From NCBI GenBank assembly GCA_019634955.1, contig JAHCAK010000026.1, forward strand, positions 1 to 64,000: 64,000 bases of DNA. Direction: 5' to 3'. How positions within the stretch are numbered: the first letter of the stretch is position 1; each line of letters begins with the position of its first letter. Of the stretch, positions 1 through 64,000 are shown in pieces. The notes under the pieces are model-generated. The model saw only the letters and a program-made list of their open reading frames with translations, was not told where the DNA came from and made no database searches. A program made the position numbers and the translations under genes. Source of the DNA: Burkholderiales bacterium (GTDB lineage Bacteria > Pseudomonadota > Gammaproteobacteria > Burkholderiales > Usitatibacteraceae).

Positions 1-126
1 ATTGCGGCCCCAGGATGCCGATCGGTTCGCCCCGTCGCCCCCTTGGCCACGACCCTGCGGAATGCCGATGAACGCGCGACGCGGTACGGGGCACGGCGCA
101 AAAATGGGCCCCGGCGGGAATTTCCC

Positions 127-132
127 TATAAT
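127..132 (+). promoter_or_regulatory. -10 hexamer directly before the kinase gene
   Basis: A consensus TATAAT lies 8 nt before the ATG at 141. No purine-rich ribosome binding site is visible in between and no good -35 lies 16-18 nt upstream. If transcription starts about 7 nt after the hexamer, the mRNA begins almost at the start codon, that is, leaderless. The rest of bases 1-126 shows no gene. Confidence 0.5.
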
Positions 133-140
133 CTGCCGCC

Positions 141-1421
141 ATGGATGCCATCGGCAAATACCAGGTCGTCCGCGAACTGGGCAGGGGTGCGACGGGCAAG
201 GTCTACCTGGCCACGGACCCGTTCGGCAACCGCCAGGTCGCGATCAAGGTGGCCTACCCCGAGGCGCTCAAGAGCACCGAGGACGGCGCGCTCTACAAGA
301 GCATGTTCCTCAACGAGGCGGCGCTCGCCGGCAAGCTCCACCACCCGCACATCGTGCAGATCTTCGACGCGGTGGTCGAGGAGGAATTCAGCTACATCGT
401 GATGGAGTTCGTGGAGGGCGGCACGCTCGAGAAGTTCTGCGAGGCCGACTCCCTCCTCGACCCGGCCGAGATCGCCGAGATCATCTTCAAGTGCGTGCGC
501 GCGCTCGCCTTCGCGAGCCGCCTGGGCCTCACGCACCGCGACATCAAGCCCGGCAACATCCTCCACGTCGACGGCACCGACATCAAGATCGCCGACTTCG
601 GCGCCTCCATCAACAAGGTGTCCGACCGCACGGTCATCACCAACGTGGGCTCGCCCGCCTACATGGCGCCGGAGCTCATCACCGGCGCCGCGCAGGCCAC
701 GGCCTCGACCGACATCTACGCGCTCGGCGTGGTGATGTACTACCTGCTGTCGGGGCGGCTGCCGTTCGCCGGCGCCAACACGATGAGCGTGATCTACCAG
801 ATCGTGAACACGGACCCGGAGCCCCCCGGCGCGCACCGCCAGGGCCTGCTGCCGGAGCTGGAGGCCATCACCCTCAAGGCGATGGCCAAGGACCCCGCGG
901 TGCGCTACGCCACCTGGGAGGAGTTCGGGCAGGACCTCGCCGAGGTGTGGAAGAAGCTGCACTCCGCCGGCGCGCGCGAGCAATCCGACACCGAGCGCTT
1001 CAACCTGTGCCGCGCGCTCTCCTTCTTCAAGGAGTTTCCCGAGAACGAGCTGTGGGAGGTCCTGCGCATCTCGAAATGGGCGAAGTTCCCGCCCAACACG
1101 GCCCTCATCAAGGAGGGCGACCACGGCGACTCGTTCTACGTCCTCGCCGGCGGCTACGTGCGCGTGACGCGCGGGAAGAAGACCCTGAGCGTGCTCTCCG
1201 CCGGGGACTGCTTCGGCGAGATGGCCTACCTCGCGCACAAGGACGCGCCGCACCGCTCGGCCACCGTCACCACGACCTCCGACTGCATCATCGTGAAGAT
1301 CCGCGCCGAGGACCTGCGCGCCTCCTCGCTCTCCTGCCGGCGCCTCTTCGACGAGCGCTTCCTCAACACCCTGGTGGAGCGGCTCGAGGCCGCCAACGAG
1401 CAGCTCGCGGTGATGTCCTGA
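141..1421 (+). CDS. Ser/Thr protein kinase with C-terminal cyclic-nucleotide-binding domain
   Basis: A 426-residue soluble protein. Residues 7-270 form a Hanks-type kinase: glycine loop GRGATGKV (14-21), ATP-anchoring lysine in VAIK (K36), catalytic HRDIKPGN (D134), metal-binding DFG (152-154) and APE (176-178). All key residues are present, so it should be active. Residues about 290-405 form a cNMP-binding domain whose phosphate-binding cassette keeps the FGE glutamate (358-360) and an RSAT arginine (R372), so nucleotide binding is plausible. The architecture resembles eukaryotic cyclic-nucleotide-dependent kinases, but with the sensor after the kinase. No membrane segment is present. Whether cAMP, cGMP or another ligand binds, and what the substrate is, cannot be read from the sequence. 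The gene stands alone and converges with the next one. Confidence 0.9.
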   Translation: MDAIGKYQVVRELGRGATGKVYLATDPFGNRQVAIKVAYPEALKSTEDGALYKSMFLNEAALAGKLHHPHIVQIFDAVVEEEFSYIVMEFVEGGTLEKFCEADSLLDPAEIAEIIFKCVRALAFASRLGLTHRDIKPGNILHVDGTDIKIADFGASINKVSDRTVITNVGSPAYMAPELITGAAQATASTDIYALGVVMYYLLSGRLPFAGANTMSVIYQIVNTDPEPPGAHRQGLLPELEAITLKAMAKDPAVRYATWEEFGQDLAEVWKKLHSAGAREQSDTERFNLCRALSFFKEFPENELWEVLRISKWAKFPPNTALIKEGDHGDSFYVLAGGYVRVTRGKKTLSVLSAGDCFGEMAYLAHKDAPHRSATVTTTSDCIIVKIRAEDLRASSLSCRRLFDERFLNTLVERLEAANEQLAVMS

Positions 1422-1425
1422 GGCG

Positions 1426-1914
1426 CTACGCGCCCAGCAGCCAGGCCGTCGCGAAGACGCCCACCATGAGGAAGGCGAGCGTGAGCTTCGCCACCGACCC
1501 CAGCACGATCCCGACCCAGGTGCCCAGCCCCGCCCGGCCGGCGTGAAGCAGCTCGCGGCGGGCCGAGAGCTCGCCCGCGACGGCGCCGAGGAAGGGGCCG
1601 AGGACGAGGCCCGGCAGCCCGAAGAAGATCCCGACCACGGCGCCGATGGTGGCGCCGAGGATGCCGCGCGGGCTGGCGCCCAGCTTCTTCGCCCCGAGGG
1701 CCGAGGCGACGAAGTCGGCGGCGACCGCGAGCGCCGTGAGCAAGCCGAGGATCGCGATCGTGAAGGCCCCCACGCGCGCGAACCCGTCCGCCCAGGCCGC
1801 GAGCGTGAGCCCGGTGAACACGAGGGCCACGCCGGGGAGCACGGGCAGCACGGTGCCGGCGAGGCCGACGACCACGAGGAGAACGGCGATGACCTGCCAG
1901 GCGAGGGGGTCCAT
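1426..1914 (-). CDS. DUF456 family membrane protein
   Basis: A 162-residue, very hydrophobic protein with about four to five predicted membrane segments and glycine-rich turns (PGVALVFTG, PGLVLGPFLGA), typical of the DUF456 family. The ATG at 1914 was chosen because the protein then begins directly with a hydrophobic helix; the open frame upstream is antisense to glcD and is not coding. Function is unknown in the family. The gene converges with the kinase gene (4 nt between stops) and is divergent from the glycolate oxidase operon. Confidence 0.8.
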   Translation of the reverse strand: MDPLAWQVIAVLLVVVGLAGTVLPVLPGVALVFTGLTLAAWADGFARVGAFTIAILGLLTALAVAADFVASALGAKKLGASPRGILGATIGAVVGIFFGLPGLVLGPFLGAVAGELSARRELLHAGRAGLGTWVGIVLGSVAKLTLAFLMVGVFATAWLLGA

Positions 1915-2007
1915 TTCGGGCGGGAAGTCGGTGGAAAGGGCTGTTACCGGCACGGGCCGGAAGGGCATTGGGACCATGCTATCGTATGGCGGTTCCCCCT
2001 TCCCGCC

Positions 2008-3495
2008 ATGAACGCGACTTCCCCCCCCGCCGCAACGCCCGAGCGCCAGGCGCAGGTGGCATCCGCGCTCGCGGCGCGGCTTCCCGCCCACGCGGTGCTC
2101 ACCGCGAAGGAGGACCTGCGGCCCTACGAATGCGACGGCCTGTCGGCGTACCGGCAGACGCCGCTCGTGGCCGCCCTGCCGGGCACCGTCGCGGAGGCCG
2201 CCGAGGTGCTGCGCGTGGCGCGCGAGACCGGCACGCCCGTGGTCGCGCGCGGCTCCGGCACGGGGCTCTCGGGCGGGGCGCTGCCGCTCGCCGACGGCAT
2301 CCTCCTCTCGCTCGGCAAGTTCAACCGCATCCTCGCCATCGACCCGCTCGCGCGCACGCTGCGCGCCCAGCCCGGCGTGCGAAACGCGCAGATCACCGAG
2401 GCCGCGGCCCCGCTGGGCCTCTACTACGCGCCGGACCCCTCCAGCCAGATCGCCTGCTCCATCGGCGGCAACGTGGCGGAGAACTCCGGCGGCGTGCACT
2501 GCCTCAAGTACGGGCTCACCGTGCACAACGTCCAGAAGGTGCGCGCGCTCACCATCGAGGGCGACGACGTCGGGATCGGGTCGGATGCGCTCGACGCCCC
2601 CGGCTACGACCTGCTCGCGCTGGCGCACGGCTCCGAGGGGCTGCTCGCCCTCGTCACCGAGGTCACGGTGAAGCTGCTGCCCAAGCCGCAGACGGCGCAG
2701 GTGGTGATGACCTCCTTCATGGACGTGGAGGCCGCCGGCGAGGCCGTGGCCGCCGTGATCGGCGCGGGCATCGTGCCCGCGGGTCTCGAGATGATGGACA
2801 AGCTCGCCACCGCCGCCGCCGAGGACTTCGTGCACGCCGGCTACGACCTGGAGGCGGAGGCGATCCTGCTCTGCGAGTCCGACGGCACGCCCGAGGAGGT
2901 GGCCGAGGAGATCGCCAAGATCACGGCCGTGATGCGCGAGGCCGGCTGCACGGCCTTCGCGGTGTCGGCGAGCGAGGCGGAGCGGCTGCGCTTCTGGTCC
3001 GGCCGCAAGGCCGCCTTCCCGGCCGTGGGGCGCATCTCGCCGGACTACTACTGCATCGACGGCTCCATCCCGCGCGGCGCGCTCTCGAAGGTGCTGCGGC
3101 GGATCGCCGAGCTCTCGGCGCACTACGGGCTGCGCTGCGCCAACGTCTTCCACGCGGGCGACGGGAACCTCCACCCGCTCATCCTCTACGACGCCAACGT
3201 CCCGGGCGAGTTCGAGAAGACGGAGGAGTTCGCGGGCGACATCCTCGACCTCTCCATCGAGGTGGGCGGCACCATCACCGGCGAGCACGGCGTGGGCGTG
3301 GAGAAGATCAGGCAGATGTGCACGCAGTTCCGCCCCGCGGAGCTGGCGCAGTTCCACGCCGTGAAGGCGGCGTTCGACCCGCAGGGCCTGCTGAACCCCG
3401 GCAAGGCGGTGCCGACCCTCAACCGCTGCGCCGACTACGGCGCGATGCGCGTGCACCGCGGCCAGCTGCCGCATCCGGACCTGCCGAGGTTCTAG
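2008..3495 (+). CDS. glcD: Glycolate oxidase subunit GlcD (FAD-linked oxidase)
   Basis: A 495-residue subunit expected to oxidise glycolate (or a related 2-hydroxyacid) to glyoxylate, passing electrons through the GlcE/GlcF partners to the quinone pool. It has an N-terminal PCMH-type FAD domain with RGSGTGLSGG (81-90) and the DPSSQ...GGNVAENSGG segment (143-162), and a C-terminal FAD-oxidase domain ending in GTITGEHGVG (about 421). The ATG at 2008 fits the family start; an open extension reaching back over the divergent gene is rejected. First gene of a co-directional glcD-glcD-like-glcE-glcF operon; 1 nt separates its stop from the next start. Confidence 0.92.
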   Translation: MNATSPPAATPERQAQVASALAARLPAHAVLTAKEDLRPYECDGLSAYRQTPLVAALPGTVAEAAEVLRVARETGTPVVARGSGTGLSGGALPLADGILLSLGKFNRILAIDPLARTLRAQPGVRNAQITEAAAPLGLYYAPDPSSQIACSIGGNVAENSGGVHCLKYGLTVHNVQKVRALTIEGDDVGIGSDALDAPGYDLLALAHGSEGLLALVTEVTVKLLPKPQTAQVVMTSFMDVEAAGEAVAAVIGAGIVPAGLEMMDKLATAAAEDFVHAGYDLEAEAILLCESDGTPEEVAEEIAKITAVMREAGCTAFAVSASEAERLRFWSGRKAAFPAVGRISPDYYCIDGSIPRGALSKVLRRIAELSAHYGLRCANVFHAGDGNLHPLILYDANVPGEFEKTEEFAGDILDLSIEVGGTITGEHGVGVEKIRQMCTQFRPAELAQFHAVKAAFDPQGLLNPGKAVPTLNRCADYGAMRVHRGQLPHPDLPRF

Positions 3496-3496
3496 C

Positions 3497-4954
3497 GTGA
3501 GCGCCGCCCGCGCCGAGGCCCTGGCCGCGCTCGCGGCCGTCCGCCCGCCGCTGGCGGTGGTGGCCGAGCCCGAGCGCCTGGCGGCCTACGAGATGGACGC
3601 CTACGTGCAGAAGCGCGAGACGCCGCTGGCCGCCGTGCTGCCGGAGGGCGAGGCGCAGGTGCAGGCCGTCGTGCGCGCGCTGGGGCGCCTCGCCGTGCCG
3701 GTGGTGACGCGCGGCGCGGGCACCGGCATCTCCGGCGGCGCGACGCCGCTCGCCGACGGCGTGATGCTCGTCGTCACGCGCATGCGCGCGATCCACGCCA
3801 TCGACGCCGCGGCGCGCCTGGCCACGGTGGACCCCGGCGTGCCCAACGCGCAGGTGACGGCCGCCGCCGAGGGCGCGGGGCTGTTCTTCGCGCCGGACCC
3901 CTCGAGCCAGGTCGTCTCCTCCATCGGCGGCAACGTGGCCGAGAACGCGGGCGGCATCCACTGCCTCAAGTACGGGCTCACGGTGCACAACGTGACGGGG
4001 CTTCGCGCGGTAGACGGCGACGGCGACCTCCTCGCGGTGGGCGGCGAGGCGCTCGATTCCCCGGGCTACGACCTGCTCGCGCTGCTGGCCGGGAGCGAGG
4101 GCAACCTGGGCGTCATCACGCGCGCGACGCTTCGCCTGCTGCCGCGCCCCGAGGTGACGGAGACGCTGCTGGCGGCGTTCGGCTCCGTGAAGGCCGGCGC
4201 GGAGGCGGTGAGCGCGATCATCGGCGCGGGCATCGTCCCGGCGGCCCTCGAGATGATGGACCGCGTGGTGATCGACGCCTGCGAGCGCTACATGGCGCTG
4301 GGGCTGCCGAAGTCCGAGGCTTTGCTGCTGGTCGAAGTGGACGGCGGCACCGAGGAGGCACGCGAGTCGCGCGCGGCGGTCGAGCGCATCCTCGCGGCGT
4401 GCGGCGCCACGGAAGTGCGCGTCGCGAAGGACGACGAGGAGCGCGCGAAGCTGTGGAAGTCGCGCAAGGGCGCCTTCGCCGCGCTCGCCTCGGTGCTGCC
4501 GGACTACTACACGATGGACGGCTCGATCCCGCGCCGGGCGCTGCCCGAGGTCCTGGAGCAGGTCTACGCGCTGGGCCGCGAGTACGGCATGGTGATCGGC
4601 AACGTCTTCCACGCCGGCGACGGCAACATCCACCCCTGCATCTTCTACGACGCGGCGAAGGCGGGCGAGCTGGAGCGCAGCGAGGAGCTGGGCGGCAGGA
4701 TCCTCGAGCTCTGCATCGACCACGGCGGCACCATCACCGGCGAGCACGGCGTGGGCCTCGAGAAGCTCCGGCAGATGTGCCTGCAGTTCCGCGACGGCGA
4801 GATCGCGGCCTTCCACGCGGTGAAGGCCGCCTTCGACCCGGCGGGCATCCTCAATCCCGGCAAGGCCGTCCCCACGCTCAAGCGCTGCGCCGAGTGGGGC
4901 GGCATGCACGTGCGCGGCGGCCGCGTCCCGCGCCCCGACATCCCGAGGTTCTGA
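3497..4954 (+). CDS. Second GlcD-like FAD-binding oxidase
   Basis: A 485-residue paralogue of the preceding GlcD with the same two domains: FAD-binding RGAGTGISGG (72-81), DPSSQ...GGNVAENAGG, and a C-terminal GTITGEHGVG. It begins at a GTG one base after the glcD stop, so translation is probably coupled. Both copies keep the FAD-binding features, so neither looks degenerate. The pair may form a heteromeric enzyme or serve two 2-hydroxyacids such as glycolate and D-lactate. Followed after 7 nt by glcE. Family assignment is firm; substrate is inferred from the operon. Confidence 0.88.
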   Translation: MSAARAEALAALAAVRPPLAVVAEPERLAAYEMDAYVQKRETPLAAVLPEGEAQVQAVVRALGRLAVPVVTRGAGTGISGGATPLADGVMLVVTRMRAIHAIDAAARLATVDPGVPNAQVTAAAEGAGLFFAPDPSSQVVSSIGGNVAENAGGIHCLKYGLTVHNVTGLRAVDGDGDLLAVGGEALDSPGYDLLALLAGSEGNLGVITRATLRLLPRPEVTETLLAAFGSVKAGAEAVSAIIGAGIVPAALEMMDRVVIDACERYMALGLPKSEALLLVEVDGGTEEARESRAAVERILAACGATEVRVAKDDEERAKLWKSRKGAFAALASVLPDYYTMDGSIPRRALPEVLEQVYALGREYGMVIGNVFHAGDGNIHPCIFYDAAKAGELERSEELGGRILELCIDHGGTITGEHGVGLEKLRQMCLQFRDGEIAAFHAVKAAFDPAGILNPGKAVPTLKRCAEWGGMHVRGGRVPRPDIPRF

Positions 4955-4961
4955 GAGCACC

Positions 4962-6020
4962 ATGGCCCACGACTTCATCAAGGACACCTGCGAGCGCGTG
5001 AAGGACCACGCCTCGCGCAAGGCGCCGCTCGCGATCCGCGGCGGCGGCACCAAGGCATTCCTCGGCGCGCTGCCGGCCGGCGAGCCCCTCGAGGTCGCGG
5101 GCTACGCGGGCATCGTCGCCTACGAGCCGCGCGAGCTGGTGCTCGTCGTGCGCGCGGGAACCCGCCTCGCGGAAGTCGAGGCGGCGCTCGCGGCCGAGGG
5201 GCAGGCGCTCGCCTTCGAGCCGCCGCGCTTCGGGGAGGCGGCCACCATCGGCGGCACGGTCGCCTGCAACCTCTCCGGGCCGAGGCGCCCCTACGCCGGC
5301 GCGGCGCGGGATTTCGTCCTCGGCGCGCGCATCGTGAACGGCCGCGGCGAGGACCTCTCCTTCGGCGGGCGCGTCATCAAGAACGTGGCCGGCTACGACG
5401 TCTCGCGCCTCATGGCGGGCGCCTACGGCACGCTGGGCGTCGTCACCGAGCTCTCCTTCAAGGTGCTGCCGAGGCCGCCGGCGGAGGCGACGCTCGCCTT
5501 CGAGATGGACGAGCCGGCGATGATCGCGGCCGTCAACCAGTGGGCCGGCCAGCCGCTGCCGCTGTCGGCGACGGCGTGGGAGTCGGGCGTGCTGCGCGTG
5601 CGGCTCTCCGGCGCGGCGAGCGCGGTGGCGGCGGCGCGCGCGAAGCTGGGTGGCGCCGAGGTGGCCGACGGGCCGGCGTACTGGGAAGCGCTGCGCGAGC
5701 ACCGCCTGCCGTTCTTCGATCCGGCGAGGCCGCTCTGGCGGCTTTCCGTCGCGCAGACCGCCGCGCCCATCGCGGCCGGCCATCCGCAGCTCGTCGAGTG
5801 GGGCGCGGGCCTGCGCTGGGTGAGCGGCGATCTCGGGGCCGCGCGGGCCCGCGAGCTCGCCGCCGCCGCGCGCGGCCACGCGACGCTCTTCCGGGGCGGC
5901 GACCGCGCGGCCGGCGTGTTCCACCCCCTCGACCCGGCGATCGCCAAGATCCACCGCCGGCTCAAGGAGGCCTTCGACCCCGCCGGGGTCCTCAACCCCG
6001 GCCGCATGGACAACTTCTGA
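4962..6020 (+). CDS. glcE: Glycolate oxidase subunit GlcE
   Basis: A 352-residue FAD-binding subunit of glycolate oxidase. The N-terminal half carries the PCMH-type motif RGGGTK (26-31) and GGTVACNLSGP; the C-terminal half is shorter and more divergent than in GlcD, as usual for GlcE. It ends with the family's FDPAGVLNPGRM segment. It lies between the second glcD-like gene and glcF in a tightly spaced operon and should work with GlcD and GlcF as a membrane-associated complex. Start ATG is preceded by a GAGAG stretch. Confidence 0.9.
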   Translation: MAHDFIKDTCERVKDHASRKAPLAIRGGGTKAFLGALPAGEPLEVAGYAGIVAYEPRELVLVVRAGTRLAEVEAALAAEGQALAFEPPRFGEAATIGGTVACNLSGPRRPYAGAARDFVLGARIVNGRGEDLSFGGRVIKNVAGYDVSRLMAGAYGTLGVVTELSFKVLPRPPAEATLAFEMDEPAMIAAVNQWAGQPLPLSATAWESGVLRVRLSGAASAVAAARAKLGGAEVADGPAYWEALREHRLPFFDPARPLWRLSVAQTAAPIAAGHPQLVEWGAGLRWVSGDLGAARARELAAAARGHATLFRGGDRAAGVFHPLDPAIAKIHRRLKEAFDPAGVLNPGRMDNF

Positions 6021-6029
6021 CCGACCGCG

Positions 6030-7262
6030 ATGCAAACCAACCTCGCCGACTGGATCAAGGACACGCCCGAGGGCCGCGAGGCCGACGCGATCCTGCGCAA
6101 GTGCGTGCACTGCGGCTTCTGCCTCGCCACCTGCCCCACCTACAACCTGCTGGGCGACGAGCTGGACAGCCCGCGCGGGCGCATCTACCTGATGAAGCAG
6201 GCCCTCGAGGGCGCGCCCGTGACGGCGAAGACGCAGGTGCACCTCGACCGCTGCCTCACCTGCCGCGCCTGCGAGACCACCTGCCCCTCGGGCGTGCAGT
6301 ACGGCCGCCTCGTGGACATCGGGCGCGAGGTGGTCGAGAAGAAGGTGCCGCGGGGCTTCGCGGACGCGGCCTTCCGGCGCCTGCTGCGGTTCGCGTTCCT
6401 CTCCGGGCCGCTCTTCGCGTTCGGCGTGGCGATGGGCCGGCTCGTGAAGCCGCTGCTGCCGGCTTCTCTCGCGAGGCAGGTGCCGCCGAAGCGCGAGGCC
6501 GGCGCGTGGCCCGCGGCGAGGCACGCGCGGAGGATGATCGTGCTGGACGGCTGCGTGCAGCCGGCGCTCGCGCCCGGCATCAACGCGGCCACGGCGCGCG
6601 TGCTGGACCGCCTCGGCATCTCGCTCGTGCGCGTGCCGCAGGCGGGCTGCTGCGGGGCGATCGAATACCACCTGAACGCGCAGGACGCCGCGCTCGACCG
6701 CATCCGCCGCCAGGTCGACGCGTGGTGGCCGCACGTCGAGGCGGGCGCGGAGGCGATCGTCGTCACCGCGAGCGGCTGCGGCACGATGGTGCAGGACTAC
6801 GCGCACCTGCTCGCGGGCGACCCGGCCTACGCGCAGAAGGCCGCGCGCATCACGGCGCTCGCGAAGGACGTGGGGCAGGTGGTGGCCGCGGAGCGCGAAT
6901 CGCTCGCCAAGCTGCTGGCGGGCCGCGCGCCGGTCGCGGAGCCCGTGGCCTACCACGCACCCTGCAGCCTGCAGCACGGCCTGAAGCAGAAGGGCGTCGT
7001 CGAGGCGGTCCTGCGGGAGGCGGGATTCACCCTCACGCCGGTCCCCGACGCGCACCTGTGCTGCGGCTCTGCGGGCACCTACTCGATCCTGCAGCCGGAA
7101 CTTTCCGGCCAGCTCCTCGCCAGCAAGGTGAAGGCCCTCGAGTCCGGCAATCCGTCGGCGCTCTGCACCGCCAACATCGGCTGCCTGCTGCACATCGAAT
7201 CGGGGGCCTCGAAGCCGATGGCCCACTGGATCGAGCTGCTGGACCGGCGCCTGGCCGCCTGA
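6030..7262 (+). CDS. glcF: Glycolate oxidase iron-sulfur subunit GlcF
   Basis: A 410-residue electron-transfer subunit. Two ferredoxin-type [4Fe-4S] motifs are visible, C25-x2-C28-x2-C31-x3-C35 and C75-x2-C78-x2-C81-x3-C85, followed by two CCG domains (QAGCCGAIEYH and LCCGSAGTYS), which usually hold a further cluster or the quinone-reductase site. It passes electrons from the flavin subunits towards the quinone pool. Last gene of the glc operon, 9 nt after glcE. Confidence 0.93.
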   Translation: MQTNLADWIKDTPEGREADAILRKCVHCGFCLATCPTYNLLGDELDSPRGRIYLMKQALEGAPVTAKTQVHLDRCLTCRACETTCPSGVQYGRLVDIGREVVEKKVPRGFADAAFRRLLRFAFLSGPLFAFGVAMGRLVKPLLPASLARQVPPKREAGAWPAARHARRMIVLDGCVQPALAPGINAATARVLDRLGISLVRVPQAGCCGAIEYHLNAQDAALDRIRRQVDAWWPHVEAGAEAIVVTASGCGTMVQDYAHLLAGDPAYAQKAARITALAKDVGQVVAAERESLAKLLAGRAPVAEPVAYHAPCSLQHGLKQKGVVEAVLREAGFTLTPVPDAHLCCGSAGTYSILQPELSGQLLASKVKALESGNPSALCTANIGCLLHIESGASKPMAHWIELLDRRLAA

Positions 7263-7364
7263 GCCGGGCCTTTCGGCAGGGGGTTTGACCTGCGTGAAAC
7301 CCGCGGGCGCCGCCCCGGGCGACCATGGGACCGTGGGCGCCTGCCCCGGGAAGGAGGTCCGGAA

Positions 7365-7790
7365 ATGAAGAAGCTGCTGCTGCCCGTCGACGGCTCGCCC
7401 AGCTCCCGCCGGGCGGCCGAGCTGGCGGTGCGCCTGCTGTCCGGCAAGCCGGGCGCGCAGGTGCTGCTCACCAACGCCCAGTCGCCGGTGATGGCCTGGG
7501 AGATCTCGCCGCACGTGACCGCCGAGATGGTGAACCGCATCCACGAGAAGGCGGGGCGGGAGGCCGTGCGCGCGGCGCGCGAGGTGCTCGACGCGGCCGG
7601 CATCGCCTGCGAGGAGCACCTGCTCGTGGGCGAGCCCGCCGAGATCATCGCGCGCGTGGCCGAGGAGCAGCGCGTGGACGGCATCGTGATGGGGACGCGG
7701 GGCCTGGGGCCGGTGAAGGGCCTCGTCCTGGGGTCGGTCGCGAACAAGGTGATCCACCTCGCGGAGGTTCCCGTCACCCTCGTGAAGTAG
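7365..7790 (+). CDS. Universal stress protein, UspA family
   Basis: A 141-residue single-domain Usp protein. It starts with the usual KKLLLPVDGSP strand-loop and carries the ATP-binding motif G-x2-G-x9-G-S (GTRG...GS near residues 110-125), so it is likely of the ATP-binding Usp type. A near-perfect ribosome binding site, AAGGAGGT, lies 8 nt before the ATG, suggesting strong translation. It is followed after 4 nt by an MgtE-like gene and then a P-type ATPase, an ion and stress module. Exact role unknown. Confidence 0.9.
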   Translation: MKKLLLPVDGSPSSRRAAELAVRLLSGKPGAQVLLTNAQSPVMAWEISPHVTAEMVNRIHEKAGREAVRAAREVLDAAGIACEEHLLVGEPAEIIARVAEEQRVDGIVMGTRGLGPVKGLVLGSVANKVIHLAEVPVTLVK

Positions 7791-7794
7791 GGCC

Positions 7795-8766
7795 ATGAAC
7801 GCGCACGAGCACCGCGAGCGCGTGGCCGACCACGTCGTGGCCGACGTCGCCCGCGCGGTGGCCGGCGAGACGGCCGGCGAGGTGCGCGCGCGGCTCGCGG
7901 GCGAGCAGCCCGCCTGCGTCGAGATCGTCGCGGTCACCGGCGCGCACGGCGTGCTCGAGGGCGTGGTCCCGATCGGGCGGCTCTTCGCGACGCCCGCGGG
8001 GACGACGGTGGGCGAGGCCATGGCCCGCGACTACCCGCGCGTGCATCCCGAGGACGACCAGGAGCACGCCGCATCGGTCGCCCTTCACCACGCGGTCGAC
8101 GCGCTGCCCGTCGTCGACGCGAGTGGCGCGCTGCTGGGAGCCATGCCGCCGCAGGCGCTCCTGCAGGTGCTGCGGCGCGAGCACGTGGAGGACCTGCACC
8201 GCCTCGTCGGCATCACGCGCGAGACGGCCAATGCGCGGCACGCGATCGAGGACCCGCCGATGCGGCGCGCGCGCCACCGCCTGCCGTGGCTCGTGGCGGG
8301 CCTGGCCGGCAGCGCCGCGGCCACCGCCGCCATGGCCGGCTTCGAGGACGTGATCCGGGCGCACGTGGCCGTGGCCTTCTTCGTGCCGGCGCTCGTGTAC
8401 CTGGCGGACGCCATCGGCACGCAGAGCGAGGCCATCGCGGTTCGCGGGCTGTCGCTCACGCGCGCCGGAATCGGCCACCTGGTGGCCGGCGAGCTTCGCA
8501 CCGGCGCCCTCATCGGGGCGGTGCTGGGCGCGCTCGCGTTCGTGGCCGTCGTCGCGGTGTGGCGGGACGCGCGGCTCGCCGCGGCCGTCGCCGCCTCGCT
8601 CTTCGCGGCCGGGACGGTCGCGAGCGGAATCGGCATCGCCTTTCCGTGGTGGCTCGCGCGGATGCGCGTGGACCCGGCCTACGGCAGCGGGCCCATGGCC
8701 ACCGTGCTGCAGGACACGCTCACCATCCTCGTCTACCTCGCCGTGATCCGCGCCTTCGGCTTCTGA
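7795..8766 (+). CDS. MgtE-like divalent cation transporter
   Basis: A 323-residue protein. Residues about 50-140 resemble paired CBS domains and residues about 165-323 form five predicted membrane helices of the MgtE channel domain, including a PALVYLADAIGTQSE region that matches the MgtE pore helix. It is shorter than canonical MgtE (about 450 aa) because the N-terminal superhelical Mg-sensing domain is largely absent, so gating may differ. Likely moves Mg2+ or another divalent cation. It sits between uspA and a cation ATPase with 4 and 7 nt gaps, so the three are probably co-transcribed. Confidence 0.8.
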   Translation: MNAHEHRERVADHVVADVARAVAGETAGEVRARLAGEQPACVEIVAVTGAHGVLEGVVPIGRLFATPAGTTVGEAMARDYPRVHPEDDQEHAASVALHHAVDALPVVDASGALLGAMPPQALLQVLRREHVEDLHRLVGITRETANARHAIEDPPMRRARHRLPWLVAGLAGSAAATAAMAGFEDVIRAHVAVAFFVPALVYLADAIGTQSEAIAVRGLSLTRAGIGHLVAGELRTGALIGAVLGALAFVAVVAVWRDARLAAAVAASLFAAGTVASGIGIAFPWWLARMRVDPAYGSGPMATVLQDTLTILVYLAVIRAFGF

Positions 8767-8773
8767 CCCGCCC

Positions 8774-11419
8774 ATGTCGGACGACCCGCGCACGCCCGCC
8801 GCCGCGCCCGACTGGCACCGCCTGCATCCCGAGGAAGTCGCCGAGCGGCTGCGCACGGGCATCGAGGCCGGGCTCGCCGACGGCGAGGCCGGCCGGCGCC
8901 TCGGGGAGCACGGGGCCAACGAGCTGGCGGAAGGGCGGCGCCGGTCGCCCTGGCTCATGCTCCTGGGCCAGTTCACCGATTTCATGATCGTCGTGCTGCT
9001 CGCGGCCGCCGTCGTCGCGGGCGTCGTGGGCGAGCCCCAGGATTCCGCGGTCATCGTCGTGATCGTGGTGCTCAACGCGATCATCGGCTTCGCGCAGGAG
9101 TGGCGCGCCGAGAAGACCATGGCGGCGCTGCGGCGGCTGGGCGCCCCGCACGCGCGGGTGGTGCGCGGGGGCGAGGTGGCCGACATCCCCGCCCGCGACC
9201 TCGTGCCCGGCGACGTGGTGCTCCTCGAGGCCGGCAACGTCGTGCCGGCGGACCTGCGGCTCACGGGCGTCGCGCGCCTGAAGATCCAGGAGGCGGCGCT
9301 CACGGGCGAATCGGTGCCCGTCGACAAGCAGGTGGCGCCGCTGCAATCGGCCGCCGCGGCGCTGGGCGACCGCACCAACATGGCCTACAAGGGCACGATC
9401 GTCACCTACGGGCGCGGGCGCGGCATCGTCGCCGCCACCGGCATGGCCACGGAGCTGGGGCGCATCGCCGCCCTCCTGCAGTCGGCCACCGAGGGGCAGA
9501 CGCCGCTGCAGCGCCGGCTCGCCGACTTCGGCCGGCGCCTCGCCCTCGCCGCACTCGGCATCTGCGTGATCGTGTTCGTGGCCGGGATGCTGCGCGGCGA
9601 GCCGCTCGTGCTCATGTTCCTCACCGCCGTGAGCCTCGCCGTGGCGGCGATCCCCGAGGCGCTGCCGGCCGTGGTGACGGTGGCGCTCGCGATGGGCGCG
9701 GGCAAGATGGCGAGCCGCAACGCGCTCGTGCGCAGGCTCCCGGCGGTCGAGTCCCTGGGCTCGGTCACCACGATCTGCTCCGACAAGACGGGCACGCTCA
9801 CGCAGAACCGCATGGAAGTGGCGCGGCTGTGGGCAGGGGCGGCCGCGGCCGGGCTGGCGCCGCGCGCGGAGCCCTGGCCGCAGCTGCTGCGGGCGATGGC
9901 GCTGTGCAACGACGCCGTGCAGGGCGCCACGGGCGAGCTGCAGGGCGACCCCACCGAGACCGCGCTCTGCGCGCGCGCGCTCGGCGAGGGATTCGACAAG
10001 GCGGCGCTCCTCGAGACGATGCCGCGGGTGATGGAGCTGCCCTTCGATTCCGACCGCAAGCGCATGACCACCGTGCACCGCGACGGCGACGGGCACCTCG
10101 CGCTCACCAAGGGCGCGCCCGAGTCGGTGGTGCCGCGCTGTGCGCTCGCCGCCGCACCCGGCGGCGAGGCGGCGATCGATCGCGACGCGATCCTGGCCGA
10201 GGCCGAGCGCATGGCCGCCGACGGCCTGCGCGTGCTCGCGTTCGCCTCGCGCCGCTGGGAAGGGCTGCCGGCCGGCGACGAGATCGACGAGGTCGAGGAC
10301 GGCCTCGTCTTCCTGGGCCTCGCGGGCCTCATCGACCCGCCACGCGAGGAGGCCGCCGCGGCCGTCTCCGAATGCGTCGCCGCGGGCATCCGCCCGGTGA
10401 TGATCACCGGCGACCACCCGGTCACGGCGCGCGCCATCGCGGGCCGGCTGGGGATCCTCGACGAGGGCGAGGCGGTGATCGACGGCACCGAGCTCGCCCG
10501 GCTCTCGGGCGAGGAACTCCGGGAGCGTTGCGCGAGCGCCGCCGTCTACGCACGCGTGAACCCGGAGCAGAAGATCCGCATCGTGGAGGCCCTGCAGGCG
10601 CGAGGCGAGGTGGTGGCCATGACCGGCGACGGGGTGAACGACGCGCCGGCGCTCAACCGCGCCGACGTGGGCGTGTCCATGGGGCGCTCGGGCACCGACG
10701 TCGCGCGCGAGGCTTCCCACCTCGTGCTCCTCGACGACAACTTCGCGACGATCGTGGCGGCGGTCCGCGAGGGGCGGCGGATCTACGACAACATCCGCAA
10801 GTTCATCCGCTACGCGATGACCGGCAACCTGGGCGAGATCTGGACGATCTTCCTCGCGCCCTTCCTGGGGCTTCCCATCCCGCTGCTGCCCATCCACATC
10901 CTGTGGGTGAACCTCGTCACCGACGGGCTGCCGGGGCTGGCGCTCGCCGTCGAGCCAGGAGAGCGCGGGCTCATGCGGCGGCCGCCGCGGCCGGCCGGCG
11001 AGAGCGTGTTCGCGCGCGGCATGGGGCAGCACATCGTCTGGGTGGGGCTGCTGCTGGGCGGGGTGTGCGTGGGCACGCAGGCGTGGGCGCACGCGAGCGG
11101 GGTGTCGCACTGGCAGACGATGGTGTTCACGGTGCTGGCGCTGTCGCAGCTGGGCCACGTGATGGCCATCCGCTCCGACCGCGACTCGCTCTTCGCGCAG
11201 GGCGTGCTTTCCAACCTGCCACTGGCGATCACGGTGGCGGCGACGGTCGCGCTGCAGCTCGCGGTGATCTACGTGCCCTGGCTCAACGGGGTCTTCCACA
11301 CGCAGCCGCTCACGGCTGCGGAGCTGGCGCTCTGCTTCGCGCTCTCGAGCATCGTGTTCCTCGGCGTGGAGGCCGAGAAGGCGCTCGTCCGCGCGGGCCT
11401 TCTCTACCGCAGGGGCTGA
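8774..11419 (+). CDS. Cation-transporting P-type ATPase (SERCA/PMR1-like)
   Basis: An 881-residue P2-type ATPase. Visible motifs are the actuator TGES (about 176-179), the phosphorylation motif CSDKTGTLT with D337, and the hinge motif MTGDGVNDAP (616-624). About ten membrane helices are predicted; helix 4 has the PEALP sequence corresponding to the calcium-site PEGLP of SERCA-type pumps, favouring Ca2+ export, although Mn2+ or Na+ cannot be excluded. It has an N-terminal cation ATPase domain and a C-terminal four-helix domain. Third gene of the uspA-mgtE-ATPase cluster; it converges with the glycosyltransferase gene. Confidence 0.9.
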   Translation: MSDDPRTPAAAPDWHRLHPEEVAERLRTGIEAGLADGEAGRRLGEHGANELAEGRRRSPWLMLLGQFTDFMIVVLLAAAVVAGVVGEPQDSAVIVVIVVLNAIIGFAQEWRAEKTMAALRRLGAPHARVVRGGEVADIPARDLVPGDVVLLEAGNVVPADLRLTGVARLKIQEAALTGESVPVDKQVAPLQSAAAALGDRTNMAYKGTIVTYGRGRGIVAATGMATELGRIAALLQSATEGQTPLQRRLADFGRRLALAALGICVIVFVAGMLRGEPLVLMFLTAVSLAVAAIPEALPAVVTVALAMGAGKMASRNALVRRLPAVESLGSVTTICSDKTGTLTQNRMEVARLWAGAAAAGLAPRAEPWPQLLRAMALCNDAVQGATGELQGDPTETALCARALGEGFDKAALLETMPRVMELPFDSDRKRMTTVHRDGDGHLALTKGAPESVVPRCALAAAPGGEAAIDRDAILAEAERMAADGLRVLAFASRRWEGLPAGDEIDEVEDGLVFLGLAGLIDPPREEAAAAVSECVAAGIRPVMITGDHPVTARAIAGRLGILDEGEAVIDGTELARLSGEELRERCASAAVYARVNPEQKIRIVEALQARGEVVAMTGDGVNDAPALNRADVGVSMGRSGTDVAREASHLVLLDDNFATIVAAVREGRRIYDNIRKFIRYAMTGNLGEIWTIFLAPFLGLPIPLLPIHILWVNLVTDGLPGLALAVEPGERGLMRRPPRPAGESVFARGMGQHIVWVGLLLGGVCVGTQAWAHASGVSHWQTMVFTVLALSQLGHVMAIRSDRDSLFAQGVLSNLPLAITVAATVALQLAVIYVPWLNGVFHTQPLTAAELALCFALSSIVFLGVEAEKALVRAGLLYRRG

Positions 11420-11422
11420 GCC

Positions 11423-13099
11423 TCAGGGGGCGGGGCGGAAGAGGATGAAGGCCTCGGTCCGGTCGCCGGGGCGCGAGCCGCGCCAGGCCTCTCGCCACCG
11501 CGAGGCGTCGAAGTCGGGCAGTTCGCCGCGGTTGGCCTGCGCCAGCAGCGTGCGGCAGGCCGGGGCGTCCGGGTGGCCCGGTGGAAGGACGCGCAGGCCG
11601 ATGAAGTAGTCGAGGAGGGCGCGCTGCGCGTCGCCAACGCCGGCGCCGATCGTGCAGGGCGAGTCGCCCAGCTCCGCCGCGAGGCGCGCCGCGAGGCCCC
11701 GGTAGCTGCGCGCCTGGTCGATGAGCGGCAGCCCCAGCATCATCGTGAGCATCCACACCATCGTGATGCCGGCCGACCAGTTCACGACGGCGCGGCGCGT
11801 GGTCCGGAGCGACCGCGCCACGACCGCCACCCAGATGCAGGTGAGCAGCGCGGCGAGCGCGAACGGGATGAACCGGAACGGGTACGCGTACCCCGGCACC
11901 TCGCGGGCGAGGAAATCGGCCACGGCCGCGGGGCTTCCCGTCATCGCGGCGATGAAGCCCACCCAGAGGATGAGCGCGAGGAGCGAGAAGGTGGTGACGC
12001 CGAACCAGTCGAGCGCGCTCGCCGCCCCGCGCGGCAGCGAATCGAGCTCGGCCACGCCGAGCAGCACGAGCGGCACGAGGAGCGGCATGGCCGAGGCCTC
12101 GCGGCCCGGGGCGAGGAGCGAAAGGATCACGAAGAAGAACGCGCCCGCGGCGAGCGGCAGCCGGATGTCGGCGCGGGTCGCGAGCGTGCGACGGGCGCGC
12201 CACGCTGCCCACGCCGCAAGCGGGAGAGCGGGCCATGCGTACCAGGGCAGGATCTTCGCGACGTAGGCGGAATCGGCGATGGCGCCGCGCGTGATGCCGT
12301 CGGACCACCGGGTCGCGAAGGCCACGGCCGACCACTGCGCCGCGAGCGCCGGGTCGCGCCCGTGCAACGCCAGCAGCCAGGCGCCGGCGACGGCCGCCGC
12401 GGCGGCAAGGCCTCCGGCGGCGACGGCGGCGGAAACGCGCGTCCGCCAGGCGCCGCCCAACGCCGGGAGCGCCACGGCGAGCAGGGCGAGCGGCAGCGTG
12501 GGCACGATGCCGTGGCCGAGGAACGCCATGCCGAGACCGGCCGCCAGGAGCCCGGCGGCCGCCCAGGGCCGGCGCGGGGCGAGGGCGAGGCCGGCCATGC
12601 CGACCGACACGCCCGCCAGCCCGGCGAGGTCGGTGTTCATCTCGTGGGCGCGGATGAGGAGCCCCAGGCAGCCGATGAGCAGCAGCACGGCGATGCGCCC
12701 GGCCCGCGGCCCGTAGAGCGCGACCGCGGCCACGTGCACGCCGGCCATCGTGACCGCCATGAAGAAGCCGGAGGCGAGACGGGCGGCGTCGTGCTGCGGG
12801 AGCCACCCGCCGAAGGCCTTGGCGAAGCCGGCGGCGACCCAGAAGAAGAGCGGCGCCTTCTCCACGAAGGGCTCGCCGGCGAGCAGGGGGATGGCCCAGT
12901 CGCCGGAGCGCAGCATCCCGGCCACCGCGCCGAGGGCGAGCGCCTCGTCCGTCTTCCAAGGGTCGTGGCCGACGAGGCCGGGCAGGAGCCACGCGAGGCA
13001 CACCAGCAGGAAGAGCGCCGTCTTCACCGGCGTGCGCGTGCCGTCGTAGGCGATGCGCTGGCGAAGGGTGTCGACGAAGGGGTCGGCGGCGCGGTTCAA
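11423..13099 (-). CDS. ArnT-like membrane glycosyltransferase
   Basis: A 558-residue integral membrane protein with about 11-12 hydrophobic helices and the first-loop acidic motif DPWKTDEAL typical of GT-C enzymes of the ArnT/PMT group, which transfer a sugar from a polyprenyl-phosphate donor to lipid A, protein or another periplasmic acceptor. The acceptor cannot be read here. The frame opens with TTG (13099) and has no clear ribosome binding site, so the start is uncertain; an internal GTG 22 codons later is an alternative. A TACAAT on the minus strand (13131-13136) may be its -10. Confidence 0.75.
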   Translation of the reverse strand: MNRAADPFVDTLRQRIAYDGTRTPVKTALFLLVCLAWLLPGLVGHDPWKTDEALALGAVAGMLRSGDWAIPLLAGEPFVEKAPLFFWVAAGFAKAFGGWLPQHDAARLASGFFMAVTMAGVHVAAVALYGPRAGRIAVLLLIGCLGLLIRAHEMNTDLAGLAGVSVGMAGLALAPRRPWAAAGLLAAGLGMAFLGHGIVPTLPLALLAVALPALGGAWRTRVSAAVAAGGLAAAAAVAGAWLLALHGRDPALAAQWSAVAFATRWSDGITRGAIADSAYVAKILPWYAWPALPLAAWAAWRARRTLATRADIRLPLAAGAFFFVILSLLAPGREASAMPLLVPLVLLGVAELDSLPRGAASALDWFGVTTFSLLALILWVGFIAAMTGSPAAVADFLAREVPGYAYPFRFIPFALAALLTCIWVAVVARSLRTTRRAVVNWSAGITMVWMLTMMLGLPLIDQARSYRGLAARLAAELGDSPCTIGAGVGDAQRALLDYFIGLRVLPPGHPDAPACRTLLAQANRGELPDFDASRWREAWRGSRPGDRTEAFILFRPAP

Positions 13100-13147
13100 G
13101 CGCGGGCGGGGCGGCGGCGGGGCATGGGCTATTGTAGCCGCGACAAC

Positions 13148-13172
13148 AAAAAAGGCAGCCGGGGCTGCCTTT
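13148..13172 (-). terminator. Rho-independent terminator of rpmE
   Basis: Read on the minus strand, an 8-bp GC-rich stem (AGGCAGCC / GGCTGCCT) is followed by a run of six Ts. It lies 50 nt downstream of the rpmE stop, as expected for an intrinsic terminator. Confidence 0.88.
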
Positions 13173-13221
13173 CCTGTCTATGCGAGCGGGCGCTCACTTG
13201 GCGCCCGGCGCTGGGCACGCC

Positions 13222-13485
13222 TCAGGAGGGCGTGGCCGACGACTTGCGGGCGTAGCGCTTCTTGAACTTGTCGACGCGGCCGGCGGTGTCGACGATCTTC
13301 TGCTTGCCCGTATAGAACGGGTGGGACTCGGCCGAGATCTCGATCTTGTAGACCGGATACTCCTTGCCGTCCTTCCACTTGATCGTCTCGTTGGTCGAGA
13401 CCGTGGAGCGCGTGACGAAGCCGAAGTCGCAGCTCGTGTCGAGGAACACGACTTCGCGGTAGTTGGGGTGGATGCCTTCTTTCAT
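13222..13485 (-). CDS. rpmE2: 50S ribosomal protein L31 type B
   Basis: An 87-residue ribosomal protein. It has the L31 core ([31 protein letters not shown]) but only one cysteine, so it lacks the zinc-binding CxxC pairs of type A L31. This zinc-free type B is often used when zinc is short or, as probably here, as the main L31. It has its own promoter (13558-13586) and terminator (13148-13172) and is a monocistronic unit upstream of the ArnT-like gene. Confidence 0.93.
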
Positions 13486-13557
13486 GGTCTTTCGCGCCTT
13501 TCTCGCTCGCTGGGCGCCGGGATAGGGAGGGCCAACACCGGCTGCCGGGAAACGCCA

Positions 13558-13586
13558 ATTATCGCCGAAACGGGGGGTTTACGCAA
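13558..13586 (-). promoter_or_regulatory. Promoter of rpmE2
   Basis: On the minus strand, TTGCGT (13586-13581) and GATAAT (13563-13558) are separated by 17 nt and lie about 70 nt before the rpmE2 start. An 8-bp inverted repeat, GCAAATCC / GGATTTGC (13583-13610), overlaps the -35 side and could be an operator or the tail of the rho transcript. Confidence 0.65.
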
Positions 13587-13687
13587 ATCCTATGCCAATC
13601 AAGGATTTGCCACGCCCTTCTGGGACCCCTGCGCCCGGGAATGGTTCACGGGGCGCAGGCGGGGGCGGAACCCGGCCCCGCCGCGGG

Positions 13688-14941
<1,254 letters not shown>

Positions 14942-15092
14942 GTGCGGCCGATGGGCTGGATGTGTCGAGCGGGCCCGCGCGGAAGGCGCGGGCCGGGAAT
15001 GGCGGGGGGGTTACCTGGCTGCGGAGGGCGCTGCGGATGGGGGTGCTGCGGACAAAAGGAGAACAGCCAGGACGCTTCGAGGTTAGCCCGTT

Positions 15093-15419
15093 TCAGATGT
15101 TGCTGTCAATGAAGGCGTTGAGGGCGGTCTTCGAGAGCGCGCCGACCTTGGTGGCCTCGACGTTGCCGTTCTTGAAGAGCATGAGCGTCGGGATGCCGCG
15201 GATGCCGAACTTGGGCGGCGTGCCCTGGTTCTCGTCGATGTTGAGCTTGGCCACCTTGAGGCGGCCCGCGTACTCCTGCGCGATCTGCTCGAGGGCGGGC
15301 GCGATCATCTTGCAGGGGCCGCACCATTCCGCCCAGTAGTCCACGAGCACGGGTGTCGCGCTCCTCAGGACCTCCTGGTCGAAGGAATCGTCCGTCACCT
15401 GGATGATGTTGTCGCTCAC
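15093..15419 (-). CDS. trxA: Thioredoxin 1
   Basis: A 108-residue cytosolic thioredoxin with the redox motif WCGPC (C33, C36) and the cis-proline region [11 protein letters not shown]. It reduces protein disulfides using thioredoxin reductase. The frame starts at a GTG (15419) preceded by GAGAGG. Upstream of rho in the standard trxA-rho arrangement and divergent from fdxA. Confidence 0.96.
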
Positions 15420-15646
15420 GGTTGCCTCTCGGTATCGTCGGGGGTGTCGCGCCGGTCGGGGCCGCCCCGTGGACGGCCGGGCGCGCGGGATGGGGTGGAA
15501 TCCTAGCCTAATCCCGGGCCGGCAGGCAAAGCGCGCGGGAGCGCGGCCCGGGAGGAGCCGGCGTCCGGGTGCCGATCTGGTAAAATCCCGCGCTCTCCCG
15601 CACCCGGGCGAGCCGCGAGCCGCCCCGTTCCCGAAAGGTCCGATTC

Positions 15647-15970
15647 ATGACGTACGTCGTCACCGAGTCCTGCGTCAAGTGCAAGTACACCGATTGCGTG
15701 GACGTGTGCCCCGTGGACTGCTTCCGCGAGGGGCCCAACATGCTGGTCATCGACCCCGACGAGTGCATCGACTGCACCCTGTGCGTGGCCGAGTGCCCCG
15801 TCGAGGCCATCTTCGCCGAGGACGACGTGCCCGCCGACCAGAAGGAGTTCATCGCGCTCAACGCGGAGCTCTGCAAGACCTGGAAGCCGCTGGTGGAGCG
15901 CAAGGACGCGCCCGCCGACGCCGACGAGTGGAAGAACGTGAAGGACAAGCGCCACCTCATCGAGAAGTAG
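15647..15970 (+). CDS. fdxA: 7Fe ferredoxin FdxA
   Basis: A 107-residue electron carrier with one [3Fe-4S] and one [4Fe-4S] cluster. Cysteines C9, C12, C17 and C21 in the first motif and the second motif [12 protein letters not shown] match the Azotobacter ferredoxin I pattern. A ribosome binding site, AAAGG, lies 9 nt before the ATG, and a TAAAAT (15581-15586) may be the -10. Its 3' end overlaps the convergent triheme cytochrome gene by 14 nt. Confidence 0.95.
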
Positions 15971-16643
15971 GCGCGCCGCCTCCGTCCGCGGCGCGCCCGC
16001 CGGGGCGCGCCACGCTGTGGCATCGCTCGCAGGCATGCCACGCCGGGAAGGCCACCTTCCCGTGGCACATTCCGCACGACTGGCCCCGGAAGATCGATTC
16101 CATCGTGGTGACGGACTCGCCCGCCTTCGCGGCAAAGGGCGCCGGGTGGCAGCTGCCGCAGCCCAGCCACGCGGCGTGGGCACGGTGGGAGAAGCGCACG
16201 TAGGGCATTTCCCTGGTCCGGCGCAGGATCACGTCCAGGTCGTGCGGGACCGGCGCCGCGCCGCCGCCAAGGGCGGCCCGTGGCGAGATGCGCCCCTCGG
16301 CCAGGGCCGCGGACCAGTCGACGAAGCCCCCGCGATCCAGCGGAAAGCCCGCGAGCGCCTCGTGCGGCTTCTGCAGGCGCCCGTGCGCCGGACCTTCGCG
16401 ATCGAGGAAAAGATCCTCGCCCGCCATCGGCGAGCCCGGGCGATGCGTGGGCGCGGATGGCGCCGGCCTGCGCGCCTCCGGCCGCACGAGTTCGGATGGC
16501 GGGATGGGCCGGATGAGCATCGGCTGGCGAACCGGCGGGTCCGCCCGGCGGGCCTGGGCCGCGAGGTCCGCGGCGGCCAGCGCGAGCGGCACCGCCAGAA
16601 GGCACTTCGCCCAGCCTGTCCTCGATCCCGCTCCTGCGCTCAT
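15957..16643 (-). CDS. Periplasmic c7-type triheme cytochrome
   Basis: A 228-residue exported protein: an N-terminal signal peptide (hydrophobic [15 protein letters not shown]), then a proline-rich stretch, then three CxxCH heme motifs near the C-terminus (CGSCH, CGMCH, CERCH). Paired histidines such as FSHRAH supply likely second axial ligands, as in c7/c3-type triheme domains. Role: periplasmic electron transfer, partner unknown. The ATG at 16643 was chosen because GGAG lies 6 nt upstream. Divergently transcribed from the heme-motif diguanylate cyclase, a possible functional pair. Confidence 0.8.
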
Positions 16644-16685
16644 CACCGGCTCCGTCGGCGCCGCGCGCGATCCCGGCTTTCGGGC

Positions 16686-16713
16686 TTGCGCCCCGCAACA
16701 GGGGGCCTAGAAT
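16686..16713 (+). promoter_or_regulatory. Promoter of the heme-motif diguanylate cyclase
   Basis: TTGCGC (16686-16691) and TAGAAT (16708-16713) are separated by 16 nt, about 27 nt before the GTG start. Between -10 and start lies a GGAG ribosome binding site (AACAGGAGAG). Confidence 0.6.
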
Positions 16714-16740
16714 CGCCGCGGCGAAACAGGAGAGTATCGC

Positions 16741-18564
16741 GTGCGCGTCCCAGAACCCGAACAGGCCCCTCTACCCTGGCACCGGCGGCTCTCCGCCCGC
16801 CTCTCCGCGAGCGTGCTGGCCGTGCTCGCCGGCGCGCTTGCAGTCGCCGGGGCGTGGATCGGCGCGCAGGAGCATCGCCGGTTCGAGGAGCAGCATCGCG
16901 AACACGCGGCGCAGGTCTCGCGCATGGTGGCGCGCGCTCTCTCGGAGCGCATGCTCGCGGGAGGCGGCGCCGCGGTCTGGCGCGACGTGGCGCAGGTCTC
17001 GCGCGAGTTGCAGGCGGCGGTGGGCGCGCGGCGCATCCTCGTCCTCGCGCGCGACGGGCGCGTGAAGGCGACCACCGACGCGAGCCTGGAAGGCCATCGG
17101 TTCTCGCGCGAGACCGACCCCGAGTGCGCCGCCTGCCACGGCGCCGGGATGCGGCCCTTTCCTTCCGTCGTGGTGCGTGAGGGGGACGCGGGCGCCGTCC
17201 TGCGCGTCGTCGGCGCGATCGAGAAGCTGCCCGGCTGCGAGGCCTGCCATCGCGAGCCGGAAGTCTTCCGCGGCATGATCGCGATCGACTTCGCCCTGGA
17301 GGGCGAACGGGCCGCCGCGCGCGAGCGCAACCGGTTGCTGGTGGCGACCGGCGCGTCCGCGGCCGCGGCCATGGCGGCCGTGCTCTTCCTCCTGCTGCAC
17401 GTCCTCGTGCACGAGCCGGTGGGCACCCTCGTGCGCTCGGCGCGCGCGCTGGGCGGCGGCGACCTCGGGGCGCGCAGCCCCGTGCGCCGCGACGACGAGC
17501 TGGGCCGCCTCGGCGGCGAGTTCAACCGCATGGCGAGCCGGATCGAGGACCAGGTCCGGCGCATCGAGTCGGGCCGGCGCGAGATGGAGCTCATCTACAG
17601 CCTCGTCGTGGAGGTGAGCCGCAACCTCGAGGTCTCGCAGGTCCGCGCCGCCGTGCTGAAGGTGCTGGGCGAGCGGCTGCCGTTCCGCCAGCTCCTCTTC
17701 TGCGTGGCGGAAAGCGGCGGCCGCGGCTGGTCGACCCAGGTCCGCGATGTCGCGGGCCGCGACGACACCTTCTCCGGCGCGGGGGACCTCGAGGAGGTCG
17801 CCTGCGGCCCGGACGGGCCGCGCGAGGCGGCGCTGCCCGGGATCCCGGGGGACCTGGTGTTAAGGGCCTGCCGGGAGCGCGCGCCGGTGCACGCGGTGCA
17901 CGCGGGATCCGACCACCTTGTCCTGCCGCTCGAGCACCGCGGGCGGCTCGCCGGGATCTTCGTCGCGAGCCACGCATCGCCCGTGCCCGCCCCGGACGAG
18001 GCCACGCTGCGCAACCTCGCCGTGCACATCGGGCTCGCGCTCGACAACGCCCTCAACTTCACGCAATCGATCACGGACGGGCTCACCGGGCTCGCCAACA
18101 AGCGCCACGGGGCCGTGCGGCTGGAGGAGGCCCTGCACGCCTCGCGGCGCCATGGGGTGCCGGTCTCGCTCATGATGATCGACATCGACCACTTCAAGCG
18201 GGTCAACGACGGGCACGGCCACCTGGCCGGCGACGCCGTGCTGAAGGTCGTGGCGGCGCGCATCCGGGCCGCGTGCCGCGCAGGCGACACCCTGGCGCGT
18301 TACGGCGGCGAGGAGTTCATGGCGGTGCTTCCGTATGCCGCGGCGGACGCGGCACGCCATCTGGGCGAACGGTTCCGGCGCGCCGTGGGCGGGACGCCGG
18401 TCGCCCTTCCGGGCGGAGGGGGCGAGCTCGCCGTCACCGTGAGCATCGGGGTGGTGCAGTTCGACGCGGCCGCCGATGACGCCGCGACACTCCTGGCGCG
18501 CGCCGACGCGGCGCTGTACAGGGCCAAGCGCGAGGGGCGGGACCGCGTGGTGGTTGCCGCCTGA
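16741..18564 (+). CDS. Diguanylate cyclase with periplasmic di-heme-type sensor
   Basis: A 607-residue membrane sensor starting at GTG with a GGAG site. Order: helix 1 (about 21-41); periplasmic domain with two heme c motifs, CAACH (129-133) and CEACH (166-170); helix 2 (about 199-222); HAMP linker; GAF-like domain (about 290-445); and a GGDEF domain with active-site GGEEF (522-526). An RxxD inhibitory site (RAGD, 512-515) stands five residues upstream, so product inhibition by c-di-GMP is expected. It probably makes c-di-GMP in response to redox state or a gas ligand of covalently bound heme. Neighbours are a triheme cytochrome and bd oxidase, supporting a respiratory signal. Confidence 0.87.
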   Translation: MRVPEPEQAPLPWHRRLSARLSASVLAVLAGALAVAGAWIGAQEHRRFEEQHREHAAQVSRMVARALSERMLAGGGAAVWRDVAQVSRELQAAVGARRILVLARDGRVKATTDASLEGHRFSRETDPECAACHGAGMRPFPSVVVREGDAGAVLRVVGAIEKLPGCEACHREPEVFRGMIAIDFALEGERAAARERNRLLVATGASAAAAMAAVLFLLLHVLVHEPVGTLVRSARALGGGDLGARSPVRRDDELGRLGGEFNRMASRIEDQVRRIESGRREMELIYSLVVEVSRNLEVSQVRAAVLKVLGERLPFRQLLFCVAESGGRGWSTQVRDVAGRDDTFSGAGDLEEVACGPDGPREAALPGIPGDLVLRACRERAPVHAVHAGSDHLVLPLEHRGRLAGIFVASHASPVPAPDEATLRNLAVHIGLALDNALNFTQSITDGLTGLANKRHGAVRLEEALHASRRHGVPVSLMMIDIDHFKRVNDGHGHLAGDAVLKVVAARIRAACRAGDTLARYGGEEFMAVLPYAAADAARHLGERFRRAVGGTPVALPGGGGELAVTVSIGVVQFDAAADDAATLLARADAALYRAKREGRDRVVVAA

Positions 18565-18580
18565 CCGCGCGGGCGGCGGT

Positions 18581-19567
18581 TCAGTCGTAGAGCCCGCCCC
18601 GGGCCTTGCCGCGGAACACGCGGTACGAAATGACCGTGTAGGCCACGATGAACGGCAGCACCACGAGCGCCCCGGCGAGCACGACCTTGAGGGACGACGG
18701 GTGCGCCGCCGCCTCCCAGAGGGTGAGCCTGTCGATCACCACGTAGGGGAAGAGGCTGTAGGCGAGCCCGAGGAAGCTGATGGCGAAGATCGCCACCGCC
18801 GCCGCGAAGGGCTGCCAGTCGCGCGCGCCGCCGCCCGCCGCGAGCCGCCCCGTCGAGCGCCACACGATGACGCCGGCCCACACGCACGCCGCGGGCAGCG
18901 CCATGAGCGCGAGCGTGCCGGGGAAATCGAACCACTTGGCGCGCACCGTCTCGCTCACGAGCGGCGTGGCGAGGCTCACGAGGCCCACGCCCAGCGCCAC
19001 CCACAGGAGCCCCCAGCGCGACCACGCGAGGGCCTTCGCCTGCAGCGCGCCCTCGGTCTTCAGCACGAGCCAGGTCGCGCCCAGCAGCACGTAGCCGCCG
19101 CACACGCTCGCCCCCACGACCATCGCGAAGAGCAGGTAGCCGACGCCGGGCTCGAACCCGGTGATGTAGCGCCCCAGCATGAGGCCCTGCGCGAACGAGG
19201 CCACGAAGGAGCCGGCCCAGAAGAGCCAGTTCCAGAGCTCGCGGTGCCAGCCCTGCGCCTTCATGCGGAACTCGAAGGCCACGCCGCGGAACATGAGGCC
19301 CACGAGCATGGCGACCACCGGCAGGTAGAGCGCGCCCAGCACGACGCCGTGGGCGGCCGGGAAGGCGACGAGCAGGATCCCCACGCCGAGGACCAGCCAG
19401 GTCTCGTTGGCGTCCCAGAACGGGCCGATGGAGGAGACCATCACCGACTGCTCCTCCGGCGTCGCCGCCGGCATGAGCATGCCCACGCCGAGGTCGTAGC
19501 CGTCGAGCACGACGTAGGCGAGCACCGCGGCGCCCATGAGCGCCATGAAGACGAGCGGAAGGTCCAT
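18581..19567 (-). CDS. cydB: Cytochrome bd-type quinol oxidase subunit II
   Basis: A 328-residue membrane subunit with about eight to nine helices. It starts MDLPLVFMALM and has the conserved GYDLGVGML and GPFWDANETWL segments of CydB/CioB. It pairs with CydA to form an oxygen-reducing quinol oxidase. It lies 11 nt after cydA. No small cydX-like frame follows: its stop is 16 nt from the convergent cyclase gene. The ATG at 19567 replaces a longer open frame that merely overlaps cydA antisense to nothing useful. Confidence 0.93.
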   Translation of the reverse strand: MDLPLVFMALMGAAVLAYVVLDGYDLGVGMLMPAATPEEQSVMVSSIGPFWDANETWLVLGVGILLVAFPAAHGVVLGALYLPVVAMLVGLMFRGVAFEFRMKAQGWHRELWNWLFWAGSFVASFAQGLMLGRYITGFEPGVGYLLFAMVVGASVCGGYVLLGATWLVLKTEGALQAKALAWSRWGLLWVALGVGLVSLATPLVSETVRAKWFDFPGTLALMALPAACVWAGVIVWRSTGRLAAGGGARDWQPFAAAVAIFAISFLGLAYSLFPYVVIDRLTLWEAAAHPSSLKVVLAGALVVLPFIVAYTVISYRVFRGKARGGLYD

Positions 19568-19578
19568 GGCCGCCCCCC

Positions 19579-20931
19579 TCAGTCCGCCGCCGCGCCGACC
19601 GGCGAGGCGCCGGGCAGGGGCTTGGCCGCCGCCGATTCCGCGCCCGCCCCCGCGAGGTGGGTGAGCACGACCATGTAGGCGACGAACATGGTCGCGTAGG
19701 TGAGGGCGTAGCCGGTGAGGCTCACGCCGAGCTGGGCCCCCGTGACGTCGCCCACGGCCTCGGCCGTGCGCAACACGCCGTGCACGATCCAGGGCTGGCG
19801 GCCGATCTCGGTGACCATCCACCCGGCCAGCGTGGCCACCCAGCCCGAGAAGGTGAACCCCGCGAGCGTCCAGAGCAGCCAGCGCGGCGCCGCGGCTGCG
19901 CGCCGCGTGGCCCACGCGGCGTACCACGACGCGGCGATCATGAGCACGCCGATCCCCACCATGATGCGGAACGAGAAGAAGACGGGCCCGACCGGCGGGT
20001 GGTCCGTGCCGAAGGCGTCCAGGCCCTGGAGCTCCGCCTTCGGGTCGTGCTTCAGGATGAGGCTCGCGCCGTAGGGGATCTCGATCGCCCAGTCGTTCGT
20101 GCGCGTCTTCTCGTTGGGGATGGCGAAGAGCACCAGCGGCACGCCCTTCTCGGTGTGCCAGATGCCCTCCATCGCCGCGATCTTGGCCGGCTGGTGCTCG
20201 AGCGTGTTGAGGCCGTGGAAGTCGCCCACCACCGCCTGCACGGGCGCAAGGACCGCCGCGACCAGCACGCCCACGCGCAGCGTGCGGCGCGCCATCGCGT
20301 CGGCCGGCGCCTTGAGCAGCCGCCACGCCGAGAGCCCGGCCACGACGAAGGCGGCCGTGAGCCCCGAGGCGATCATCATGTGCGTGAACCGGTACGGGAA
20401 CGAGGGATTGAAGATGACCGCGACCCAGTCCGCGGCGATCCACTGGTTGCCGTCCAGGACGTGGCCCGCCGGCGTCTGCATCCAGGAATTCAGCGCGAGG
20501 ATCCAGAAGGCCGAGAGCGAGGTGCCCGCGGCCACGAGCGCGGTGGCGGCGATGTGCGCCCACGGCGGCACGCGGTTCATGCCGAAGAGCATCACGCCGA
20601 GGAAGGTCGCCTCGAGGAAGAACGCCGTGAGGATCTCGTAGCCCAGGAGCGGCCCGGCGATCGCGCCCACGCGCAGCATGAAGCCGGGCCAGTTCGTGCC
20701 GAACTGGAAGCTCATCACGATCCCCGTCACCACCCCCATCGCGAAGGTGAGGGCGAAGATCTTCGTCCACAGCTTGTAGGTCTTGAGCCAGCCCGCGTCG
20801 CCGGTGCGGTGGTACGCAACGCGGAACCCCAGCAACATCCACGCGAGCGCGATCGTGAGCGTGGGAAACAGGATGTGGAAGGCGATGTTCAGCCCGAACT
20901 GCGCCCGGGCCAGCAGCAGCGGATCGTCCAT
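19579..20931 (-). CDS. cydA: Cytochrome bd-type (cyanide-insensitive) quinol oxidase subunit I
   Basis: A 450-residue heme-binding subunit, shorter than E. coli CydA (522) and like the CioA type with a short quinol loop. Visible features are the first-helix histidine region FGLNIAFHILFP, the quinol-site GRQPW motif with following IVHG, and the heme-ligand region RFTHMM. It oxidises quinol and reduces oxygen to water. A strong AGGAGG site precedes the ATG. A perfect hexamer inverted repeat, GTAACG-N5-CGTTAC, 34-50 nt upstream overlaps a TACAAT and may be a regulator site. Confidence 0.93.
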   Translation of the reverse strand: MDDPLLLARAQFGLNIAFHILFPTLTIALAWMLLGFRVAYHRTGDAGWLKTYKLWTKIFALTFAMGVVTGIVMSFQFGTNWPGFMLRVGAIAGPLLGYEILTAFFLEATFLGVMLFGMNRVPPWAHIAATALVAAGTSLSAFWILALNSWMQTPAGHVLDGNQWIAADWVAVIFNPSFPYRFTHMMIASGLTAAFVVAGLSAWRLLKAPADAMARRTLRVGVLVAAVLAPVQAVVGDFHGLNTLEHQPAKIAAMEGIWHTEKGVPLVLFAIPNEKTRTNDWAIEIPYGASLILKHDPKAELQGLDAFGTDHPPVGPVFFSFRIMVGIGVLMIAASWYAAWATRRAAAAPRWLLWTLAGFTFSGWVATLAGWMVTEIGRQPWIVHGVLRTAEAVGDVTGAQLGVSLTGYALTYATMFVAYMVVLTHLAGAGAESAAAKPLPGASPVGAAAD

Positions 20932-20961
20932 CGGGAAACCTCCTGGTTCTCCAGCCCGGCC

Positions 20962-20981
20962 ATTGTAACGCCGCCCGTTAC
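20962..20981 (-). promoter_or_regulatory. Putative cydAB operator and -10 region
   Basis: GTAACG (20965-20970) and CGTTAC (20976-20981) form a perfect dyad with a 5-nt centre. It overlaps TACAAT (minus strand, 20967-20962). No convincing -35 is seen. The placement fits a repressor or redox regulator at cydAB; the regulator is not identifiable from here. Confidence 0.45.
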
Positions 20982-21302
20982 TCCGGCGCTTCGGCGAGCA
21001 TCAGGACGGTGACGGTTTGCGTTGACCGGGTTTCGTGACGATGCGGGAGGAGTGGGGGCATCGTGGCGACGCCGGAGGAGTGAGGACAGGCAGCGCCCGT
21101 ACCGGAGCGGGCATGCGAGGCCTCCGGGCCGGATTTTCTTCCAGGAAGAAAATCCGGCCCGGAGAGCCTCGCCGGCACCCGCCGCCCGCGCGACCTTCCT
21201 CGACAACTGCGTCCTGCAATCACCGCACCTCCCGGGCGTCGCCACGGCTTCCTAGTCCTCCAGCCTTGTCACGAAGCTCGGGCGGCGGGAGCGGTCGCCG
21301 TC
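20982..21302. other. Intergenic region between cydA and the RND operon
   Basis: About 370 nt separate cydA from the RND pump stop. Apart from the cydA promoter area and a 43-bp palindrome (21122-21164) I see no gene: short open frames on both strands lack a ribosome binding site and a protein-like composition. Confidence 0.6.
21122..21164. repeat. 43-bp near-perfect palindrome
   Basis: Two 21-nt arms, 21122-21142 and 21144-21164, are perfect inverse complements around one central base; imperfect pairing continues on both sides (GAGGC / GCCTC). It lies downstream of the RND pump gene and could terminate its transcript, but no T-run follows, and the absence of a proper loop is unusual for a terminator. 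It may be a dispersed palindromic repeat. Confidence 0.85.
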
Positions 21303-24300
21303 CTAGCGCTCGCCGAAGCGGCGGCGGAACGTGGCGTAGTAGAGGACCGGGATCACCACGAGCGTCAGGACGGTGGAGACGAGGATGCCGAAGATGAGCG
21401 AGATCGCCAGGCCGTTGAAGATCGGGTCGTCGAGGATGAAGCCCGCGCCGAGCATGGCGGCGAGCGCGGTGAGGGCGATGGGCTTGGCGCGCGCGGCCGC
21501 GGACTGCATCACGGCGTCGCGGAAGGCGGCGCCCTCGGCCACCTTCAGGTTCACGAAGTCCACGAGCAGAATCGAGTTGCGCACGATGATGCCGGCGAGC
21601 GCGATCATCCCGATCATCGAGGTCGCGGTGAAGTTGGCGCCCAGCAGCGCGTGCCCCGGCATCACGCCGATCACCGTGAGCGGGATGGGCGCCATGATGA
21701 CGAGCGGCACGAGGTAGGAGCGGAACTGCGCCACCACGAGCAGATAGATGAGGACGAGGCCCACGCCGTAGGCCGCGCCCATGTCGCGGAAGGTCTCGTA
21801 GGTCACCTGCCACTCGCCGTCCCACTTCACGGCGTACTGGCGGTAGGGGTCCGAGGGCTGGCGGATGAAGTACTCGCCGAGCGTGCCGCCTTCGGCGAGC
21901 GGCTGCCCGGCGACCTTGCCCCGCGCGGCGAACATGCCGTAGAGCGGGCTGTCGGTCTTCCCGGCCTGGTCGGCCACGACGTAGACCACGGGCAGCAGGT
22001 CCTTGTGGTGGACGGGCCGCTCGCGGTCGTTGGCGACCACGCGCACCAGCTCCGACATCGGCACGAGCGAGCCGTCGGCCGCGCGCATCGTGAGCTTGAG
22101 GAACTCGCCCAGCTCGCCCTGCTGCTCGGCGGGCAGCGTGAGCCGCACCGGCACCTCGTACTTCGAGTGCCCGTCGTGCAGCGGCGTCGCGTCCAGTCCC
22201 GCGAGCCCGGCGCGCATGGTCTCCACCACGTCGCGGCGCGAGACGCCCGCGATGGCGGCGCGTCCCTGGTCGACCTTGAGCACGATGCGCGGCGCCGGGT
22301 CCTCGACCGTGTCGTCGATGCCCACGATGTCGGCCGTCGCGGCGAGCGCCGCGCGCACCTGCTTCGCCACGCGGATGCGCCCGGCCTCGTCGGGCCCGTA
22401 CACCTCGGCCACGATGGGCGAGAGCACCGGCGGCCCCGGCGGCACCTCGATCACCTTCACCTTGGCGCCCCAGCGCCGGCCGATCTCCTCGAGCGCCGGT
22501 CGCGCGCCGGCGGCGATCTCGTGGCTCTTCCTGCCGCGCCTGGCCTTGTCCACGAGGTTCACCTGCAGGTCGCCCTGCTCCGACAGGCTCCTCAGGTAGT
22601 ACTGGCGCACGAGGCCGTTGAAGTTGATGGGCGAGGCGAGGCCCGCGTAGGCCTGGTAGTCCGTCACCTCGGGGATGGTGGCCACGTGCGCGCCCAGGTC
22701 GCGCAGCGCCGCCGCCGTCACCTCCACCGGCGTGCCCGCCGGCATGTCCACGACCACCTGGAACTCGCTCTTGTTGTCGAACGGGAGCATCTTGAGGATC
22801 ACGAGCTTCACGCCCGCGAGCCCCGCGGAGAGCACGATGGCCACGGCGATGCCGATCCCGAGGTTGCGGCGGTTGGCCGCCGCGCGCGGCGCCGTGATGA
22901 AGCGGCCCAGCAGCGACCCGAAGAAGCGCTCGAGCTTCGCGTCCAGGGGCGAGGCGTGCGCCTGGCCGTGGGCGGCGAGGAGCTTCAGCGCCAGCCACGG
23001 CGTGACCGTGAACGCGATCGCGAGCGACAGCAGCATCCCCATGCTCGCGTTGATGGGGATGGGGCTCATGTACGGGCCCATGAGGCCGGTGACGAAGGCC
23101 ATCGGCAGCAGCGCCGCGATGACGGTGAAGGTCGCGAGGATGGTGGGGCCCCCCACCTCGTCCACGGCCGCCGGGATGATGCCGTGCAGCGGGCCGCCGG
23201 AGAGACCGCGGTGGCGGTGGATGTTCTCGACCACGACGATGGCGTCGTCGACGAGGATGCCGATGGAGAAGATGAGCGCGAAGAGCGAGACGCGGTTGAG
23301 CGTGAAGCCCCACGCCCACGAGGCGAAGAGGGTGGAGGCGAGCGTGAGCACGACCGCGAGGCCGACGATGGCCGCCTCGCGCCGGCCGAGGGTGGCGTAG
23401 ACCAGCACCACCACGGAGAGCGTGGCGAAGATGAGCTTCCTGATGAGGCTCTTCGCCTTGTCGTCCGCCGTGGCGCCGTAGTTGCGCGTGACGGTGGCGT
23501 GCACGTCGGCCGGGATGAGCGTGCCGCGCAGCTCCTGCACGCGGTCCATCACGCGCGCGGCCACGTCCACGGCGTTCTCGCCGGGCTTCTTGGTGACCTG
23601 CAGCGTGACCGCGGGGTGCTCGCCGGGCGAGGCGATGCCCTTCTCGCCCGCGGCCGGGCCCGCGCCCGTCCACACGTAGCGCGAGGGCTGGTCGGGGCCG
23701 TCGACGACCTGCGCCACGTCGGCGAGGTAGACGGGGCTGCGGTCCTGCACGCCCACGACGAGCGAGCGCACGTCGGCCGCGCTCTCGAGGTAGTTGCCCG
23801 TCTCCACCTGGATCTCGCGGTTGTCGCGCACGAGCTTGCCGGTGGGGGCGGTCACGTTGGAGAGCTGCAGGGCGTTTCGCACGTCGAGCGCCGTGACCCC
23901 GTGGGAAGCGAGGCGGTCGGCGTCGAGGATCACGCGCACGACGCGGCCCGGGCCGCCGAGCGACTGGACCTCGCGCGTGCCGGGCACGCGCTTCAGCTCG
24001 ACCTCGACCGCGTGCGCCACGCGCTCCAGCTCGAAGGCCCCTTTCTCCCCGTCGTCGCTCCACAGCGCGAGCGAGACCACGGGCACGTCGTCGATGCCCT
24101 TGGGCTTGATGACGGGCTCGAGGATGCCCAGCTCCGGCGGCGCCCAGTCGCGGTTGGCGCTCATGGTGTCGCGCAGGCGCACGATGGCGTCGATGCGCGG
24201 CACGCCCACCTTGAACTGCACGGTGAGGATCGACATGCCGGGGCGCGAGACGGAGTAGACGTGCTCGATCCCCTCCATCTGCGCGAGCACCTGCTCGGCC

Positions 24301-24515
24301 GGCGTGGAGACGAGCGCCTCCACGTCGCGGACGGACGCGCCCGGGAACGGGATGAACACGTTCGCCATCGTGACGTTGATCTGCGGCTCCTCCTCGCGCG
24401 GCGTGACCGCCACCGCGAAGAGGCCCAGCAGGAAGGCGACCAGCGCGACCAGCGGCGTGAGCTGCGAGTCCTGGAAGTAGCGCGCGATGCGCCCGGAGAG
24501 CCCCAAGCCTTCCAC
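21303..24515 (-). CDS. RND efflux pump permease
   Basis: A 1070-residue inner-membrane proton-driven exporter of the HAE1/AcrB-like RND superfamily. It has helix 1 near residues 17-37, a large periplasmic loop, the helix-4 proton-relay motif GILVDDAIVVVEN with two aspartates, and a repeated second half with GIIVRNSILLVDF. Full length. Substrate unknown. Its adaptor gene ends 7 nt upstream; no outer-membrane channel gene lies in the operon, so it must borrow one. Unusually the operon begins with a DUF2892 protein and thioredoxin 2 and is under a CsoR-family repressor, pointing to a thiol or sulfur stress rather than a classical drug role. Confidence 0.92.
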   Translation of the reverse strand: MEGLGLSGRIARYFQDSQLTPLVALVAFLLGLFAVAVTPREEEPQINVTMANVFIPFPGASVRDVEALVSTPAEQVLAQMEGIEHVYSVSRPGMSILTVQFKVGVPRIDAIVRLRDTMSANRDWAPPELGILEPVIKPKGIDDVPVVSLALWSDDGEKGAFELERVAHAVEVELKRVPGTREVQSLGGPGRVVRVILDADRLASHGVTALDVRNALQLSNVTAPTGKLVRDNREIQVETGNYLESAADVRSLVVGVQDRSPVYLADVAQVVDGPDQPSRYVWTGAGPAAGEKGIASPGEHPAVTLQVTKKPGENAVDVAARVMDRVQELRGTLIPADVHATVTRNYGATADDKAKSLIRKLIFATLSVVVLVYATLGRREAAIVGLAVVLTLASTLFASWAWGFTLNRVSLFALIFSIGILVDDAIVVVENIHRHRGLSGGPLHGIIPAAVDEVGGPTILATFTVIAALLPMAFVTGLMGPYMSPIPINASMGMLLSLAIAFTVTPWLALKLLAAHGQAHASPLDAKLERFFGSLLGRFITAPRAAANRRNLGIGIAVAIVLSAGLAGVKLVILKMLPFDNKSEFQVVVDMPAGTPVEVTAAALRDLGAHVATIPEVTDYQAYAGLASPINFNGLVRQYYLRSLSEQGDLQVNLVDKARRGRKSHEIAAGARPALEEIGRRWGAKVKVIEVPPGPPVLSPIVAEVYGPDEAGRIRVAKQVRAALAATADIVGIDDTVEDPAPRIVLKVDQGRAAIAGVSRRDVVETMRAGLAGLDATPLHDGHSKYEVPVRLTLPAEQQGELGEFLKLTMRAADGSLVPMSELVRVVANDRERPVHHKDLLPVVYVVADQAGKTDSPLYGMFAARGKVAGQPLAEGGTLGEYFIRQPSDPYRQYAVKWDGEWQVTYETFRDMGAAYGVGLVLIYLLVVAQFRSYLVPLVIMAPIPLTVIGVMPGHALLGANFTATSMIGMIALAGIIVRNSILLVDFVNLKVAEGAAFRDAVMQSAAARAKPIALTALAAMLGAGFILDDPIFNGLAISLIFGILVSTVLTLVVIPVLYYATFRRRFGER

Positions 24516-24522
24516 GGGCGCC

Positions 24523-25584
24523 TCAGCTCGCCGGGGTCGCGGCCATGCCGGCCTTGACGGGGTCGAGAGCGACCTTCTCGCCGGCCTTGAGCCCGGCGAG
24601 GATCTCGATCGACTTCTCGTCGGCGGCGGTGCCGGTGCGCACCTGGCGCAGGCGCGGCGCGCCGTCGGCGCCGACCACGTAGACGGCCGTCACCTCGCTC
24701 CTGCGCAGCACGGCCTCGCGCGGGACCATGAGGCGGGGAGCGCGCCCGGTGACGAAGTGGGCGCGCGCGAAGACGCCCGGCAGCAGGCCCTTCGCGTTGT
24801 CGGGGAGGTCCAGGCGGACCTGGGTGGTGTGGGTGCGCGGGTCGGCCGAGGGCACGACGGTGACCGACTTCACGTCGACCCAGCGCGCGAGCGACGGCAC
24901 CTCGATGCGCGCGCGCGCTCCCGCCTGGATGGCGGGCACCTGCGCCGAGGGCACGGTCGCCACGACGCGAAGGCCGGTGGGGTCGAACCCGGTGAGGAGC
25001 GCCTTGCCGGGCGAGGCCATCTCGCCCAGCTGCACGTGGCGCGCGGAGACCACGCCGCTGTAGGGCGCGACGATCGTCGTGAAGCTCTTCTCGGTGGCGG
25101 CGGCGCCGGCGCCGGCGAGCGTGGCCTTCATGCGCGATTCGGCCGCCTTGTAGTCGGCCTCGGCCTTGTCCAGCGCGGCCTGGCTCACGAACTTCTGCGC
25201 GAGCAGCTGCCGCGTGCGCTCGAATTGCGCGCGCGCGTTCACGAGCGCGGCCTCGGCCTCGCGCACCTGCGCCTCGCTCGCGGCCACCGCCTGGCTCGCG
25301 GCGCGCTCGTCGATGCGCAGGATCACCGCGCCCTTCTCGACGCGGTCGCCGACGTCGAAGCGGATGTCGACGATGCGGCCGGAGACCTGGGCCGACACGG
25401 TCGACTGGCGCACGGCCTCCACCACCGCCTCGGCGGTGGTGGCGAGCTCGACTTCGCGCAGCTCGGCGGTCGCGGTGGCGAGCGGCGTGGTGGCGGGCTT
25501 CGGCGCGTGCGTCGGCTCGGCGGGACCGCAAGCGGCGGCCAGCAGGCCGGCGGCGGCCAGCAGGGCGAGGGAGGAGGGTTTCAT
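24523..25584 (-). CDS. RND efflux periplasmic adaptor lipoprotein
   Basis: A 353-residue membrane fusion protein. Signal peptide with lipobox LLAAAC (C19 lipidated); barrel-sandwich halves (VSAQVSGRIVDIRFDVGD and TTIVAPYSGVVSARHV) flank a coiled-coil hairpin (about residues 100-150); beta-barrel and membrane-proximal parts follow. It links the RND permease to an outer-membrane channel. Placed 7 nt before the permease gene and 12 nt after trxC. Confidence 0.92.
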   Translation of the reverse strand: MKPSSLALLAAAGLLAAACGPAEPTHAPKPATTPLATATAELREVELATTAEAVVEAVRQSTVSAQVSGRIVDIRFDVGDRVEKGAVILRIDERAASQAVAASEAQVREAEAALVNARAQFERTRQLLAQKFVSQAALDKAEADYKAAESRMKATLAGAGAAATEKSFTTIVAPYSGVVSARHVQLGEMASPGKALLTGFDPTGLRVVATVPSAQVPAIQAGARARIEVPSLARWVDVKSVTVVPSADPRTHTTQVRLDLPDNAKGLLPGVFARAHFVTGRAPRLMVPREAVLRRSEVTAVYVVGADGAPRLRQVRTGTAADEKSIEILAGLKAGEKVALDPVKAGMAATPAS

Positions 25585-25596
25585 CGGCTGTCCGGG

Positions 25597-26037
25597 TCAG
25601 GCGGAGGCGGCCCACTCCTGCAGGTCTTCCGCGGGGCGAACGCCGGTGGCGCGGCCGGCCTCGCGGCCTTCCTTCAGGAGGAGGAGGGTTGGAATCGAGC
25701 GTATGCCGAAGCGGCCCGCGAGGGCTTGCGACAGGTCAGTGTTCACCTTCGCGAGGCGCGCGCGGCCCTTCAGGCCCCGCGCGGCCTTGGCGAACTCGGG
25801 CGCCATCTGGCGGCAGGGACCGCACCAGGGCGCCCAGAAGTCCACGAGCACCGGGACGCTGGTGCGCGAGACGAAGGCGTCGAAGGAGGCGTCGTCCAGC
25901 TCGACGATCGAATCGTCGAGCAGGAGCGTCTCGCAGCGGCCGCACTTCGGGGCCTCGTGCACGCGCCGGGCGTCGACGCGGTTCTGCGCGAGGCACTTGG
26001 GGCAGGCGACGTGCACGAACTCCGGGGCCGCGGCCAT
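25597..26037 (-). CDS. trxC: Thioredoxin 2
   Basis: A 146-residue thioredoxin with an N-terminal zinc ribbon (C12-P-K-C15 and C32-G-R-C35) and active site WCGPC (C72, C75), the signature of TrxC. It reduces disulfides or persulfides and is typically induced by oxidative stress. Here it is the second gene of an operon headed by a DUF2892 protein and followed by an RND pump, so it is probably under the CsoR-family repressor. Confidence 0.94.
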   Translation of the reverse strand: MAAAPEFVHVACPKCLAQNRVDARRVHEAPKCGRCETLLLDDSIVELDDASFDAFVSRTSVPVLVDFWAPWCGPCRQMAPEFAKAARGLKGRARLAKVNTDLSQALAGRFGIRSIPTLLLLKEGREAGRATGVRPAEDLQEWAASA

Positions 26038-26046
26038 GGCCGTCTC

Positions 26047-26265
26047 CTAGGCGCCCTGGGCGGCGCTCTTCACGCCGAGCTTCTTCAGGATGAGCTCCAG
26101 CGGGCAGAAGCACGAGAAGCCGCTCTGGAACAGGTTGGCGCCGACGAAGGCCGTGAACCACAGGAAGTTCTGGTTCACGAAGAGCGGGCTCCCGGGCACG
26201 CCGAGGCCGAGGGAGAGGAGGACGAACGCGCCGGCGACGATGCGGACGATTCTTTCGGTGGTCAT
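26047..26265 (-). CDS. DUF2892 (YgaP-type membrane domain) small protein
   Basis: A 72-residue membrane protein with two hydrophobic segments (IVRIVAGAFVLLSLGL and LWFTAFVGANLFQSGF) and a C-terminal CFCPLELILKKLG, matching the DUF2892 domain found fused to rhodanese in YgaP. The C-F-C pair at the membrane edge may take part in thiol or persulfide chemistry. The ATG at 26265 follows a GGAG site. It is the first gene of the trxC-RND operon, transcribed from a near-consensus promoter with an embedded operator. Function unknown. Confidence 0.85.
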   Translation of the reverse strand: MTTERIVRIVAGAFVLLSLGLGVPGSPLFVNQNFLWFTAFVGANLFQSGFSCFCPLELILKKLGVKSAAQGA

Positions 26266-26296
26266 GGGGAGGGGCTCCAGGGTTGATCCGGCCGCC

Positions 26297-26325
26297 ATAA
26301 TACTATGGGGGGTATAGTGTGTCAA
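26297..26325 (-). promoter_or_regulatory. Promoter of the DUF2892-trxC-RND operon
   Basis: Minus strand: consensus TTGACA (26325-26320), a 17-nt spacer, and TATTAT (26302-26297), 32 nt before the DUF2892 start. The spacer is almost entirely filled by the G6 dyad operator, so a bound repressor would block RNA polymerase. Confidence 0.85.
26302..26318. promoter_or_regulatory. CsoR-family operator 1
   Basis: ACTAT-GGGGGG-TATAGT, a dyad with a G-tract centre, is the pattern bound by CsoR/FrmR/RcnR-family tetramers (A/T-rich arms flanking a G/C tract). It sits between -35 and -10 of the trxC-RND operon promoter. Confidence 0.8.
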
Positions 26326-26330
26326 TGGCG

Positions 26331-26339
26331 ATACCCCCC
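26331..26339. promoter_or_regulatory. CsoR-family half-operator
   Basis: ATACCCCCC, the inverse of the GGGGGGTAT half of operator 1, lies midway between the two divergent promoters. Possibly a weaker or auxiliary site. Confidence 0.5.
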
Positions 26340-26349
26340 TTTCGTCCCC

Positions 26350-26378
26350 TTGCGGTGCTATACCCGGTAGTGTATAAA
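26350..26378 (+). promoter_or_regulatory. Promoter of the CsoR-family repressor gene, with operator 2
   Basis: TTGCGG (26350-26355), 17-nt spacer, TATAAA (26373-26378), 23 nt before the repressor ATG, with an AGAGGAG site in the leader. The spacer contains CTATACCCGGTAGTG (26358-26372), a degenerate version of operator 1, so autorepression is likely. Confidence 0.75.
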
Positions 26379-26401
26379 GGCATCGAACAGAGGAGCCAGC
26401 C

Positions 26402-26686
26402 ATGCCCACCATCCGGGACGAAACGCACAAGAAGGAACTCATCCACCGGCTGCGCCGCGTCGAGGGCCAGCTGCGCGGCATCCAGGCCATGATCGAGAAG
26501 GGGTCGGACTGCGAGGCCATCACGCAGCAGCTCTCGGCCAGCCGCCGCGCCCTCGACAAGGCCTTCTACCACGTGCTTTCGTGCGCCATCCAGTCGGGCG
26601 GGGAAGTCCCCGCCGGCACGCCCGGCAAGGCCGTCGTCGACAAGCGCCTCGAGCACGCGGCGGAGCTTCTCGCCAAGTTCGGCTGA
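26402..26686 (+). CDS. CsoR/FrmR-family transcriptional repressor
   Basis: A 94-residue all-helical repressor of the DUF156 family. The conserved first cysteine (C37) is present. At the positions of the second metal ligands of CsoR or FrmR (alignment positions of His61 and Cys65 in M. tuberculosis CsoR) this protein has Ala62 and Gly66; instead it has H57 and C61 in HVLSC. It therefore does not match a canonical copper, nickel or formaldehyde sensor and may sense a thiol, persulfide or other electrophile via C37 and C61. Divergent from the DUF2892-trxC-RND operon, with matching operators in both promoters. Confidence 0.87.
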   Translation: MPTIRDETHKKELIHRLRRVEGQLRGIQAMIEKGSDCEAITQQLSASRRALDKAFYHVLSCAIQSGGEVPAGTPGKAVVDKRLEHAAELLAKFG

Positions 26687-26734
26687 CCGTCGCCGGGCTC
26701 ACGGGGCGAGCCACCGCCCCGCCATAATGGCGGC

Positions 26735-29512
26735 ATGACGCCCGCCGCGCCCGGCACCCTCGCGCACAGCGACCTCGTTTCCCGCCTGGCGGCGCGCCCG
26801 CCGGGCGAGATCACGGTCCTCACGCCCAACGCGCGGCTCGCGGGCGCCCTCGCCCAGGCCGTCGCGGACGAACACCTCGCCGCCGGCCGAGAGGCGTGGC
26901 CCGCGCCCGACATCCTCCCCTTCGGCCAGTGGCTCGAGCGCCTGCACGACGAGGCGCGTTTCGACGACTCGGGCGATCGCGTGCCGCCCCTCCTCGCGCC
27001 CGAGGCCGAGCGCCTCGGCTGGGAGATCGCCATCGGCGAGGATCCCGGCCGGCCCCTGCTGGTGGGAGCCGGCGCGCTCGCGCGCGAGGCGCGCGCGGCC
27101 TGGGCCCTCGCGCACGACTGGGGCATCGAGGGCGCGCTCGGCTCGTGGGAAGGCGCCGAGGACGCGCGTGCCTTCGCGGGCTGGGCGTCGGCGTGGCGCG
27201 AGCGGTTGCGCCGGCACGGCTGGATCGACGCGCCGGCGCTGCGCGAGCTCGCCCCGGCGCTCCTCGCGCGGCCCGCCGCGCGCAAGCCGGCCACGCTGGT
27301 GGCCTATGCCTTCGACATCCTCACGCCCGCGCAGCGCCGCGTGCTCGACGCCTGCCGCGGCGCCGGCATCGCCGTCGTCGAGGCGGGGCCGCCTCGCCAC
27401 GCGGCTTCGGTGCGCGTCGTCGCCGCCGAGTCGCCTCGCCGCGAGATCGAGCTGGCGGCGCGGTGGGCACGGGCCCGCCTCGAGGCGGCGCCGGGACCAC
27501 GGCGCCCGCGCATCGGCGTCGTCGTGCCCGACCTCGCCCAGCGGCGCGAGGCGGTCGCGCGCGCGTTTTCGCGCGTGCTCGCGCCCGGCGGGCGGACGGC
27601 GGGCGGCCCGCTCTTCAACCTCTCGCTGGGGCGCGCGCTCGCCGACCATCCCCTCGTCGATTTCGCGCTCGCGTTCCTCGCGCTCGCGGGAGAGCCCGTT
27701 GCCTTCGAGCGCGCGAGCCGCCTCGTGCGCTCGCCCTTCCTCGGCGAGGGCGAGGCCGAGATGGCCGCGCGCGCGCGGCTCGACGCGGCGCTGCGCCGCG
27801 TGGCCCCGCCGCTCGTGGACCTGGGCGCCCTGCGCGAGGCCATCGCCCGCGCGAGCGCCGACAGCCCGGGGCGGCGCGCCCCCGCGTGCCATCGCCTCGA
27901 GACGAGGCTCGCGGCCGCCGCCGCCGTTCGCGCACCCGGGCGGTCCGCGGCGCCCTCGGCATGGGCGGCGCACTTCGCCGCGCAGCTCGCGGCAGCCGGG
28001 TTCCCCGGCGAGAGGAGCCTCGACTCCGCCGAGCACCAGGCCCTCGCCAAGTGGCACGAGGCGCTCGCGAGCCTGGGCGCGCTGGGCGTGGTCGCTGGCA
28101 CGCTCACCGGCGAGGCCGCGCGCAGGCACCTGCGGCAGGCGTGCGCCGACGCGGTCTTCCAGCCCGGCACGGGAGATGCGCCCGTGCAGGTGCTCGGGCT
28201 CCTCGAGTCGGTGGGCCTCGACTTCGACGCACTCTGGGTCACGGGGCTCACCGACGACGCGTGGCCGCAGTCGCCGCGGCCCAATCCCTTCCTTCCGGTC
28301 ACGCTGCAGAAGAAGGCGGGCATCCCGCAGGCCTCGGCCGAGGCCTCGCTCGAGCTCGACCGGCGCATCACGGCGGCCTGGGCGGGCGCCGCGCCGGAGG
28401 TGGTCCTCTCGCACGGGCTCCTCGACGAGGACCGCGTGTTGGCGGCGAGCCCGCTCGTCGCGCCGTTCGGGCGCATCGAGGCCGCGTCCCTCGGCCTGCC
28501 GGCGTTCGCGGGGCTGCGGGAAGCGCTCTTCGCCGCCGGCCGCGACCCCGGCGCGTGGGAAGCGCGCGAGGACCGGCAGGCGCCGCCCGTCGGCACCGGG
28601 ACGGCGCGCGGCGGCACCGCCCTGCTCGCCGACCAGGCGGCCTGCCCGTTCCGCGCCTTCGCGAAGCACCGTTTGCGCGCCGAGGCGCTCGACGCGGTCG
28701 AGCCCGGGCTCGACGCGGCCGCGCGCGGGCAGCTCCTGCACCTCGTGATGGAGCGGGCGTGGCGCGAGCTGCGCAGCCACGCGGCGCTCGTGGCGATGCC
28801 GCAGGCGGAGCTCGAGGCGCTGGCCGCCGCCGCGGCGCGCGCCGCCGCGGCGCGGGTGCGCGCCGAGCGCCCGGGGCGCCTGGAGGGCCGCTTCGCGAAG
28901 CTCGAGGAGGAGCGGCTCGCGCAAGCCGCGCTCGAGTGGCTCGCCATCGACCGCGGCCGCCCGCCCTTCACGGTGGCGCTGCGCGAGGACGAGCTCGCGA
29001 TCGAGGCCGGCGGCCTCGCCTTCCGCGGACGCGTGGATCGCCTCGACCGGCTGGAGGCCGGGGGGCTCGCCGTGATCGACTACAAGACGGGGTCGCCGAG
29101 CGTCGGCGGCTGGCTGGGCGAGCGGCCCGACGACCCGCAGCTGCCGCTGTATGCGCTGGCCGCGGGCGACGAGGTGAAGGCCGTCGCCTTCGCCTGCCTG
29201 CGCAAGGGCGAGCGCGGGTTCATCGGCCTTGCGCGCGAGGAGGGCCTCCTGCAAGGCGTAGGGACGGTCGGCAAGCACCGCACCGCCGGCAAGCTGCACG
29301 CGTCGTGGGGCGAGCTCACGGCGGCGTGGCGCGAGGCGACGGCGCGCCTCGCGGCCGAGTTCGCCGCCGGGCACGCCCCCGTCGACCCGAAGAAGCGCTA
29401 CGCCTCGTGCACCTGGTGCGAGCTGGGGGCGCTCTGCCGCATCCGCGAGAAGGCCGTCGCGGAGGAAGGCGACGACGACGATCCCGCGAGCGCGAACGGG
29501 GGCGAGCCGTGA
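26735..29512 (+). CDS. AddB-like ATP-dependent nuclease subunit
   Basis: A 925-residue protein of the AddB/RexB-like group acting in double-strand break processing. The N-terminal half is a degenerate helicase fold; the C-terminal part is a PD-(D/E)XK nuclease with DRLDRLE...VIDYKTG. Cysteines C892, C895 and C901 (CTWCELGALC) plus C637 (ACPFRAF) match the iron-sulfur staple known in AddB nucleases. It overlaps the next gene by 4 nt (GTGA), so the two are coupled. A CATAAT lies 6 nt before the ATG with no ribosome binding site, suggesting a leaderless mRNA. Confidence 0.83.
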   Translation: MTPAAPGTLAHSDLVSRLAARPPGEITVLTPNARLAGALAQAVADEHLAAGREAWPAPDILPFGQWLERLHDEARFDDSGDRVPPLLAPEAERLGWEIAIGEDPGRPLLVGAGALAREARAAWALAHDWGIEGALGSWEGAEDARAFAGWASAWRERLRRHGWIDAPALRELAPALLARPAARKPATLVAYAFDILTPAQRRVLDACRGAGIAVVEAGPPRHAASVRVVAAESPRREIELAARWARARLEAAPGPRRPRIGVVVPDLAQRREAVARAFSRVLAPGGRTAGGPLFNLSLGRALADHPLVDFALAFLALAGEPVAFERASRLVRSPFLGEGEAEMAARARLDAALRRVAPPLVDLGALREAIARASADSPGRRAPACHRLETRLAAAAAVRAPGRSAAPSAWAAHFAAQLAAAGFPGERSLDSAEHQALAKWHEALASLGALGVVAGTLTGEAARRHLRQACADAVFQPGTGDAPVQVLGLLESVGLDFDALWVTGLTDDAWPQSPRPNPFLPVTLQKKAGIPQASAEASLELDRRITAAWAGAAPEVVLSHGLLDEDRVLAASPLVAPFGRIEAASLGLPAFAGLREALFAAGRDPGAWEAREDRQAPPVGTGTARGGTALLADQAACPFRAFAKHRLRAEALDAVEPGLDAAARGQLLHLVMERAWRELRSHAALVAMPQAELEALAAAAARAAAARVRAERPGRLEGRFAKLEEERLAQAALEWLAIDRGRPPFTVALREDELAIEAGGLAFRGRVDRLDRLEAGGLAVIDYKTGSPSVGGWLGERPDDPQLPLYALAAGDEVKAVAFACLRKGERGFIGLAREEGLLQGVGTVGKHRTAGKLHASWGELTAAWREATARLAAEFAAGHAPVDPKKRYASCTWCELGALCRIREKAVAEEGDDDDPASANGGEP

Positions 29513-32500
29513 GCGGGCGGCGCGTCGCCGACGCGGGCGTGCGCGAGCAGGCCCTCGACCCCGCGCGGTCGTTCATCGTCCAGGCGCCCGCCGGCGCCGG
29601 CAAGACCGGCCTCCTCATCCAGCGCTACCTGCGGTTGCTCGCCATCGTGCGCCGGCCGGAGGAGATCCTCGCCATCACCTTCACGCGCAAGGCCGCCGGC
29701 GAGATGAAGCGGCGCGTGCTGGAGGCGCTGCACGCCGCGGCGGGCGAGGCGCCCGCGGACGCGCCGGAGAACGAGCGGCGCACGCGGGAGCTCGCGCGCG
29801 ACGCGCTCGCGCGCGACGCCGACTGGGGCTGGCGCCTGCGGGAGAACACCGCGCGGCTGCGCATCCAGACCATCGACTCCTTCAACGCTTCCCTCACGCG
29901 CCAGATGCCCGTGCTCGCGCGGCTGGGCTGGCAGCCGGGGCTGGTCGAGGACGCGCGCGAGCTCTTCCACGAGGCCGCGGTGCGCACGCTCGCCGCGCTC
30001 GAGAACGGCGGCGAGGATGCCCCCGCCATCGCGCGCCTGCTCGCGCACCTCGACGGCGACCAGGGCAAGGCCGCGGGGCTCGTCGCGGGGATGCTCGCGC
30101 GCCGCGACCAGTGGCTGGGCCGGGACTGGGGCGGGCGCCTCGACCGAGCGGCCATCGAGGCGGCGTTCCGCGCCGAGCGCGTACGCATGATGGGCCTCGC
30201 GTGCGCGCTCTTCCCGGCCGCGCAGGGGCACGCCCTGTGCGCGCTGCTGGACGAGGCCGCGGCGAACCTCGCGCGCGACGGCATCGACTCGCCCCTGCGC
30301 GCCTGCGCAAGCCTCGCGGGCCTGCCGCCCCCCACCGAGGCGGGAAGCGCGGCGTGGGAGGCCATCGGCTCGCTTCTCGTGAAGACGGACGGCGATTGGC
30401 GCGTTGCGCCGACGAGGGCGCAGGGCTTCCCGTCGAAGAAGGATGGCGGGCGCGAGGCGGCCAGGAAGGACTACGAGAAGGTCGTGGAAGCGCTGCGCGA
30501 GGTGCCGGGCCTGAGGCAGGCGCTCGCCGACCTCGCGATCCTGCCGCCCGCGACCTTCCCGGAGACGCAGTGGGAGGCGCTGTCGGCGGTGATCGGCGTG
30601 CTGCCGCGCGCCGCGGCGCACCTGCTCACCGTCTTCGCCGAGCGCGGCGAGGTCGACCACGCGCAGATCGCCGCCGGCGCCGTGCATGCCCTCGGCGACG
30701 AGTCGGCACCGACGGACCTGCTGCTCGCGCTCGACGAGCGGCTCTCGCACGTGCTGGTCGACGAGTTCCAGGACACCTCGCGCAGCCAGTGGAGCCTGCT
30801 GGCGGCGCTCACGGCGGGCTGGGGCCCCGGCGACGGCCGCACCGTGTTCGCGGTGGGCGACCCGATGCAGTCCATCTACCGCTTCCGCGAGGCCGACGTG
30901 GGCCTCTTCCTGCGCGCGTGGCGCGAGGGGCTGCCGAACGTGCGCCTCGAGAGAGTGCGCCTGGAGACCAACTTCCGCTCGCAGGCGGGGATCGTGGACT
31001 GGGTGAACGGCGCCTTCGCGAGGATCCTGCCCGCGCGCGACGACGAATCCGAGGGCGCCGTGAGCTACGCGCCGTCCTCCGCCTTCCACGCGGCGCTCGA
31101 AGGCGAAGCGGTGCGCTGGCACCTCTTCGCCCGCGAGGACCGCGACGCGGCACGCGTGGAGGAGGCGCGCACGGTGGTGGAGCTGGTGCGGGCCGCGCAC
31201 CGCGAGCGGCCCGGCGCTTCCGTGGCGATCCTGGTGAGGAACCGCACGCACCTCGACCGCATCGTGCCGGCCTTGCGCGAGGCGGGGTTGCGGCTGCGCG
31301 CGGTGGACATCGACCCGCTCGCCGAGCGGCAGGGCATCCGCGACCTCGTGGCGCTCGCGCGCGCGCTGTCGCACCCCGCCGACCGCGCCGCGTGGCTCGC
31401 CGTGCTGCGCGCGCCGTGGTGCGGGCTTGCGCTCGCCGACCTCCTCGCGCTGGCCGGCGACGACGCGAGATCGGTCCCGGAGCTGCTGGCCGACGGCGAG
31501 CGCGTCGCGGCGGTGGCGCCGGAGGCGCGCGACCGGCTCGCGCGCGTGGCGGCGATCCTCGGCGAGGCGATGGCGCAGCGCCTGCGCGGCACGCTGCGCG
31601 AGCGCGTGGAGTCCGCGTGGCTCGCGCTGGGCGGCCCGGCCTGCCTCGCGCGCGAGGCGGATCTCGAGGACGCCGAGACCTTCCTCGACCGCCTGGACGC
31701 GATCGACGAGGCCGGCGACCTGCCCGACCCGGCGCGCCTCGAGGCGCACCTCGAGGATCTCTTCGGCGCCCCGGACCTCGGCGCTCCCGGCGACCTGCAG
31801 GTGATGACCATCCACAAGGCGAAGGGCCTGCAGTTCTCCACCGTGATCGTGCCGGGGCTGGACCGCGCGCCGCGCGCCGGCGATGCGCCGCTCTTCCGCT
31901 GGAAGGCGCGCAGCGACGGCGCCCTGCTCATGGCGCCCGTGCGGGAGGCGGGGCGCAAGCGGGAGCCCTTCCACGACTACCTCAAGGCCCTCGACGCGCG
32001 CGAGGAAGGCCACGAGGCCGAGCGCCTCTTCTACGTGGCGGCCACGCGCGCGGAGCACCGCCTGCACCTGCTGGGGCGCGTGGCGCCCGATGCGAAGAAG
32101 GGCGGGATCCGCGCGCCCTCCGCGCGATCGCTCCTCGGCACGGCGTGGGAGCTCGCGCGGGCGCGCGCCGCGGGCGAGGCGGATGCGCCCCTGGCGCCGG
32201 CCGGGGAAGCGGGCTCGCCCGCGGCGACGCCGGACCTGCGCTGGATCCGCCCCGCGGCGCTCGCCGTGCGCGTGGCGGAGCCGGCCTTCACGATGCCGCC
32301 GGAGCCGCGCGAGCCCCACGGCCGGCTCGAGTTCAGCTGGGCCGGCGAGACGCAGCGCCAGGTCGGCACGGTCGCCCACCGGTGGCTGCAGCGCATCGCC
32401 GACGAGGGGCTCGCGGCCTGGGACGCGGCGCGCGTGCGCTCGCTTCGCGAGCGCGTTCGCGACGAGATCGAGCGCCGCGGCGTGCCGCGCGAGGAGGGCG

Positions 32501-32853
32501 CGCGCGCCGCGGACCTCGTGCTGGAGGCGCTCGCGGCGGCGGTCACCGACGAGCGCGGCCGCTGGATCCTCGCGGCGCATCCGGAGGCGGCCAACGAGGT
32601 GCGCATGGGCCTGCTCGAGGATGGCCGCGTGCGCCTGGTGGTGATGGACCGCGTCTTCACGGATGCCGCCGGCGAGCGGTGGGTCGTGGACTACAAGACG
32701 GGGCGCCACGAGGGCGCGGACGCCGGGGCCTTCCTCGACCGCGAACGCGAGCGCTACGCGGACCAGTTGCTGCGCTACCGCCGCGCGCAGGGCGGCCGCG
32801 CGCGCCTGGGCCTCTACTTCCCGCTCGTCCCCGGCTGGCGCGAAGTGGACTGA
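29509..32853 (+). CDS. AddA-like UvrD-family helicase-nuclease
   Basis: A 1114-residue SF1 helicase. Walker A APAGAGKT (26-33), helicase motif TFTRKAAGEM, Walker B VDEFQDT (about 416-422), motif MTIHKAKGLQF, and a C-terminal RecB-type nuclease motif VVDYKTG (about 1058). With the preceding AddB-like protein it should resect DNA ends for recombination. It starts at a GTG that overlaps the preceding TGA; the open frame extends far upstream but that part is antisense-free shadow of the addB-like gene. Length is close to AddA proteins. Confidence 0.87.
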   Translation: MSGRRVADAGVREQALDPARSFIVQAPAGAGKTGLLIQRYLRLLAIVRRPEEILAITFTRKAAGEMKRRVLEALHAAAGEAPADAPENERRTRELARDALARDADWGWRLRENTARLRIQTIDSFNASLTRQMPVLARLGWQPGLVEDARELFHEAAVRTLAALENGGEDAPAIARLLAHLDGDQGKAAGLVAGMLARRDQWLGRDWGGRLDRAAIEAAFRAERVRMMGLACALFPAAQGHALCALLDEAAANLARDGIDSPLRACASLAGLPPPTEAGSAAWEAIGSLLVKTDGDWRVAPTRAQGFPSKKDGGREAARKDYEKVVEALREVPGLRQALADLAILPPATFPETQWEALSAVIGVLPRAAAHLLTVFAERGEVDHAQIAAGAVHALGDESAPTDLLLALDERLSHVLVDEFQDTSRSQWSLLAALTAGWGPGDGRTVFAVGDPMQSIYRFREADVGLFLRAWREGLPNVRLERVRLETNFRSQAGIVDWVNGAFARILPARDDESEGAVSYAPSSAFHAALEGEAVRWHLFAREDRDAARVEEARTVVELVRAAHRERPGASVAILVRNRTHLDRIVPALREAGLRLRAVDIDPLAERQGIRDLVALARALSHPADRAAWLAVLRAPWCGLALADLLALAGDDARSVPELLADGERVAAVAPEARDRLARVAAILGEAMAQRLRGTLRERVESAWLALGGPACLAREADLEDAETFLDRLDAIDEAGDLPDPARLEAHLEDLFGAPDLGAPGDLQVMTIHKAKGLQFSTVIVPGLDRAPRAGDAPLFRWKARSDGALLMAPVREAGRKREPFHDYLKALDAREEGHEAERLFYVAATRAEHRLHLLGRVAPDAKKGGIRAPSARSLLGTAWELARARAAGEADAPLAPAGEAGSPAATPDLRWIRPAALAVRVAEPAFTMPPEPREPHGRLEFSWAGETQRQVGTVAHRWLQRIADEGLAAWDAARVRSLRERVRDEIERRGVPREEGARAADLVLEALAAAVTDERGRWILAAHPEAANEVRMGLLEDGRVRLVVMDRVFTDAAGERWVVDYKTGRHEGADAGAFLDRERERYADQLLRYRRAQGGRARLGLYFPLVPGWREVD

Positions 32854-32855
32854 CG

Positions 32856-33563
32856 CTAGCGGGCGAGGCCCGAGAGCCAGTGCACGAGGTTCATCGTCAC
32901 GAGCTGCGGCTGCTCCAGCGGCGAGAGGTGGCCGCACTGCGGCGCCACCACGAGGCGTGCGCCGGGGATGGCGTTGGCCATTTCCTCGTGCAGCGCCGGC
33001 GGCGTGAGCGTGTCCTCCTTGCCGCACAGCACGAGCGCGGGGCAGGCGATTTTCGCGAGGTGCGGCCGGCTGTCGGCGCGGCCGATGATCGCCTCCTGCT
33101 GGCGGCAGTAGGCGGCCACCCCGGTGTCGCGGGCCATCGCCTTCACCACCGCGACGATCCTCGCGTCGCGCATGTGCGCGGGCAGCAGCAGCTTCGGCAG
33201 CAGCGCGTTCACGACGCGGTCGAAGTCCGTCTCCGCGATCTTCATCATGCGGCGGCGGTCCTCGGAGGCCTGCGCCGAGTCGGGGCGGGCGTTGGTGTCG
33301 AGAAGCGCGATCCCCTTCACGCGGGAAGCGGCCTGGCGGGCGACCTCGAGCGCGACGTAGCCGCCCATCGACAGGCCCGCGACGGCGAACGGGCCCGGCG
33401 GCATGCGCGCGATCGCGGCCGCGGCCATGCCGGCGATCGTGTCCGCGGCGGAGACGTCGGCGACGATGCACTCGGCGGAATGCCGCAGGCCCTCGACCTG
33501 CGCCTGCCAGAGGCGGCGGTCGCAGAGGAGGCCGGGAACGAGGAGCAGGTTGGGCTTGGCCAT
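32856..33563 (-). CDS. Alpha/beta hydrolase
   Basis: A 235-residue soluble hydrolase. It has the nucleophile elbow GLSMGG (S65), a probable catalytic aspartate in CGKEDTLTPP (about 186) and histidine in CGHLSP (about 213). The substrate is unknown; the family includes esterases and lactone hydrolases. It lies 17 nt downstream of a MaoC-type dehydratase on the same strand, so it might act on an acyl compound. It converges with the AddA-like gene (2 nt apart). Confidence 0.85.
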   Translation of the reverse strand: MAKPNLLLVPGLLCDRRLWQAQVEGLRHSAECIVADVSAADTIAGMAAAAIARMPPGPFAVAGLSMGGYVALEVARQAASRVKGIALLDTNARPDSAQASEDRRRMMKIAETDFDRVVNALLPKLLLPAHMRDARIVAVVKAMARDTGVAAYCRQQEAIIGRADSRPHLAKIACPALVLCGKEDTLTPPALHEEMANAIPGARLVVAPQCGHLSPLEQPQLVTMNLVHWLSGLAR

Positions 33564-33580
33564 GGCGGTCCTTGGGGCAG

Positions 33581-34435
33581 TCACGGCCGCCAGGTGGCGG
33601 TCGCGTCCATCGTGAGGGCGCCCTCGGCATCCCGCGTCCAGAGCCGCGCCCGGCGCGCGTCCCCGTCGTCGAGGCCGCAGAGCGTGAAGGGGTGGATGTC
33701 GAGGAGCGGGCGGCGCGCGCGGAAGGCGTAGGACGCGATGTCGGCGCCGGGGCGGTTCCGGCGCAGGAGGTCCAGCAGGAGCGTCGCGACGAGCGGGCCG
33801 TGCACGACGAGGCCGGGGTAGCCCTCGACGGCCGCGGCGTAAGGGTGGTCGTAGTGGATGCGGTGCCCGTTGTGCGTGAGGGCCGAGTAGCGGAAGAGCA
33901 GCACCGGGTCGGGCCTCACCTCGCGCGACCACGCCTCGCCCGCCGGCGCCGGTTCGGGCGCGGCGATGGCGGCGCCCTTCGCGTCGCGATAGACGATGTC
34001 GTGCTCGTCGGTGACCGCGAGGCCGGCCTCGCCCGCGATCTCGTGGCGCACGGTCACGAAGACGAGCGGGCCCGAGCGGCCTTGCTTCACCGTCACCGCC
34101 TTGATCGTCGAGTCGCGGCGCGCCGTCTCGCCGATGCGAAGAGGGCGCAGGAACTCGAGCCGGCTGCCGGCCCACAGGCGACGCTCGAGCGGCACCGGCG
34201 GCAGGAAGCCGCCGCGCCGCGCGTGGCCGTCGGGGCCCAGCTCGGTTTGCCTGAGGACGGGCAGGAAGTGCAGCCAGTGCGCGAGGGGCGGCAGCGCGTC
34301 GCCGTCTCGCGGCGGCGGGTCGTCGCGGTCCAGCAGCGCCGAGAGCAGCGCCACCGGGGTCGCGCCGATGCGTTCCTGCGCGCTCTCGGAGCGGCCGACC
34401 CAGCCGGCCAGGTGCGCGAACGCCGCGTCGCTCAA
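33581..34435 (-). CDS. MaoC/FAS1-type acyl dehydratase
   Basis: A 284-residue double-hotdog protein. The N-terminal half resembles the FAS1-type dehydratase region (WLHFLPVLRQTELGPDGH) and the C-terminal half a MaoC-like hydratase with GHRIHYDHPYA and VVHGPLVATLLLD. Homologues are annotated as mesaconyl-C4-CoA hydratase or HTD2-like dehydratase. It probably starts at a TTG (34435) that overlaps the yceH stop (TTGA). Upstream frame extension across several genes is not coding. Substrate uncertain. Confidence 0.82.
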   Translation of the reverse strand: MSDAAFAHLAGWVGRSESAQERIGATPVALLSALLDRDDPPPRDGDALPPLAHWLHFLPVLRQTELGPDGHARRGGFLPPVPLERRLWAGSRLEFLRPLRIGETARRDSTIKAVTVKQGRSGPLVFVTVRHEIAGEAGLAVTDEHDIVYRDAKGAAIAAPEPAPAGEAWSREVRPDPVLLFRYSALTHNGHRIHYDHPYAAAVEGYPGLVVHGPLVATLLLDLLRRNRPGADIASYAFRARRPLLDIHPFTLCGLDDGDARRARLWTRDAEGALTMDATATWRP

Positions 34436-35094
34436 AGGCCCAGCTCCCGCACCACGCGGGCGAGCGTCTCGCGCAGCTCGGCGACCTCGGCTTCGAGGCG
34501 GCCGACGTTGGCCTTCAGCGCGGCGATCTCGCCCAGGCTCGCGGCCTGCGCGGGGGCGGCGGTGGCTTCGGCGGCGGCGGGTTCGGCGGGCGCCCCGGAG
34601 AGCAGGTGCGCCCAGCGCGTCTCGCGCGTGCCGGCCAGGCGCGGTAGCTCGGCCACGAGGGCGCCGGCGGGCCGCGTGGCCAGCTCCTCGAGGAAGGCTT
34701 CGACGGCGGAGATGTCGGTGAAGGCGTGCAGCCGCTCGCTGTTGATGCGCAATTCGCCCGCCGTCTGCGGGCCGCGCAGCATGAGGGTGGCCAGCAACGC
34801 GACGGAAGGCCCCGGCAGGCCGAGCACGCGCCCGGCGTTGTGGGCGTAGCGCATCACCCGCCCGCCGCTGGACTCGACGACGAGGGAAAGCGACTTCAGG
34901 TGGTCGAGCGCTGCCTGCGCCTCGGCTTCGGAGGCCTCGATGACGGGGTGGCGGCTCGTCTTCTGGTTGCAGCCCGAGACGAGCGCGTTCAGCGTGAGGG
35001 GGTAGCTGTCGGGGACGGTGTGCTGCTTCTCGACGAGGACGCCGAGGACTCGGGTCTCGAGCAGCGAGAGGGCGGGGAGCGGGGCGGTGGGCAT
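34432..35094 (-). CDS. yceH: YceH family protein (DUF480)
   Basis: A 220-residue protein with two winged-helix-like halves of the YceH type: LSLLETRVLGVLVEKQ..PDSYPLTLNALVSGCNQKTSR and LMLRGPQTAGELR. An acidic-basic coiled coil (LGEIAALKANVGRLEAEVAELRE) closes the C-terminus. Function unknown; conserved in proteobacteria. Coupled to the dehydratase gene by a 4-nt overlap. Confidence 0.9.
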   Translation of the reverse strand: MPTAPLPALSLLETRVLGVLVEKQHTVPDSYPLTLNALVSGCNQKTSRHPVIEASEAEAQAALDHLKSLSLVVESSGGRVMRYAHNAGRVLGLPGPSVALLATLMLRGPQTAGELRINSERLHAFTDISAVEAFLEELATRPAGALVAELPRLAGTRETRWAHLLSGAPAEPAAAEATAAPAQAASLGEIAALKANVGRLEAEVAELRETLARVVRELGL

Positions 35095-35144
35095 GCGGGC
35101 AGGGGGATGTGCCCCCGCATGTTACCCCGCCCCGGCGGGGACGC

Positions 35145-35330
35145 TCAGGCGTCGAAGGTGAAGACGCCCTTCGGGTTCTTCGAGCGCGCCACGGACAGGA
35201 CGACCTCGGCGACGTACTTGATGCCCTTCCACGCGCCCACGATCGCGTCGGCCGTGATCTCTGCCACGAAGACGCTGCGCTCCAGGCGGGCCTGGCGGAT
35301 GTATTCGTCGATCGCTTCGTACCGGTCCAT
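35145..35330 (-). CDS. Uncharacterised 61-residue protein
   Basis: Starts MDRYEAIDEYIRQARLERS, then a hydrophobic patch (FVAEITADAIVGAWKGIKYVAEVV) and a short basic tail. The ATG at 35330 was chosen for its GGAG site (GGAGTGGAAG); the frame could open 29 codons earlier but without such a site. I recognise no family with certainty. The gene is divergent from a LysR-type regulator across an unusually AT-rich 143-nt gap, the classical layout of a LysR target. Confidence 0.7.
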   Translation of the reverse strand: MDRYEAIDEYIRQARLERSVFVAEITADAIVGAWKGIKYVAEVVLSVARSKNPKGVFTFDA

Positions 35331-35473
35331 CTTCCACTCCTTTTGGGGTTCGTGCCTCCGGGGCCTTCTGGGCGGTTCCGGCGGTTCACGGAAGTGAATA
35401 TAGTGGTCTTGATGCAATGCAACAAACGAATTGTTCTTGCGTCTTGCCTTAGAAAAGCTAATCTATACCGACC
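35331..35473. promoter_or_regulatory. AT-rich divergent promoter region of LysR gene and 61-aa gene
   Basis: This stretch is far richer in A and T than its surroundings. For the LysR gene TTGCGT (35437-35442) and TAATCT (35459-35464) are spaced by 16 nt, 9 nt before the ATG. An imperfect dyad, TTGATGCAATGCAA (35409-35422), resembles a T-N11-A LysR box. Confidence 0.45.
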
Positions 35474-36430
35474 ATGGCCGACCGACTTCCCCCGCTGAAC
35501 GCCCTGCGCGCCTTCGAGGCGGCCGCGCGCCACCGCAGCTTCAAGCGCGCCGCCCAGGAGCTTTTCGTCACGCCCGCGGCCATCTCGCAGCAGGTGAAGG
35601 CTCTCGAGGACTACCTCGGCGTGGAGCTCTTCCGGCGCCTCACGCGCGCGATCGAACTCACGCCCGCGGCCGAGGCGATGCTGCCGAAGCTGCACGAGGG
35701 GTTCGACTGCTTCGCCGCGGGGCTGGCGCAGGCGCGCCGCGCCGAGGAGCGCGGGCGCATCGCGGTCGAGGCCCCGCCCAACTTCGTGGCGCGCTGGCTG
35801 GTGCCGCGGCTGCGCTCGTTCGCGGCCTCGCACCCCCAGTTCGACCTGCGCATCATCGGCACGCTGCGCGCCATCGACAATCCGGAGGCCGAGGCCCCCG
35901 CGGACCCGGGGCGCGGCGACGCGGAGGCACAGGTGGCCGTGCGCTACGGCCTGGGCGACTACCCGGACGCCGTGGTGGACCTGCTCTTCCGCCCTGTCTA
36001 CGTGCCCGTCTGCAGCCCGAAGCTCCTCGGGCGCGGGCCGCCGCTGCACAAGCCGGCCGACCTGAAGCACCACATCCTCATCCACGACGACTCCTCGCCC
36101 GGCGACGAGGAGCGCCCCGGCTGGGAGGAGTGGCTCGCGATCGCCGGCGCCAAGGGCGTGGACGCCTCGCGCGGGCCGCGGTTTTCCAACGCCTCGCTCG
36201 CGCACGAGGCGGCGATCGACGGCCTGGGCGTCGCCCTCGCGCTGCGCCCCCTCGTCGACTCCGACATCGAGGAGGGGCGGCTCGTGGTGCCCATCGAGCG
36301 CACGGTGCCGACCAACTTCGCCTACTACCTCGTGACGCCCGAGACGCTCATCCAGCACCCCGCCGCCGCCACCTTCCGGCGCTGGCTGAAGGCGCAGGCG
36401 GAGGCGCAGGGCCACCGCCGGCCGCGCTAG
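35474..36430 (+). CDS. LysR-type transcriptional regulator (GcvA-like)
   Basis: A 318-residue regulator: N-terminal winged helix-turn-helix (LNALRAFEAAARHRSFKRAAQELFVTPAAISQQVKALE region, residues 7-45) and a LysR effector domain. The sequence is closest in style to GcvA-like regulators (PPLNALRAFEAAAR). The effector is unknown; the divergent 61-residue gene is the probable target. It converges with srkA, overlapping by 4 nt at the 3' ends. Confidence 0.9.
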   Translation: MADRLPPLNALRAFEAAARHRSFKRAAQELFVTPAAISQQVKALEDYLGVELFRRLTRAIELTPAAEAMLPKLHEGFDCFAAGLAQARRAEERGRIAVEAPPNFVARWLVPRLRSFAASHPQFDLRIIGTLRAIDNPEAEAPADPGRGDAEAQVAVRYGLGDYPDAVVDLLFRPVYVPVCSPKLLGRGPPLHKPADLKHHILIHDDSSPGDEERPGWEEWLAIAGAKGVDASRGPRFSNASLAHEAAIDGLGVALALRPLVDSDIEEGRLVVPIERTVPTNFAYYLVTPETLIQHPAAATFRRWLKAQAEAQGHRRPR

Positions 36431-37446
36431 CGGGCGGGGACGAGCGGCGGCTCCTGCATGGCCGCGACCTGCTCCTTGAGCTCGAGGACGCGGTCCTGCC
36501 AGTACTTCTGCGTGTTGAACCAGGGGAAGGCGAGCGGGAAGGCGGGGTCGTCCCAGCGGCGCGCGAGCCACGCCGAGTAGTGAAGCAGCCGCAGCGTGCG
36601 CAGGGCCTCGACGAGCGCGAGCTCGCGGTCGTCGAACTCCGCGAAGTCCTCGTAGCCCGCGAGCACGTGGCGAAGCTGCGCCGACATCGACGCGCGGTCG
36701 CCCGACAGCAGCATCCACAGGTCCTGCACGGCGGGCCCGCTGCGCGCGTCGTCGAAGTCGACGAAGTGGGGCCCTCCCGGCGTCCACAGCACGTTGCCCG
36801 CGTGGCAGTCGCCGTGCAGGCGGATGCGCGCCACGCCGCCGGCGCGCTCGAAGGCCCGCTCGGCGCCTTCGATCGCGAGCGCCGCGGCGCCCGCCCAGGC
36901 CTCGCGCAGGTCGGCCGGGATGAAGCCGTGCGCGAGCAACCAGTCGCGCGAGGCGCGGCCGAAGGATTCCACGTCGAGCGCGGGGCGGTGCGCGAACGCG
37001 CGCGTGGCGCCCACGGCGTGGATGCGCCCGATGAAGCGCCCCAGCCACTCGAGCGTCACGGGATCCTCCAGCTCCGGCGCGCGGCCGCCCCGGCGTGGAA
37101 AGACCGCGAAGCGGAAACCCGCGTGGTGATGCAGCGTCGAGCCGCCGATGGCGAGCGCGGGCACCACCGGGATCTCGCGTTCCGCCAGCTCGCGCGCGAA
37201 GTCGTGCTCCTCGAGGATCTGCTCGTCGGTCCAGCGGCCGGGGCGGTAGAACTTCGCGACGAGGAAGGGCGCATCGCCCGGCGCGCCGCCGTGGCCCTCC
37301 TCGAGGCCCACCTGGTAGACGCGGTTCTCGTAGCTGTTGAGCGCGAGCTGGCGGCCGTCGGCGAGGAATCCGAGGCTCTCGACGGCGTCCAGGATCGTGT
37401 CGGGCGTGAGGCCCGCGTACGGGGGACTGGCGGCGGCATCGTTCAT
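36427..37446 (-). CDS. srkA: Stress response kinase SrkA/YihE family
   Basis: A 339-residue APH-fold Ser/Thr kinase. The catalytic loop RLHGDCHAGNVLW and the metal-binding FVDFDDA are intact; the N-terminal NSYENRVYQV segment is diagnostic for YihE/SrkA. In E. coli it counteracts stress-induced death. The ATG at 37446 stands 6 nt after a TACAAT (minus strand, 37458-37453) and lacks a ribosome binding site, so a leaderless mRNA is likely. Divergent from ybiB. Confidence 0.93.
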   Translation of the reverse strand: MNDAAASPPYAGLTPDTILDAVESLGFLADGRQLALNSYENRVYQVGLEEGHGGAPGDAPFLVAKFYRPGRWTDEQILEEHDFARELAEREIPVVPALAIGGSTLHHHAGFRFAVFPRRGGRAPELEDPVTLEWLGRFIGRIHAVGATRAFAHRPALDVESFGRASRDWLLAHGFIPADLREAWAGAAALAIEGAERAFERAGGVARIRLHGDCHAGNVLWTPGGPHFVDFDDARSGPAVQDLWMLLSGDRASMSAQLRHVLAGYEDFAEFDDRELALVEALRTLRLLHYSAWLARRWDDPAFPLAFPWFNTQKYWQDRVLELKEQVAAMQEPPLVPAR

Positions 37447-37622
37447 GGGGCCATTGTACGGCCGCCCCCGATTGGGACTGACGCGCCGCAGCAAATGCAC
37501 CTGCGCGGTGCGCCGGAACGGGCGCGGGAGCCCGCGCTGCGTGCCGGAGCTCGCGTGGCACGCCTCATGCTATCTCCCTGCAGCCACGCCACGAGCCCAG
37601 CCAACCCGGATCCGGAGAATCC

Positions 37623-38609
37623 ATGCACTCGATCGCCCCCATCCTGCGCCGCCTGGCGCGAAGGCCCGCCCGGCCGGCGGACGACTCGCCGGATTTCCTC
37701 GATGCGGAAGAGGCGGCGGCGTTGTGGGGCGCCGTGCTGGACGGCGCGCTTCCGGAGCTGGAGCTGGGCGCGCTCCTCGCCTCGTTCGCCCTGGCGGGAG
37801 AAACGCCTGCCGAGATCCTCGGCCTGCACCGCGCGCTGGCCGCGCGGCAGGCGCGGTTCGCGCCGTCACCGGGGCGCCGCGCCATCGCCATTCCCCTCTA
37901 CGGCCTCGTACCCGGCGAAGCCGCCTACGCCGTGCTGCTCGCGCTCTTCCTGCGCCGCTTCGAAGTGCCCGTGGCCCTGCACGGCACGCTCGATGCGCGG
38001 GACGGGCCCTCGGGGCCGATGCTGCTTCGCGAGATGGGCGTGCTGCCCGCCACGAGCCTCGCCGACGCGGAACACGGCCTGCGCGAGGAAGGCGTTGCAT
38101 TCGTGCCGGTGCAGCTCCTTTCGCCGGCGCTGGGCGACCTCGTCGCGCTGCGCACGCGGCTGGGCGGCACCAACACCGCGCACCTCGCCGCGCACGCGCT
38201 GGACCCCGGCGGCATGGGCGCGGTGCGCCTCGCGATGGGAGTCGCCGGCGCGCGCAGCGCGCGCATCGAGGCGATCCTGCCCACGACGGGCGCGCGTTCG
38301 CTCTACCTCGCGTGGCCGGCGTCGGCGGCGGGCTGCAACTACGCGCTGCGCCCTCGCATCACGCTGTGGTCGGAGGGTGCGGAGTCGGTCGTTTTCGAGG
38401 CCGAGCATGGCGAACGCCCGGCGGCGGCGTGCGTGCCGGAGGGCGGGCAGCTCGTGGCGTGGATGCGCTCCGTGATCGAGCGGAGGGCGCCCGCGCCGCC
38501 GCCGCTCGTGAACCTCGCCGCCGCCTGCGTGCACGCCACGGGCGCGGCGCCGGACTTCACCCGGGCCAAGGCGATCGTGTCGCTGCAGGCCGGGCGGCTC
38601 GCCGCGTGA
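37623..38609 (+). CDS. ybiB: YbiB family (TrpD2-like) nucleic-acid-binding protein
   Basis: A 328-residue protein with the anthranilate phosphoribosyltransferase fold: N-terminal helical domain with ELELGALLASFALAGETPAEILG and a glycosyltransferase-3 core (LGGTNTAHLAAHALDPG). YbiB members lack TrpD activity and bind nucleic acids, and are SOS-linked in E. coli. No tryptophan genes are nearby. Function therefore inferred from the family. Confidence 0.82.
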   Translation: MHSIAPILRRLARRPARPADDSPDFLDAEEAAALWGAVLDGALPELELGALLASFALAGETPAEILGLHRALAARQARFAPSPGRRAIAIPLYGLVPGEAAYAVLLALFLRRFEVPVALHGTLDARDGPSGPMLLREMGVLPATSLADAEHGLREEGVAFVPVQLLSPALGDLVALRTRLGGTNTAHLAAHALDPGGMGAVRLAMGVAGARSARIEAILPTTGARSLYLAWPASAAGCNYALRPRITLWSEGAESVVFEAEHGERPAAACVPEGGQLVAWMRSVIERRAPAPPPLVNLAAACVHATGAAPDFTRAKAIVSLQAGRLAA

Positions 38610-38724
38610 CAAGCTGATAACCCATTATTCTTCAAGAGATTTTTCTCCTTCCGGCCGGGGCGGCGCGGGGCCGCGTGCTAGAATGCGCGCCTCGCCGCCC
38701 TTCGGGCGGCGCCGGAGCGACGCC

Positions 38725-38826
38725 ATGAAGAATCCCCTCGATTCCCTCTGGGGCACGGTGCTGTGCGGGCTCGCCCTCACGGCGGTCCTCTACTGGCTGG
38801 TTCGCGCGGCGATGACGGGAGGCTGA
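38725..38826 (+). CDS. 33-residue single-pass membrane protein
   Basis: A very small frame (ATG at 38725, TGA at 38826) encoding a short charged start (MKNPLDSLW), one hydrophobic helix (GTVLCGLALTAVLYWLV) and a polar tail (RAAMTGG). Support for coding: a GGAG site 7 nt before the ATG, a TAGAAT at 38679-38684, and a stop only 2 nt before the next gene's GTG, giving an operon with the PuuD-like and cytochrome b genes. Possibly an accessory subunit, like CydX or CcoQ for oxidases. Confidence 0.65.
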   Translation: MKNPLDSLWGTVLCGLALTAVLYWLVRAAMTGG

Positions 38827-38828
38827 GC

Positions 38829-39332
38829 GTGGAACTCGTCCAGTACGGGTTGGGGCGCTGGCTGCACATCCTGGCCGGCGTGATGTGGGTGGGGCTCCTC
38901 TACTACTTCAATTTCGTGCAGGCGGCGGCGATGAAGGACGCGCAGGCCGACGGCACGGCGGCCGGCATCGCGAAGCACGTCGCGCCGCGCGCGCTCTTCT
39001 GGTTCCGCTGGGCGGCGGTCGTCACCTGGCTCGCGGGCATGATGCTGCTGGGCGACAAGGCCGACGAGGCCTTCCTCTTCAAGGAACGCGCATACATGCC
39101 GATCGGCGTGGGGGCGTGGCTCGGCACGATCATGTTCTTCAACGTGTGGGCCATCATCTGGCCCAACCAGAGGAAGATCCTCGGCCTCGCGCCCGCCTCC
39201 GAGGAGGAAAAGGCGAGCGCGCGCCGCGTGGCCTTCCTCGCCTCGCGGCTGAACGTGGCGCTGTCGATGCCGATGCTGTTCTTCATGACGGCGTCGGGCG
39301 GCCTTTTCCGCCGGGCCGTCTTCGGCGCGTAG
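38829..39332 (+). CDS. PuuD-like membrane protein (urate-oxidase N-terminal domain)
   Basis: A 167-residue protein with four predicted membrane helices. The segments GRWLHILAGVMWVGLLYYFNFVQ and NVWAIIWPNQRKILG match the membrane domain of urate hydroxylase PuuD, but the C-terminal cytochrome c part of PuuD is missing. Conserved histidine in WLHILAG could bind heme. Whether it acts on urate is doubtful; no purine-degradation genes are near. It starts at GTG with GGAGG upstream, coupled to the 33-residue gene, and is followed after 8 nt by a cytochrome b gene. Confidence 0.8.
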   Translation: MELVQYGLGRWLHILAGVMWVGLLYYFNFVQAAAMKDAQADGTAAGIAKHVAPRALFWFRWAAVVTWLAGMMLLGDKADEAFLFKERAYMPIGVGAWLGTIMFFNVWAIIWPNQRKILGLAPASEEEKASARRVAFLASRLNVALSMPMLFFMTASGGLFRRAVFGA

Positions 39333-39340
39333 CGAAGGCG

Positions 39341-40036
39341 ATGGCGGGCGCGGATCCCGTGAGCGTGCGCGTGTGGGACCTGCCCACGCGCCTCTTCCAC
39401 TGGCTGCTCGCGCTCCTCGTCGCCGCGAGCCTCGCGACGGGGAAGTTCGACTCGCTCCTCGGGGCGGGCACGCTCGAGTGGCACCGGCGCTTCGGCCTCG
39501 CGATCCTCGCGCTGCTGCTCTTCCGCCTGGGGTGGGGATTCGCCGGCGGAACGCACGCGCGCTTCGCGAGCTTCCTGCGCGGGCCGCGGGCGGTGGCCGG
39601 CTACGCGAAGGGGCTGCTGTCCGGGCGCGGCGGGGAGGAGACGGCGGGACACAACCCGCTCGGCGGGTGGTCCGTCGCGGCGATGCTCGCCGCGCTCGCG
39701 ACGCAGGCGGTGACCGGGCTCTTCCTCGTGCAGGAGGACTACTTCTTCGAGGGGCCGCTCGCGAAGCACGTGAGCCGCGCCGTGTCCGACCGCCTCAACG
39801 CCATCCACGAGGCCAACTTCTGGGTGATCGTGGCGCTGCTCGCGCTGCACCTCGCGGCGATCGCGTACTACGCCATCGCGAAGCGGCAGGGCCTCGTGCG
39901 GGCGATGGTCACGGGCGACAAGCGCCTGGCGGCAGGCCGGGAGGGCGAGGCCTCCCGCGGGGGGAGCCTCGCGACGGCCGCCGCGATCGCGATCGCGGCC
40001 GGGGCGGCCGCCTGGGGCCTGGCGAGCCTCGCCTGA
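39341..40036 (+). CDS. Cytochrome b561-type membrane protein
   Basis: A 231-residue di-heme cytochrome b of the Ni/Fe-hydrogenase b-subunit type: RLFHWLLALLV, LEWHRRFGLAIL and IHEANFWVIVALLALHL carry the probable heme histidines on four helices; a fifth hydrophobic segment ends the protein. It should move electrons between the quinone pool and a periplasmic cytochrome c. Third gene of the 33-aa/PuuD-like operon; its stop abuts that of the convergent cytochrome c' gene (TGATCA). Confidence 0.87.
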   Translation: MAGADPVSVRVWDLPTRLFHWLLALLVAASLATGKFDSLLGAGTLEWHRRFGLAILALLLFRLGWGFAGGTHARFASFLRGPRAVAGYAKGLLSGRGGEETAGHNPLGGWSVAAMLAALATQAVTGLFLVQEDYFFEGPLAKHVSRAVSDRLNAIHEANFWVIVALLALHLAAIAYYAIAKRQGLVRAMVTGDKRLAAGREGEASRGGSLATAAAIAIAAGAAAWGLASLA

Positions 40037-40501
40037 TCAGTTGCGGAATTCCTTCAGGCGGAAGTCGTCGTGGCAGCCGCCGTTGCAGGATTTCGGCACT
40101 TCCGCGAACGCCGCCTTGAACTTGCCCTCGTCGCCGGTCTTCGCGGCGGCAGCGAGATTGGCCACCGCCTTCTGCGAATTCTCCGCGGCCTCCCGGAACT
40201 TGGCCGCTTCCGTCCAGACCTTGGGGGCGGCCTTCGTCGGCGCGCCCTTGTCGGTGCCCGGGCCGAACGAGTTCCACGGCAACGAGAGAAGCGTCTCGAC
40301 CAGCGCCGAGTTCTTCTGCGCAACCGCGGCGTTGAAGGGCGCCTTGCCTTGGGCCATCGCGCCCATCGGGGCCATGGCGCGGCCGATCACGTTCATCACC
40401 GACTGGCGGTAGCGGATCTCGTCCTCGGGCTTCTGCTGCGCGAAGGCGAGGCCGGCGACGGTGGTGGAGAGCAGGGCGGTGGCGGCGATGAGGCGTTTCA
40501 T
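40037..40501 (-). CDS. Cytochrome c' family protein with C-x3-C-H motif
   Basis: A 154-residue periplasmic protein: signal peptide (IAATALLSTTVAGLAFA), a four-helix bundle typical of cytochrome c'/c556 (RQSVMNVIGRAMAPM near the N-terminus), and a C-terminal heme site CNGGCHDDFR. The heme motif has three, not two, residues between the cysteines, which is unusual for this family. Cytochrome c' binds NO and carries electrons. It may partner the convergent cytochrome b. The start ATG is preceded by an AAAGG stretch. Confidence 0.85.
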   Translation of the reverse strand: MKRLIAATALLSTTVAGLAFAQQKPEDEIRYRQSVMNVIGRAMAPMGAMAQGKAPFNAAVAQKNSALVETLLSLPWNSFGPGTDKGAPTKAAPKVWTEAAKFREAAENSQKAVANLAAAAKTGDEGKFKAAFAEVPKSCNGGCHDDFRLKEFRN

Positions 40502-40597
40502 GCGGGTCCTTTCGGGTCGGGAGTGTCGGGGCTTCGCGCCGGCGAGGGCGCGTCGACTGGGTGAACAGCGCGAAGGGCGCCGTATTCCCGGCGCCGG

Positions 40598-41062
40598 TCA
40601 TTTCGGCTTCGGCAGCCCCGTCACCTTGTCGCCCGCCTTGATGCGGCGCTTGGCGAACCAGCCCTTGTTCGTCTCGATGGCGTACACGGCAGGGCCGGCG
40701 GCCGCGTGCTGGTCGAGCGTGTGCGGCTCCATGTCGAGGATGTTGAGGATGGCGCCCGCGCCGTCGACGAAGGCCACCGAAAGCGGCAACGGCGTGTTCT
40801 TCATCCACATGGCGTGGTAGCCCGGCTCGTCGAAGACGAAGAGCATGCCGTCGTCGGCGCCCAGCTTCTCGCGGAACATGAGGCCCTTCATCCGCTGCTC
40901 GATCGTGGCGGCGACCTCGACCCGCAGGGCGTGGCCGGCCACCTTCACCTGCCGGGCGGGCAGCGGCGCTTCCGCCAGGGCGAGACCGGCCGCGGCGAGA
41001 AGGAGCGCGGCGAGCGCGCGGGCCGCGAAGCCGGGAGCGCGGGCGGCTAGAATGGCATCCAA
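40598..41062 (-). CDS. DUF192 family exported protein
   Basis: A 154-residue protein: N-terminal signal-like helix, then the DUF192 domain with LMFREKLGADDGMLFVF and MWMKNTPLPLSVAFVD and a C-terminal ETNKGWFAKRRIKAGDKV. Family function unknown. A TTG start at 41062 is preferred because GGAGG lies just upstream; an in-frame ATG at 41104 would leave only 10 nt to the divergent gene. Located upstream of cytochrome c' on the same strand. Confidence 0.8.
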   Translation of the reverse strand: MDAILAARAPGFAARALAALLLAAAGLALAEAPLPARQVKVAGHALRVEVAATIEQRMKGLMFREKLGADDGMLFVFDEPGYHAMWMKNTPLPLSVAFVDGAGAILNILDMEPHTLDQHAAAGPAVYAIETNKGWFAKRRIKAGDKVTGLPKPK

Positions 41063-41114
41063 GACTCCACCTCCATCGAAAAGGGCGCACGCAGCATAAC
41101 GCACGAGGACCCCG

Positions 41115-41408
41115 ATGCGCCGACACGCCCTCCCCCTTGCGCCGCTCCTGCTCGCCGGCTGCGCGATCCTCGAGCCGCCGCCCCCCGTCGAGGAGACGCC
41201 GCAGCAGGCGCAGGAGCGCCGCGCAGCCGCCCCGCGGCCCGCCTACAACCTCACGGGCTACCCTCCCGCGGTGCGCGACGGCTACATCGACGGCTGCGAG
41301 TCGGCGCGGAAGTCCGCCTACGGCCGCAAGGACGAGAAGCGCTTCGCGGCGGACGCGAAGTACCGGATGGGCTGGAACGACGGCTTCTCCATCTGCTCCC
41401 GGCGCTGA
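41115..41408 (+). CDS. Small lipoprotein, unknown
   Basis: A 97-residue lipoprotein: signal sequence with lipobox LLAGC (C17), a proline-rich linker, then a compact domain YPPAVRDGYIDGCESARKSAYGRKDEKRFAADAKYRMGWNDGFSICS that holds two cysteines, likely disulfide bonded. I know no function. It is divergent from the DUF192 gene. TAGAAT at 41048-41053 may be its -10. Confidence 0.75.
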   Translation: MRRHALPLAPLLLAGCAILEPPPPVEETPQQAQERRAAAPRPAYNLTGYPPAVRDGYIDGCESARKSAYGRKDEKRFAADAKYRMGWNDGFSICSRR

Positions 41409-41430
41409 CCGGGCGCGCCGTCGCGGCGAT

Positions 41431-41796
41431 TCAGTCGACGCCGCCGAGTATCCAGCCCGCGATCGCGTCGAGCAGCTCGGGCGCCTCCCCGATGGCGGTG
41501 CGCACGGCGATGGGGATGCCGGGGTGCGCCTTGCGCAGCTCCTCGGCGATGCGCGGCAGGTCGTTGCGGATGTGCCCGCCGGGCGCCATGAAGAGCGGGA
41601 AGATCGTGATGGCCGCCACGCCGCGGCGCACGAGGCACTCCACCGCCTCGTCCAGCTTGGGCGACATGAAGTCGAGGAAGGCGAGCTCCACGGGGAACTC
41701 CGGCCGGCGCGCGCGGATGCGGTCGCGGATGCCCTCGAAGGGGCGCGCCCACTCGGGGTCGCGGGCGCCGTGGGCGAAGAGGACGATGCCGTGCAT
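41431..41796 (-). CDS. CbiX/SirB-like chelatase domain protein
   Basis: A 121-residue single-domain protein of the CbiX family. It starts IVLFAHGARDPEW with the metal-site histidine and has PLFMAPGGHIRNDLP with the second. The short length fits CbiXS or SirB half-enzymes that dimerise. Possible role: metal insertion into sirohydrochlorin for siroheme or cobalamin; no other tetrapyrrole gene is adjacent, so this is uncertain. 12 nt downstream of dut, same strand. Confidence 0.82.
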   Translation of the reverse strand: MHGIVLFAHGARDPEWARPFEGIRDRIRARRPEFPVELAFLDFMSPKLDEAVECLVRRGVAAITIFPLFMAPGGHIRNDLPRIAEELRKAHPGIPIAVRTAIGEAPELLDAIAGWILGGVD

Positions 41797-41808
41797 GGTT
41801 GTCTCCCG

Positions 41809-42258
41809 TCAGTGCTTGCCGGTGGAGCCGAAGCCGCCCTCGCCGCGCGCGCTTTCGTCGAAGGATTCCACGACGTTGAGCGCCACCTGGACCACCGGGA
41901 TCACCACCAGCTGCGCGATGCGCTCCATGGGGTTCACCACGAAGGGCTCCCGGCCGCGGTTCCAGCACGAGACGAAGAGCTGCCCCTGGTAGTCGGAATC
42001 GATGAGGCCCACGAGGTTGCCGAGCACGATGCCGTGCTTGTGGCCGAGGCCCGAGCGCGGAATGATCACCGCGGCGTGGCCTGGGTCGCCCACGTGGATG
42101 GCGAGCCCCGTGGGGACCAGCGACGAGTCTCCCGGGCGGAGGGTGAGCGGCTCGTCGAGGCAGGCGCGCAGGTCGAGCCCGGCGGAGCCGCCGGTCGCGT
42201 AGGCCGGGAGCCGGGAGCGCATGCGCTCGTCGAGGATCTTCACGTCGAGTCTCTTCAT
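41809..42258 (-). CDS. dut: dUTP diphosphatase
   Basis: A 149-residue trimeric dUTPase hydrolysing dUTP to dUMP. Motifs seen: [32 protein letters not shown] and the C-terminal [12 protein letters not shown]. Downstream of coaBC in the common coaBC-dut order, but separated from it by a 136-bp palindromic repeat element. Confidence 0.97.
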
Positions 42259-42291
42259 GGGGCGGAGGTGGCTGCGATGGGGGAAGGGCGA

Positions 42292-42427
42292 TGGAACCGC
42301 GGATGAACGCGGATGAACGCAGATGATCGATGAGAATGGGGTCGAGCCGTGCCCATTACGGCGAATCGTCCCGCAAGGCACGTCGGCGACGCGAGGCAGA
42401 AGTCATCTGCGTTCATCTGCGGTTCCA
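42292..42427. repeat. 136-bp palindromic element between dut and coaBC
   Basis: Ends are inverted: left arm 42292-42326 starts TGGAACCGCGGATGAACGC, right arm 42403-42427 is its inverse with one change. The left arm holds an extra copy of the 10-mer GGATGAACGC. The interior of about 76 nt has no gene. Looks like a small MITE-like or REP-like dispersed repeat. Confidence 0.8.
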
Positions 42428-42472
42428 CAAGTGAGCCCCCCGCCGGCAGGCGGCAGCAGGGAGACGGGGGAT

Positions 42473-43699
42473 TCAGGAAGCCTGCTTGATGGGCGTGACG
42501 GTAGCGCCGCGCCTGGCCTCGTAGAGCGCGAGGGCGTGCTCGACGATCGCGTGCGCGATGCGCGACTTCGGCGCCCGCGCGAGCGGGTGCGCGCCGGCGT
42601 CGTCGTAGATCGTGACCTCGTTCTCCTCGCGGCCGATGGTGTGCTGCACGAGGTTCGCCACGATCATCGGGATGTCCTTGCGCTTGCGCTTTGCCTGCGC
42701 GTACTCGGCGAGGTTCTCGCTCTCGGCGGCGAAACCCACGCAGAAGGGGCCCGCGGGCATCCGCGCCACCTGCGCCAGGATGTCCACCGTGGGCTTGAGC
42801 TTCAACTCCATCGGCTCGCCGGACTTCTTGAGCTTGCGGCTCGCCGGCGCCTCGGGCGTGTAGTCCGCCACCGCGGCGACGCTGAAGAAGAGATCGGCGC
42901 CGCCCGCGTGCGCGGCGACGGCGTTGAGCATCTCGGCGGCGCTGGTCACGAACACGAAGTGCGCGTTCGCGGGCGGGGCGAGGGCGGTCGGGCCGGAGAC
43001 GAGCGTCACGTCGGCGCCCAGCGCCGCCGCCGCCTCGGCGATCGCGTAGCCCATCTTGCCGGAGCTCAGGTTGGTGATGCCGCGCACCGTGTCGATCGCC
43101 TCGAAGGTGGGGCCGGCGGTGACGAGCACGCGGCGGCCGGCGAGGCGCTTGGGCGAGAGGAAGGCGAGGATGGACTGCAGCAGCTCCTCGGGCTCGAGCA
43201 TGCGGCCCATCCCCACCTCGCCGCAGGCCTGGTCGCCGGAGGCGGGCCCGAGGATCGCGACGCCGTCGCCGCGCAGGAGATTCACGTTCCGCTGCGTGGC
43301 GGGGTTGTCCCACATCTCGCGGTTCATGGCCGGGGCGACGAGCAGCGCGCAGTTGCGGGCGAGGCAGGTGGTGGAGAGCAGGTCGTCGGCGAGCCCGTGG
43401 GCGAGCTTGGCGAGGAAGTCGGCGCTGGCGGGGGCGACCACGATGGCGTCGACGCCGCGCGAGAGCTCGATGTGCGCCATCGCATTGGGGAAGCTCGCGT
43501 CCCAGAGGTCCGTGACCACGGGCCGGCCGGTGAGGGCCTGGAAGGTCGCGGGCGTCACGAACTTCGTCCCCGCCGCTGTCATCGCGACCTGGACTTGGAC
43601 GTTATTGCGGATGAGCGCCCGCGCGAGTTCCGCCACCTTGTAGGTGGCGATGCCCCCGGTCACCCCTAGTAGAACGCGGCGCCTTCCCGTTTCTTCCAT
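42473..43699 (-). CDS. coaBC: Bifunctional phosphopantothenoylcysteine decarboxylase / phosphopantothenate-cysteine ligase
   Basis: A 408-residue coenzyme A biosynthesis enzyme. CoaC half: GVTGGIATYK, the AHIELSR histidine, PAMNREMWDNPATQ and the catalytic cysteine in ACGEVGMGRM. CoaB half: VLVTAGPTFEAIDTVRGITN and SSGKMG. TAGAAT on the minus strand (43711-43706) lies 6 nt before the ATG and there is no ribosome binding site, so probably leaderless. Divergent from radC. Confidence 0.97.
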   Translation of the reverse strand: MEETGRRRVLLGVTGGIATYKVAELARALIRNNVQVQVAMTAAGTKFVTPATFQALTGRPVVTDLWDASFPNAMAHIELSRGVDAIVVAPASADFLAKLAHGLADDLLSTTCLARNCALLVAPAMNREMWDNPATQRNVNLLRGDGVAILGPASGDQACGEVGMGRMLEPEELLQSILAFLSPKRLAGRRVLVTAGPTFEAIDTVRGITNLSSGKMGYAIAEAAAALGADVTLVSGPTALAPPANAHFVFVTSAAEMLNAVAAHAGGADLFFSVAAVADYTPEAPASRKLKKSGEPMELKLKPTVDILAQVARMPAGPFCVGFAAESENLAEYAQAKRKRKDIPMIVANLVQHTIGREENEVTIYDDAGAHPLARAPKSRIAHAIVEHALALYEARRGATVTPIKQAS

Positions 43700-43730
43700 C
43701 GGATCATTCTACTAGAGAGAGTTGCCGCCC

Positions 43731-44405
43731 ATGTCTCCGCCCGCCTGGCCCGCCTCGGGCCATCCCCGCCAGCGCCTGGCCCTCCACGGCCCGGCCTCCC
43801 TGTCCGATGCCGAACTCGTCGCCCTCGTGCTGCGCACGGGGGTGGCGGGCCGGCCGGCCGTCACCGTCGCCCACGAGCTGCTGGTGCGCTTCGGCCGCAT
43901 CTCGCGCCTGCTCACGGCGCCCGTGCCCGACGTGGCCGCCGTCGCTGGCGTGGGTGGCGCCCGCGCCGCCCAGTTCGCCGCCGCCCTGGAACTCTCGCGC
44001 CGCTCGCTGTGGGAGGAGAGCCAGGCCCGCGACGTGCTGGCATCGCCGATGGCGGTGCGCAGCTACCTGCGCCTGCGCATGCAGCACCTCGGCCACGAGG
44101 TCTTCTGGGGCGTGTTCCTGGACGCCCAGAACCGCGTGATCACCGCCGAGGAGCTGTTCCGCGGCACCCTCACCCAGACCAGCGTCTACCCCCGGGAGAT
44201 CGTGAAGCGTGCGCTCGCCCACAACGCGGCCGGCATCATCCTGGCCCACAACCACCCCTCGGGAGTGGCCGAACCTTCCCTTCAAGATCAAGCACTTACG
44301 AGGGCGCTGACGGAGTCCCTCGCGCTGGTGGACGTGAAGGTGCTCGACCACTTCATCGTGGCACCCGGGGCCTGCCTGTCGTTCGCCGAGCGCGGTCTCC
44401 TCTAG
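43731..44405 (+). CDS. radC: RadC family protein (JAB/MPN domain)
   Basis: A 224-residue protein: helix-hairpin-helix region (LSDAELVALVLRTG, VAGVGGARAAQFAA) and a C-terminal JAB domain with the metal motif HNHPSGVAEPSLQD. Function in DNA repair is disputed in the family. ATG at 43731 chosen over an in-frame TTG at 43722. Divergent from coaBC. Confidence 0.95.
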   Translation: MSPPAWPASGHPRQRLALHGPASLSDAELVALVLRTGVAGRPAVTVAHELLVRFGRISRLLTAPVPDVAAVAGVGGARAAQFAAALELSRRSLWEESQARDVLASPMAVRSYLRLRMQHLGHEVFWGVFLDAQNRVITAEELFRGTLTQTSVYPREIVKRALAHNAAGIILAHNHPSGVAEPSLQDQALTRALTESLALVDVKVLDHFIVAPGACLSFAERGLL

Positions 44406-44429
44406 GCCGAAAAGGCCAATGGAATCAGG

Positions 44430-44459
44430 TTGTAGAGGCGGCGCGGCCTGGGCTATAAT
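44430..44459 (+). promoter_or_regulatory. Promoter of rpmB-rpmG
   Basis: TTGTAG (44430-44435) and a consensus TATAAT (44454-44459) are spaced by 18 nt, 57 nt before the rpmB ATG. A GGAGAA ribosome binding site precedes the ATG. Confidence 0.75.
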
Positions 44460-44515
44460 CTCGGGCTTTCCGCCTCCGGCTTTTCCGGGGGCGGTGGAAT
44501 TCCCGGAGAAATCCC

Positions 44516-44752
44516 ATGTCTCGAGTCTGCCAAATCACGGGCAAGGGCCCCATCGTGGGCAACCACGTGTCCCACGCCAACAACAAGACCAAGCGCCGCT
44601 ACCTGCCCAACCTGCAGTACCGCAAGCTCTGGGTCGAGAGCGAGAACCGCTACGTGAAGCTGCGGCTCACCAACGCGGGCCTGCGCACCATCGACAAGAA
44701 GGGCATCGACGTGGTGCTCGCCGAGCTGCGCGAGCGCGGCGAAGTGATCTGA
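44516..44752 (+). CDS. rpmB: 50S ribosomal protein L28
   Basis: A 78-residue ribosomal protein, standard length. It starts [12 protein letters not shown] and contains [14 protein letters not shown] and [17 protein letters not shown]. Followed after 10 nt by rpmG, the usual operon. Confidence 0.98.
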
Positions 44753-44762
44753 GGGGGCGGCC

Positions 44763-44918
44763 ATGCGCGACAAGATCAAGCTCGAATCGACCGCCGGCAC
44801 GGGGCACTTCTACACCACCACCAAGAACAAGAAGACCACCCCGGACAAGCTCGAGATCAAGAAATACGATCCGAAGGCCCGCAAGCACGTCACCTACAAG
44901 GAAACGAAGCTCAAGTGA
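44763..44918 (+). CDS. rpmG: 50S ribosomal protein L33
   Basis: A 51-residue ribosomal protein: [17 protein letters not shown]...[23 protein letters not shown]. No CxxC pairs, the zinc-free form. AGGGGG precedes the ATG. Ends 66 nt before a hairpin terminator. Confidence 0.98.
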
Positions 44919-44950
44919 CGATGGCAGGAACCGCAGCGCGGTTCCGCACC

Positions 44951-44980
44951 AGCGTCATCCCCGGGTCGCCGGGGATCCAG
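44951..44980. repeat. Short palindromic repeat downstream of rpmG
   Basis: AGCGTCATCCCCGG and CCGGGGATCCAG form a small dyad of a type (GTCATCCCCG..CGGGGATCCAG) that is common as a dispersed intergenic repeat in proteobacteria. It lies immediately before the terminator hairpin. Confidence 0.6.
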
Positions 44981-44983
44981 CCA

Positions 44984-45005
44984 AACCCCGCCCCGGCGGG
45001 GTTTT
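44984..45005 (+). terminator. Terminator of rpmB-rpmG
   Basis: AACCCCGCC/GGCGGGGTT stem followed by a short T stretch, 66 nt after rpmG. It also faces the stop of the convergent reductase gene and, since the stem is flanked by As on the left, could act both ways. Confidence 0.75.
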
Positions 45006-45012
45006 CGCATTC

Positions 45013-46509
45013 TCAGCCGGCCTCCATCGCCTCCGCGCGGCGCGCGATCGCCTTCACGAGGGCGCCGAAGAGGAAGAGGTGGGCCGGGAACATGGCCCAC
45101 CAGTAGGCGAGGCCCCACACGCCCGCCGGGTGCCAATACGCCGTCACCGCCAGGCGCCGCACGGCGGGCGAGGCCTCCTCGATCTCGAACTCCAGCACGC
45201 CCGCGCCCGGCGCCTTCATGCCGAAGACGAGGGTGAGGCGCCGCCGCGGCTCCACGCCCACGACGCGCCAGGAGTCGATCACGTCGCCCACGCGCACTTC
45301 CTGCGGGTCGCGCCGGCCGTGGTTGCGGCCGTTGCCGCCCAGCAGCCAGTCGATCGTCTCGCGAAGCGACCACAGCGCGTTGAAGGCGTAGTAGCGGTTC
45401 TCGCCGCCGATGGCCGACACGACCTGCCAGAGGGCCGCCGCGCTTGCCCGCGTGCGGATCTCTCCGCCGGCCCGCTTGGCGTAGTAGGCGTAGTCGGCGC
45501 GGTACTCGCGGAAGGCGAAGGCGCCCTCGGTCCAGCGCGCCGCCACCGCGTGGCGCCGCTCGGCCTCCAGCGCGGCGCGCACGGCGTCCTCGAAGCCGAG
45601 GAGTTGGTGCGGCAGCAGGGCGCGAAGCGCCGCGTCGTCGGCGGTGAAGTCGTGCTTGAGCCCGCCGATCAGCGCGCGCGCGATCGGCGCCGGCACCGCC
45701 GTCACGAGGTTCAGCCAGAGCGCCGACAACTCCGGCGTGAGGACGGGCACCGGGAGGATCAGGGGCTCGCGGCGGCCCATGAGCCGCGAGATCGCGCGCA
45801 TCATCGCCTCGTAGGTGAGCGTCTCGGGGCCGGCGGCGTCGTAGATGCCGCCGGCCATGGCCGGCACGCGCGGGGCCTCGACGAGGTAGTGCAGCAGGTC
45901 GGGCAGCGCGATGGGCGGGCTCTTCGCGCGCACCCAGCGCGGCGTGACCATCACGGGCAGGTGCAGCACGAGGTCGCGCATCACCTCGAAGGCGGCCGAG
46001 CCCGGCCCCACGATGATGCCGGCGCGGATCTCGGTGACGGGCACGGGGTGGCGGCGCAGGGCCTCGCCCGTGTCGCGCCGGGAGAGGAGGTGCTCGGACC
46101 GCGCGCCCTCGGGCACGAGGCCGCCGAGGTAGACGATGCGCTTCACGCCCGCCGTGGCGGCCGCGCGCCCGAAGTGGTCGGCGGCCTCGAGGTCCAGCCG
46201 GCCGAAGTCGCGCCCGGCCGCCATCGAGTGGACCAGGTAGTAGGCGACGTCGATGCCCGCCAGCGCGGCGGGAAGCGTCTCCGGCTTCAGCGCGTCGGCG
46301 GCGACGATCTCGACGGGCGGCCAGGGCTTCGCCTCGAGCACGCCCGCGTGCCGGGCGCAGGCGCGCACGCGCCAGCCCCGCGCGGCGAGCGCGGGGACGA
46401 GGTGGCTGCCGATGTAGCCGCTGGCGCCGAAGACGAGCGCCGTGCCAGGGATCGGGATCGGGGACTGTCCCCGCCCTTGGGGACTGTCCCCGATCCCGAT
46501 CCCTGGCAC
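45013..46509 (-). CDS. SDR-type NAD(P)-binding oxidoreductase with DUF2867
   Basis: A 498-residue protein. Nucleotide-binding motif VFGASGYIGSHLVPAL begins near residue 25; the extended SDR domain runs to about 320 and a DUF2867/START-like domain (EIRTRASAAALWQVVSAIGG..YYAF) follows, ending in a membrane-like segment. The frame opens at a GTG (46509); residues 1-22 (PGIGIGDSP...IPIPGT) are encoded by a palindromic repeat, so the natural start was probably displaced. No ribosome binding site is seen; it may be translated by coupling to the desaturase gene 6 nt upstream. Function unknown. Confidence 0.8.
   Translation of the reverse strand: MPGIGIGDSPQGRGQSPIPIPGTALVFGASGYIGSHLVPALAARGWRVRACARHAGVLEAKPWPPVEIVAADALKPETLPAALAGIDVAYYLVHSMAAGRDFGRLDLEAADHFGRAAATAGVKRIVYLGGLVPEGARSEHLLSRRDTGEALRRHPVPVTEIRAGIIVGPGSAAFEVMRDLVLHLPVMVTPRWVRAKSPPIALPDLLHYLVEAPRVPAMAGGIYDAAGPETLTYEAMMRAISRLMGRREPLILPVPVLTPELSALWLNLVTAVPAPIARALIGGLKHDFTADDAALRALLPHQLLGFEDAVRAALEAERRHAVAARWTEGAFAFREYRADYAYYAKRAGGEIRTRASAAALWQVVSAIGGENRYYAFNALWSLRETIDWLLGGNGRNHGRRDPQEVRVGDVIDSWRVVGVEPRRRLTLVFGMKAPGAGVLEFEIEEASPAVRRLAVTAYWHPAGVWGLAYWWAMFPAHLFLFGALVKAIARRAEAMEAG
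46442..46509. repeat. 68-bp palindromic repeat at the 5' end of the reductase gene
   Basis: Two 31-nt arms (46442-46472, 46479-46509) with one mismatch flank a 6-nt loop. Each arm contains GGGGACTGTCCCC, itself a dyad. It lies between desaturase and reductase genes and is translated as the reductase N-terminus. Confidence 0.92.
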
Positions 46510-46515
46510 CGTTCG

Positions 46516-47697
46516 TCAGGCCGCCGCGTATCGCCGCAGGCGCTGCGAGAACTCCGCGAGGGTCTCGATGCCGCTCGCCTCGGCGCGGTCGCACCAGTCG
46601 CGCAGCTGCGCCACGAGCTGCTCGGTGGAGAGCGTGGAGCGCTCCCAGGTCCGGGCGAGCTCCTCGCGCATGCGGTAGAGCGTGGCCAGGCGCGGGCTGG
46701 ACTCGAGCGCGCGAGCGACGATCTCCTGCTCCGCGGGCGACTTCACCATGCCGCGCGTGATGGCGCGGCGCAGGCGGCGCGCCGTCGCGCTGTCGGCGAA
46801 GAGCTGCTTCTCGCGCAGCTTCGCCACTTCCTCGTCCCACGCGAGCTTCATGGACTTGGCGTACTTCGCCAGCACCTCGTAGCGGTTGGTGGCGATCGCG
46901 TGCAGCGTCTGCACGTCGATCACGGACTTGGCGGGGTCGAGGCGCACCTTCGGCGGCAGCTTCTTCGGGCGGGCGAGGCCCAGCGCGGAGAGGACCCGGA
47001 TGTAGGCCCATCCCAGGTCGAACTCGTACCACTGCACCGAGAACTTGGCGGAGGTGGGGAAGGCGTGGTGGTTGTTGTGCAGCTCCTCGCCGCCGATCCA
47101 CGCGGCCACGGGGACGATGTTGGTGCTCGCGTCCTCCGTCTGGAACTTGCGGTAGCCCCAGAAGTGGCCGATGCCGTTGATGACGCCGGCGGCCCAGAAG
47201 GGGATCCACGCCATCTGCACGCCCCACATCAGGAGGCCCGGGAAGTCGCCGAACAGCAGCACGTTGGCCGTGAGCATCACGAGGATGCCCTTCTTGTGGT
47301 GCGGCGTGTAGATCGTGCGCTCGATCCAGTCGTCCGGCGTGCCGTGGCCGTAGCGCTGCATCGTCTCGGGATGGTGCGACTCCTTCACGTACAGGACGAC
47401 GCCGGCGAAGAGGACCTTGTTGATGCCGTGCACCTGCGGGCTGTGCGGGTCCTCGGCGGTCTCGCACTTGGCGTGGTGCTTGCGGTGGATGGCCGCCCAC
47501 TCCTTCGTGATCATGCCGGTCGTGAGCCACAGCCAGAAGCGGAAGAAGTGGCTGACGACCGGGTGCAGCTCGAGCGACCGGTGCGCCTGGCAGCGGTGCA
47601 GGTAGAGCGTGACGCCGGCGATCGTGATCTGGACGAGGACGAGCAGGACGAGGAGCTTTCCCCACCAGGGGAGGTCCAGGAGGCCGTCGAAGAGCAT
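46516..47697 (-). CDS. Membrane fatty acid desaturase (acyl-CoA delta-9 type)
   Basis: A 393-residue di-iron desaturase. The three histidine boxes are present: HRCQAHR, HRKHH and HNNHH, the last in GGEELHNNHHAFPTSAKF. Four hydrophobic helices carry them. The C-terminal 130 residues form a helical, charged extension beyond the core, including a coiled-coil-like region. It introduces a double bond in saturated acyl chains, tuning membrane fluidity. Upstream of the SDR gene on the same strand. Confidence 0.93.
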   Translation of the reverse strand: MLFDGLLDLPWWGKLLVLLVLVQITIAGVTLYLHRCQAHRSLELHPVVSHFFRFWLWLTTGMITKEWAAIHRKHHAKCETAEDPHSPQVHGINKVLFAGVVLYVKESHHPETMQRYGHGTPDDWIERTIYTPHHKKGILVMLTANVLLFGDFPGLLMWGVQMAWIPFWAAGVINGIGHFWGYRKFQTEDASTNIVPVAAWIGGEELHNNHHAFPTSAKFSVQWYEFDLGWAYIRVLSALGLARPKKLPPKVRLDPAKSVIDVQTLHAIATNRYEVLAKYAKSMKLAWDEEVAKLREKQLFADSATARRLRRAITRGMVKSPAEQEIVARALESSPRLATLYRMREELARTWERSTLSTEQLVAQLRDWCDRAEASGIETLAEFSQRLRRYAAA

Positions 47698-47851
47698 GTG
47701 TGGGCGCCTATTCGTGCGACCCGCTCGGGGGCGGGTTCGGGATGAACGGAAGGCCGCATTCTAACGCATCCCCACACGCGGCCCCCGGGAAGCCGCCATG
47801 TGGGAGTAACGTCATGTTTTCAAATGAGAACTCGCCTTCGCCCCCAGGCTC

Positions 47852-47945
47852 AATCCTTCTCCGTGCCCTCCGTGTCTTCCGTGTCCTCCGTGATGATTGA
47901 CCCGGCGTCCTTCATCACGGAGGACACGGAGAACACGGAGGGATT
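47852..47945. repeat. 94-bp palindromic repeat with CCGTGT-type units
   Basis: Left part 47852-47896 repeats TCCGTGTC/TTCCGTG units, right part 47912-47945 is its inverse (ATCACGGAGGACACGGAG). The two arms pair over more than 30 nt with a small bulge. It ends 3 nt before the mscS stop codon and belongs to a common type of dispersed intergenic repeat. Confidence 0.85.
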
Positions 47946-47947
47946 CG

Positions 47948-49210
47948 CTATCGGGCGTCGGGCGGGATGAGGCGCACGTCGCGCTGCGGGAAGGGGATCT
48001 CGATCCCCTCGGCGCGGAAGGCCTCCAGCACCTCCTTGAGGATCGCGCCGCGCAGCGCCACCTGGCCCTGGTCGGGGTCGGCGATCCAGGCCGTGAGCTC
48101 GATCTCGATGCCGTTGTCGCCGAGCGCGACGATGGCCGCGCCCGGTGCGGGATCGGCCAGCACGCGCGGCTGTCGCGCGGCTGCGGCGAGCAGGATCGCG
48201 AACACGCGGTCCACGTCGGAGCCGTAGCCCACGCCCACCTTCACCTTCACCAGCACCTTGCGGTCGGTGTAGGAGTGGTTGGTGACGCTCTGCGTGATGA
48301 GCGTCTCGTTGGGGATGATCGACTCGGTGCCGTCGAGGCTGCGGATCACCGTGTAGCGCGACTCGATCGCCTTTACCACGCCATGCCGGCTGTCGACCGT
48401 GACGAGGTCGCCGATGCGCACCGAGTGGTCCAGCAGGATGATGAAGCCGCTCACGTAGTTGCTCGCGATCTTCTGCAGGCCGAAGCCCAGGCCCACGCCC
48501 AGCGCGCCGCCGAAGACGGAGAGCGCCGTGATGTCGATGCCCACGAGGGGGAGCGCCACGAGGATCGCGAGGAAGAAGGCGCCCGCCTGGACGAGCTTCG
48601 CGAGCACCACGCGCGTCGACATCTCGACCCGCTCGGCGGCGAGGATGCGCGCCCCCAGCACGCGCGCGACCCACAGCGACACGGCAAGCGACACGGCGAG
48701 CGACACGAGGCCCTGCATCACCACCAGCAGCGAGACGCGCTGCTTGCCGATGCTGAAGGCGATGTCGTCGAGGGCCTCCCACAGCTCGGGGAGGATGCCG
48801 GTCACGTGCAGCGCCACGCCCACCCACATGGCGATGCCGATGGTGCGCTCCGACCCGCGCAGGAAGGCGCCCTCGGGAAGGATGTGGCGCAGGACGTACA
48901 CCGCCAGCCGGATGACGGCGAGCGCCACCAGCAGCGTGATCGCGATGTCGACGAACGGCGTGGCCTGGAGCTTGCGCAGCGGCAGGCGCGCGCCCCAGGT
49001 GAGGGCGAGCGCCGCGAGCGGGAACGCCACGCGGTGGAAGCCGCCGGCGCCGAACTTCCATGCCGCGCCCTGCGGCACGCGGCGGCGCAGGACGCGCGCG
49101 ACGAGCCAGCCCAGCGCGAGGCCCGCGGCGATGATCGCGAGCTGCTTCAGGCCCTGCGGCGTGGTCGCCTGCGTGGCGAAGGCGTCGAGGGTTCTCTCGA
49201 GGGGGGTCAT
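47948..49210 (-). CDS. Mechanosensitive ion channel, MscS family
   Basis: A 420-residue protein: about five helices, the MscS pore helix region (ITALSVFGGALGVGLGFGLQKIASNYVSGFIILLDHSVRIGDLV) and a C-terminal cytoplasmic beta/alpha domain. Longer than E. coli MscS (286) by N-terminal helices. Releases solutes under osmotic downshift. 7 nt downstream of the PLD-like gene; a palindromic repeat lies right after its stop. Confidence 0.93.
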   Translation of the reverse strand: MTPLERTLDAFATQATTPQGLKQLAIIAAGLALGWLVARVLRRRVPQGAAWKFGAGGFHRVAFPLAALALTWGARLPLRKLQATPFVDIAITLLVALAVIRLAVYVLRHILPEGAFLRGSERTIGIAMWVGVALHVTGILPELWEALDDIAFSIGKQRVSLLVVMQGLVSLAVSLAVSLWVARVLGARILAAERVEMSTRVVLAKLVQAGAFFLAILVALPLVGIDITALSVFGGALGVGLGFGLQKIASNYVSGFIILLDHSVRIGDLVTVDSRHGVVKAIESRYTVIRSLDGTESIIPNETLITQSVTNHSYTDRKVLVKVKVGVGYGSDVDRVFAILLAAAARQPRVLADPAPGAAIVALGDNGIEIELTAWIADPDQGQVALRGAILKEVLEAFRAEGIEIPFPQRDVRLIPPDAR

Positions 49211-49217
49211 CGCGGGC

Positions 49218-49772
49218 TCATTGTAACCGCGAGGCCCGCGCGCGATGCCGCTCGAAGTCGCGGGCGAAGCGCGCGGCGACCTCCGGGCTTCCCGAGATCA
49301 CCACGACGTTCTCCGCGTTCTTCTCCTGCGCCGCCTGCGTGAAGTTGAAGCTGCCGGTGACGACCACGGCGCCCGCCGTGCCCGCGTCCACGAGCACCAC
49401 CTTGTTGTGGAACGCGGCGTGGTCGGAGGAGAGCCAGATGCGGGCGCCGGCGCGGTCCAGGCCCCTGAGGACGGGAAGCCCGCCGGTTTCGTGCTGCCTG
49501 GCGTCCCCGATCACCTCCACCGCGACGCCGCGCCGCGCGGCCCTGGCGAGCGCCGCGGCGATGCCGCGGTGCGTGAAGAGGTAGGCCTGCACCTGCACGC
49601 TCTCGCGGGCGGCGGCGATGCGCTGGCTGATGACGCGGGCCACGTCGTCGCCCGGCGTGAACCACGCCTCGACGCGGGCGGGGTGGCCTGCCGGGGCGGC
49701 GCGCGAGGCGGGTTCCGCCGCGCCGGCCGCGGCGGCGACGCCCAGGGCGAGGGCGGCGAGCGCGCGCCTCAC
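49218..49772 (-). CDS. Exported phospholipase D-like nuclease (Nuc type)
   Basis: A 184-residue protein with a signal peptide (ALAALALGVAAAAGAAE) and a single HKD motif, HNKVVLVD, followed by VVTGSFNFTQAA. One HKD motif per chain is typical of the Nuc endonuclease, which works as a dimer. Probable periplasmic nuclease or phosphodiesterase. Its start overlaps the end of the methyltransferase gene by 4 nt. Confidence 0.88.
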   Translation of the reverse strand: MRRALAALALGVAAAAGAAEPASRAAPAGHPARVEAWFTPGDDVARVISQRIAAARESVQVQAYLFTHRGIAAALARAARRGVAVEVIGDARQHETGGLPVLRGLDRAGARIWLSSDHAAFHNKVVLVDAGTAGAVVVTGSFNFTQAAQEKNAENVVVISGSPEVAARFARDFERHRARASRLQ

Positions 49773-51034
49773 GCCGCGCGCTGCAGCACCGCGGCGAAGA
49801 AGCCGTCGGTGTCGTGGACGTGGGGCAGCAGGCGCAGGTACCGCTCGCAGCCGGGGATGGAGAGGCCCTGCCGCGCGAGCACCTCGCCGCAGGGCACCAG
49901 CGCGAAGTCCGGGTGCGCCGCGAGGAAGCGCTCCACGATCGCCTCGTTCTCCTCCTCCAGCAGGCTGCAGGTGCCGTAGACGAGGCGCCCGCCGGGCTTC
50001 ACGAGCGCGCCGGCCGCCTCGAGGATGGCGGACTGCTTCGCGTTCAGCTCGGCGAGGCCCTCCTCCGTCTGGCGGGTCTTCAGGTCGGGGTTGCGGCGAA
50101 GCGTCCCGAGGCCGGTGCAGGGCGCGTCGACGAGCACGCGGTCGGCCTTCCCGCGCAGGCGCTTTACCTTGGTGTCGTTCTCGCCGGCGATGCGCTGCGG
50201 GTGGACGTTGGAGAGCCCCGAGCGCCGCAGCCGCGGCGTGAGGTTCGCCAGCCGCTTGTCGGAGACGTCCCAGGCGTAGAGGCGCCCGTGCGAGCCCATG
50301 GCCGCGCCCAGCTGCAGGGTCTTGCCGCCGGCGCCGGCGCAGAAGTCCACGACGAGGTCGCTGCGCCGCGGCTCCACGAGCAGGCCGAGGAGCTGGCTGC
50401 CCTCGTCCTGCACCTCCACGGCGCCGTCGAGGTACATCGGGTGCTTGTTCAGCGCGACCTTCTCCTTCACGCGCACGCCCAGCGGGGACCAGCGCGCGGG
50501 CGCGGCCTGCGTGCCGTCGGCCTCGAGCCGCTGCAGCACCGCCTCGCGCGGGGCCTTGAGCGTGTTCACGCGCAGGTCCAGCGGCGCGGGGTGCTGGAGG
50601 CTCTTCGCCAGCGCGAGGATCTCCTCGTCCGCGAGGCGCCGGCGCAGGCGGGCGATGACCCAGTCGGGGAGGTCGGCGCGGACCTCGAAGGGCTGCCGGT
50701 CCACGTCCTCCGCCTTTAGCGCAGCGAGCCAGGTGCGCTCCGCGCCGCGCAGCACGGGCTCGAGGCTGCCGATGCCGTAGCCCTGCAGCTTCACGAGGGA
50801 GGCGAGCGCGAGCTCGCGCGGCGCGGCCGAGGGCGTGAGCGCCTCCAGCAGGCGCCGGCGGCGCAGCACCGAGTAGACGGTGTCGGCCACGAGCGCGCGG
50901 TCGCGGCTGCCCAGCGCCTTGTGGTCGCGGAAGTAGTGCTTGAGCACGGCGTCGGCGGGGCTTCGCGCCGGCAGCGCCACCGCGAGCGCGTGCACGATCG
51001 CGTCGAGCTGGATGCGGGTGAGGTTCGCGGACAT
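49769..51034 (-). CDS. RsmB/NOP-family RNA (cytosine-C5) methyltransferase
   Basis: A 421-residue SAM-dependent methyltransferase. Cofactor motif DFCAGAGGKTLQL, motif IV DAPCTGLGTLRRNPDLK and motif VI YGTCSLLEEENE with the two catalytic cysteines. N-terminal part is a helical RNA-binding region. The target is probably 16S rRNA, but RsmB itself versus a relative cannot be decided. ATG overlaps the preceding stop (TGATG). Confidence 0.9.
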   Translation of the reverse strand: MSANLTRIQLDAIVHALAVALPARSPADAVLKHYFRDHKALGSRDRALVADTVYSVLRRRRLLEALTPSAAPRELALASLVKLQGYGIGSLEPVLRGAERTWLAALKAEDVDRQPFEVRADLPDWVIARLRRRLADEEILALAKSLQHPAPLDLRVNTLKAPREAVLQRLEADGTQAAPARWSPLGVRVKEKVALNKHPMYLDGAVEVQDEGSQLLGLLVEPRRSDLVVDFCAGAGGKTLQLGAAMGSHGRLYAWDVSDKRLANLTPRLRRSGLSNVHPQRIAGENDTKVKRLRGKADRVLVDAPCTGLGTLRRNPDLKTRQTEEGLAELNAKQSAILEAAGALVKPGGRLVYGTCSLLEEENEAIVERFLAAHPDFALVPCGEVLARQGLSIPGCERYLRLLPHVHDTDGFFAAVLQRAA

Positions 51035-52080
51035 CAGCGCGCCCTCACCGAAGTCGCGACCTGCTCGACCACCAGGCGGTTCCTCGCCACCGGGTAACGC
51101 AGCTTCACCGGCAGGTTGAACTGGTTCAGGCCCAGCCACACGTCGACGGCCTGCTCGGGCTTCTCGCCCTCGTGGCGCAGGTGGAGCGCGCGCACGGTTC
51201 CGAAGGGGAGCTCCAGCGTCTCCTCGCCCACGACCTGCAGGCGGAAGTCGTAGAGGCGGCGCTGGGTGAAGACGCGTAGCGGCATCGTGTCGCCTTTCGG
51301 GGGCATGTGGGCGAGCTGGAAGATCATCGAGAGCCAGTCCACCGTCGTGTCGGTGAGGGCGGCGGTGCGCGAGCTGTCGCCGCGGCGGAACTCCACCTGG
51401 CGCGCGGGCCAGTCGAAGGCGAGGCCTTCCTCGGCCGTGTCGCCGCGGCGCTCCGTGAACCGCTCCGGGCGCAGGCCCTCGGGCGTCACGCGCCCGCTGG
51501 CCGTCTGGTAGATCTGCCCCTCGAGGAAAAGCGTGAAGAAGCCGGTGGCCTGCGCGGTGCCGGTGATCTCGTAGCGGTCGTCCTCGCGCTTCCAGGTGTA
51601 CTCGGCCTCGCCGTCGGCGAACGCGGAGGTGAGCGCGTAGGCGATCGTCACCTCGGCGGGGAGCGCCTCGGGCCGGAACTCGGGCAGCGCCGGGGGCGGC
51701 GGCGGCACCGCGGGCTGCGCGAGCGCCACCATCTCGGGCAGCGGCTCGGGCTCCGGCGCGAGGGCATCGGCCGCCGCCAGGGGGGCTAGCGCCGATTCCT
51801 CGATCGCGGCCGGGAGGAACGCCACGGTCTCCTCCGCCCGGGGCGGCTTGGGCTTCGGGCGCGCGCGCGGCTTCGGCGGCGGGGGCGCGGGCGCCGGCGC
51901 GACCTCCACGGCGGGCGGCGCGGCGAGCACGGCCTCGTACGAGGGCGCGAGGAGGGCGCCATCGTCCTCGCCCGCGGGCACCTGCACGCCCACCAGCACC
52001 GTGCCGTGGACGACCGCCGAGGCGGCGAGCGCCACGGCGGCGGGCCGCCACGCAGGGGAGAGGGGGCGGGGGATCTCCAT
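51034..52080 (-). CDS. DUF3108 protein with TonB-like N-terminus
   Basis: A 348-residue protein. Residues about 12-33 form a membrane anchor, residues about 55-135 a proline/lysine-rich spacer (PPPPKPRARPKPKPPRAEE) as in TonB, and the rest a DUF3108 domain (TYAL-type beta-rich, with WLGLNQFNLPVKLRYP). The spacer should let the periplasmic domain span towards the outer membrane. Function unknown. Upstream of the methyltransferase gene and 2 nt after a second DUF3108 gene. Confidence 0.82.
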   Translation of the reverse strand: MEIPRPLSPAWRPAAVALAASAVVHGTVLVGVQVPAGEDDGALLAPSYEAVLAAPPAVEVAPAPAPPPPKPRARPKPKPPRAEETVAFLPAAIEESALAPLAAADALAPEPEPLPEMVALAQPAVPPPPPALPEFRPEALPAEVTIAYALTSAFADGEAEYTWKREDDRYEITGTAQATGFFTLFLEGQIYQTASGRVTPEGLRPERFTERRGDTAEEGLAFDWPARQVEFRRGDSSRTAALTDTTVDWLSMIFQLAHMPPKGDTMPLRVFTQRRLYDFRLQVVGEETLELPFGTVRALHLRHEGEKPEQAVDVWLGLNQFNLPVKLRYPVARNRLVVEQVATSVRAR

Positions 52081-52082
52081 CG

Positions 52083-52775
52083 CTAGCGCGCCGTGAGGCT
52101 CACGAGGTTCTGCTCGAGCTTGAGGCCCTTCGCGTCCTCGAAGACGACGCGCACGGGGAGGTTGAAGCGGTCCTTGGCGAGCCAGAGCTGCGCGCGGCTC
52201 TCCTTCTCGCTTTCGGTCACGCGTTCGTAATGGGCGGTGGCGAACTCGCCGGCGGGCGTGTCGATGACGGGCTCGCCCACCTTGCGGTAGGCGTAGGCCT
52301 CGACCTTGCGGCCGTTGGACATGTGCAGGCGCACGAGCTTCGCCGCCGTGCCGCCGCCCATGAACTGGTAGAGGATCGACAGGCGGTCCTGCGTGCCGGG
52401 CGGCAACGCGTGCACGCTCGATTCGCCGCGGTACTCGGAGCGCAGCTCGGCCTTCGCCCAGTCGAACTCGGCCACGATGTCGCGCGTGCGGTCGCCGAGG
52501 CGGCGCTGCTCGAAGTGCAGCGGCTGCAGGCCCTTCGGGCCCACGCGGCCGGCGCTCGTGAGCACGATGGTGTCGTCGCGGAAGAGCTTGAGGACGCCCT
52601 CGGCGCGCGTGGTGCTCTCGATGCGGTAGGCGTCGCCGTCGCGCCGGAAGGTCTCCGTGACGCGGCCGATGGGCACGCCGGCGGCCGACACGCTGTACTC
52701 CGCGTCCACCTGCACGGGCAGCGCGAGGGCGGCGGGGATGGCAAGCAGCGCGGCGGCGGCGGCGAGGAGCCTCAT
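52083..52775 (-). CDS. Exported DUF3108 protein
   Basis: A 230-residue periplasmic protein with a signal peptide (LLAAAAALLAIPAALA) and a DUF3108 beta-rich domain (VDAEYSVSAAGVPIGRVTETF ... WLAKDRFNLPVRVVFED). It is paralogous to the neighbour at 51034. The family is often near purN-purM in betaproteobacteria; its role is unknown. Overlaps the purN gene by 4 nt. Confidence 0.88.
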   Translation of the reverse strand: MRLLAAAAALLAIPAALALPVQVDAEYSVSAAGVPIGRVTETFRRDGDAYRIESTTRAEGVLKLFRDDTIVLTSAGRVGPKGLQPLHFEQRRLGDRTRDIVAEFDWAKAELRSEYRGESSVHALPPGTQDRLSILYQFMGGGTAAKLVRLHMSNGRKVEAYAYRKVGEPVIDTPAGEFATAHYERVTESEKESRAQLWLAKDRFNLPVRVVFEDAKGLKLEQNLVSLTAR

Positions 52776-53413
52776 GGGGGGTCCCGGGGGGAGATGGCCC
52801 AGTCCCCTTCAACGCCCGAGCCCCTCACCTGGACGACATCGGCGCCGCGGAACTCCACGCGCCCCTCGGCGAGCCAGCGCGCCGCCTGGGGGTAGATGCG
52901 GTGCTCCTGGGCCAGCACGCGGGCGGCCAGCGCCTCGGCCGTGTCGCCCGGCAGCACGGGCACCGCCGCCTGCACGAGGATCGGCCCGTGGTCGAGGGCG
53001 GGCGTCACGAAGTGGACCGTGGCCCCGTGCAGCTTAACGCCCGCGTCGATGGCGCGCTGGTGCGTGTCCAGCCCCGGGAAGCAGGGCAGGAGCGAGGGGT
53101 GGATGTTGAGGATCGCGCGCGGGTAGCGGTCGATGAAGCCCGGCGTGAGGATGCGCATGAAGCCCGCGAGGAAGAGGTAGTCGGGCGAGAAGGCGTCGAC
53201 GGCGCGCGCGAGCTCCGCGTCGAACGCCTCCCGCGACGGGAAGGCCTTGTGGTCCACCACGCGCGTGGCGATCCCCCGGGACTGCGCCCAGGCGAGCCCG
53301 CCCGCCGCGGGGCGGTTGGAGATCACGGCGCGGAAGTCGAGGCCGGGGCGGGCGTCGACGAGCGCCTGCATGTTGCTCCCGCGGCCGGAGATCAGGATGA
53401 CGGCGGTCTTCAT
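52772..53413 (-). CDS. purN: Phosphoribosylglycinamide formyltransferase
   Basis: A 213-residue purine biosynthesis enzyme transferring a formyl group from 10-formyl-THF to GAR. SGRGSNMQAL phosphate loop, catalytic NIHPSLLP (Asn, His) and the aspartate in LDHGPILVQ. Upstream lies purM, separated by 96 nt holding a long hairpin. Confidence 0.96.
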   Translation of the reverse strand: MKTAVILISGRGSNMQALVDARPGLDFRAVISNRPAAGGLAWAQSRGIATRVVDHKAFPSREAFDAELARAVDAFSPDYLFLAGFMRILTPGFIDRYPRAILNIHPSLLPCFPGLDTHQRAIDAGVKLHGATVHFVTPALDHGPILVQAAVPVLPGDTAEALAARVLAQEHRIYPQAARWLAEGRVEFRGADVVQVRGSGVEGDWAISPRDPP

Positions 53414-53443
53414 GGGGGCAAGGGATCGGGCAGGGGAGGAAAC

Positions 53444-53479
53444 GGGCTCCTTCTTTCGACTCCGCGAAAGAAGGAGCCC
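53444..53479. repeat. Strong hairpin between purM and purN
   Basis: A perfect 15-bp stem (GGGCTCCTTCTTTCG and its inverse) with a 6-nt loop; pairing continues outward with one mismatch through GAGGAAA/TTTCCTC. It may attenuate or stabilise the purM-purN mRNA, or be a dispersed palindrome; no clean T-run follows on either strand. Confidence 0.85.
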
Positions 53480-53509
53480 CTTTCCTCCCCGGGCGCGTTC
53501 CCTCTCCGC

Positions 53510-54550
53510 TCAGGAGACGACCGCCTGGGGGGCGCCGCTCTCCCGGGGGTGGATGGCGCCGATCTCCCAGGCGGGGACGCCGTGGATGCCCAGCGAGGCG
53601 ATCGCCTCCTTCACGTGCTCGCGGGCCACCACGAGGACCATGCCGATGCCGCAGTTGAAGGTGCGGTGCATCTCGGCCTCGGGGACGTTGCCCTGCTCCT
53701 GCAGCCAGCCGAACACGGCCGGGCGGGGCCAGCGCGACTTGTCGAGGCGCGCCTGCGTGGAGTCCGGCAGCACGCGCGGGATGTTCTCCACGAGGCCGCC
53801 GCCGGTGATGTGGGCGATGCCCTTGAGAGGCATCTTCTCCAGGAGCGCAAGCACCGGCTTCACGTAGATGCGCGTGGGCTCGAGGAGCGCCTCGCCGAGG
53901 GTGCGCCCGTCGAGGGGCTCGTCCAGCGGCGCCTCGGTGACGGCGAGGATCTTCCTCACCAGCGAGAAGCCGTTGGAGTGCACGCCGCTCGAGGCGAGGC
54001 CCACGAGGGCGTCGCCCGGGGCGATGGTCGAGCCGTCGATGATGCGGTCCTTCTCCACCAGGCCCACGGCGAAGCCGGCGAGGTCGTATTCGTTCGGGTC
54101 GTACAGGCCGGGCATCTCGGCCGTCTCGCCGCCGATGAGCGCGCAGCCCGCCAGCTCGCAGCCGGCGGCCACGCCCTTCACCACGTCCGCGGCCACGTCG
54201 ACGGTGAGCTTGCCGCACGCGAAGTAGTCGAGGAAGAACACGGGCTCGGCGCCGGTGACGAGGACGTCGTTCACGCTCATCGCCACGAGGTCGATGCCGA
54301 TGGTGTCGTGCTTCTTCATGCGGAAGGCGAGCTTGAGCTTGGTGCCCACGCCGTCCGTCCCCGACACCATCACGGGGTTCCTGTACTTCTTCGAGACTTC
54401 CACCAGCGCGCCGAAGCCGCCGAGGCTGCTGAGCACCTCGGGGCGCATGGTGCGTTTCGCGAAAGGCTTGATGCGCTCGACCAGGGCGTCGCCCGCGTCG
54501 ATGTCGACGCCGGCGTCGCGGTAGGTGAGGGGGGTGGGGGCGGCGGTCAC
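53510..54550 (-). CDS. purM: Phosphoribosylformylglycinamidine cyclo-ligase
   Basis: A 346-residue AIR synthetase (step 5 of purine synthesis). Begins [21 protein letters not shown], contains [13 protein letters not shown] and [16 protein letters not shown]. Start is GTG (54550) with GGAGGGG upstream; TAGAAT on the minus strand (54587-54582) may be its -10, placed in the intergenic gap after the TonB-like gene. Confidence 0.97.
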
Positions 54551-54592
54551 GGCGGCGATTCCGGAGGGGAAACAGACCGCAATTCTATCCCA

Positions 54593-55294
54593 TCAGTCGA
54601 GGGTCATATGGAAGCGGACCTCGGCGCACCAGGAGGAGGGCTGCGGGGCGTACTTCCACTGGCGCACGGCGGCGGCGATGAGGGGCTCGAAGTCGCGGTA
54701 ATGGAGCATGGGCGCGAGCGTCACGCCGGTGACGGCGCCGTCCTCCGCCACGGCGACGTAGGCCACCTGCAGGATGGCCTTGGGCGCGTTCGGATCCTGC
54801 AGCAGCCGCTTGGGGTAGAGGGGCGTCACCATCTTCACGGGCTGGCGGTCGGTATGCAGCTCGGCGGGCGCGACGCCCTGCGGGCGCGAGGTGCCGTAGC
54901 TCACCTTGGGGGCGCCGTTCACGATGTCGAACCAGATCGCCACGCGCGCGGGCGTCTCCTTCGCGGCGCAGCCCGGCGTGACGATGCGCGGCTGCAGGCG
55001 CCACAGGGAGACCACGTCCATCACGGCGGACGCGAAGGCCTCCACCGGCGGGTTGGCCGAGAGGCGGACGTCCTGCAGCGTGCCGTCGGTGCGCACGAGC
55101 GCCGTGACGTCGACCCGCGCGGTTCGCCCGGCCGCGAGCTCGTCCTTGGGGAAGGCGGGCGCGACGAGGACGAGCATCCCCGCATCCTGGTAGAGCGGCT
55201 TCTCCGGCGCGGGCGCCGGGGCGGTCGCGGGCGTGGCGGCGAGGGCCGGCATGGCGGTGGCGGCGGCCGCGAGCAACGCGGCCAGGCACTTCTG
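54593..55294 (-). CDS. Exported protein with two TonB C-terminal-like domains
   Basis: A 233-residue protein: signal peptide (CLAALLAAAATAMPALA), a short Pro/Ala linker, and two consecutive TonB-C-like repeats (LVAPAFPKDELAAG...LWRLQP and VTPLYPKRLLQDP...RQWKYAP). No membrane anchor and no long proline-rich spacer, so it is not a normal energy transducer. Function unknown. Located between nadA and purM. Confidence 0.75.
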   Translation of the reverse strand, partial: QKCLAALLAAAATAMPALAATPATAPAPAPEKPLYQDAGMLVLVAPAFPKDELAAGRTARVDVTALVRTDGTLQDVRLSANPPVEAFASAVMDVVSLWRLQPRIVTPGCAAKETPARVAIWFDIVNGAPKVSYGTSRPQGVAPAELHTDRQPVKMVTPLYPKRLLQDPNAPKAILQVAYVAVAEDGAVTGVTLAPMLHYRDFEPLIAAAVRQWKYAPQPSSWCAEVRFHMTLD

Positions 55295-55320
55295 CATGGA
55301 AACTCCCGGTGCGGTGGTGG

Positions 55321-56406
55321 TCAGGCGTCCCCGCTGCCCTTCATCGCGGGCAGGTGCTCGCGCGCGAAGTCGAGCATGCGCTGGATGGAGACCTTGGCGC
55401 GGCGGCCCGTCTCCGGGTCCACGTGAATCTCGTTGCGGCCCGTCTCGAGCACCTCCAGCAGGTTGTGCAGGCCGTTCATCGCCATCCACGGGCAGTGCGC
55501 GCAGCTCTGGCAGGTGGCGCCCTTGCCGGCCGTGGGCGCCTCGATGAAGGCGACGCCCGGCAGGCGCTTCCTCATCTGGTGGAGGATCCCGCCGTCGGTG
55601 GCGACGATGTACTCCTTCGCGCCGAGGCGCTCGGCCGCCTGGATGATGCCGGTGGTGGAGCCCACCGCGTCGGCCATCTCGATCACGGAAGCCGGCGACT
55701 CCGGGTGCACCAGCACCTTGGCGCCGGGGTGCGCGAGCTTGAGCTCCTCCAGCTGCTGCGCCTTGAACTCGTCGTGCACGACGCACGAGGCGTTCCACAG
55801 CAGCATGTCGGCGCCGGTGACCTTGCGGATGTAGGCGCCCAGGTGCTTGTCCGGCGCGAAGAGGACCTTCTTCCCCTGCGCGTGCAGGTGGGCCACGATC
55901 TTCTCGGCGATGGAGGAGGTCACCATCCAGTCCGCGCGCGCCTTCACCGCGGCGCTGGTGTTGGCGTAGACGACCACCACGCGGTCCGGGTGCGCGTCGC
56001 AGAACTTCGCGAAGTCGTCGGCGGGGCAGGCGAGGTCCAGCGAGCACTCGGCGCCGAGGTCCGGCATCAGGACCTTCTTCTCCGGATTGAGGATCTTGGC
56101 CGTCTCGCCCATGAAGCGGACGCCCGCCACCACGATCGTCCTGCCGGGGTGCTCGTGCCCGAAGCGCGCCATCTCCAGCGAGTCGGACACGGTGCCGCCG
56201 GTCTCCATCGCGAGATCCTGCAGGTCCGGGTGCACGTAGTAGTGCGCGACGAAGACGGCGTCGAGTGCCTTCAGGCGCTCCTTGATGCGGTGCACGAGCG
56301 CGGGCTTCTCGCCGGGCGCGACCACGCGCGGCGGCCTCGCGGGCGCGATGCCGAGGGCGCCGTCGAAGCGTTCGAAGCGGATCTGGATGGGGGTGGCCAC
56401 TGCCAT
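55321..56406 (-). CDS. nadA: Quinolinate synthase
   Basis: A 361-residue [4Fe-4S] enzyme making quinolinate from iminoaspartate and DHAP for NAD synthesis. Features: [14 protein letters not shown], the cysteine in [10 protein letters not shown] and the C-terminal [13 protein letters not shown] with the cluster cysteines. Start ATG is preceded by CCGGAGAG. Divergent from hda. Confidence 0.96.
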
Positions 56407-56448
56407 GGGGCTCTCCGGTGACGGTTCGATTCTGCCATAGGGGAATCG

Positions 56449-56478
56449 TTCCGGACGGCGCGGCGTGCGTGCTAGAAT
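56449..56478 (+). promoter_or_regulatory. Promoter of the hda operon
   Basis: TTCCGG (56449-56454) and TAGAAT (56473-56478) are 18 nt apart. The mRNA leader to hda would be about 95 nt, GC-rich with hairpins. The -35 is weak. Confidence 0.45.
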
Positions 56479-56579
56479 CGGGCCGCAAACGACCGCGTTC
56501 CGCGCGCCATCGGCGGGGCGCGCCCGGGCCAAGCCGGGCGGCGCGACTCCGCGCCGCGGCGCAGGCCCAGGGAGTCCCC

Positions 56580-57227
56580 ATGAGGCAGCTTCTCCTCGAC
56601 TTCACCCAGGCCCCCGCGCCCACCTTCGCGAACTTCGTCGCCGGCCGCAACGCCGAGCCGCTGGCCGCCGTGCGCGCGGCCGCCGCGGGCATCCCCGAGC
56701 GGGTGCTCTACCTGTGGGGCGAGACGGGCGCCGGCAAGTCGCACCTGCTGCGCGCCTTCGCGGCCGCGGCTCCCGGCGCGCGCTACGTGCGCGGCGAGGA
56801 CTACGACGGCACGGAAGCCGGCGGCACGCTCGTGCTGGACGACGCCGAGCGCCTCGGCGAGGCGCGGCAGGTGGCGCTCTTCAACGCCTTCAACGAGCGC
56901 GCCTTCGGCCTCATCGTCGTCTCCGCCCACGCGGCGCCGAAGGACGTCGCGCTGAGACGCGACCTCGCCACGCGCCTCGCCACGGGCCTCACCTACCGGC
57001 TGCTCCCGCTCACCGACGACGAGAAGCGCGACGCCCTCGCCGCCCACGCCCGGGCGCGCGGGTTCGCGCTCTCCGGCGAGGTGGCCGCCTACCTCCTCAC
57101 CCACGCGCGCCGCGACATGCCCTCGCTCATCCAGGCGCTGGACGCGCTCGACCGCTACTCGCTCGAGACGGGGCGCGCCATCACCGTGCCGCTGCTCAAG
57201 GCGGCGCTGCAGCCGTCCCTCGCATGA
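56580..57227 (+). CDS. hda: DnaA regulatory inactivator Hda (DnaA-like ATPase)
   Basis: A 215-residue DnaA-AAA+ homologue that, with the sliding clamp, promotes hydrolysis of DnaA-ATP. N-terminal clamp-binding-like QLLLDF, Walker [13 protein letters not shown] and a Walker B in [20 protein letters not shown] precedes the ATG (56580). Head of an operon in which hda, HAD, pcnB, folK and dNK overlap successively by 4 nt (ATGA). Confidence 0.93.
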
Positions 57228-57886
57228 AGCTCGCGCTCTTCGATCTCGACGACACGCTGCTCGACGGCGACAGCGACTTCCACTGGGCGCAGTACCTCAT
57301 CGAGCGCGGGGTGCTCGCGCGCGAGGAGTTCGAGCGCCGCAACGCGGCGTTCCACGGGCGCTACTCCAGCGGCACGCTCGACATCCACGAGTACCTCGCC
57401 TTCCAGCTCGCGCCGCTGGCCGGCCGGCCGCGCGGCGAGCTCGAGGACTGGCACCGCGGGTTCATGCGGGAGAAGCTCCGCCCCCTCATCCACGCGAAGA
57501 CGCCGGCGCTCCTCGCCTCGCACGCCGACGCGCTGGTGGCGATCGTGACGGCCACCAACCGCTTCGTGACCGGCCCCATCGCCCGCGAGCTGGGCGTGGA
57601 GCACCTCATCGCCACGGAGCCCGAGGAGGGGCCCGACGGCCGCTTCACCGGACGCCATGCCGGGACGCCTTCCTTCCGCGAGGGCAAGGTCTCGCGCCTG
57701 CACGCGTGGCTCGGCTCGCTCGGCCTGCGCTTCGAGGACTTCACCGAGACCTGGTTCTACAGCGACTCCCACAATGACCTGCCCCTGCTCGAGCTGGTGT
57801 CGATGCCGGTGGCGGTCGATCCCGACCCCCTGCTGGAGGGCCGCGCCCGCGAGGGCGGCTGGCCCATCCTGAGGATGCGCGCATGA
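57224..57886 (+). CDS. HAD-IB family hydrolase (SerB-like phosphatase)
   Basis: A 220-residue HAD phosphatase. Nucleophile motif LFDLDDTLLDGDSD, motif II VTATNRF and C-terminal SDSHNDLPLLE metal site. Related to phosphoserine phosphatase but substrate not established; in betaproteobacteria this gene commonly stands between hda and pcnB. ATGA overlaps at both ends. Confidence 0.9.
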   Translation: MKLALFDLDDTLLDGDSDFHWAQYLIERGVLAREEFERRNAAFHGRYSSGTLDIHEYLAFQLAPLAGRPRGELEDWHRGFMREKLRPLIHAKTPALLASHADALVAIVTATNRFVTGPIARELGVEHLIATEPEEGPDGRFTGRHAGTPSFREGKVSRLHAWLGSLGLRFEDFTETWFYSDSHNDLPLLELVSMPVAVDPDPLLEGRAREGGWPILRMRA

Positions 57887-59259
57887 TCAAGTCATTCATC
57901 TCGCGGGTCTTCGGGCGCGGCGCCAGGCAGGCCGCGCACCCGTCGAAGCCCGTCGTCTACGGCCCGGACAAGCACCACATCCGCAAGGAGCTCATCAGCC
58001 GCGGCGCCCGCAAGACCTGCGAGGAGCTGCAGCGCGCGGGCCACACGGCCTTCGTCGTGGGGGGCGCCGTGCGCGACCTCATCCTCGGCATGCGGCCCAA
58101 GGACTTCGACGTCGCCACGAGCGCGCACCCCGACGAGGTGCGCTCGCTCTTCCGGCGCTCGCGCATCATCGGCCGCCGCTTCCAGATCGTGCACGTGATG
58201 TGGGGCGCGGAGACCGTCGAGGTGTCGACCTACCGCGCGCACTTCACCAAGGAGGCCGAGGAGGACAAGCAGGACGCCCACGGGCGCGTGCTCTCCGACA
58301 ACGTCTTCGGCACGCAGGCCGAGGACGCCGTCCGCCGCGACTTCACCGTGAACGCGCTCTTCTACGACCCGGTGAAGGAGGAGGTCTGGGACTTCCAGCA
58401 CGGCGTGAAGGACCTCGTCGCGAGGAAGCTCGTGATGATCGGCGACGCCGCCACGCGCTACCGCGAGGACCCCGTGCGGATGCTGCGCGCGGCGCGCCTG
58501 TCGGCCAAGCTCGGGCTCGCGATCGACCCGCGGACGGCCGAGCCGATCCGGGAGCTCAAGCACCTGCTCGAGAACGTGCCGCAGGCGCGGCTCTTCGAGG
58601 AGATCCTGAAGATGCTGCTCTCCGGCAACGCGGTGGCGTGCGTGAAGCGCCTGCGCGAGCTGGAGCTGCACCACGGGCTGCTGCCGCTGCTGGACGACGC
58701 GCTGGAGGACCCGGCCACGGGCCCGTTCGCGATGGCCGCGCTCGAGGCCACCGACTCGCGGCTTCGGGACGACAAGCCCGTGTCGCCCGCGTTCCTGCTC
58801 GCGGCGCTCCTCTGGGGGCGCGTCGAGCGCCGCTGGCACGAGCTGGAGGAGAAGGGCCAGCCCTCCACGCCGTCGCTGCACTCGGCGATGCACGACGCCC
58901 TCGACGCCCAGCGCGAGTCGCTCGCCATCCCGCGGCGCTTCGACGCCACGATGAAGGAGCTGTGGCTGCTGCAGCCGCGCTTCCTGCAGCGCGGCGGCGC
59001 GCGCCCATTCCGCCTCCTCGAGCACCCGCGCTTCCGCGCGGCGTACGACTTCTTCGAGCTGCGCGCGCAGGCCGGCAACGCGCCGACCGACGTCGCGAAG
59101 TGGTGGGAGCGCTTCCAGGAGGCCTCCGGCGAGGAGCGCGAGAAGATGCTGCACGCGGACGACGGGCCGAAGAAGAAGCGGCGCCGCCGCGGCGGCAAGC
59201 GGCGCGCGGAGGCGGGCGCGGCCTCCCCCGAGGAAGTCGCGCCGGGCCAGGACGAATGA
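57883..59259 (+). CDS. pcnB: Poly(A) polymerase I
   Basis: A 458-residue nucleotidyltransferase that adds poly(A) tails to RNA. GG motif FVVGGAVRDLILG, the catalytic DFDVAT, and a long RNA-binding helical part. The C-terminus is strongly basic (KKKRRRRGGKRR), as in PcnB. Coupled to HAD upstream and folK downstream by ATGA overlaps. Confidence 0.96.
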   Translation: MIKSFISRVFGRGARQAAHPSKPVVYGPDKHHIRKELISRGARKTCEELQRAGHTAFVVGGAVRDLILGMRPKDFDVATSAHPDEVRSLFRRSRIIGRRFQIVHVMWGAETVEVSTYRAHFTKEAEEDKQDAHGRVLSDNVFGTQAEDAVRRDFTVNALFYDPVKEEVWDFQHGVKDLVARKLVMIGDAATRYREDPVRMLRAARLSAKLGLAIDPRTAEPIRELKHLLENVPQARLFEEILKMLLSGNAVACVKRLRELELHHGLLPLLDDALEDPATGPFAMAALEATDSRLRDDKPVSPAFLLAALLWGRVERRWHELEEKGQPSTPSLHSAMHDALDAQRESLAIPRRFDATMKELWLLQPRFLQRGGARPFRLLEHPRFRAAYDFFELRAQAGNAPTDVAKWWERFQEASGEEREKMLHADDGPKKKRRRRGGKRRAEAGAASPEEVAPGQDE

Positions 59260-59750
59260 AGCCGGTGCGCGCCGTCGTGGCGCTGGGTTCCAACCTCGAG
59301 GGACCGGAGGCGCGCGTGCGCCGGGCTTTCGACGAGGTGGGGGCGCTGCCGGGGACGCGCCTCCTCGCCCGCTCGTCGCTGTACCGGACGGCGCCGGTGG
59401 GCTTCGTCGACCAGCCGCCGTTCATCAACGCCTGCGCGCTCGTGGAGACGACGCTCGCGCCGCGGGACCTGCTGGAGGGGCTCCTCGCGATCGAGCGCCG
59501 GCACGGCCGCGTGCGCGACATCCCGAACGGGCCGAGGACGCTCGACCTCGACATCGTCCTCTACGGCGACCTGGCGATGCACGAGCACGGCCTCACGCTG
59601 CCGCACCCGCGCGCGCACGAGCGGGCCTTCGTGCTGGCGCCGCTGCTGGAGGTGTGGCCGGATGCGGTGATTCCCGGGCGTGGCGCGGCCGCGGCCTTCC
59701 GGGAGGCGGTCCGCGGCCAGGCCATCGAGCGGGTCGCGGAGGCTGCATGA
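59256..59750 (+). CDS. folK: 2-amino-4-hydroxy-6-hydroxymethyldihydropteridine pyrophosphokinase
   Basis: A 164-residue HPPK of folate synthesis. ALGSNLEGP, the [10 protein letters not shown] strand and [12 protein letters not shown] signature, with [16 protein letters not shown]. Overlaps pcnB and dNK by 4 nt each. Confidence 0.96.
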
Positions 59751-60376
59751 GGCACCACTTCATCGTGGTCGAGGGGCCCATCGGCTGCGGCAAGACCAGC
59801 CTCGCGAAGCTGCTCGCGCGCCGGCTCAACGCCAACGTCGTGCTGGAGGAGCCCGAGGGCAACCCCTTCCTGCCGCTCTTCTACCGCGACATGCGGCGGC
59901 ATGCGCTCTCCACGCAGCTCTTCTTCCTCTTCCAGCGGCTGCGGCAGCTCGAGGGGCTGCGCCAGCCCGACCTCTTCGGGCGCGCGACCGTCGCCGACTT
60001 CGCGCTGCAGAAGGACCCGCTCTTCGCCCGCCTCACGCTGGACGACAACGAGTTCGGGCTCTACACGCGCATCTTCGAGCACGTGCGGCCGCAGGCGCCC
60101 ACGCCGGACCTCGTGATCTACCTGCAGGCCAAGGTGGAGACGCTGCTCGAGCGCGTGCGGCGGCGCGGCAACCCGATGGAGGCCGGGATCCCGGAGGACT
60201 ACCTGCGGGCGCTCTCCGACACCTACACGCGCTACTTCTACAACTACGACGACAGCGCGCTGCTCATCGTGAACAGCGAGCGCCTGAACTTCGTGGACGT
60301 GCCCGAGCACTTCGACCTGCTGGTCGAGCGCGTGCAGTCGATCCGCGGCGGGCGGGAGTTCTTCAACCGCGCCTAG
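59747..60376 (+). CDS. Deoxynucleoside kinase (dGK/dCK family)
   Basis: A 209-residue P-loop kinase. Walker [13 protein letters not shown](E) near position 34, and [25 protein letters not shown], the lid region, typical of deoxyadenosine/deoxyguanosine kinases. It phosphorylates a deoxynucleoside for salvage. Final gene of the hda operon, 83 nt before panB. Confidence 0.9.
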
Positions 60377-60459
60377 GCCGGTTCCGGAACGGGGATTGCT
60401 GCATTGCAGCGAAACCGTGGCAGAATGCTCGTCCCCACTCTGCCGATACCCCCCCACCC

Positions 60460-61251
60460 ATGAGAGTGACGATTCCCAAGCTGCAGGAACGGGCCCGAGG
60501 CGGCGAGAAGCTCGCCATGCTCACCTGCTATGACGCGAGCTTCGCGGCGATCTCGGACGCCGCCGGCGTCGACATCCTCCTGATCGGCGATTCCCTCGGG
60601 ATGGTGATCCAGGGGCATGACTCCACGCTCCCGGTGACGATGGACGAGATGGAGTACCACACCCGCCTCGTCGCCCGCGGCAGCGCCAACGCCCTGGTGC
60701 TCGCCGACATGCCCTTCGGGAGCTTCCAGGAATCGAAGGAGCAGGCCTTCCGCAACGCCGCGCGCCTCATGGCCGCCGGCGCGCAGATGGTGAAGCTGGA
60801 GGGCGGCGCGGTGATGGTGGAGACGACGCGCTTCCTCGTGGACCGCGGCATTCCCGTCTGCGCCCACATCGGCCTCACCCCCCAGTCGGTCAACACGCTC
60901 GGCGGCTACCGCGTGCAGGGCAAGAGCGACGACGGCGCCGGCCGCCTCGTCGCGGACGCGAAGGCGCTCGAGGCCGCGGGCGCCGCGATCGTCCTGATGG
61001 AGGCGATGCCCGCCGCCGTGGCCAGGCGCGTCACCGAGGCCCTTTCGGTTCCCACCATCGGCATCGGCGCGGGCCCCGACGTCTCCGGCCAGGTGCTGGT
61101 GGTCTACGACATGCTGGACATCTACCCCGGCCGCAAGGCGCGTTTCGTGAGGAACTTCATGGCCGGCGCGCCCTCGGTGAAGGCCGCGATCGAGGCCTAC
61201 GTGCAGGCCGTGAAGGCGAAGTCCTTTCCTGCCGCCGAACACTGCTTCTGA
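60460..61251 (+). CDS. panB: 3-methyl-2-oxobutanoate hydroxymethyltransferase
   Basis: A 263-residue TIM-barrel enzyme, first step of pantothenate synthesis. [28 protein letters not shown], and KLEGG motifs. The ATG at 60460 follows a C-rich stretch with no good ribosome binding site. Its stop overlaps panC (TGATG). Confidence 0.97.
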
Positions 61252-62081
61252 TGGACCTGATCCACACCGTCGGCGAGCTCCGGAAGCGGCTCGGGGGCGA
61301 GCGGTCGATCGTGCTGGTGCCGACCATGGGCAACCTCCACGCCGGCCACCTCGCGCTCGTCGAGGAGGCGAACCGGCACGGGGCGTGCATCGTCACCTCC
61401 CTCTTCGTGAACCGCCTGCAGTTCGAGCCCGGCGGCGACTTCGACCGCTACCCGCGCACGCTCGCCGAGGACTGCGCGAAGCTCGAGCGCGCCGGCTGCC
61501 ACGTGGCCTTCGCGCCGGAGGAAAGGGAGCTCTACCCGGAGCCCCAGGAGATCCTCCTGCAGCCGCCGAAACTCGCGGAACAGCTCTGCGGCGACTTCCG
61601 CCCGGGGCACTTCCAGGGCGTCGTCACCGTGGTGGCCAAGCTCTTCAATATTGTTGCACCGCACACAGCCATCTTCGGGCGCAAGGACTACCAGCAACTG
61701 GCCGTCATCCGGGCCCTCGTGCGGCAGTTGAACTACCCCATCGCGATCGTCGGCGTGGAGACCGTGCGCGAGCCCGACGGCCTGGCGCTCTCCTCCCGGA
61801 ACGGCTATCTCTCCTCTGGGGAGCGCACCGAAGCGGTGCGGCTCAACCGGAATCTCCGCCGAATCAAGGAGAAGATCGAGGCCGGCGAGCGCGATTTCGG
61901 TGCGCTTTGTTCTTTCGCAATCAAGGACTTGACGGACGCGGGCTGGAAGGTCGATTATGTTGCGGTGCGTCATCAGCGCGGGCTGGCCCTTCCGGGGCCC
62001 GCCGACCGCGATCTCGTGGTCCTCGCGGCGGCCTGGCTGGGCAAGACCCGGCTGATCGACAACCTGGAGATCCGGGCCTGA
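61251..62081 (+). CDS. panC: Pantothenate synthetase
   Basis: A 276-residue pantoate-beta-alanine ligase. HIGH-type motif PTMGNLHAGH, FGRKDYQQL and SSRNGYLS. Note the AT-rich patch CAATATTGTTGCACCG (about 61647), unlike the surrounding codon use. Coupled to panB. Confidence 0.97.
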   Translation: MDLIHTVGELRKRLGGERSIVLVPTMGNLHAGHLALVEEANRHGACIVTSLFVNRLQFEPGGDFDRYPRTLAEDCAKLERAGCHVAFAPEERELYPEPQEILLQPPKLAEQLCGDFRPGHFQGVVTVVAKLFNIVAPHTAIFGRKDYQQLAVIRALVRQLNYPIAIVGVETVREPDGLALSSRNGYLSSGERTEAVRLNRNLRRIKEKIEAGERDFGALCSFAIKDLTDAGWKVDYVAVRHQRGLALPGPADRDLVVLAAAWLGKTRLIDNLEIRA

Positions 62082-62177
62082 GCCCGCGGCGGCGACCGGA
62101 GCCAGTTTTGGAGCGAATGCTCTAGAGATTGCCGGTAAGCTGCGGGTTGTCGCACCACCTGGGGTAAAGAGCGAACC

Positions 62178-62561
62178 ATGCAACGCACCATGCTCAAGTC
62201 GAAGCTGCACCGCGTCACGTGCACGGCCTCCGAGCTGCACTACGAAGGCTCCTGCGCCATCGACCAGGACCTCCTCGACGCGGCCGACATCCGGGAGTTC
62301 CAGCAGATCGAGATCTACAACGTGAACAACGGCGAGCGCTTCTCCACCTACGCGATCGCCGCGCAGCGCGGTTCCGGCACGATCTCGGTCAACGGCGCGG
62401 CCGCGCACAAGGCCCGCCGCGGCGACCTCCTCATCATCGCCTCCTACGCGACCTACACCGAGGCCGAGCTCAAGAAGCACGAGCCCGACCTCGTCTACGT
62501 GGACGCGAACAACGCCATCAAGTCCAAGCGCGGCTCGATCCCGGTCCAGAAGGCCGCCTGA
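62178..62561 (+). CDS. panD: Aspartate 1-decarboxylase
   Basis: A 127-residue pyruvoyl enzyme making beta-alanine. The self-cleavage site is G24-S25 in YEGSC. It completes a panB-panC-panD set; it is 96 nt after panC and may have its own promoter. A terminator follows. Confidence 0.97.
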
Positions 62562-62583
62562 GGCCGCCGTCGCTTCCCGCAGA

Positions 62584-62612
62584 CGGGCGCCTCCGGGCGC
62601 CCGTTTCGTTTT
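62584..62612 (+). terminator. Terminator after panD
   Basis: CGGGCGCC / GGCGCCCG, an 8-bp perfect stem with a 4-nt loop, followed by TTTCGTTTT. Ends 23 nt before the MlaE-like start codon. Confidence 0.85.
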
Positions 62613-62622
62613 CCGGGGCGGG

Positions 62623-62628
62623 TATCAT
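62623..62628 (+). promoter_or_regulatory. -10 hexamer directly before the MlaE-like gene
   Basis: TATCAT lies 6 nt before the ATG at 62635 with no ribosome binding site, matching four other genes in the window and suggesting a leaderless transcript. Confidence 0.4.
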
Positions 62629-62634
62629 CGGGGC

Positions 62635-63378
62635 ATGCAGGCGACATCCCCCGTCCGCGCCTTCCGCTGGGCCCTCTTCGCCGCCGAGGCGCTGGCAGCC
62701 GCCCTCTCGCCCTCGACCTACACCGCGCCCGTTCTCGCGCTGGCCGCGCGCCAGCTCTGCGCCGCCGCCTGGGACGTGCTCCCCGGGTTCGTCGCCGCCT
62801 GCGCCGTGCTGGGCCTGCTGCTCATCCGCATCATCGACTCGACAGCGCGCGATTTCGGGCTGGCCGCGCACTCGCTCGACCTCTATGTCCGCCTGCTCGT
62901 GCTGGAGCTGCTGCCGATGCTGGTCGCGCTCTTCGTGGCCGTGCGCTCCGGCGCGGCGCTGGGCACGGAGGTGGCGCTGCTTCGCGTCTCCGGCGCGCTC
63001 GACCGCGGCAACGAAGCGCTGCGCGCGGAGCTGCTGCCGCGCGGCATCGGGGTTGCGGCAGCCGTCGTGGCGCTCACCGTGATCGGCTGCGCGCTCGCGC
63101 TCGCGGTGGCCTACTTCGGGCTCTACGGTTTCTCGCCGTGGGGCCACGACGCCTACGCGCGCGCCGTCGGCAACGCCTTCGCGCCGGTGGTGATGGCGGG
63201 GTTCGCCCTCAAGGTCGCGTTCTTCGCCGTGGCGGTGGCCGTGGTCCCCGTGGCGGCGGCGGTGGGCGGGCCGCGCGAGATGCGCTCCGTGCCCGATGCG
63301 GCCCCGCGCGGGCTCGTGGGCGTCTTCCTCTTCCTCGCTCTCGCCGAGGGCGCCTCGATCGGGCTGCAATATGCCTGA
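62635..63378 (+). CDS. MlaE/YrbE-family ABC transporter permease
   Basis: A 247-residue inner-membrane permease of the MlaE type with about five helices (LPMLVALFVAVRSGAALGTEVALLRVSGA matches the conserved ELLPVLTALLVAGRSGAAIAAELGTMRV stretch). Part of a phospholipid or hydrophobic-solute transport system of the Mla family. It overlaps the MCE protein gene by 8 nt. Its ATPase is not in the window upstream; it may follow downstream. Confidence 0.85.
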   Translation: MQATSPVRAFRWALFAAEALAAALSPSTYTAPVLALAARQLCAAAWDVLPGFVAACAVLGLLLIRIIDSTARDFGLAAHSLDLYVRLLVLELLPMLVALFVAVRSGAALGTEVALLRVSGALDRGNEALRAELLPRGIGVAAAVVALTVIGCALALAVAYFGLYGFSPWGHDAYARAVGNAFAPVVMAGFALKVAFFAVAVAVVPVAAAVGGPREMRSVPDAAPRGLVGVFLFLALAEGASIGLQYA

Positions 63379-64000
63379 GCCCCTCGTCGACCCCGCTTCC
63401 CCGCACGACGCCGCGGCGAGGGCCGGCCCCCGGGCCATCGCCGTCCTCGTGGGGACGGCCGTGATCGTGGCGACCTTCGTCGCCTACGTGCTCTACGCGC
63501 GCGGTGCCTTCGAGCGCACGCAGAGCCTCGTCCTCATGGCCGACGACGGCGCCGGCGTCACCGTGGGCATGGATCTCACGTTCTCGGGCTTCCCCGTGGG
63601 GCGCGTGCAGAAGATCGAGCTCGCGGCCGACGGCAAGGCGCGCATCGAGATCGACGTGCCGGAGAGGGACGCGAAGTGGCTGCGCGCCTCCAGCGTCTTC
63701 ACGCTCGAGCGCAGCCTCGTCGGCGGCGCGCGCCTGCGGGCCTTCACCGGCGACCTCGGCGACAAGCCGCTGCCCCATGGCGCCGTGCGGCAGGTGCTGC
63801 GCGGGGATGCGACCGAGGAACTCCCGGGCCTCATCGCGAGCGCCAAGCGCCTGCTGGAGAACCTCGAGCACATGACGGCGCAGGATTCGAGCCTCAACGC
63901 GAGCTTCGAGAGCGTGAGGAAGCTCACCGAGCGCATGGGCGGGGCGGGCGGCGCGCTCGCCGGCATCCTCGGCAGCGAGGAGAACGCGCGCAAGGTGATC
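63371..64000 (+). CDS. MCE (MlaD-type) protein, truncated by the window end
   Basis: At least 210 residues; the 3' end lies outside the window. An N-terminal helix (about 24-44) is followed by an MCE domain (ADDGAGVTVGMDLTFSGFPVGRVQKIEL ...), then a helical region with SAKRLLENLEHM. It should be a periplasmic, membrane-anchored lipid-binding ring that works with the permease in the preceding gene. Start ATG lies inside the permease's last codons. Confidence 0.85.
   Translation, partial: MPEPLVDPASPHDAAARAGPRAIAVLVGTAVIVATFVAYVLYARGAFERTQSLVLMADDGAGVTVGMDLTFSGFPVGRVQKIELAADGKARIEIDVPERDAKWLRASSVFTLERSLVGGARLRAFTGDLGDKPLPHGAVRQVLRGDATEELPGLIASAKRLLENLEHMTAQDSSLNASFESVRKLTERMGGAGGALAGILGSEENARKVI

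Follow-up and report, generated by a model that had tools for sequence, protein, structure and literature searches.

PKG carries tandem cyclic-nucleotide-binding (CNB) domains at its N-terminus followed by a C-terminal AGC-type kinase, and PKA is built from separate subunits, with tandem CNBs and an inhibitor sequence. Kinases of the PknB/StkP and PASTA types have a transmembrane segment together with PASTA repeats. Most known effects of cAMP in bacteria run via CRP-type transcription factors, and two bacterial enzymes joined to a CNB, Bd1971 of Bdellovibrio (an EAL enzyme) and mycobacterial Pat (an acetyltransferase), are also cAMP-controlled.

In a brief description, Kannan et al. (2007; PMC2246266) listed kinases among the domains attached to bacterial CNBs, in the "Other_bacterial" class, and suggested a role of the CNB in protein phosphorylation. 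As far as that description goes, the kinase-CNB fusion is an already known kind of architecture (PMC2246266). The CNB is also named among the domains common to kinases of Planctomycetota and eukaryotes (PMC11032199), PP2C phosphatases with a C-terminal cNMP domain are mentioned for myxobacteria (PMC2887360), and cNMP_binding appears among the domains of bacterial PP2C proteins (PMC12088040). By a word search, the text of a review of bacterial Hanks kinases (PMC6213207) does not contain "cAMP", and contains "cyclic" once, about PKA. Among the matches listed from the open-licence literature, we found no experiment on a bacterial kinase-CNB protein or on its control by a cyclic nucleotide.

The kinase-CNB protein described here is encoded in a 64-kb window (the whole stretch of DNA analysed) that forms the start of contig 19 in a draft genome of 3.86 Mb. 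Like PKG, it has a CNB and a Ser/Thr kinase in one chain, and PKG is among the best solved relatives of its CNB profile. It does not belong to the PKGs, however: the kinase comes first and the CNB second, the reversed order already remarked on in the first-pass annotation, the CNB is single where PKG has two or more, the kinase is closest to PknB, and the Glu-Arg spacing of the phosphate-binding cassette is 12 instead of 9. With PKA it has the Glu/Arg cassette in common and would share the principle of a CNB-controlled kinase, whereas neither a division into subunits nor a tandem of CNBs is evident, and no PKA-type inhibitor sequence was apparent by eye in the variable linker of the family alignment. 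The kinase domain resembles PknB/StkP (a Foldseek search with the full-length model placed PknB structures first, the best alignment showing 36% identity to PknB), but hydropathy gives no membrane span and a CNB is present instead. Bd1971 (matches of 3e-14 to 6e-13) and Pat (model match of 1e-4) are likewise bacterial enzymes joined to a CNB, yet their enzyme domains are other than a kinase. The "Other_bacterial" fusions, to judge from their brief description, have in common with our protein a kinase attached to a bacterial CNB (PMC2246266).

The gene and its two domains

Table 1. Coordinates of the kinase-CNB gene and its features in the window.
Feature	Position	Strand	Evidence or remark
Likely -10 element, TATAAT	127..132	+	Ends 9 nt ahead of the A in the kinase-CNB start codon
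Kinase-CNB gene	141..1421	+	ORF open for 426 aa; dN/dS
Hanks/PknB-type kinase domain, residues 4-270	150..950	+	PF00069; best PDB matches are PknB (sequence, predicted fold)
HRD catalytic loop motif, residues 132-134	534..542	+	Invariant in 154/154 aligned proteins
Activation segment from DFG to PE, residues 152-178, including Thr164	594..674	+	Conservation of Thr164
Variable linker, residues 271-285	951..995	+	Mostly poorly conserved, partly gapped; pLDDT <50 at 277-279
CNB domain and flanking helices, residues 286-426	996..1418	+	PF00027; domain model; profile closest to PKG, PKA-R
Phosphate-binding cassette FGEMAYLAHKDAPHRSATV, residues 358-376	1212..1268	+	Glu-Arg stretch 3 residues longer than in PKA/PKG

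Long antiparallel and shadow ORFs are present at this locus. The reading frame at 141-1421 on the forward strand is nevertheless settled by the domain scores, a third-position GC of 0.98 and the dN/dS ratios, which also rule out a chance ORF in GC-rich DNA. Compared with three orthologues of 88-91% protein identity, the full gene has a dN/dS of ~0.14-0.19 (0.044/0.292, 0.057/0.415 and 0.075/0.388; dN 0.044-0.075, dS 0.292-0.415), and dN is well below dS in the kinase part and in the CNB part, each taken separately. Purifying selection acts on both domains.

The contig begins 140 bp before the gene and thereby truncates its upstream context. A truncation of the N-terminus by the contig start was ruled out, as the ATG is at the same place in close orthologues and the kinase domain is whole. 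This position and the Glu-Arg spacing of 12 instead of 9 are features beyond those noted in the first-pass annotation. The TATAAT of Table 1 is one of only two in the 64-kb window on either strand. Relative to the ATG, the hexamer sits at -12 to -15 in the window and in four further orthologues of the same genus, as well as in a fifth, partial one (locus L075) and in two relatives of another genus (L096, which is strain GR16-43, and L097). L093, where it lies at -34, is an exception, and it was not found upstream of the orthologues in L094 and L095. This motif suggests that the kinase-CNB gene may have its own promoter and a nearly leaderless mRNA.

The Pfam profile Pkinase (PF00069) matches residues 7-224 (E 6.4e-50, 170.4 bits vs a cut-off of 31.7), and cNMP_binding (PF00027) matches residues 315-393 (E 1.4e-17, 63.9 bits vs 27.5); with scores so far above the cut-offs, neither call is due to chance. 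The catalytic set is complete (K36, E59, H132-R133-D134, N139, D152), and with the full complement of Lys, Glu, HRD, Asn and DFG Asp the protein belongs to the Hanks-type Ser/Thr kinases. Its C-terminal part belongs to the cNMP-binding domains by profile score, CNB fold and the cassette Glu and Arg. The intact Hanks kinase followed by a cNMP domain in one chain, with preserved FGE and RSAT residues (F358-G359-E360 and R372-S373-A374-T375), was thus read correctly from the sequence at first pass. So, it seems, was the soluble nature of the chain: the highest 19-residue Kyte-Doolittle mean across the protein is only 1.31, which makes a membrane span unlikely, and the protein is apparently soluble. 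The PASTA kinase model NF033483 reaches 244.4 bits, over the kinase part only and below its curated cut-off of 450, so that the protein falls outside this family. Matches to 34 PADLOC families were also obtained, including the anti-phage kinase PD-T4-6; the best 25 of the 34 end by residue 287, within the kinase part, and, with the neighbouring genes judged by eye, identity with PD-T4-6 was provisionally set aside as probable kinase-domain similarity.

The full-length model has a mean pLDDT of 86.8 and is weak at residues 161-165 (activation loop) and 277-279 (linker); because its pTM is only 0.65, the interface between kinase and CNB is not reliable. The CNB modelled alone reaches a pLDDT of 90.0 and a pTM of 0.82, with lower confidence at the cassette (10-residue block means of 72 in the full-length model and 69 in the CNB alone). 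It superposes on CNB proteins, including cAMP-bound ones (best 50 rows: Z 16.6-18.7, rmsd 1.5-2.7, 121-139 residues aligned). The best match is 3gyd (Z 18.7, rmsd 1.5, 138 aligned). The PycTIR domain 8jsk, with bound cUMP, scores close to it (Z 18.6, rmsd 2.1, 137 aligned), and CRP-type proteins are also at the top of these best 50 rows, the leading ones being tied within 1. In a profile search, the best solved relatives of the CNB were PKG, PKA regulatory subunits and Epac, with the bacterial Bd1971 CNB behind.

Distribution of the family and length of the cassette

A peptide-pattern scan over one genome per species returned 563 stretches, 532 of which encode a relative at E <= 1e-3, not necessarily with both domains, and the best 80 loci were used. 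Going by record titles, most come from beta- and gammaproteobacteria, three from Desulfobacterales and one from Nitrospirae; the nearest relatives are betaproteobacterial MAGs, one Pseudomonadota MAG and the complete genome of strain GR16-43, which has at least two family members. The three Desulfobacterales loci (L083, L084, L085) also contain an adjacent second kinase, whose match to the query is confined to the kinase part. Of the 80 loci, 22 contain two kinase-CNB genes, the second one being cut by the locus end in one case. Both Pfam domains (PF00069 and PF00027) are found in 60/60 members scanned.

Whole-genome searches gave matches at E <= 1e-60 in 39/61 relatives' genomes with our own included (38/60 without it), one of them (G033) over residues 113-423 only. 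In a class-wide sample, 42/274 genomes match at E <= 1e-75 (41/273 without our own); the matches listed cover nearly the whole protein, and one of them (in G077) has an internal stop codon. Our own genome holds 20 matches to the protein, 13 of them covering the kinase part, and among its genes is a second full-length copy of 46% identity (contig C17, 6679-7929). With 38/60 relatives, 41/273 class genomes and a second copy of its own, the layout is common rather than rare. The first-pass remark that such a mode is rarely shown in proteobacteria therefore stands for experiments, of which we found none among the matches listed from the open-licence literature, and fails for the layout, which proteobacterial genomes commonly encode.

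The loci yielded 121 proteins, 114 of them distinct once duplicates were removed (query included), and none of these varies at the catalytic residues or at G359, E360, M361 or R372. Six peptide patterns served to find the 80 loci; one of them includes the cassette (DCFGEMAY), and the set is therefore biased for the Glu. Because of this pattern we added a control of 40 distant homologues that originate from the whole-protein search rather than the motif search; they are 40 of the 69 class-wide matches outside our own genome, chosen by hand down the list, hence non-random, and mostly from different genomes. Across all 154 proteins (114 and 40 control), the kinase K, E, HRD, N and D and the cassette G and E are kept in 154/154, and the cassette Arg in 153/154, the exception being one distant homologue with Ser. 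The residue after this Arg is Ser or Thr in 139/154.

Glu360 and Arg372 are 12 positions apart, compared with 9 in the consensus motifs given for PKA and PKG (PMC2246266); the protein thus departs from the PKA/PKG-type cassette in a spacing that is not a requirement of the Pfam family. Among the 154 homologues the spacing is 11 in 92, 12 in 9, 13 in 1, 10 in 3 and 9 in 49, and of the 40 distant ones, 39 have a spacing of 9 and one has 10. In profile alignments to solved PKGs, the gap falls between Glu and Arg, and the Arg is paired in 3/4 CNB domains of each, domain 3 (the fourth listed) being without a clear match at this residue. Single-sequence alignment pairs the Arg with that of a yeast PKA subunit and leaves one PKG domain off by one residue. 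On a midpoint-rooted FastTree of the 154 homologues, cassette length takes 3 changes by parsimony, whereas 37 or more are needed in 200 label shuffles, and the last common ancestor of the long cassettes has 104 tips, 102 long and two with a spacing of 10. On this tree the long cassette has arisen essentially once, in one largely betaproteobacterial clade.

Candidate ligands and control of the kinase

Six matches to the class III cyclase profile PF00211 are present in the own genome, all above cut-off (best 2.5e-58), and a profile search of the same genome gave no match to the class I cyclase PF01295. The best class III cyclase reads EKIKTIGD and YDMWGDTVN, in which we take the Lys and Asp to be those marking adenylate cyclases. 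With class III cyclases encoded in the genome, the CNB most likely has cAMP as its ligand. The genome also holds 22 cNMP-binding-domain matches, and PP2C-type phosphatase matches at two places, neither on the window contig.

From the architecture, the near-invariant residues and the class III cyclases, a direct coupling of cAMP or cGMP to phosphorylation, as proposed at first pass, is plausible, although the cassette is longer than that of PKA and PKG. We consider it probable, with some reserve, that the protein is a soluble, active one-chain PknB-type Ser/Thr kinase whose activity is set by its C-terminal CNB on binding a 3',5'-cyclic mononucleotide, most likely cAMP. The class III cyclases of the cell would make cAMP, which would bind to the CNB and shift the helices flanking its barrel (~283-310 and 397-425), separated from the preceding kinase C-lobe by a short linker; this shift would relieve or impose inhibition of the kinase in cis, and Thr164 would be an autophosphorylation site.

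The CNB might instead bind another ligand (cUMP, cCMP, a nucleoside, or only cGMP), the long cassette reflecting a changed specificity in the clade, which we regard as unlikely. A spacing of 11-13 in 102/154 homologues, nearly all from one ancestor (102/104 tips), would fit such a change, as would the Ser or Thr that 139/154 carry after the Arg, a residue compatible with cGMP, and the place of the cUMP-bound 8jsk near the top of the structural matches, level with CRP-type domains. There is also a precedent in the trypanosome PKA, described as cyclic-nucleotide-independent and answering to nucleosides (PMC6440977, PMC10959531). However, the two residues holding the cyclic nucleotide, Glu and Arg, are retained, the insertion between them may only lengthen a surface loop, and the best class III cyclase looks adenylate-type in a search that covered classes III and I. 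We judge quite improbable a CNB that is mainly a dimerisation or docking module, with the kinase run by autophosphorylation or partners rather than by a cyclic nucleotide. The helix after the barrel (397-425 in the full-length model) is indeed long, with F403, F407, R414 and L415 in 112-113/114 proteins, and the equivalent helix of CRP makes the dimer; Thr164 is moreover kept in 111/114 and 142/154 homologues (absent in 12/154). For pure docking, though, one would not expect the cassette Glu to be conserved in all 154 proteins and the Arg in all but one.

If a kinase gated by cAMP is indeed what this gene encodes, it would provide a second cAMP route, straight to protein phosphorylation, and a compact, soluble and widespread minimal model of a CNB gating a kinase in a single chain. 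The protein is a good candidate for a simple, single-chain counterpart of protein kinase A from animals, and with a large family and constant key residues, the study of a few members would answer for many species. It is very doubtful, in our estimate, that the long-cassette CNB of the largely betaproteobacterial clade responds to a non-classical ligand (e.g., cUMP, cCMP or a nucleoside), or that it senses cAMP through a novel allosteric geometry; were it so, the clade would possess a direct messenger-to-phosphorylation switch in bacteria, independent of CRP.

Gene neighbourhood

The neighbouring genes gave little indication of function. Gene calls around the kinase-CNB loci came from a base-composition heuristic and include some wrong-strand ORFs, and only recognised clusters were used, with names given by eye. 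No cyclase or phosphatase gene was recognised by eye in the 25 largest neighbourhood clusters. A formate-tetrahydrofolate ligase gene lies upstream of the kinase-CNB gene in seven loci of the orthologue clade, and a rhodanese-type, mnmH-like gene occurs at 17 loci of the C17-type paralogues. A RidA-like gene is found at 13 Gallionellaceae-type loci (L035, L038, L041, L042, L045, L046, L049, L051, L052, L054, L064, L071 and L080), many with recG; in L080 it sits between both kinase-CNB copies (7149-7535). A recG-like gene is located downstream in 17 loci of this RidA/Gallionellaceae type.

The ligase of our own genome (a PF01268 match) is encoded away from the window contig, on C58, with a folD-like gene after it, so that its linkage to the kinase-CNB gene is not general. 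At this locus (L139; C58, 8000-15621), folD-like and EamA-like genes, named by eye, occupy positions 3064-4918 downstream of the ligase, where close relatives carry the kinase-CNB gene. Their third-position GC is 0.74 and 0.71, respectively, vs 0.99 for the ligase, a contrast that would fit an insertion of foreign DNA or a mixed assembly.

Downstream of the kinase-CNB gene, the forward strand of the window carries two ORFs for GlcD-like FAD-linked oxidases (1543-3495, with the true start inside, and 3497-4954), followed by GlcE-like (4962-6020) and GlcF-like (6030-7262) ORFs. The stretch at 1543-7262 is probably a cluster for glycolate oxidase in which the D subunit is duplicated.
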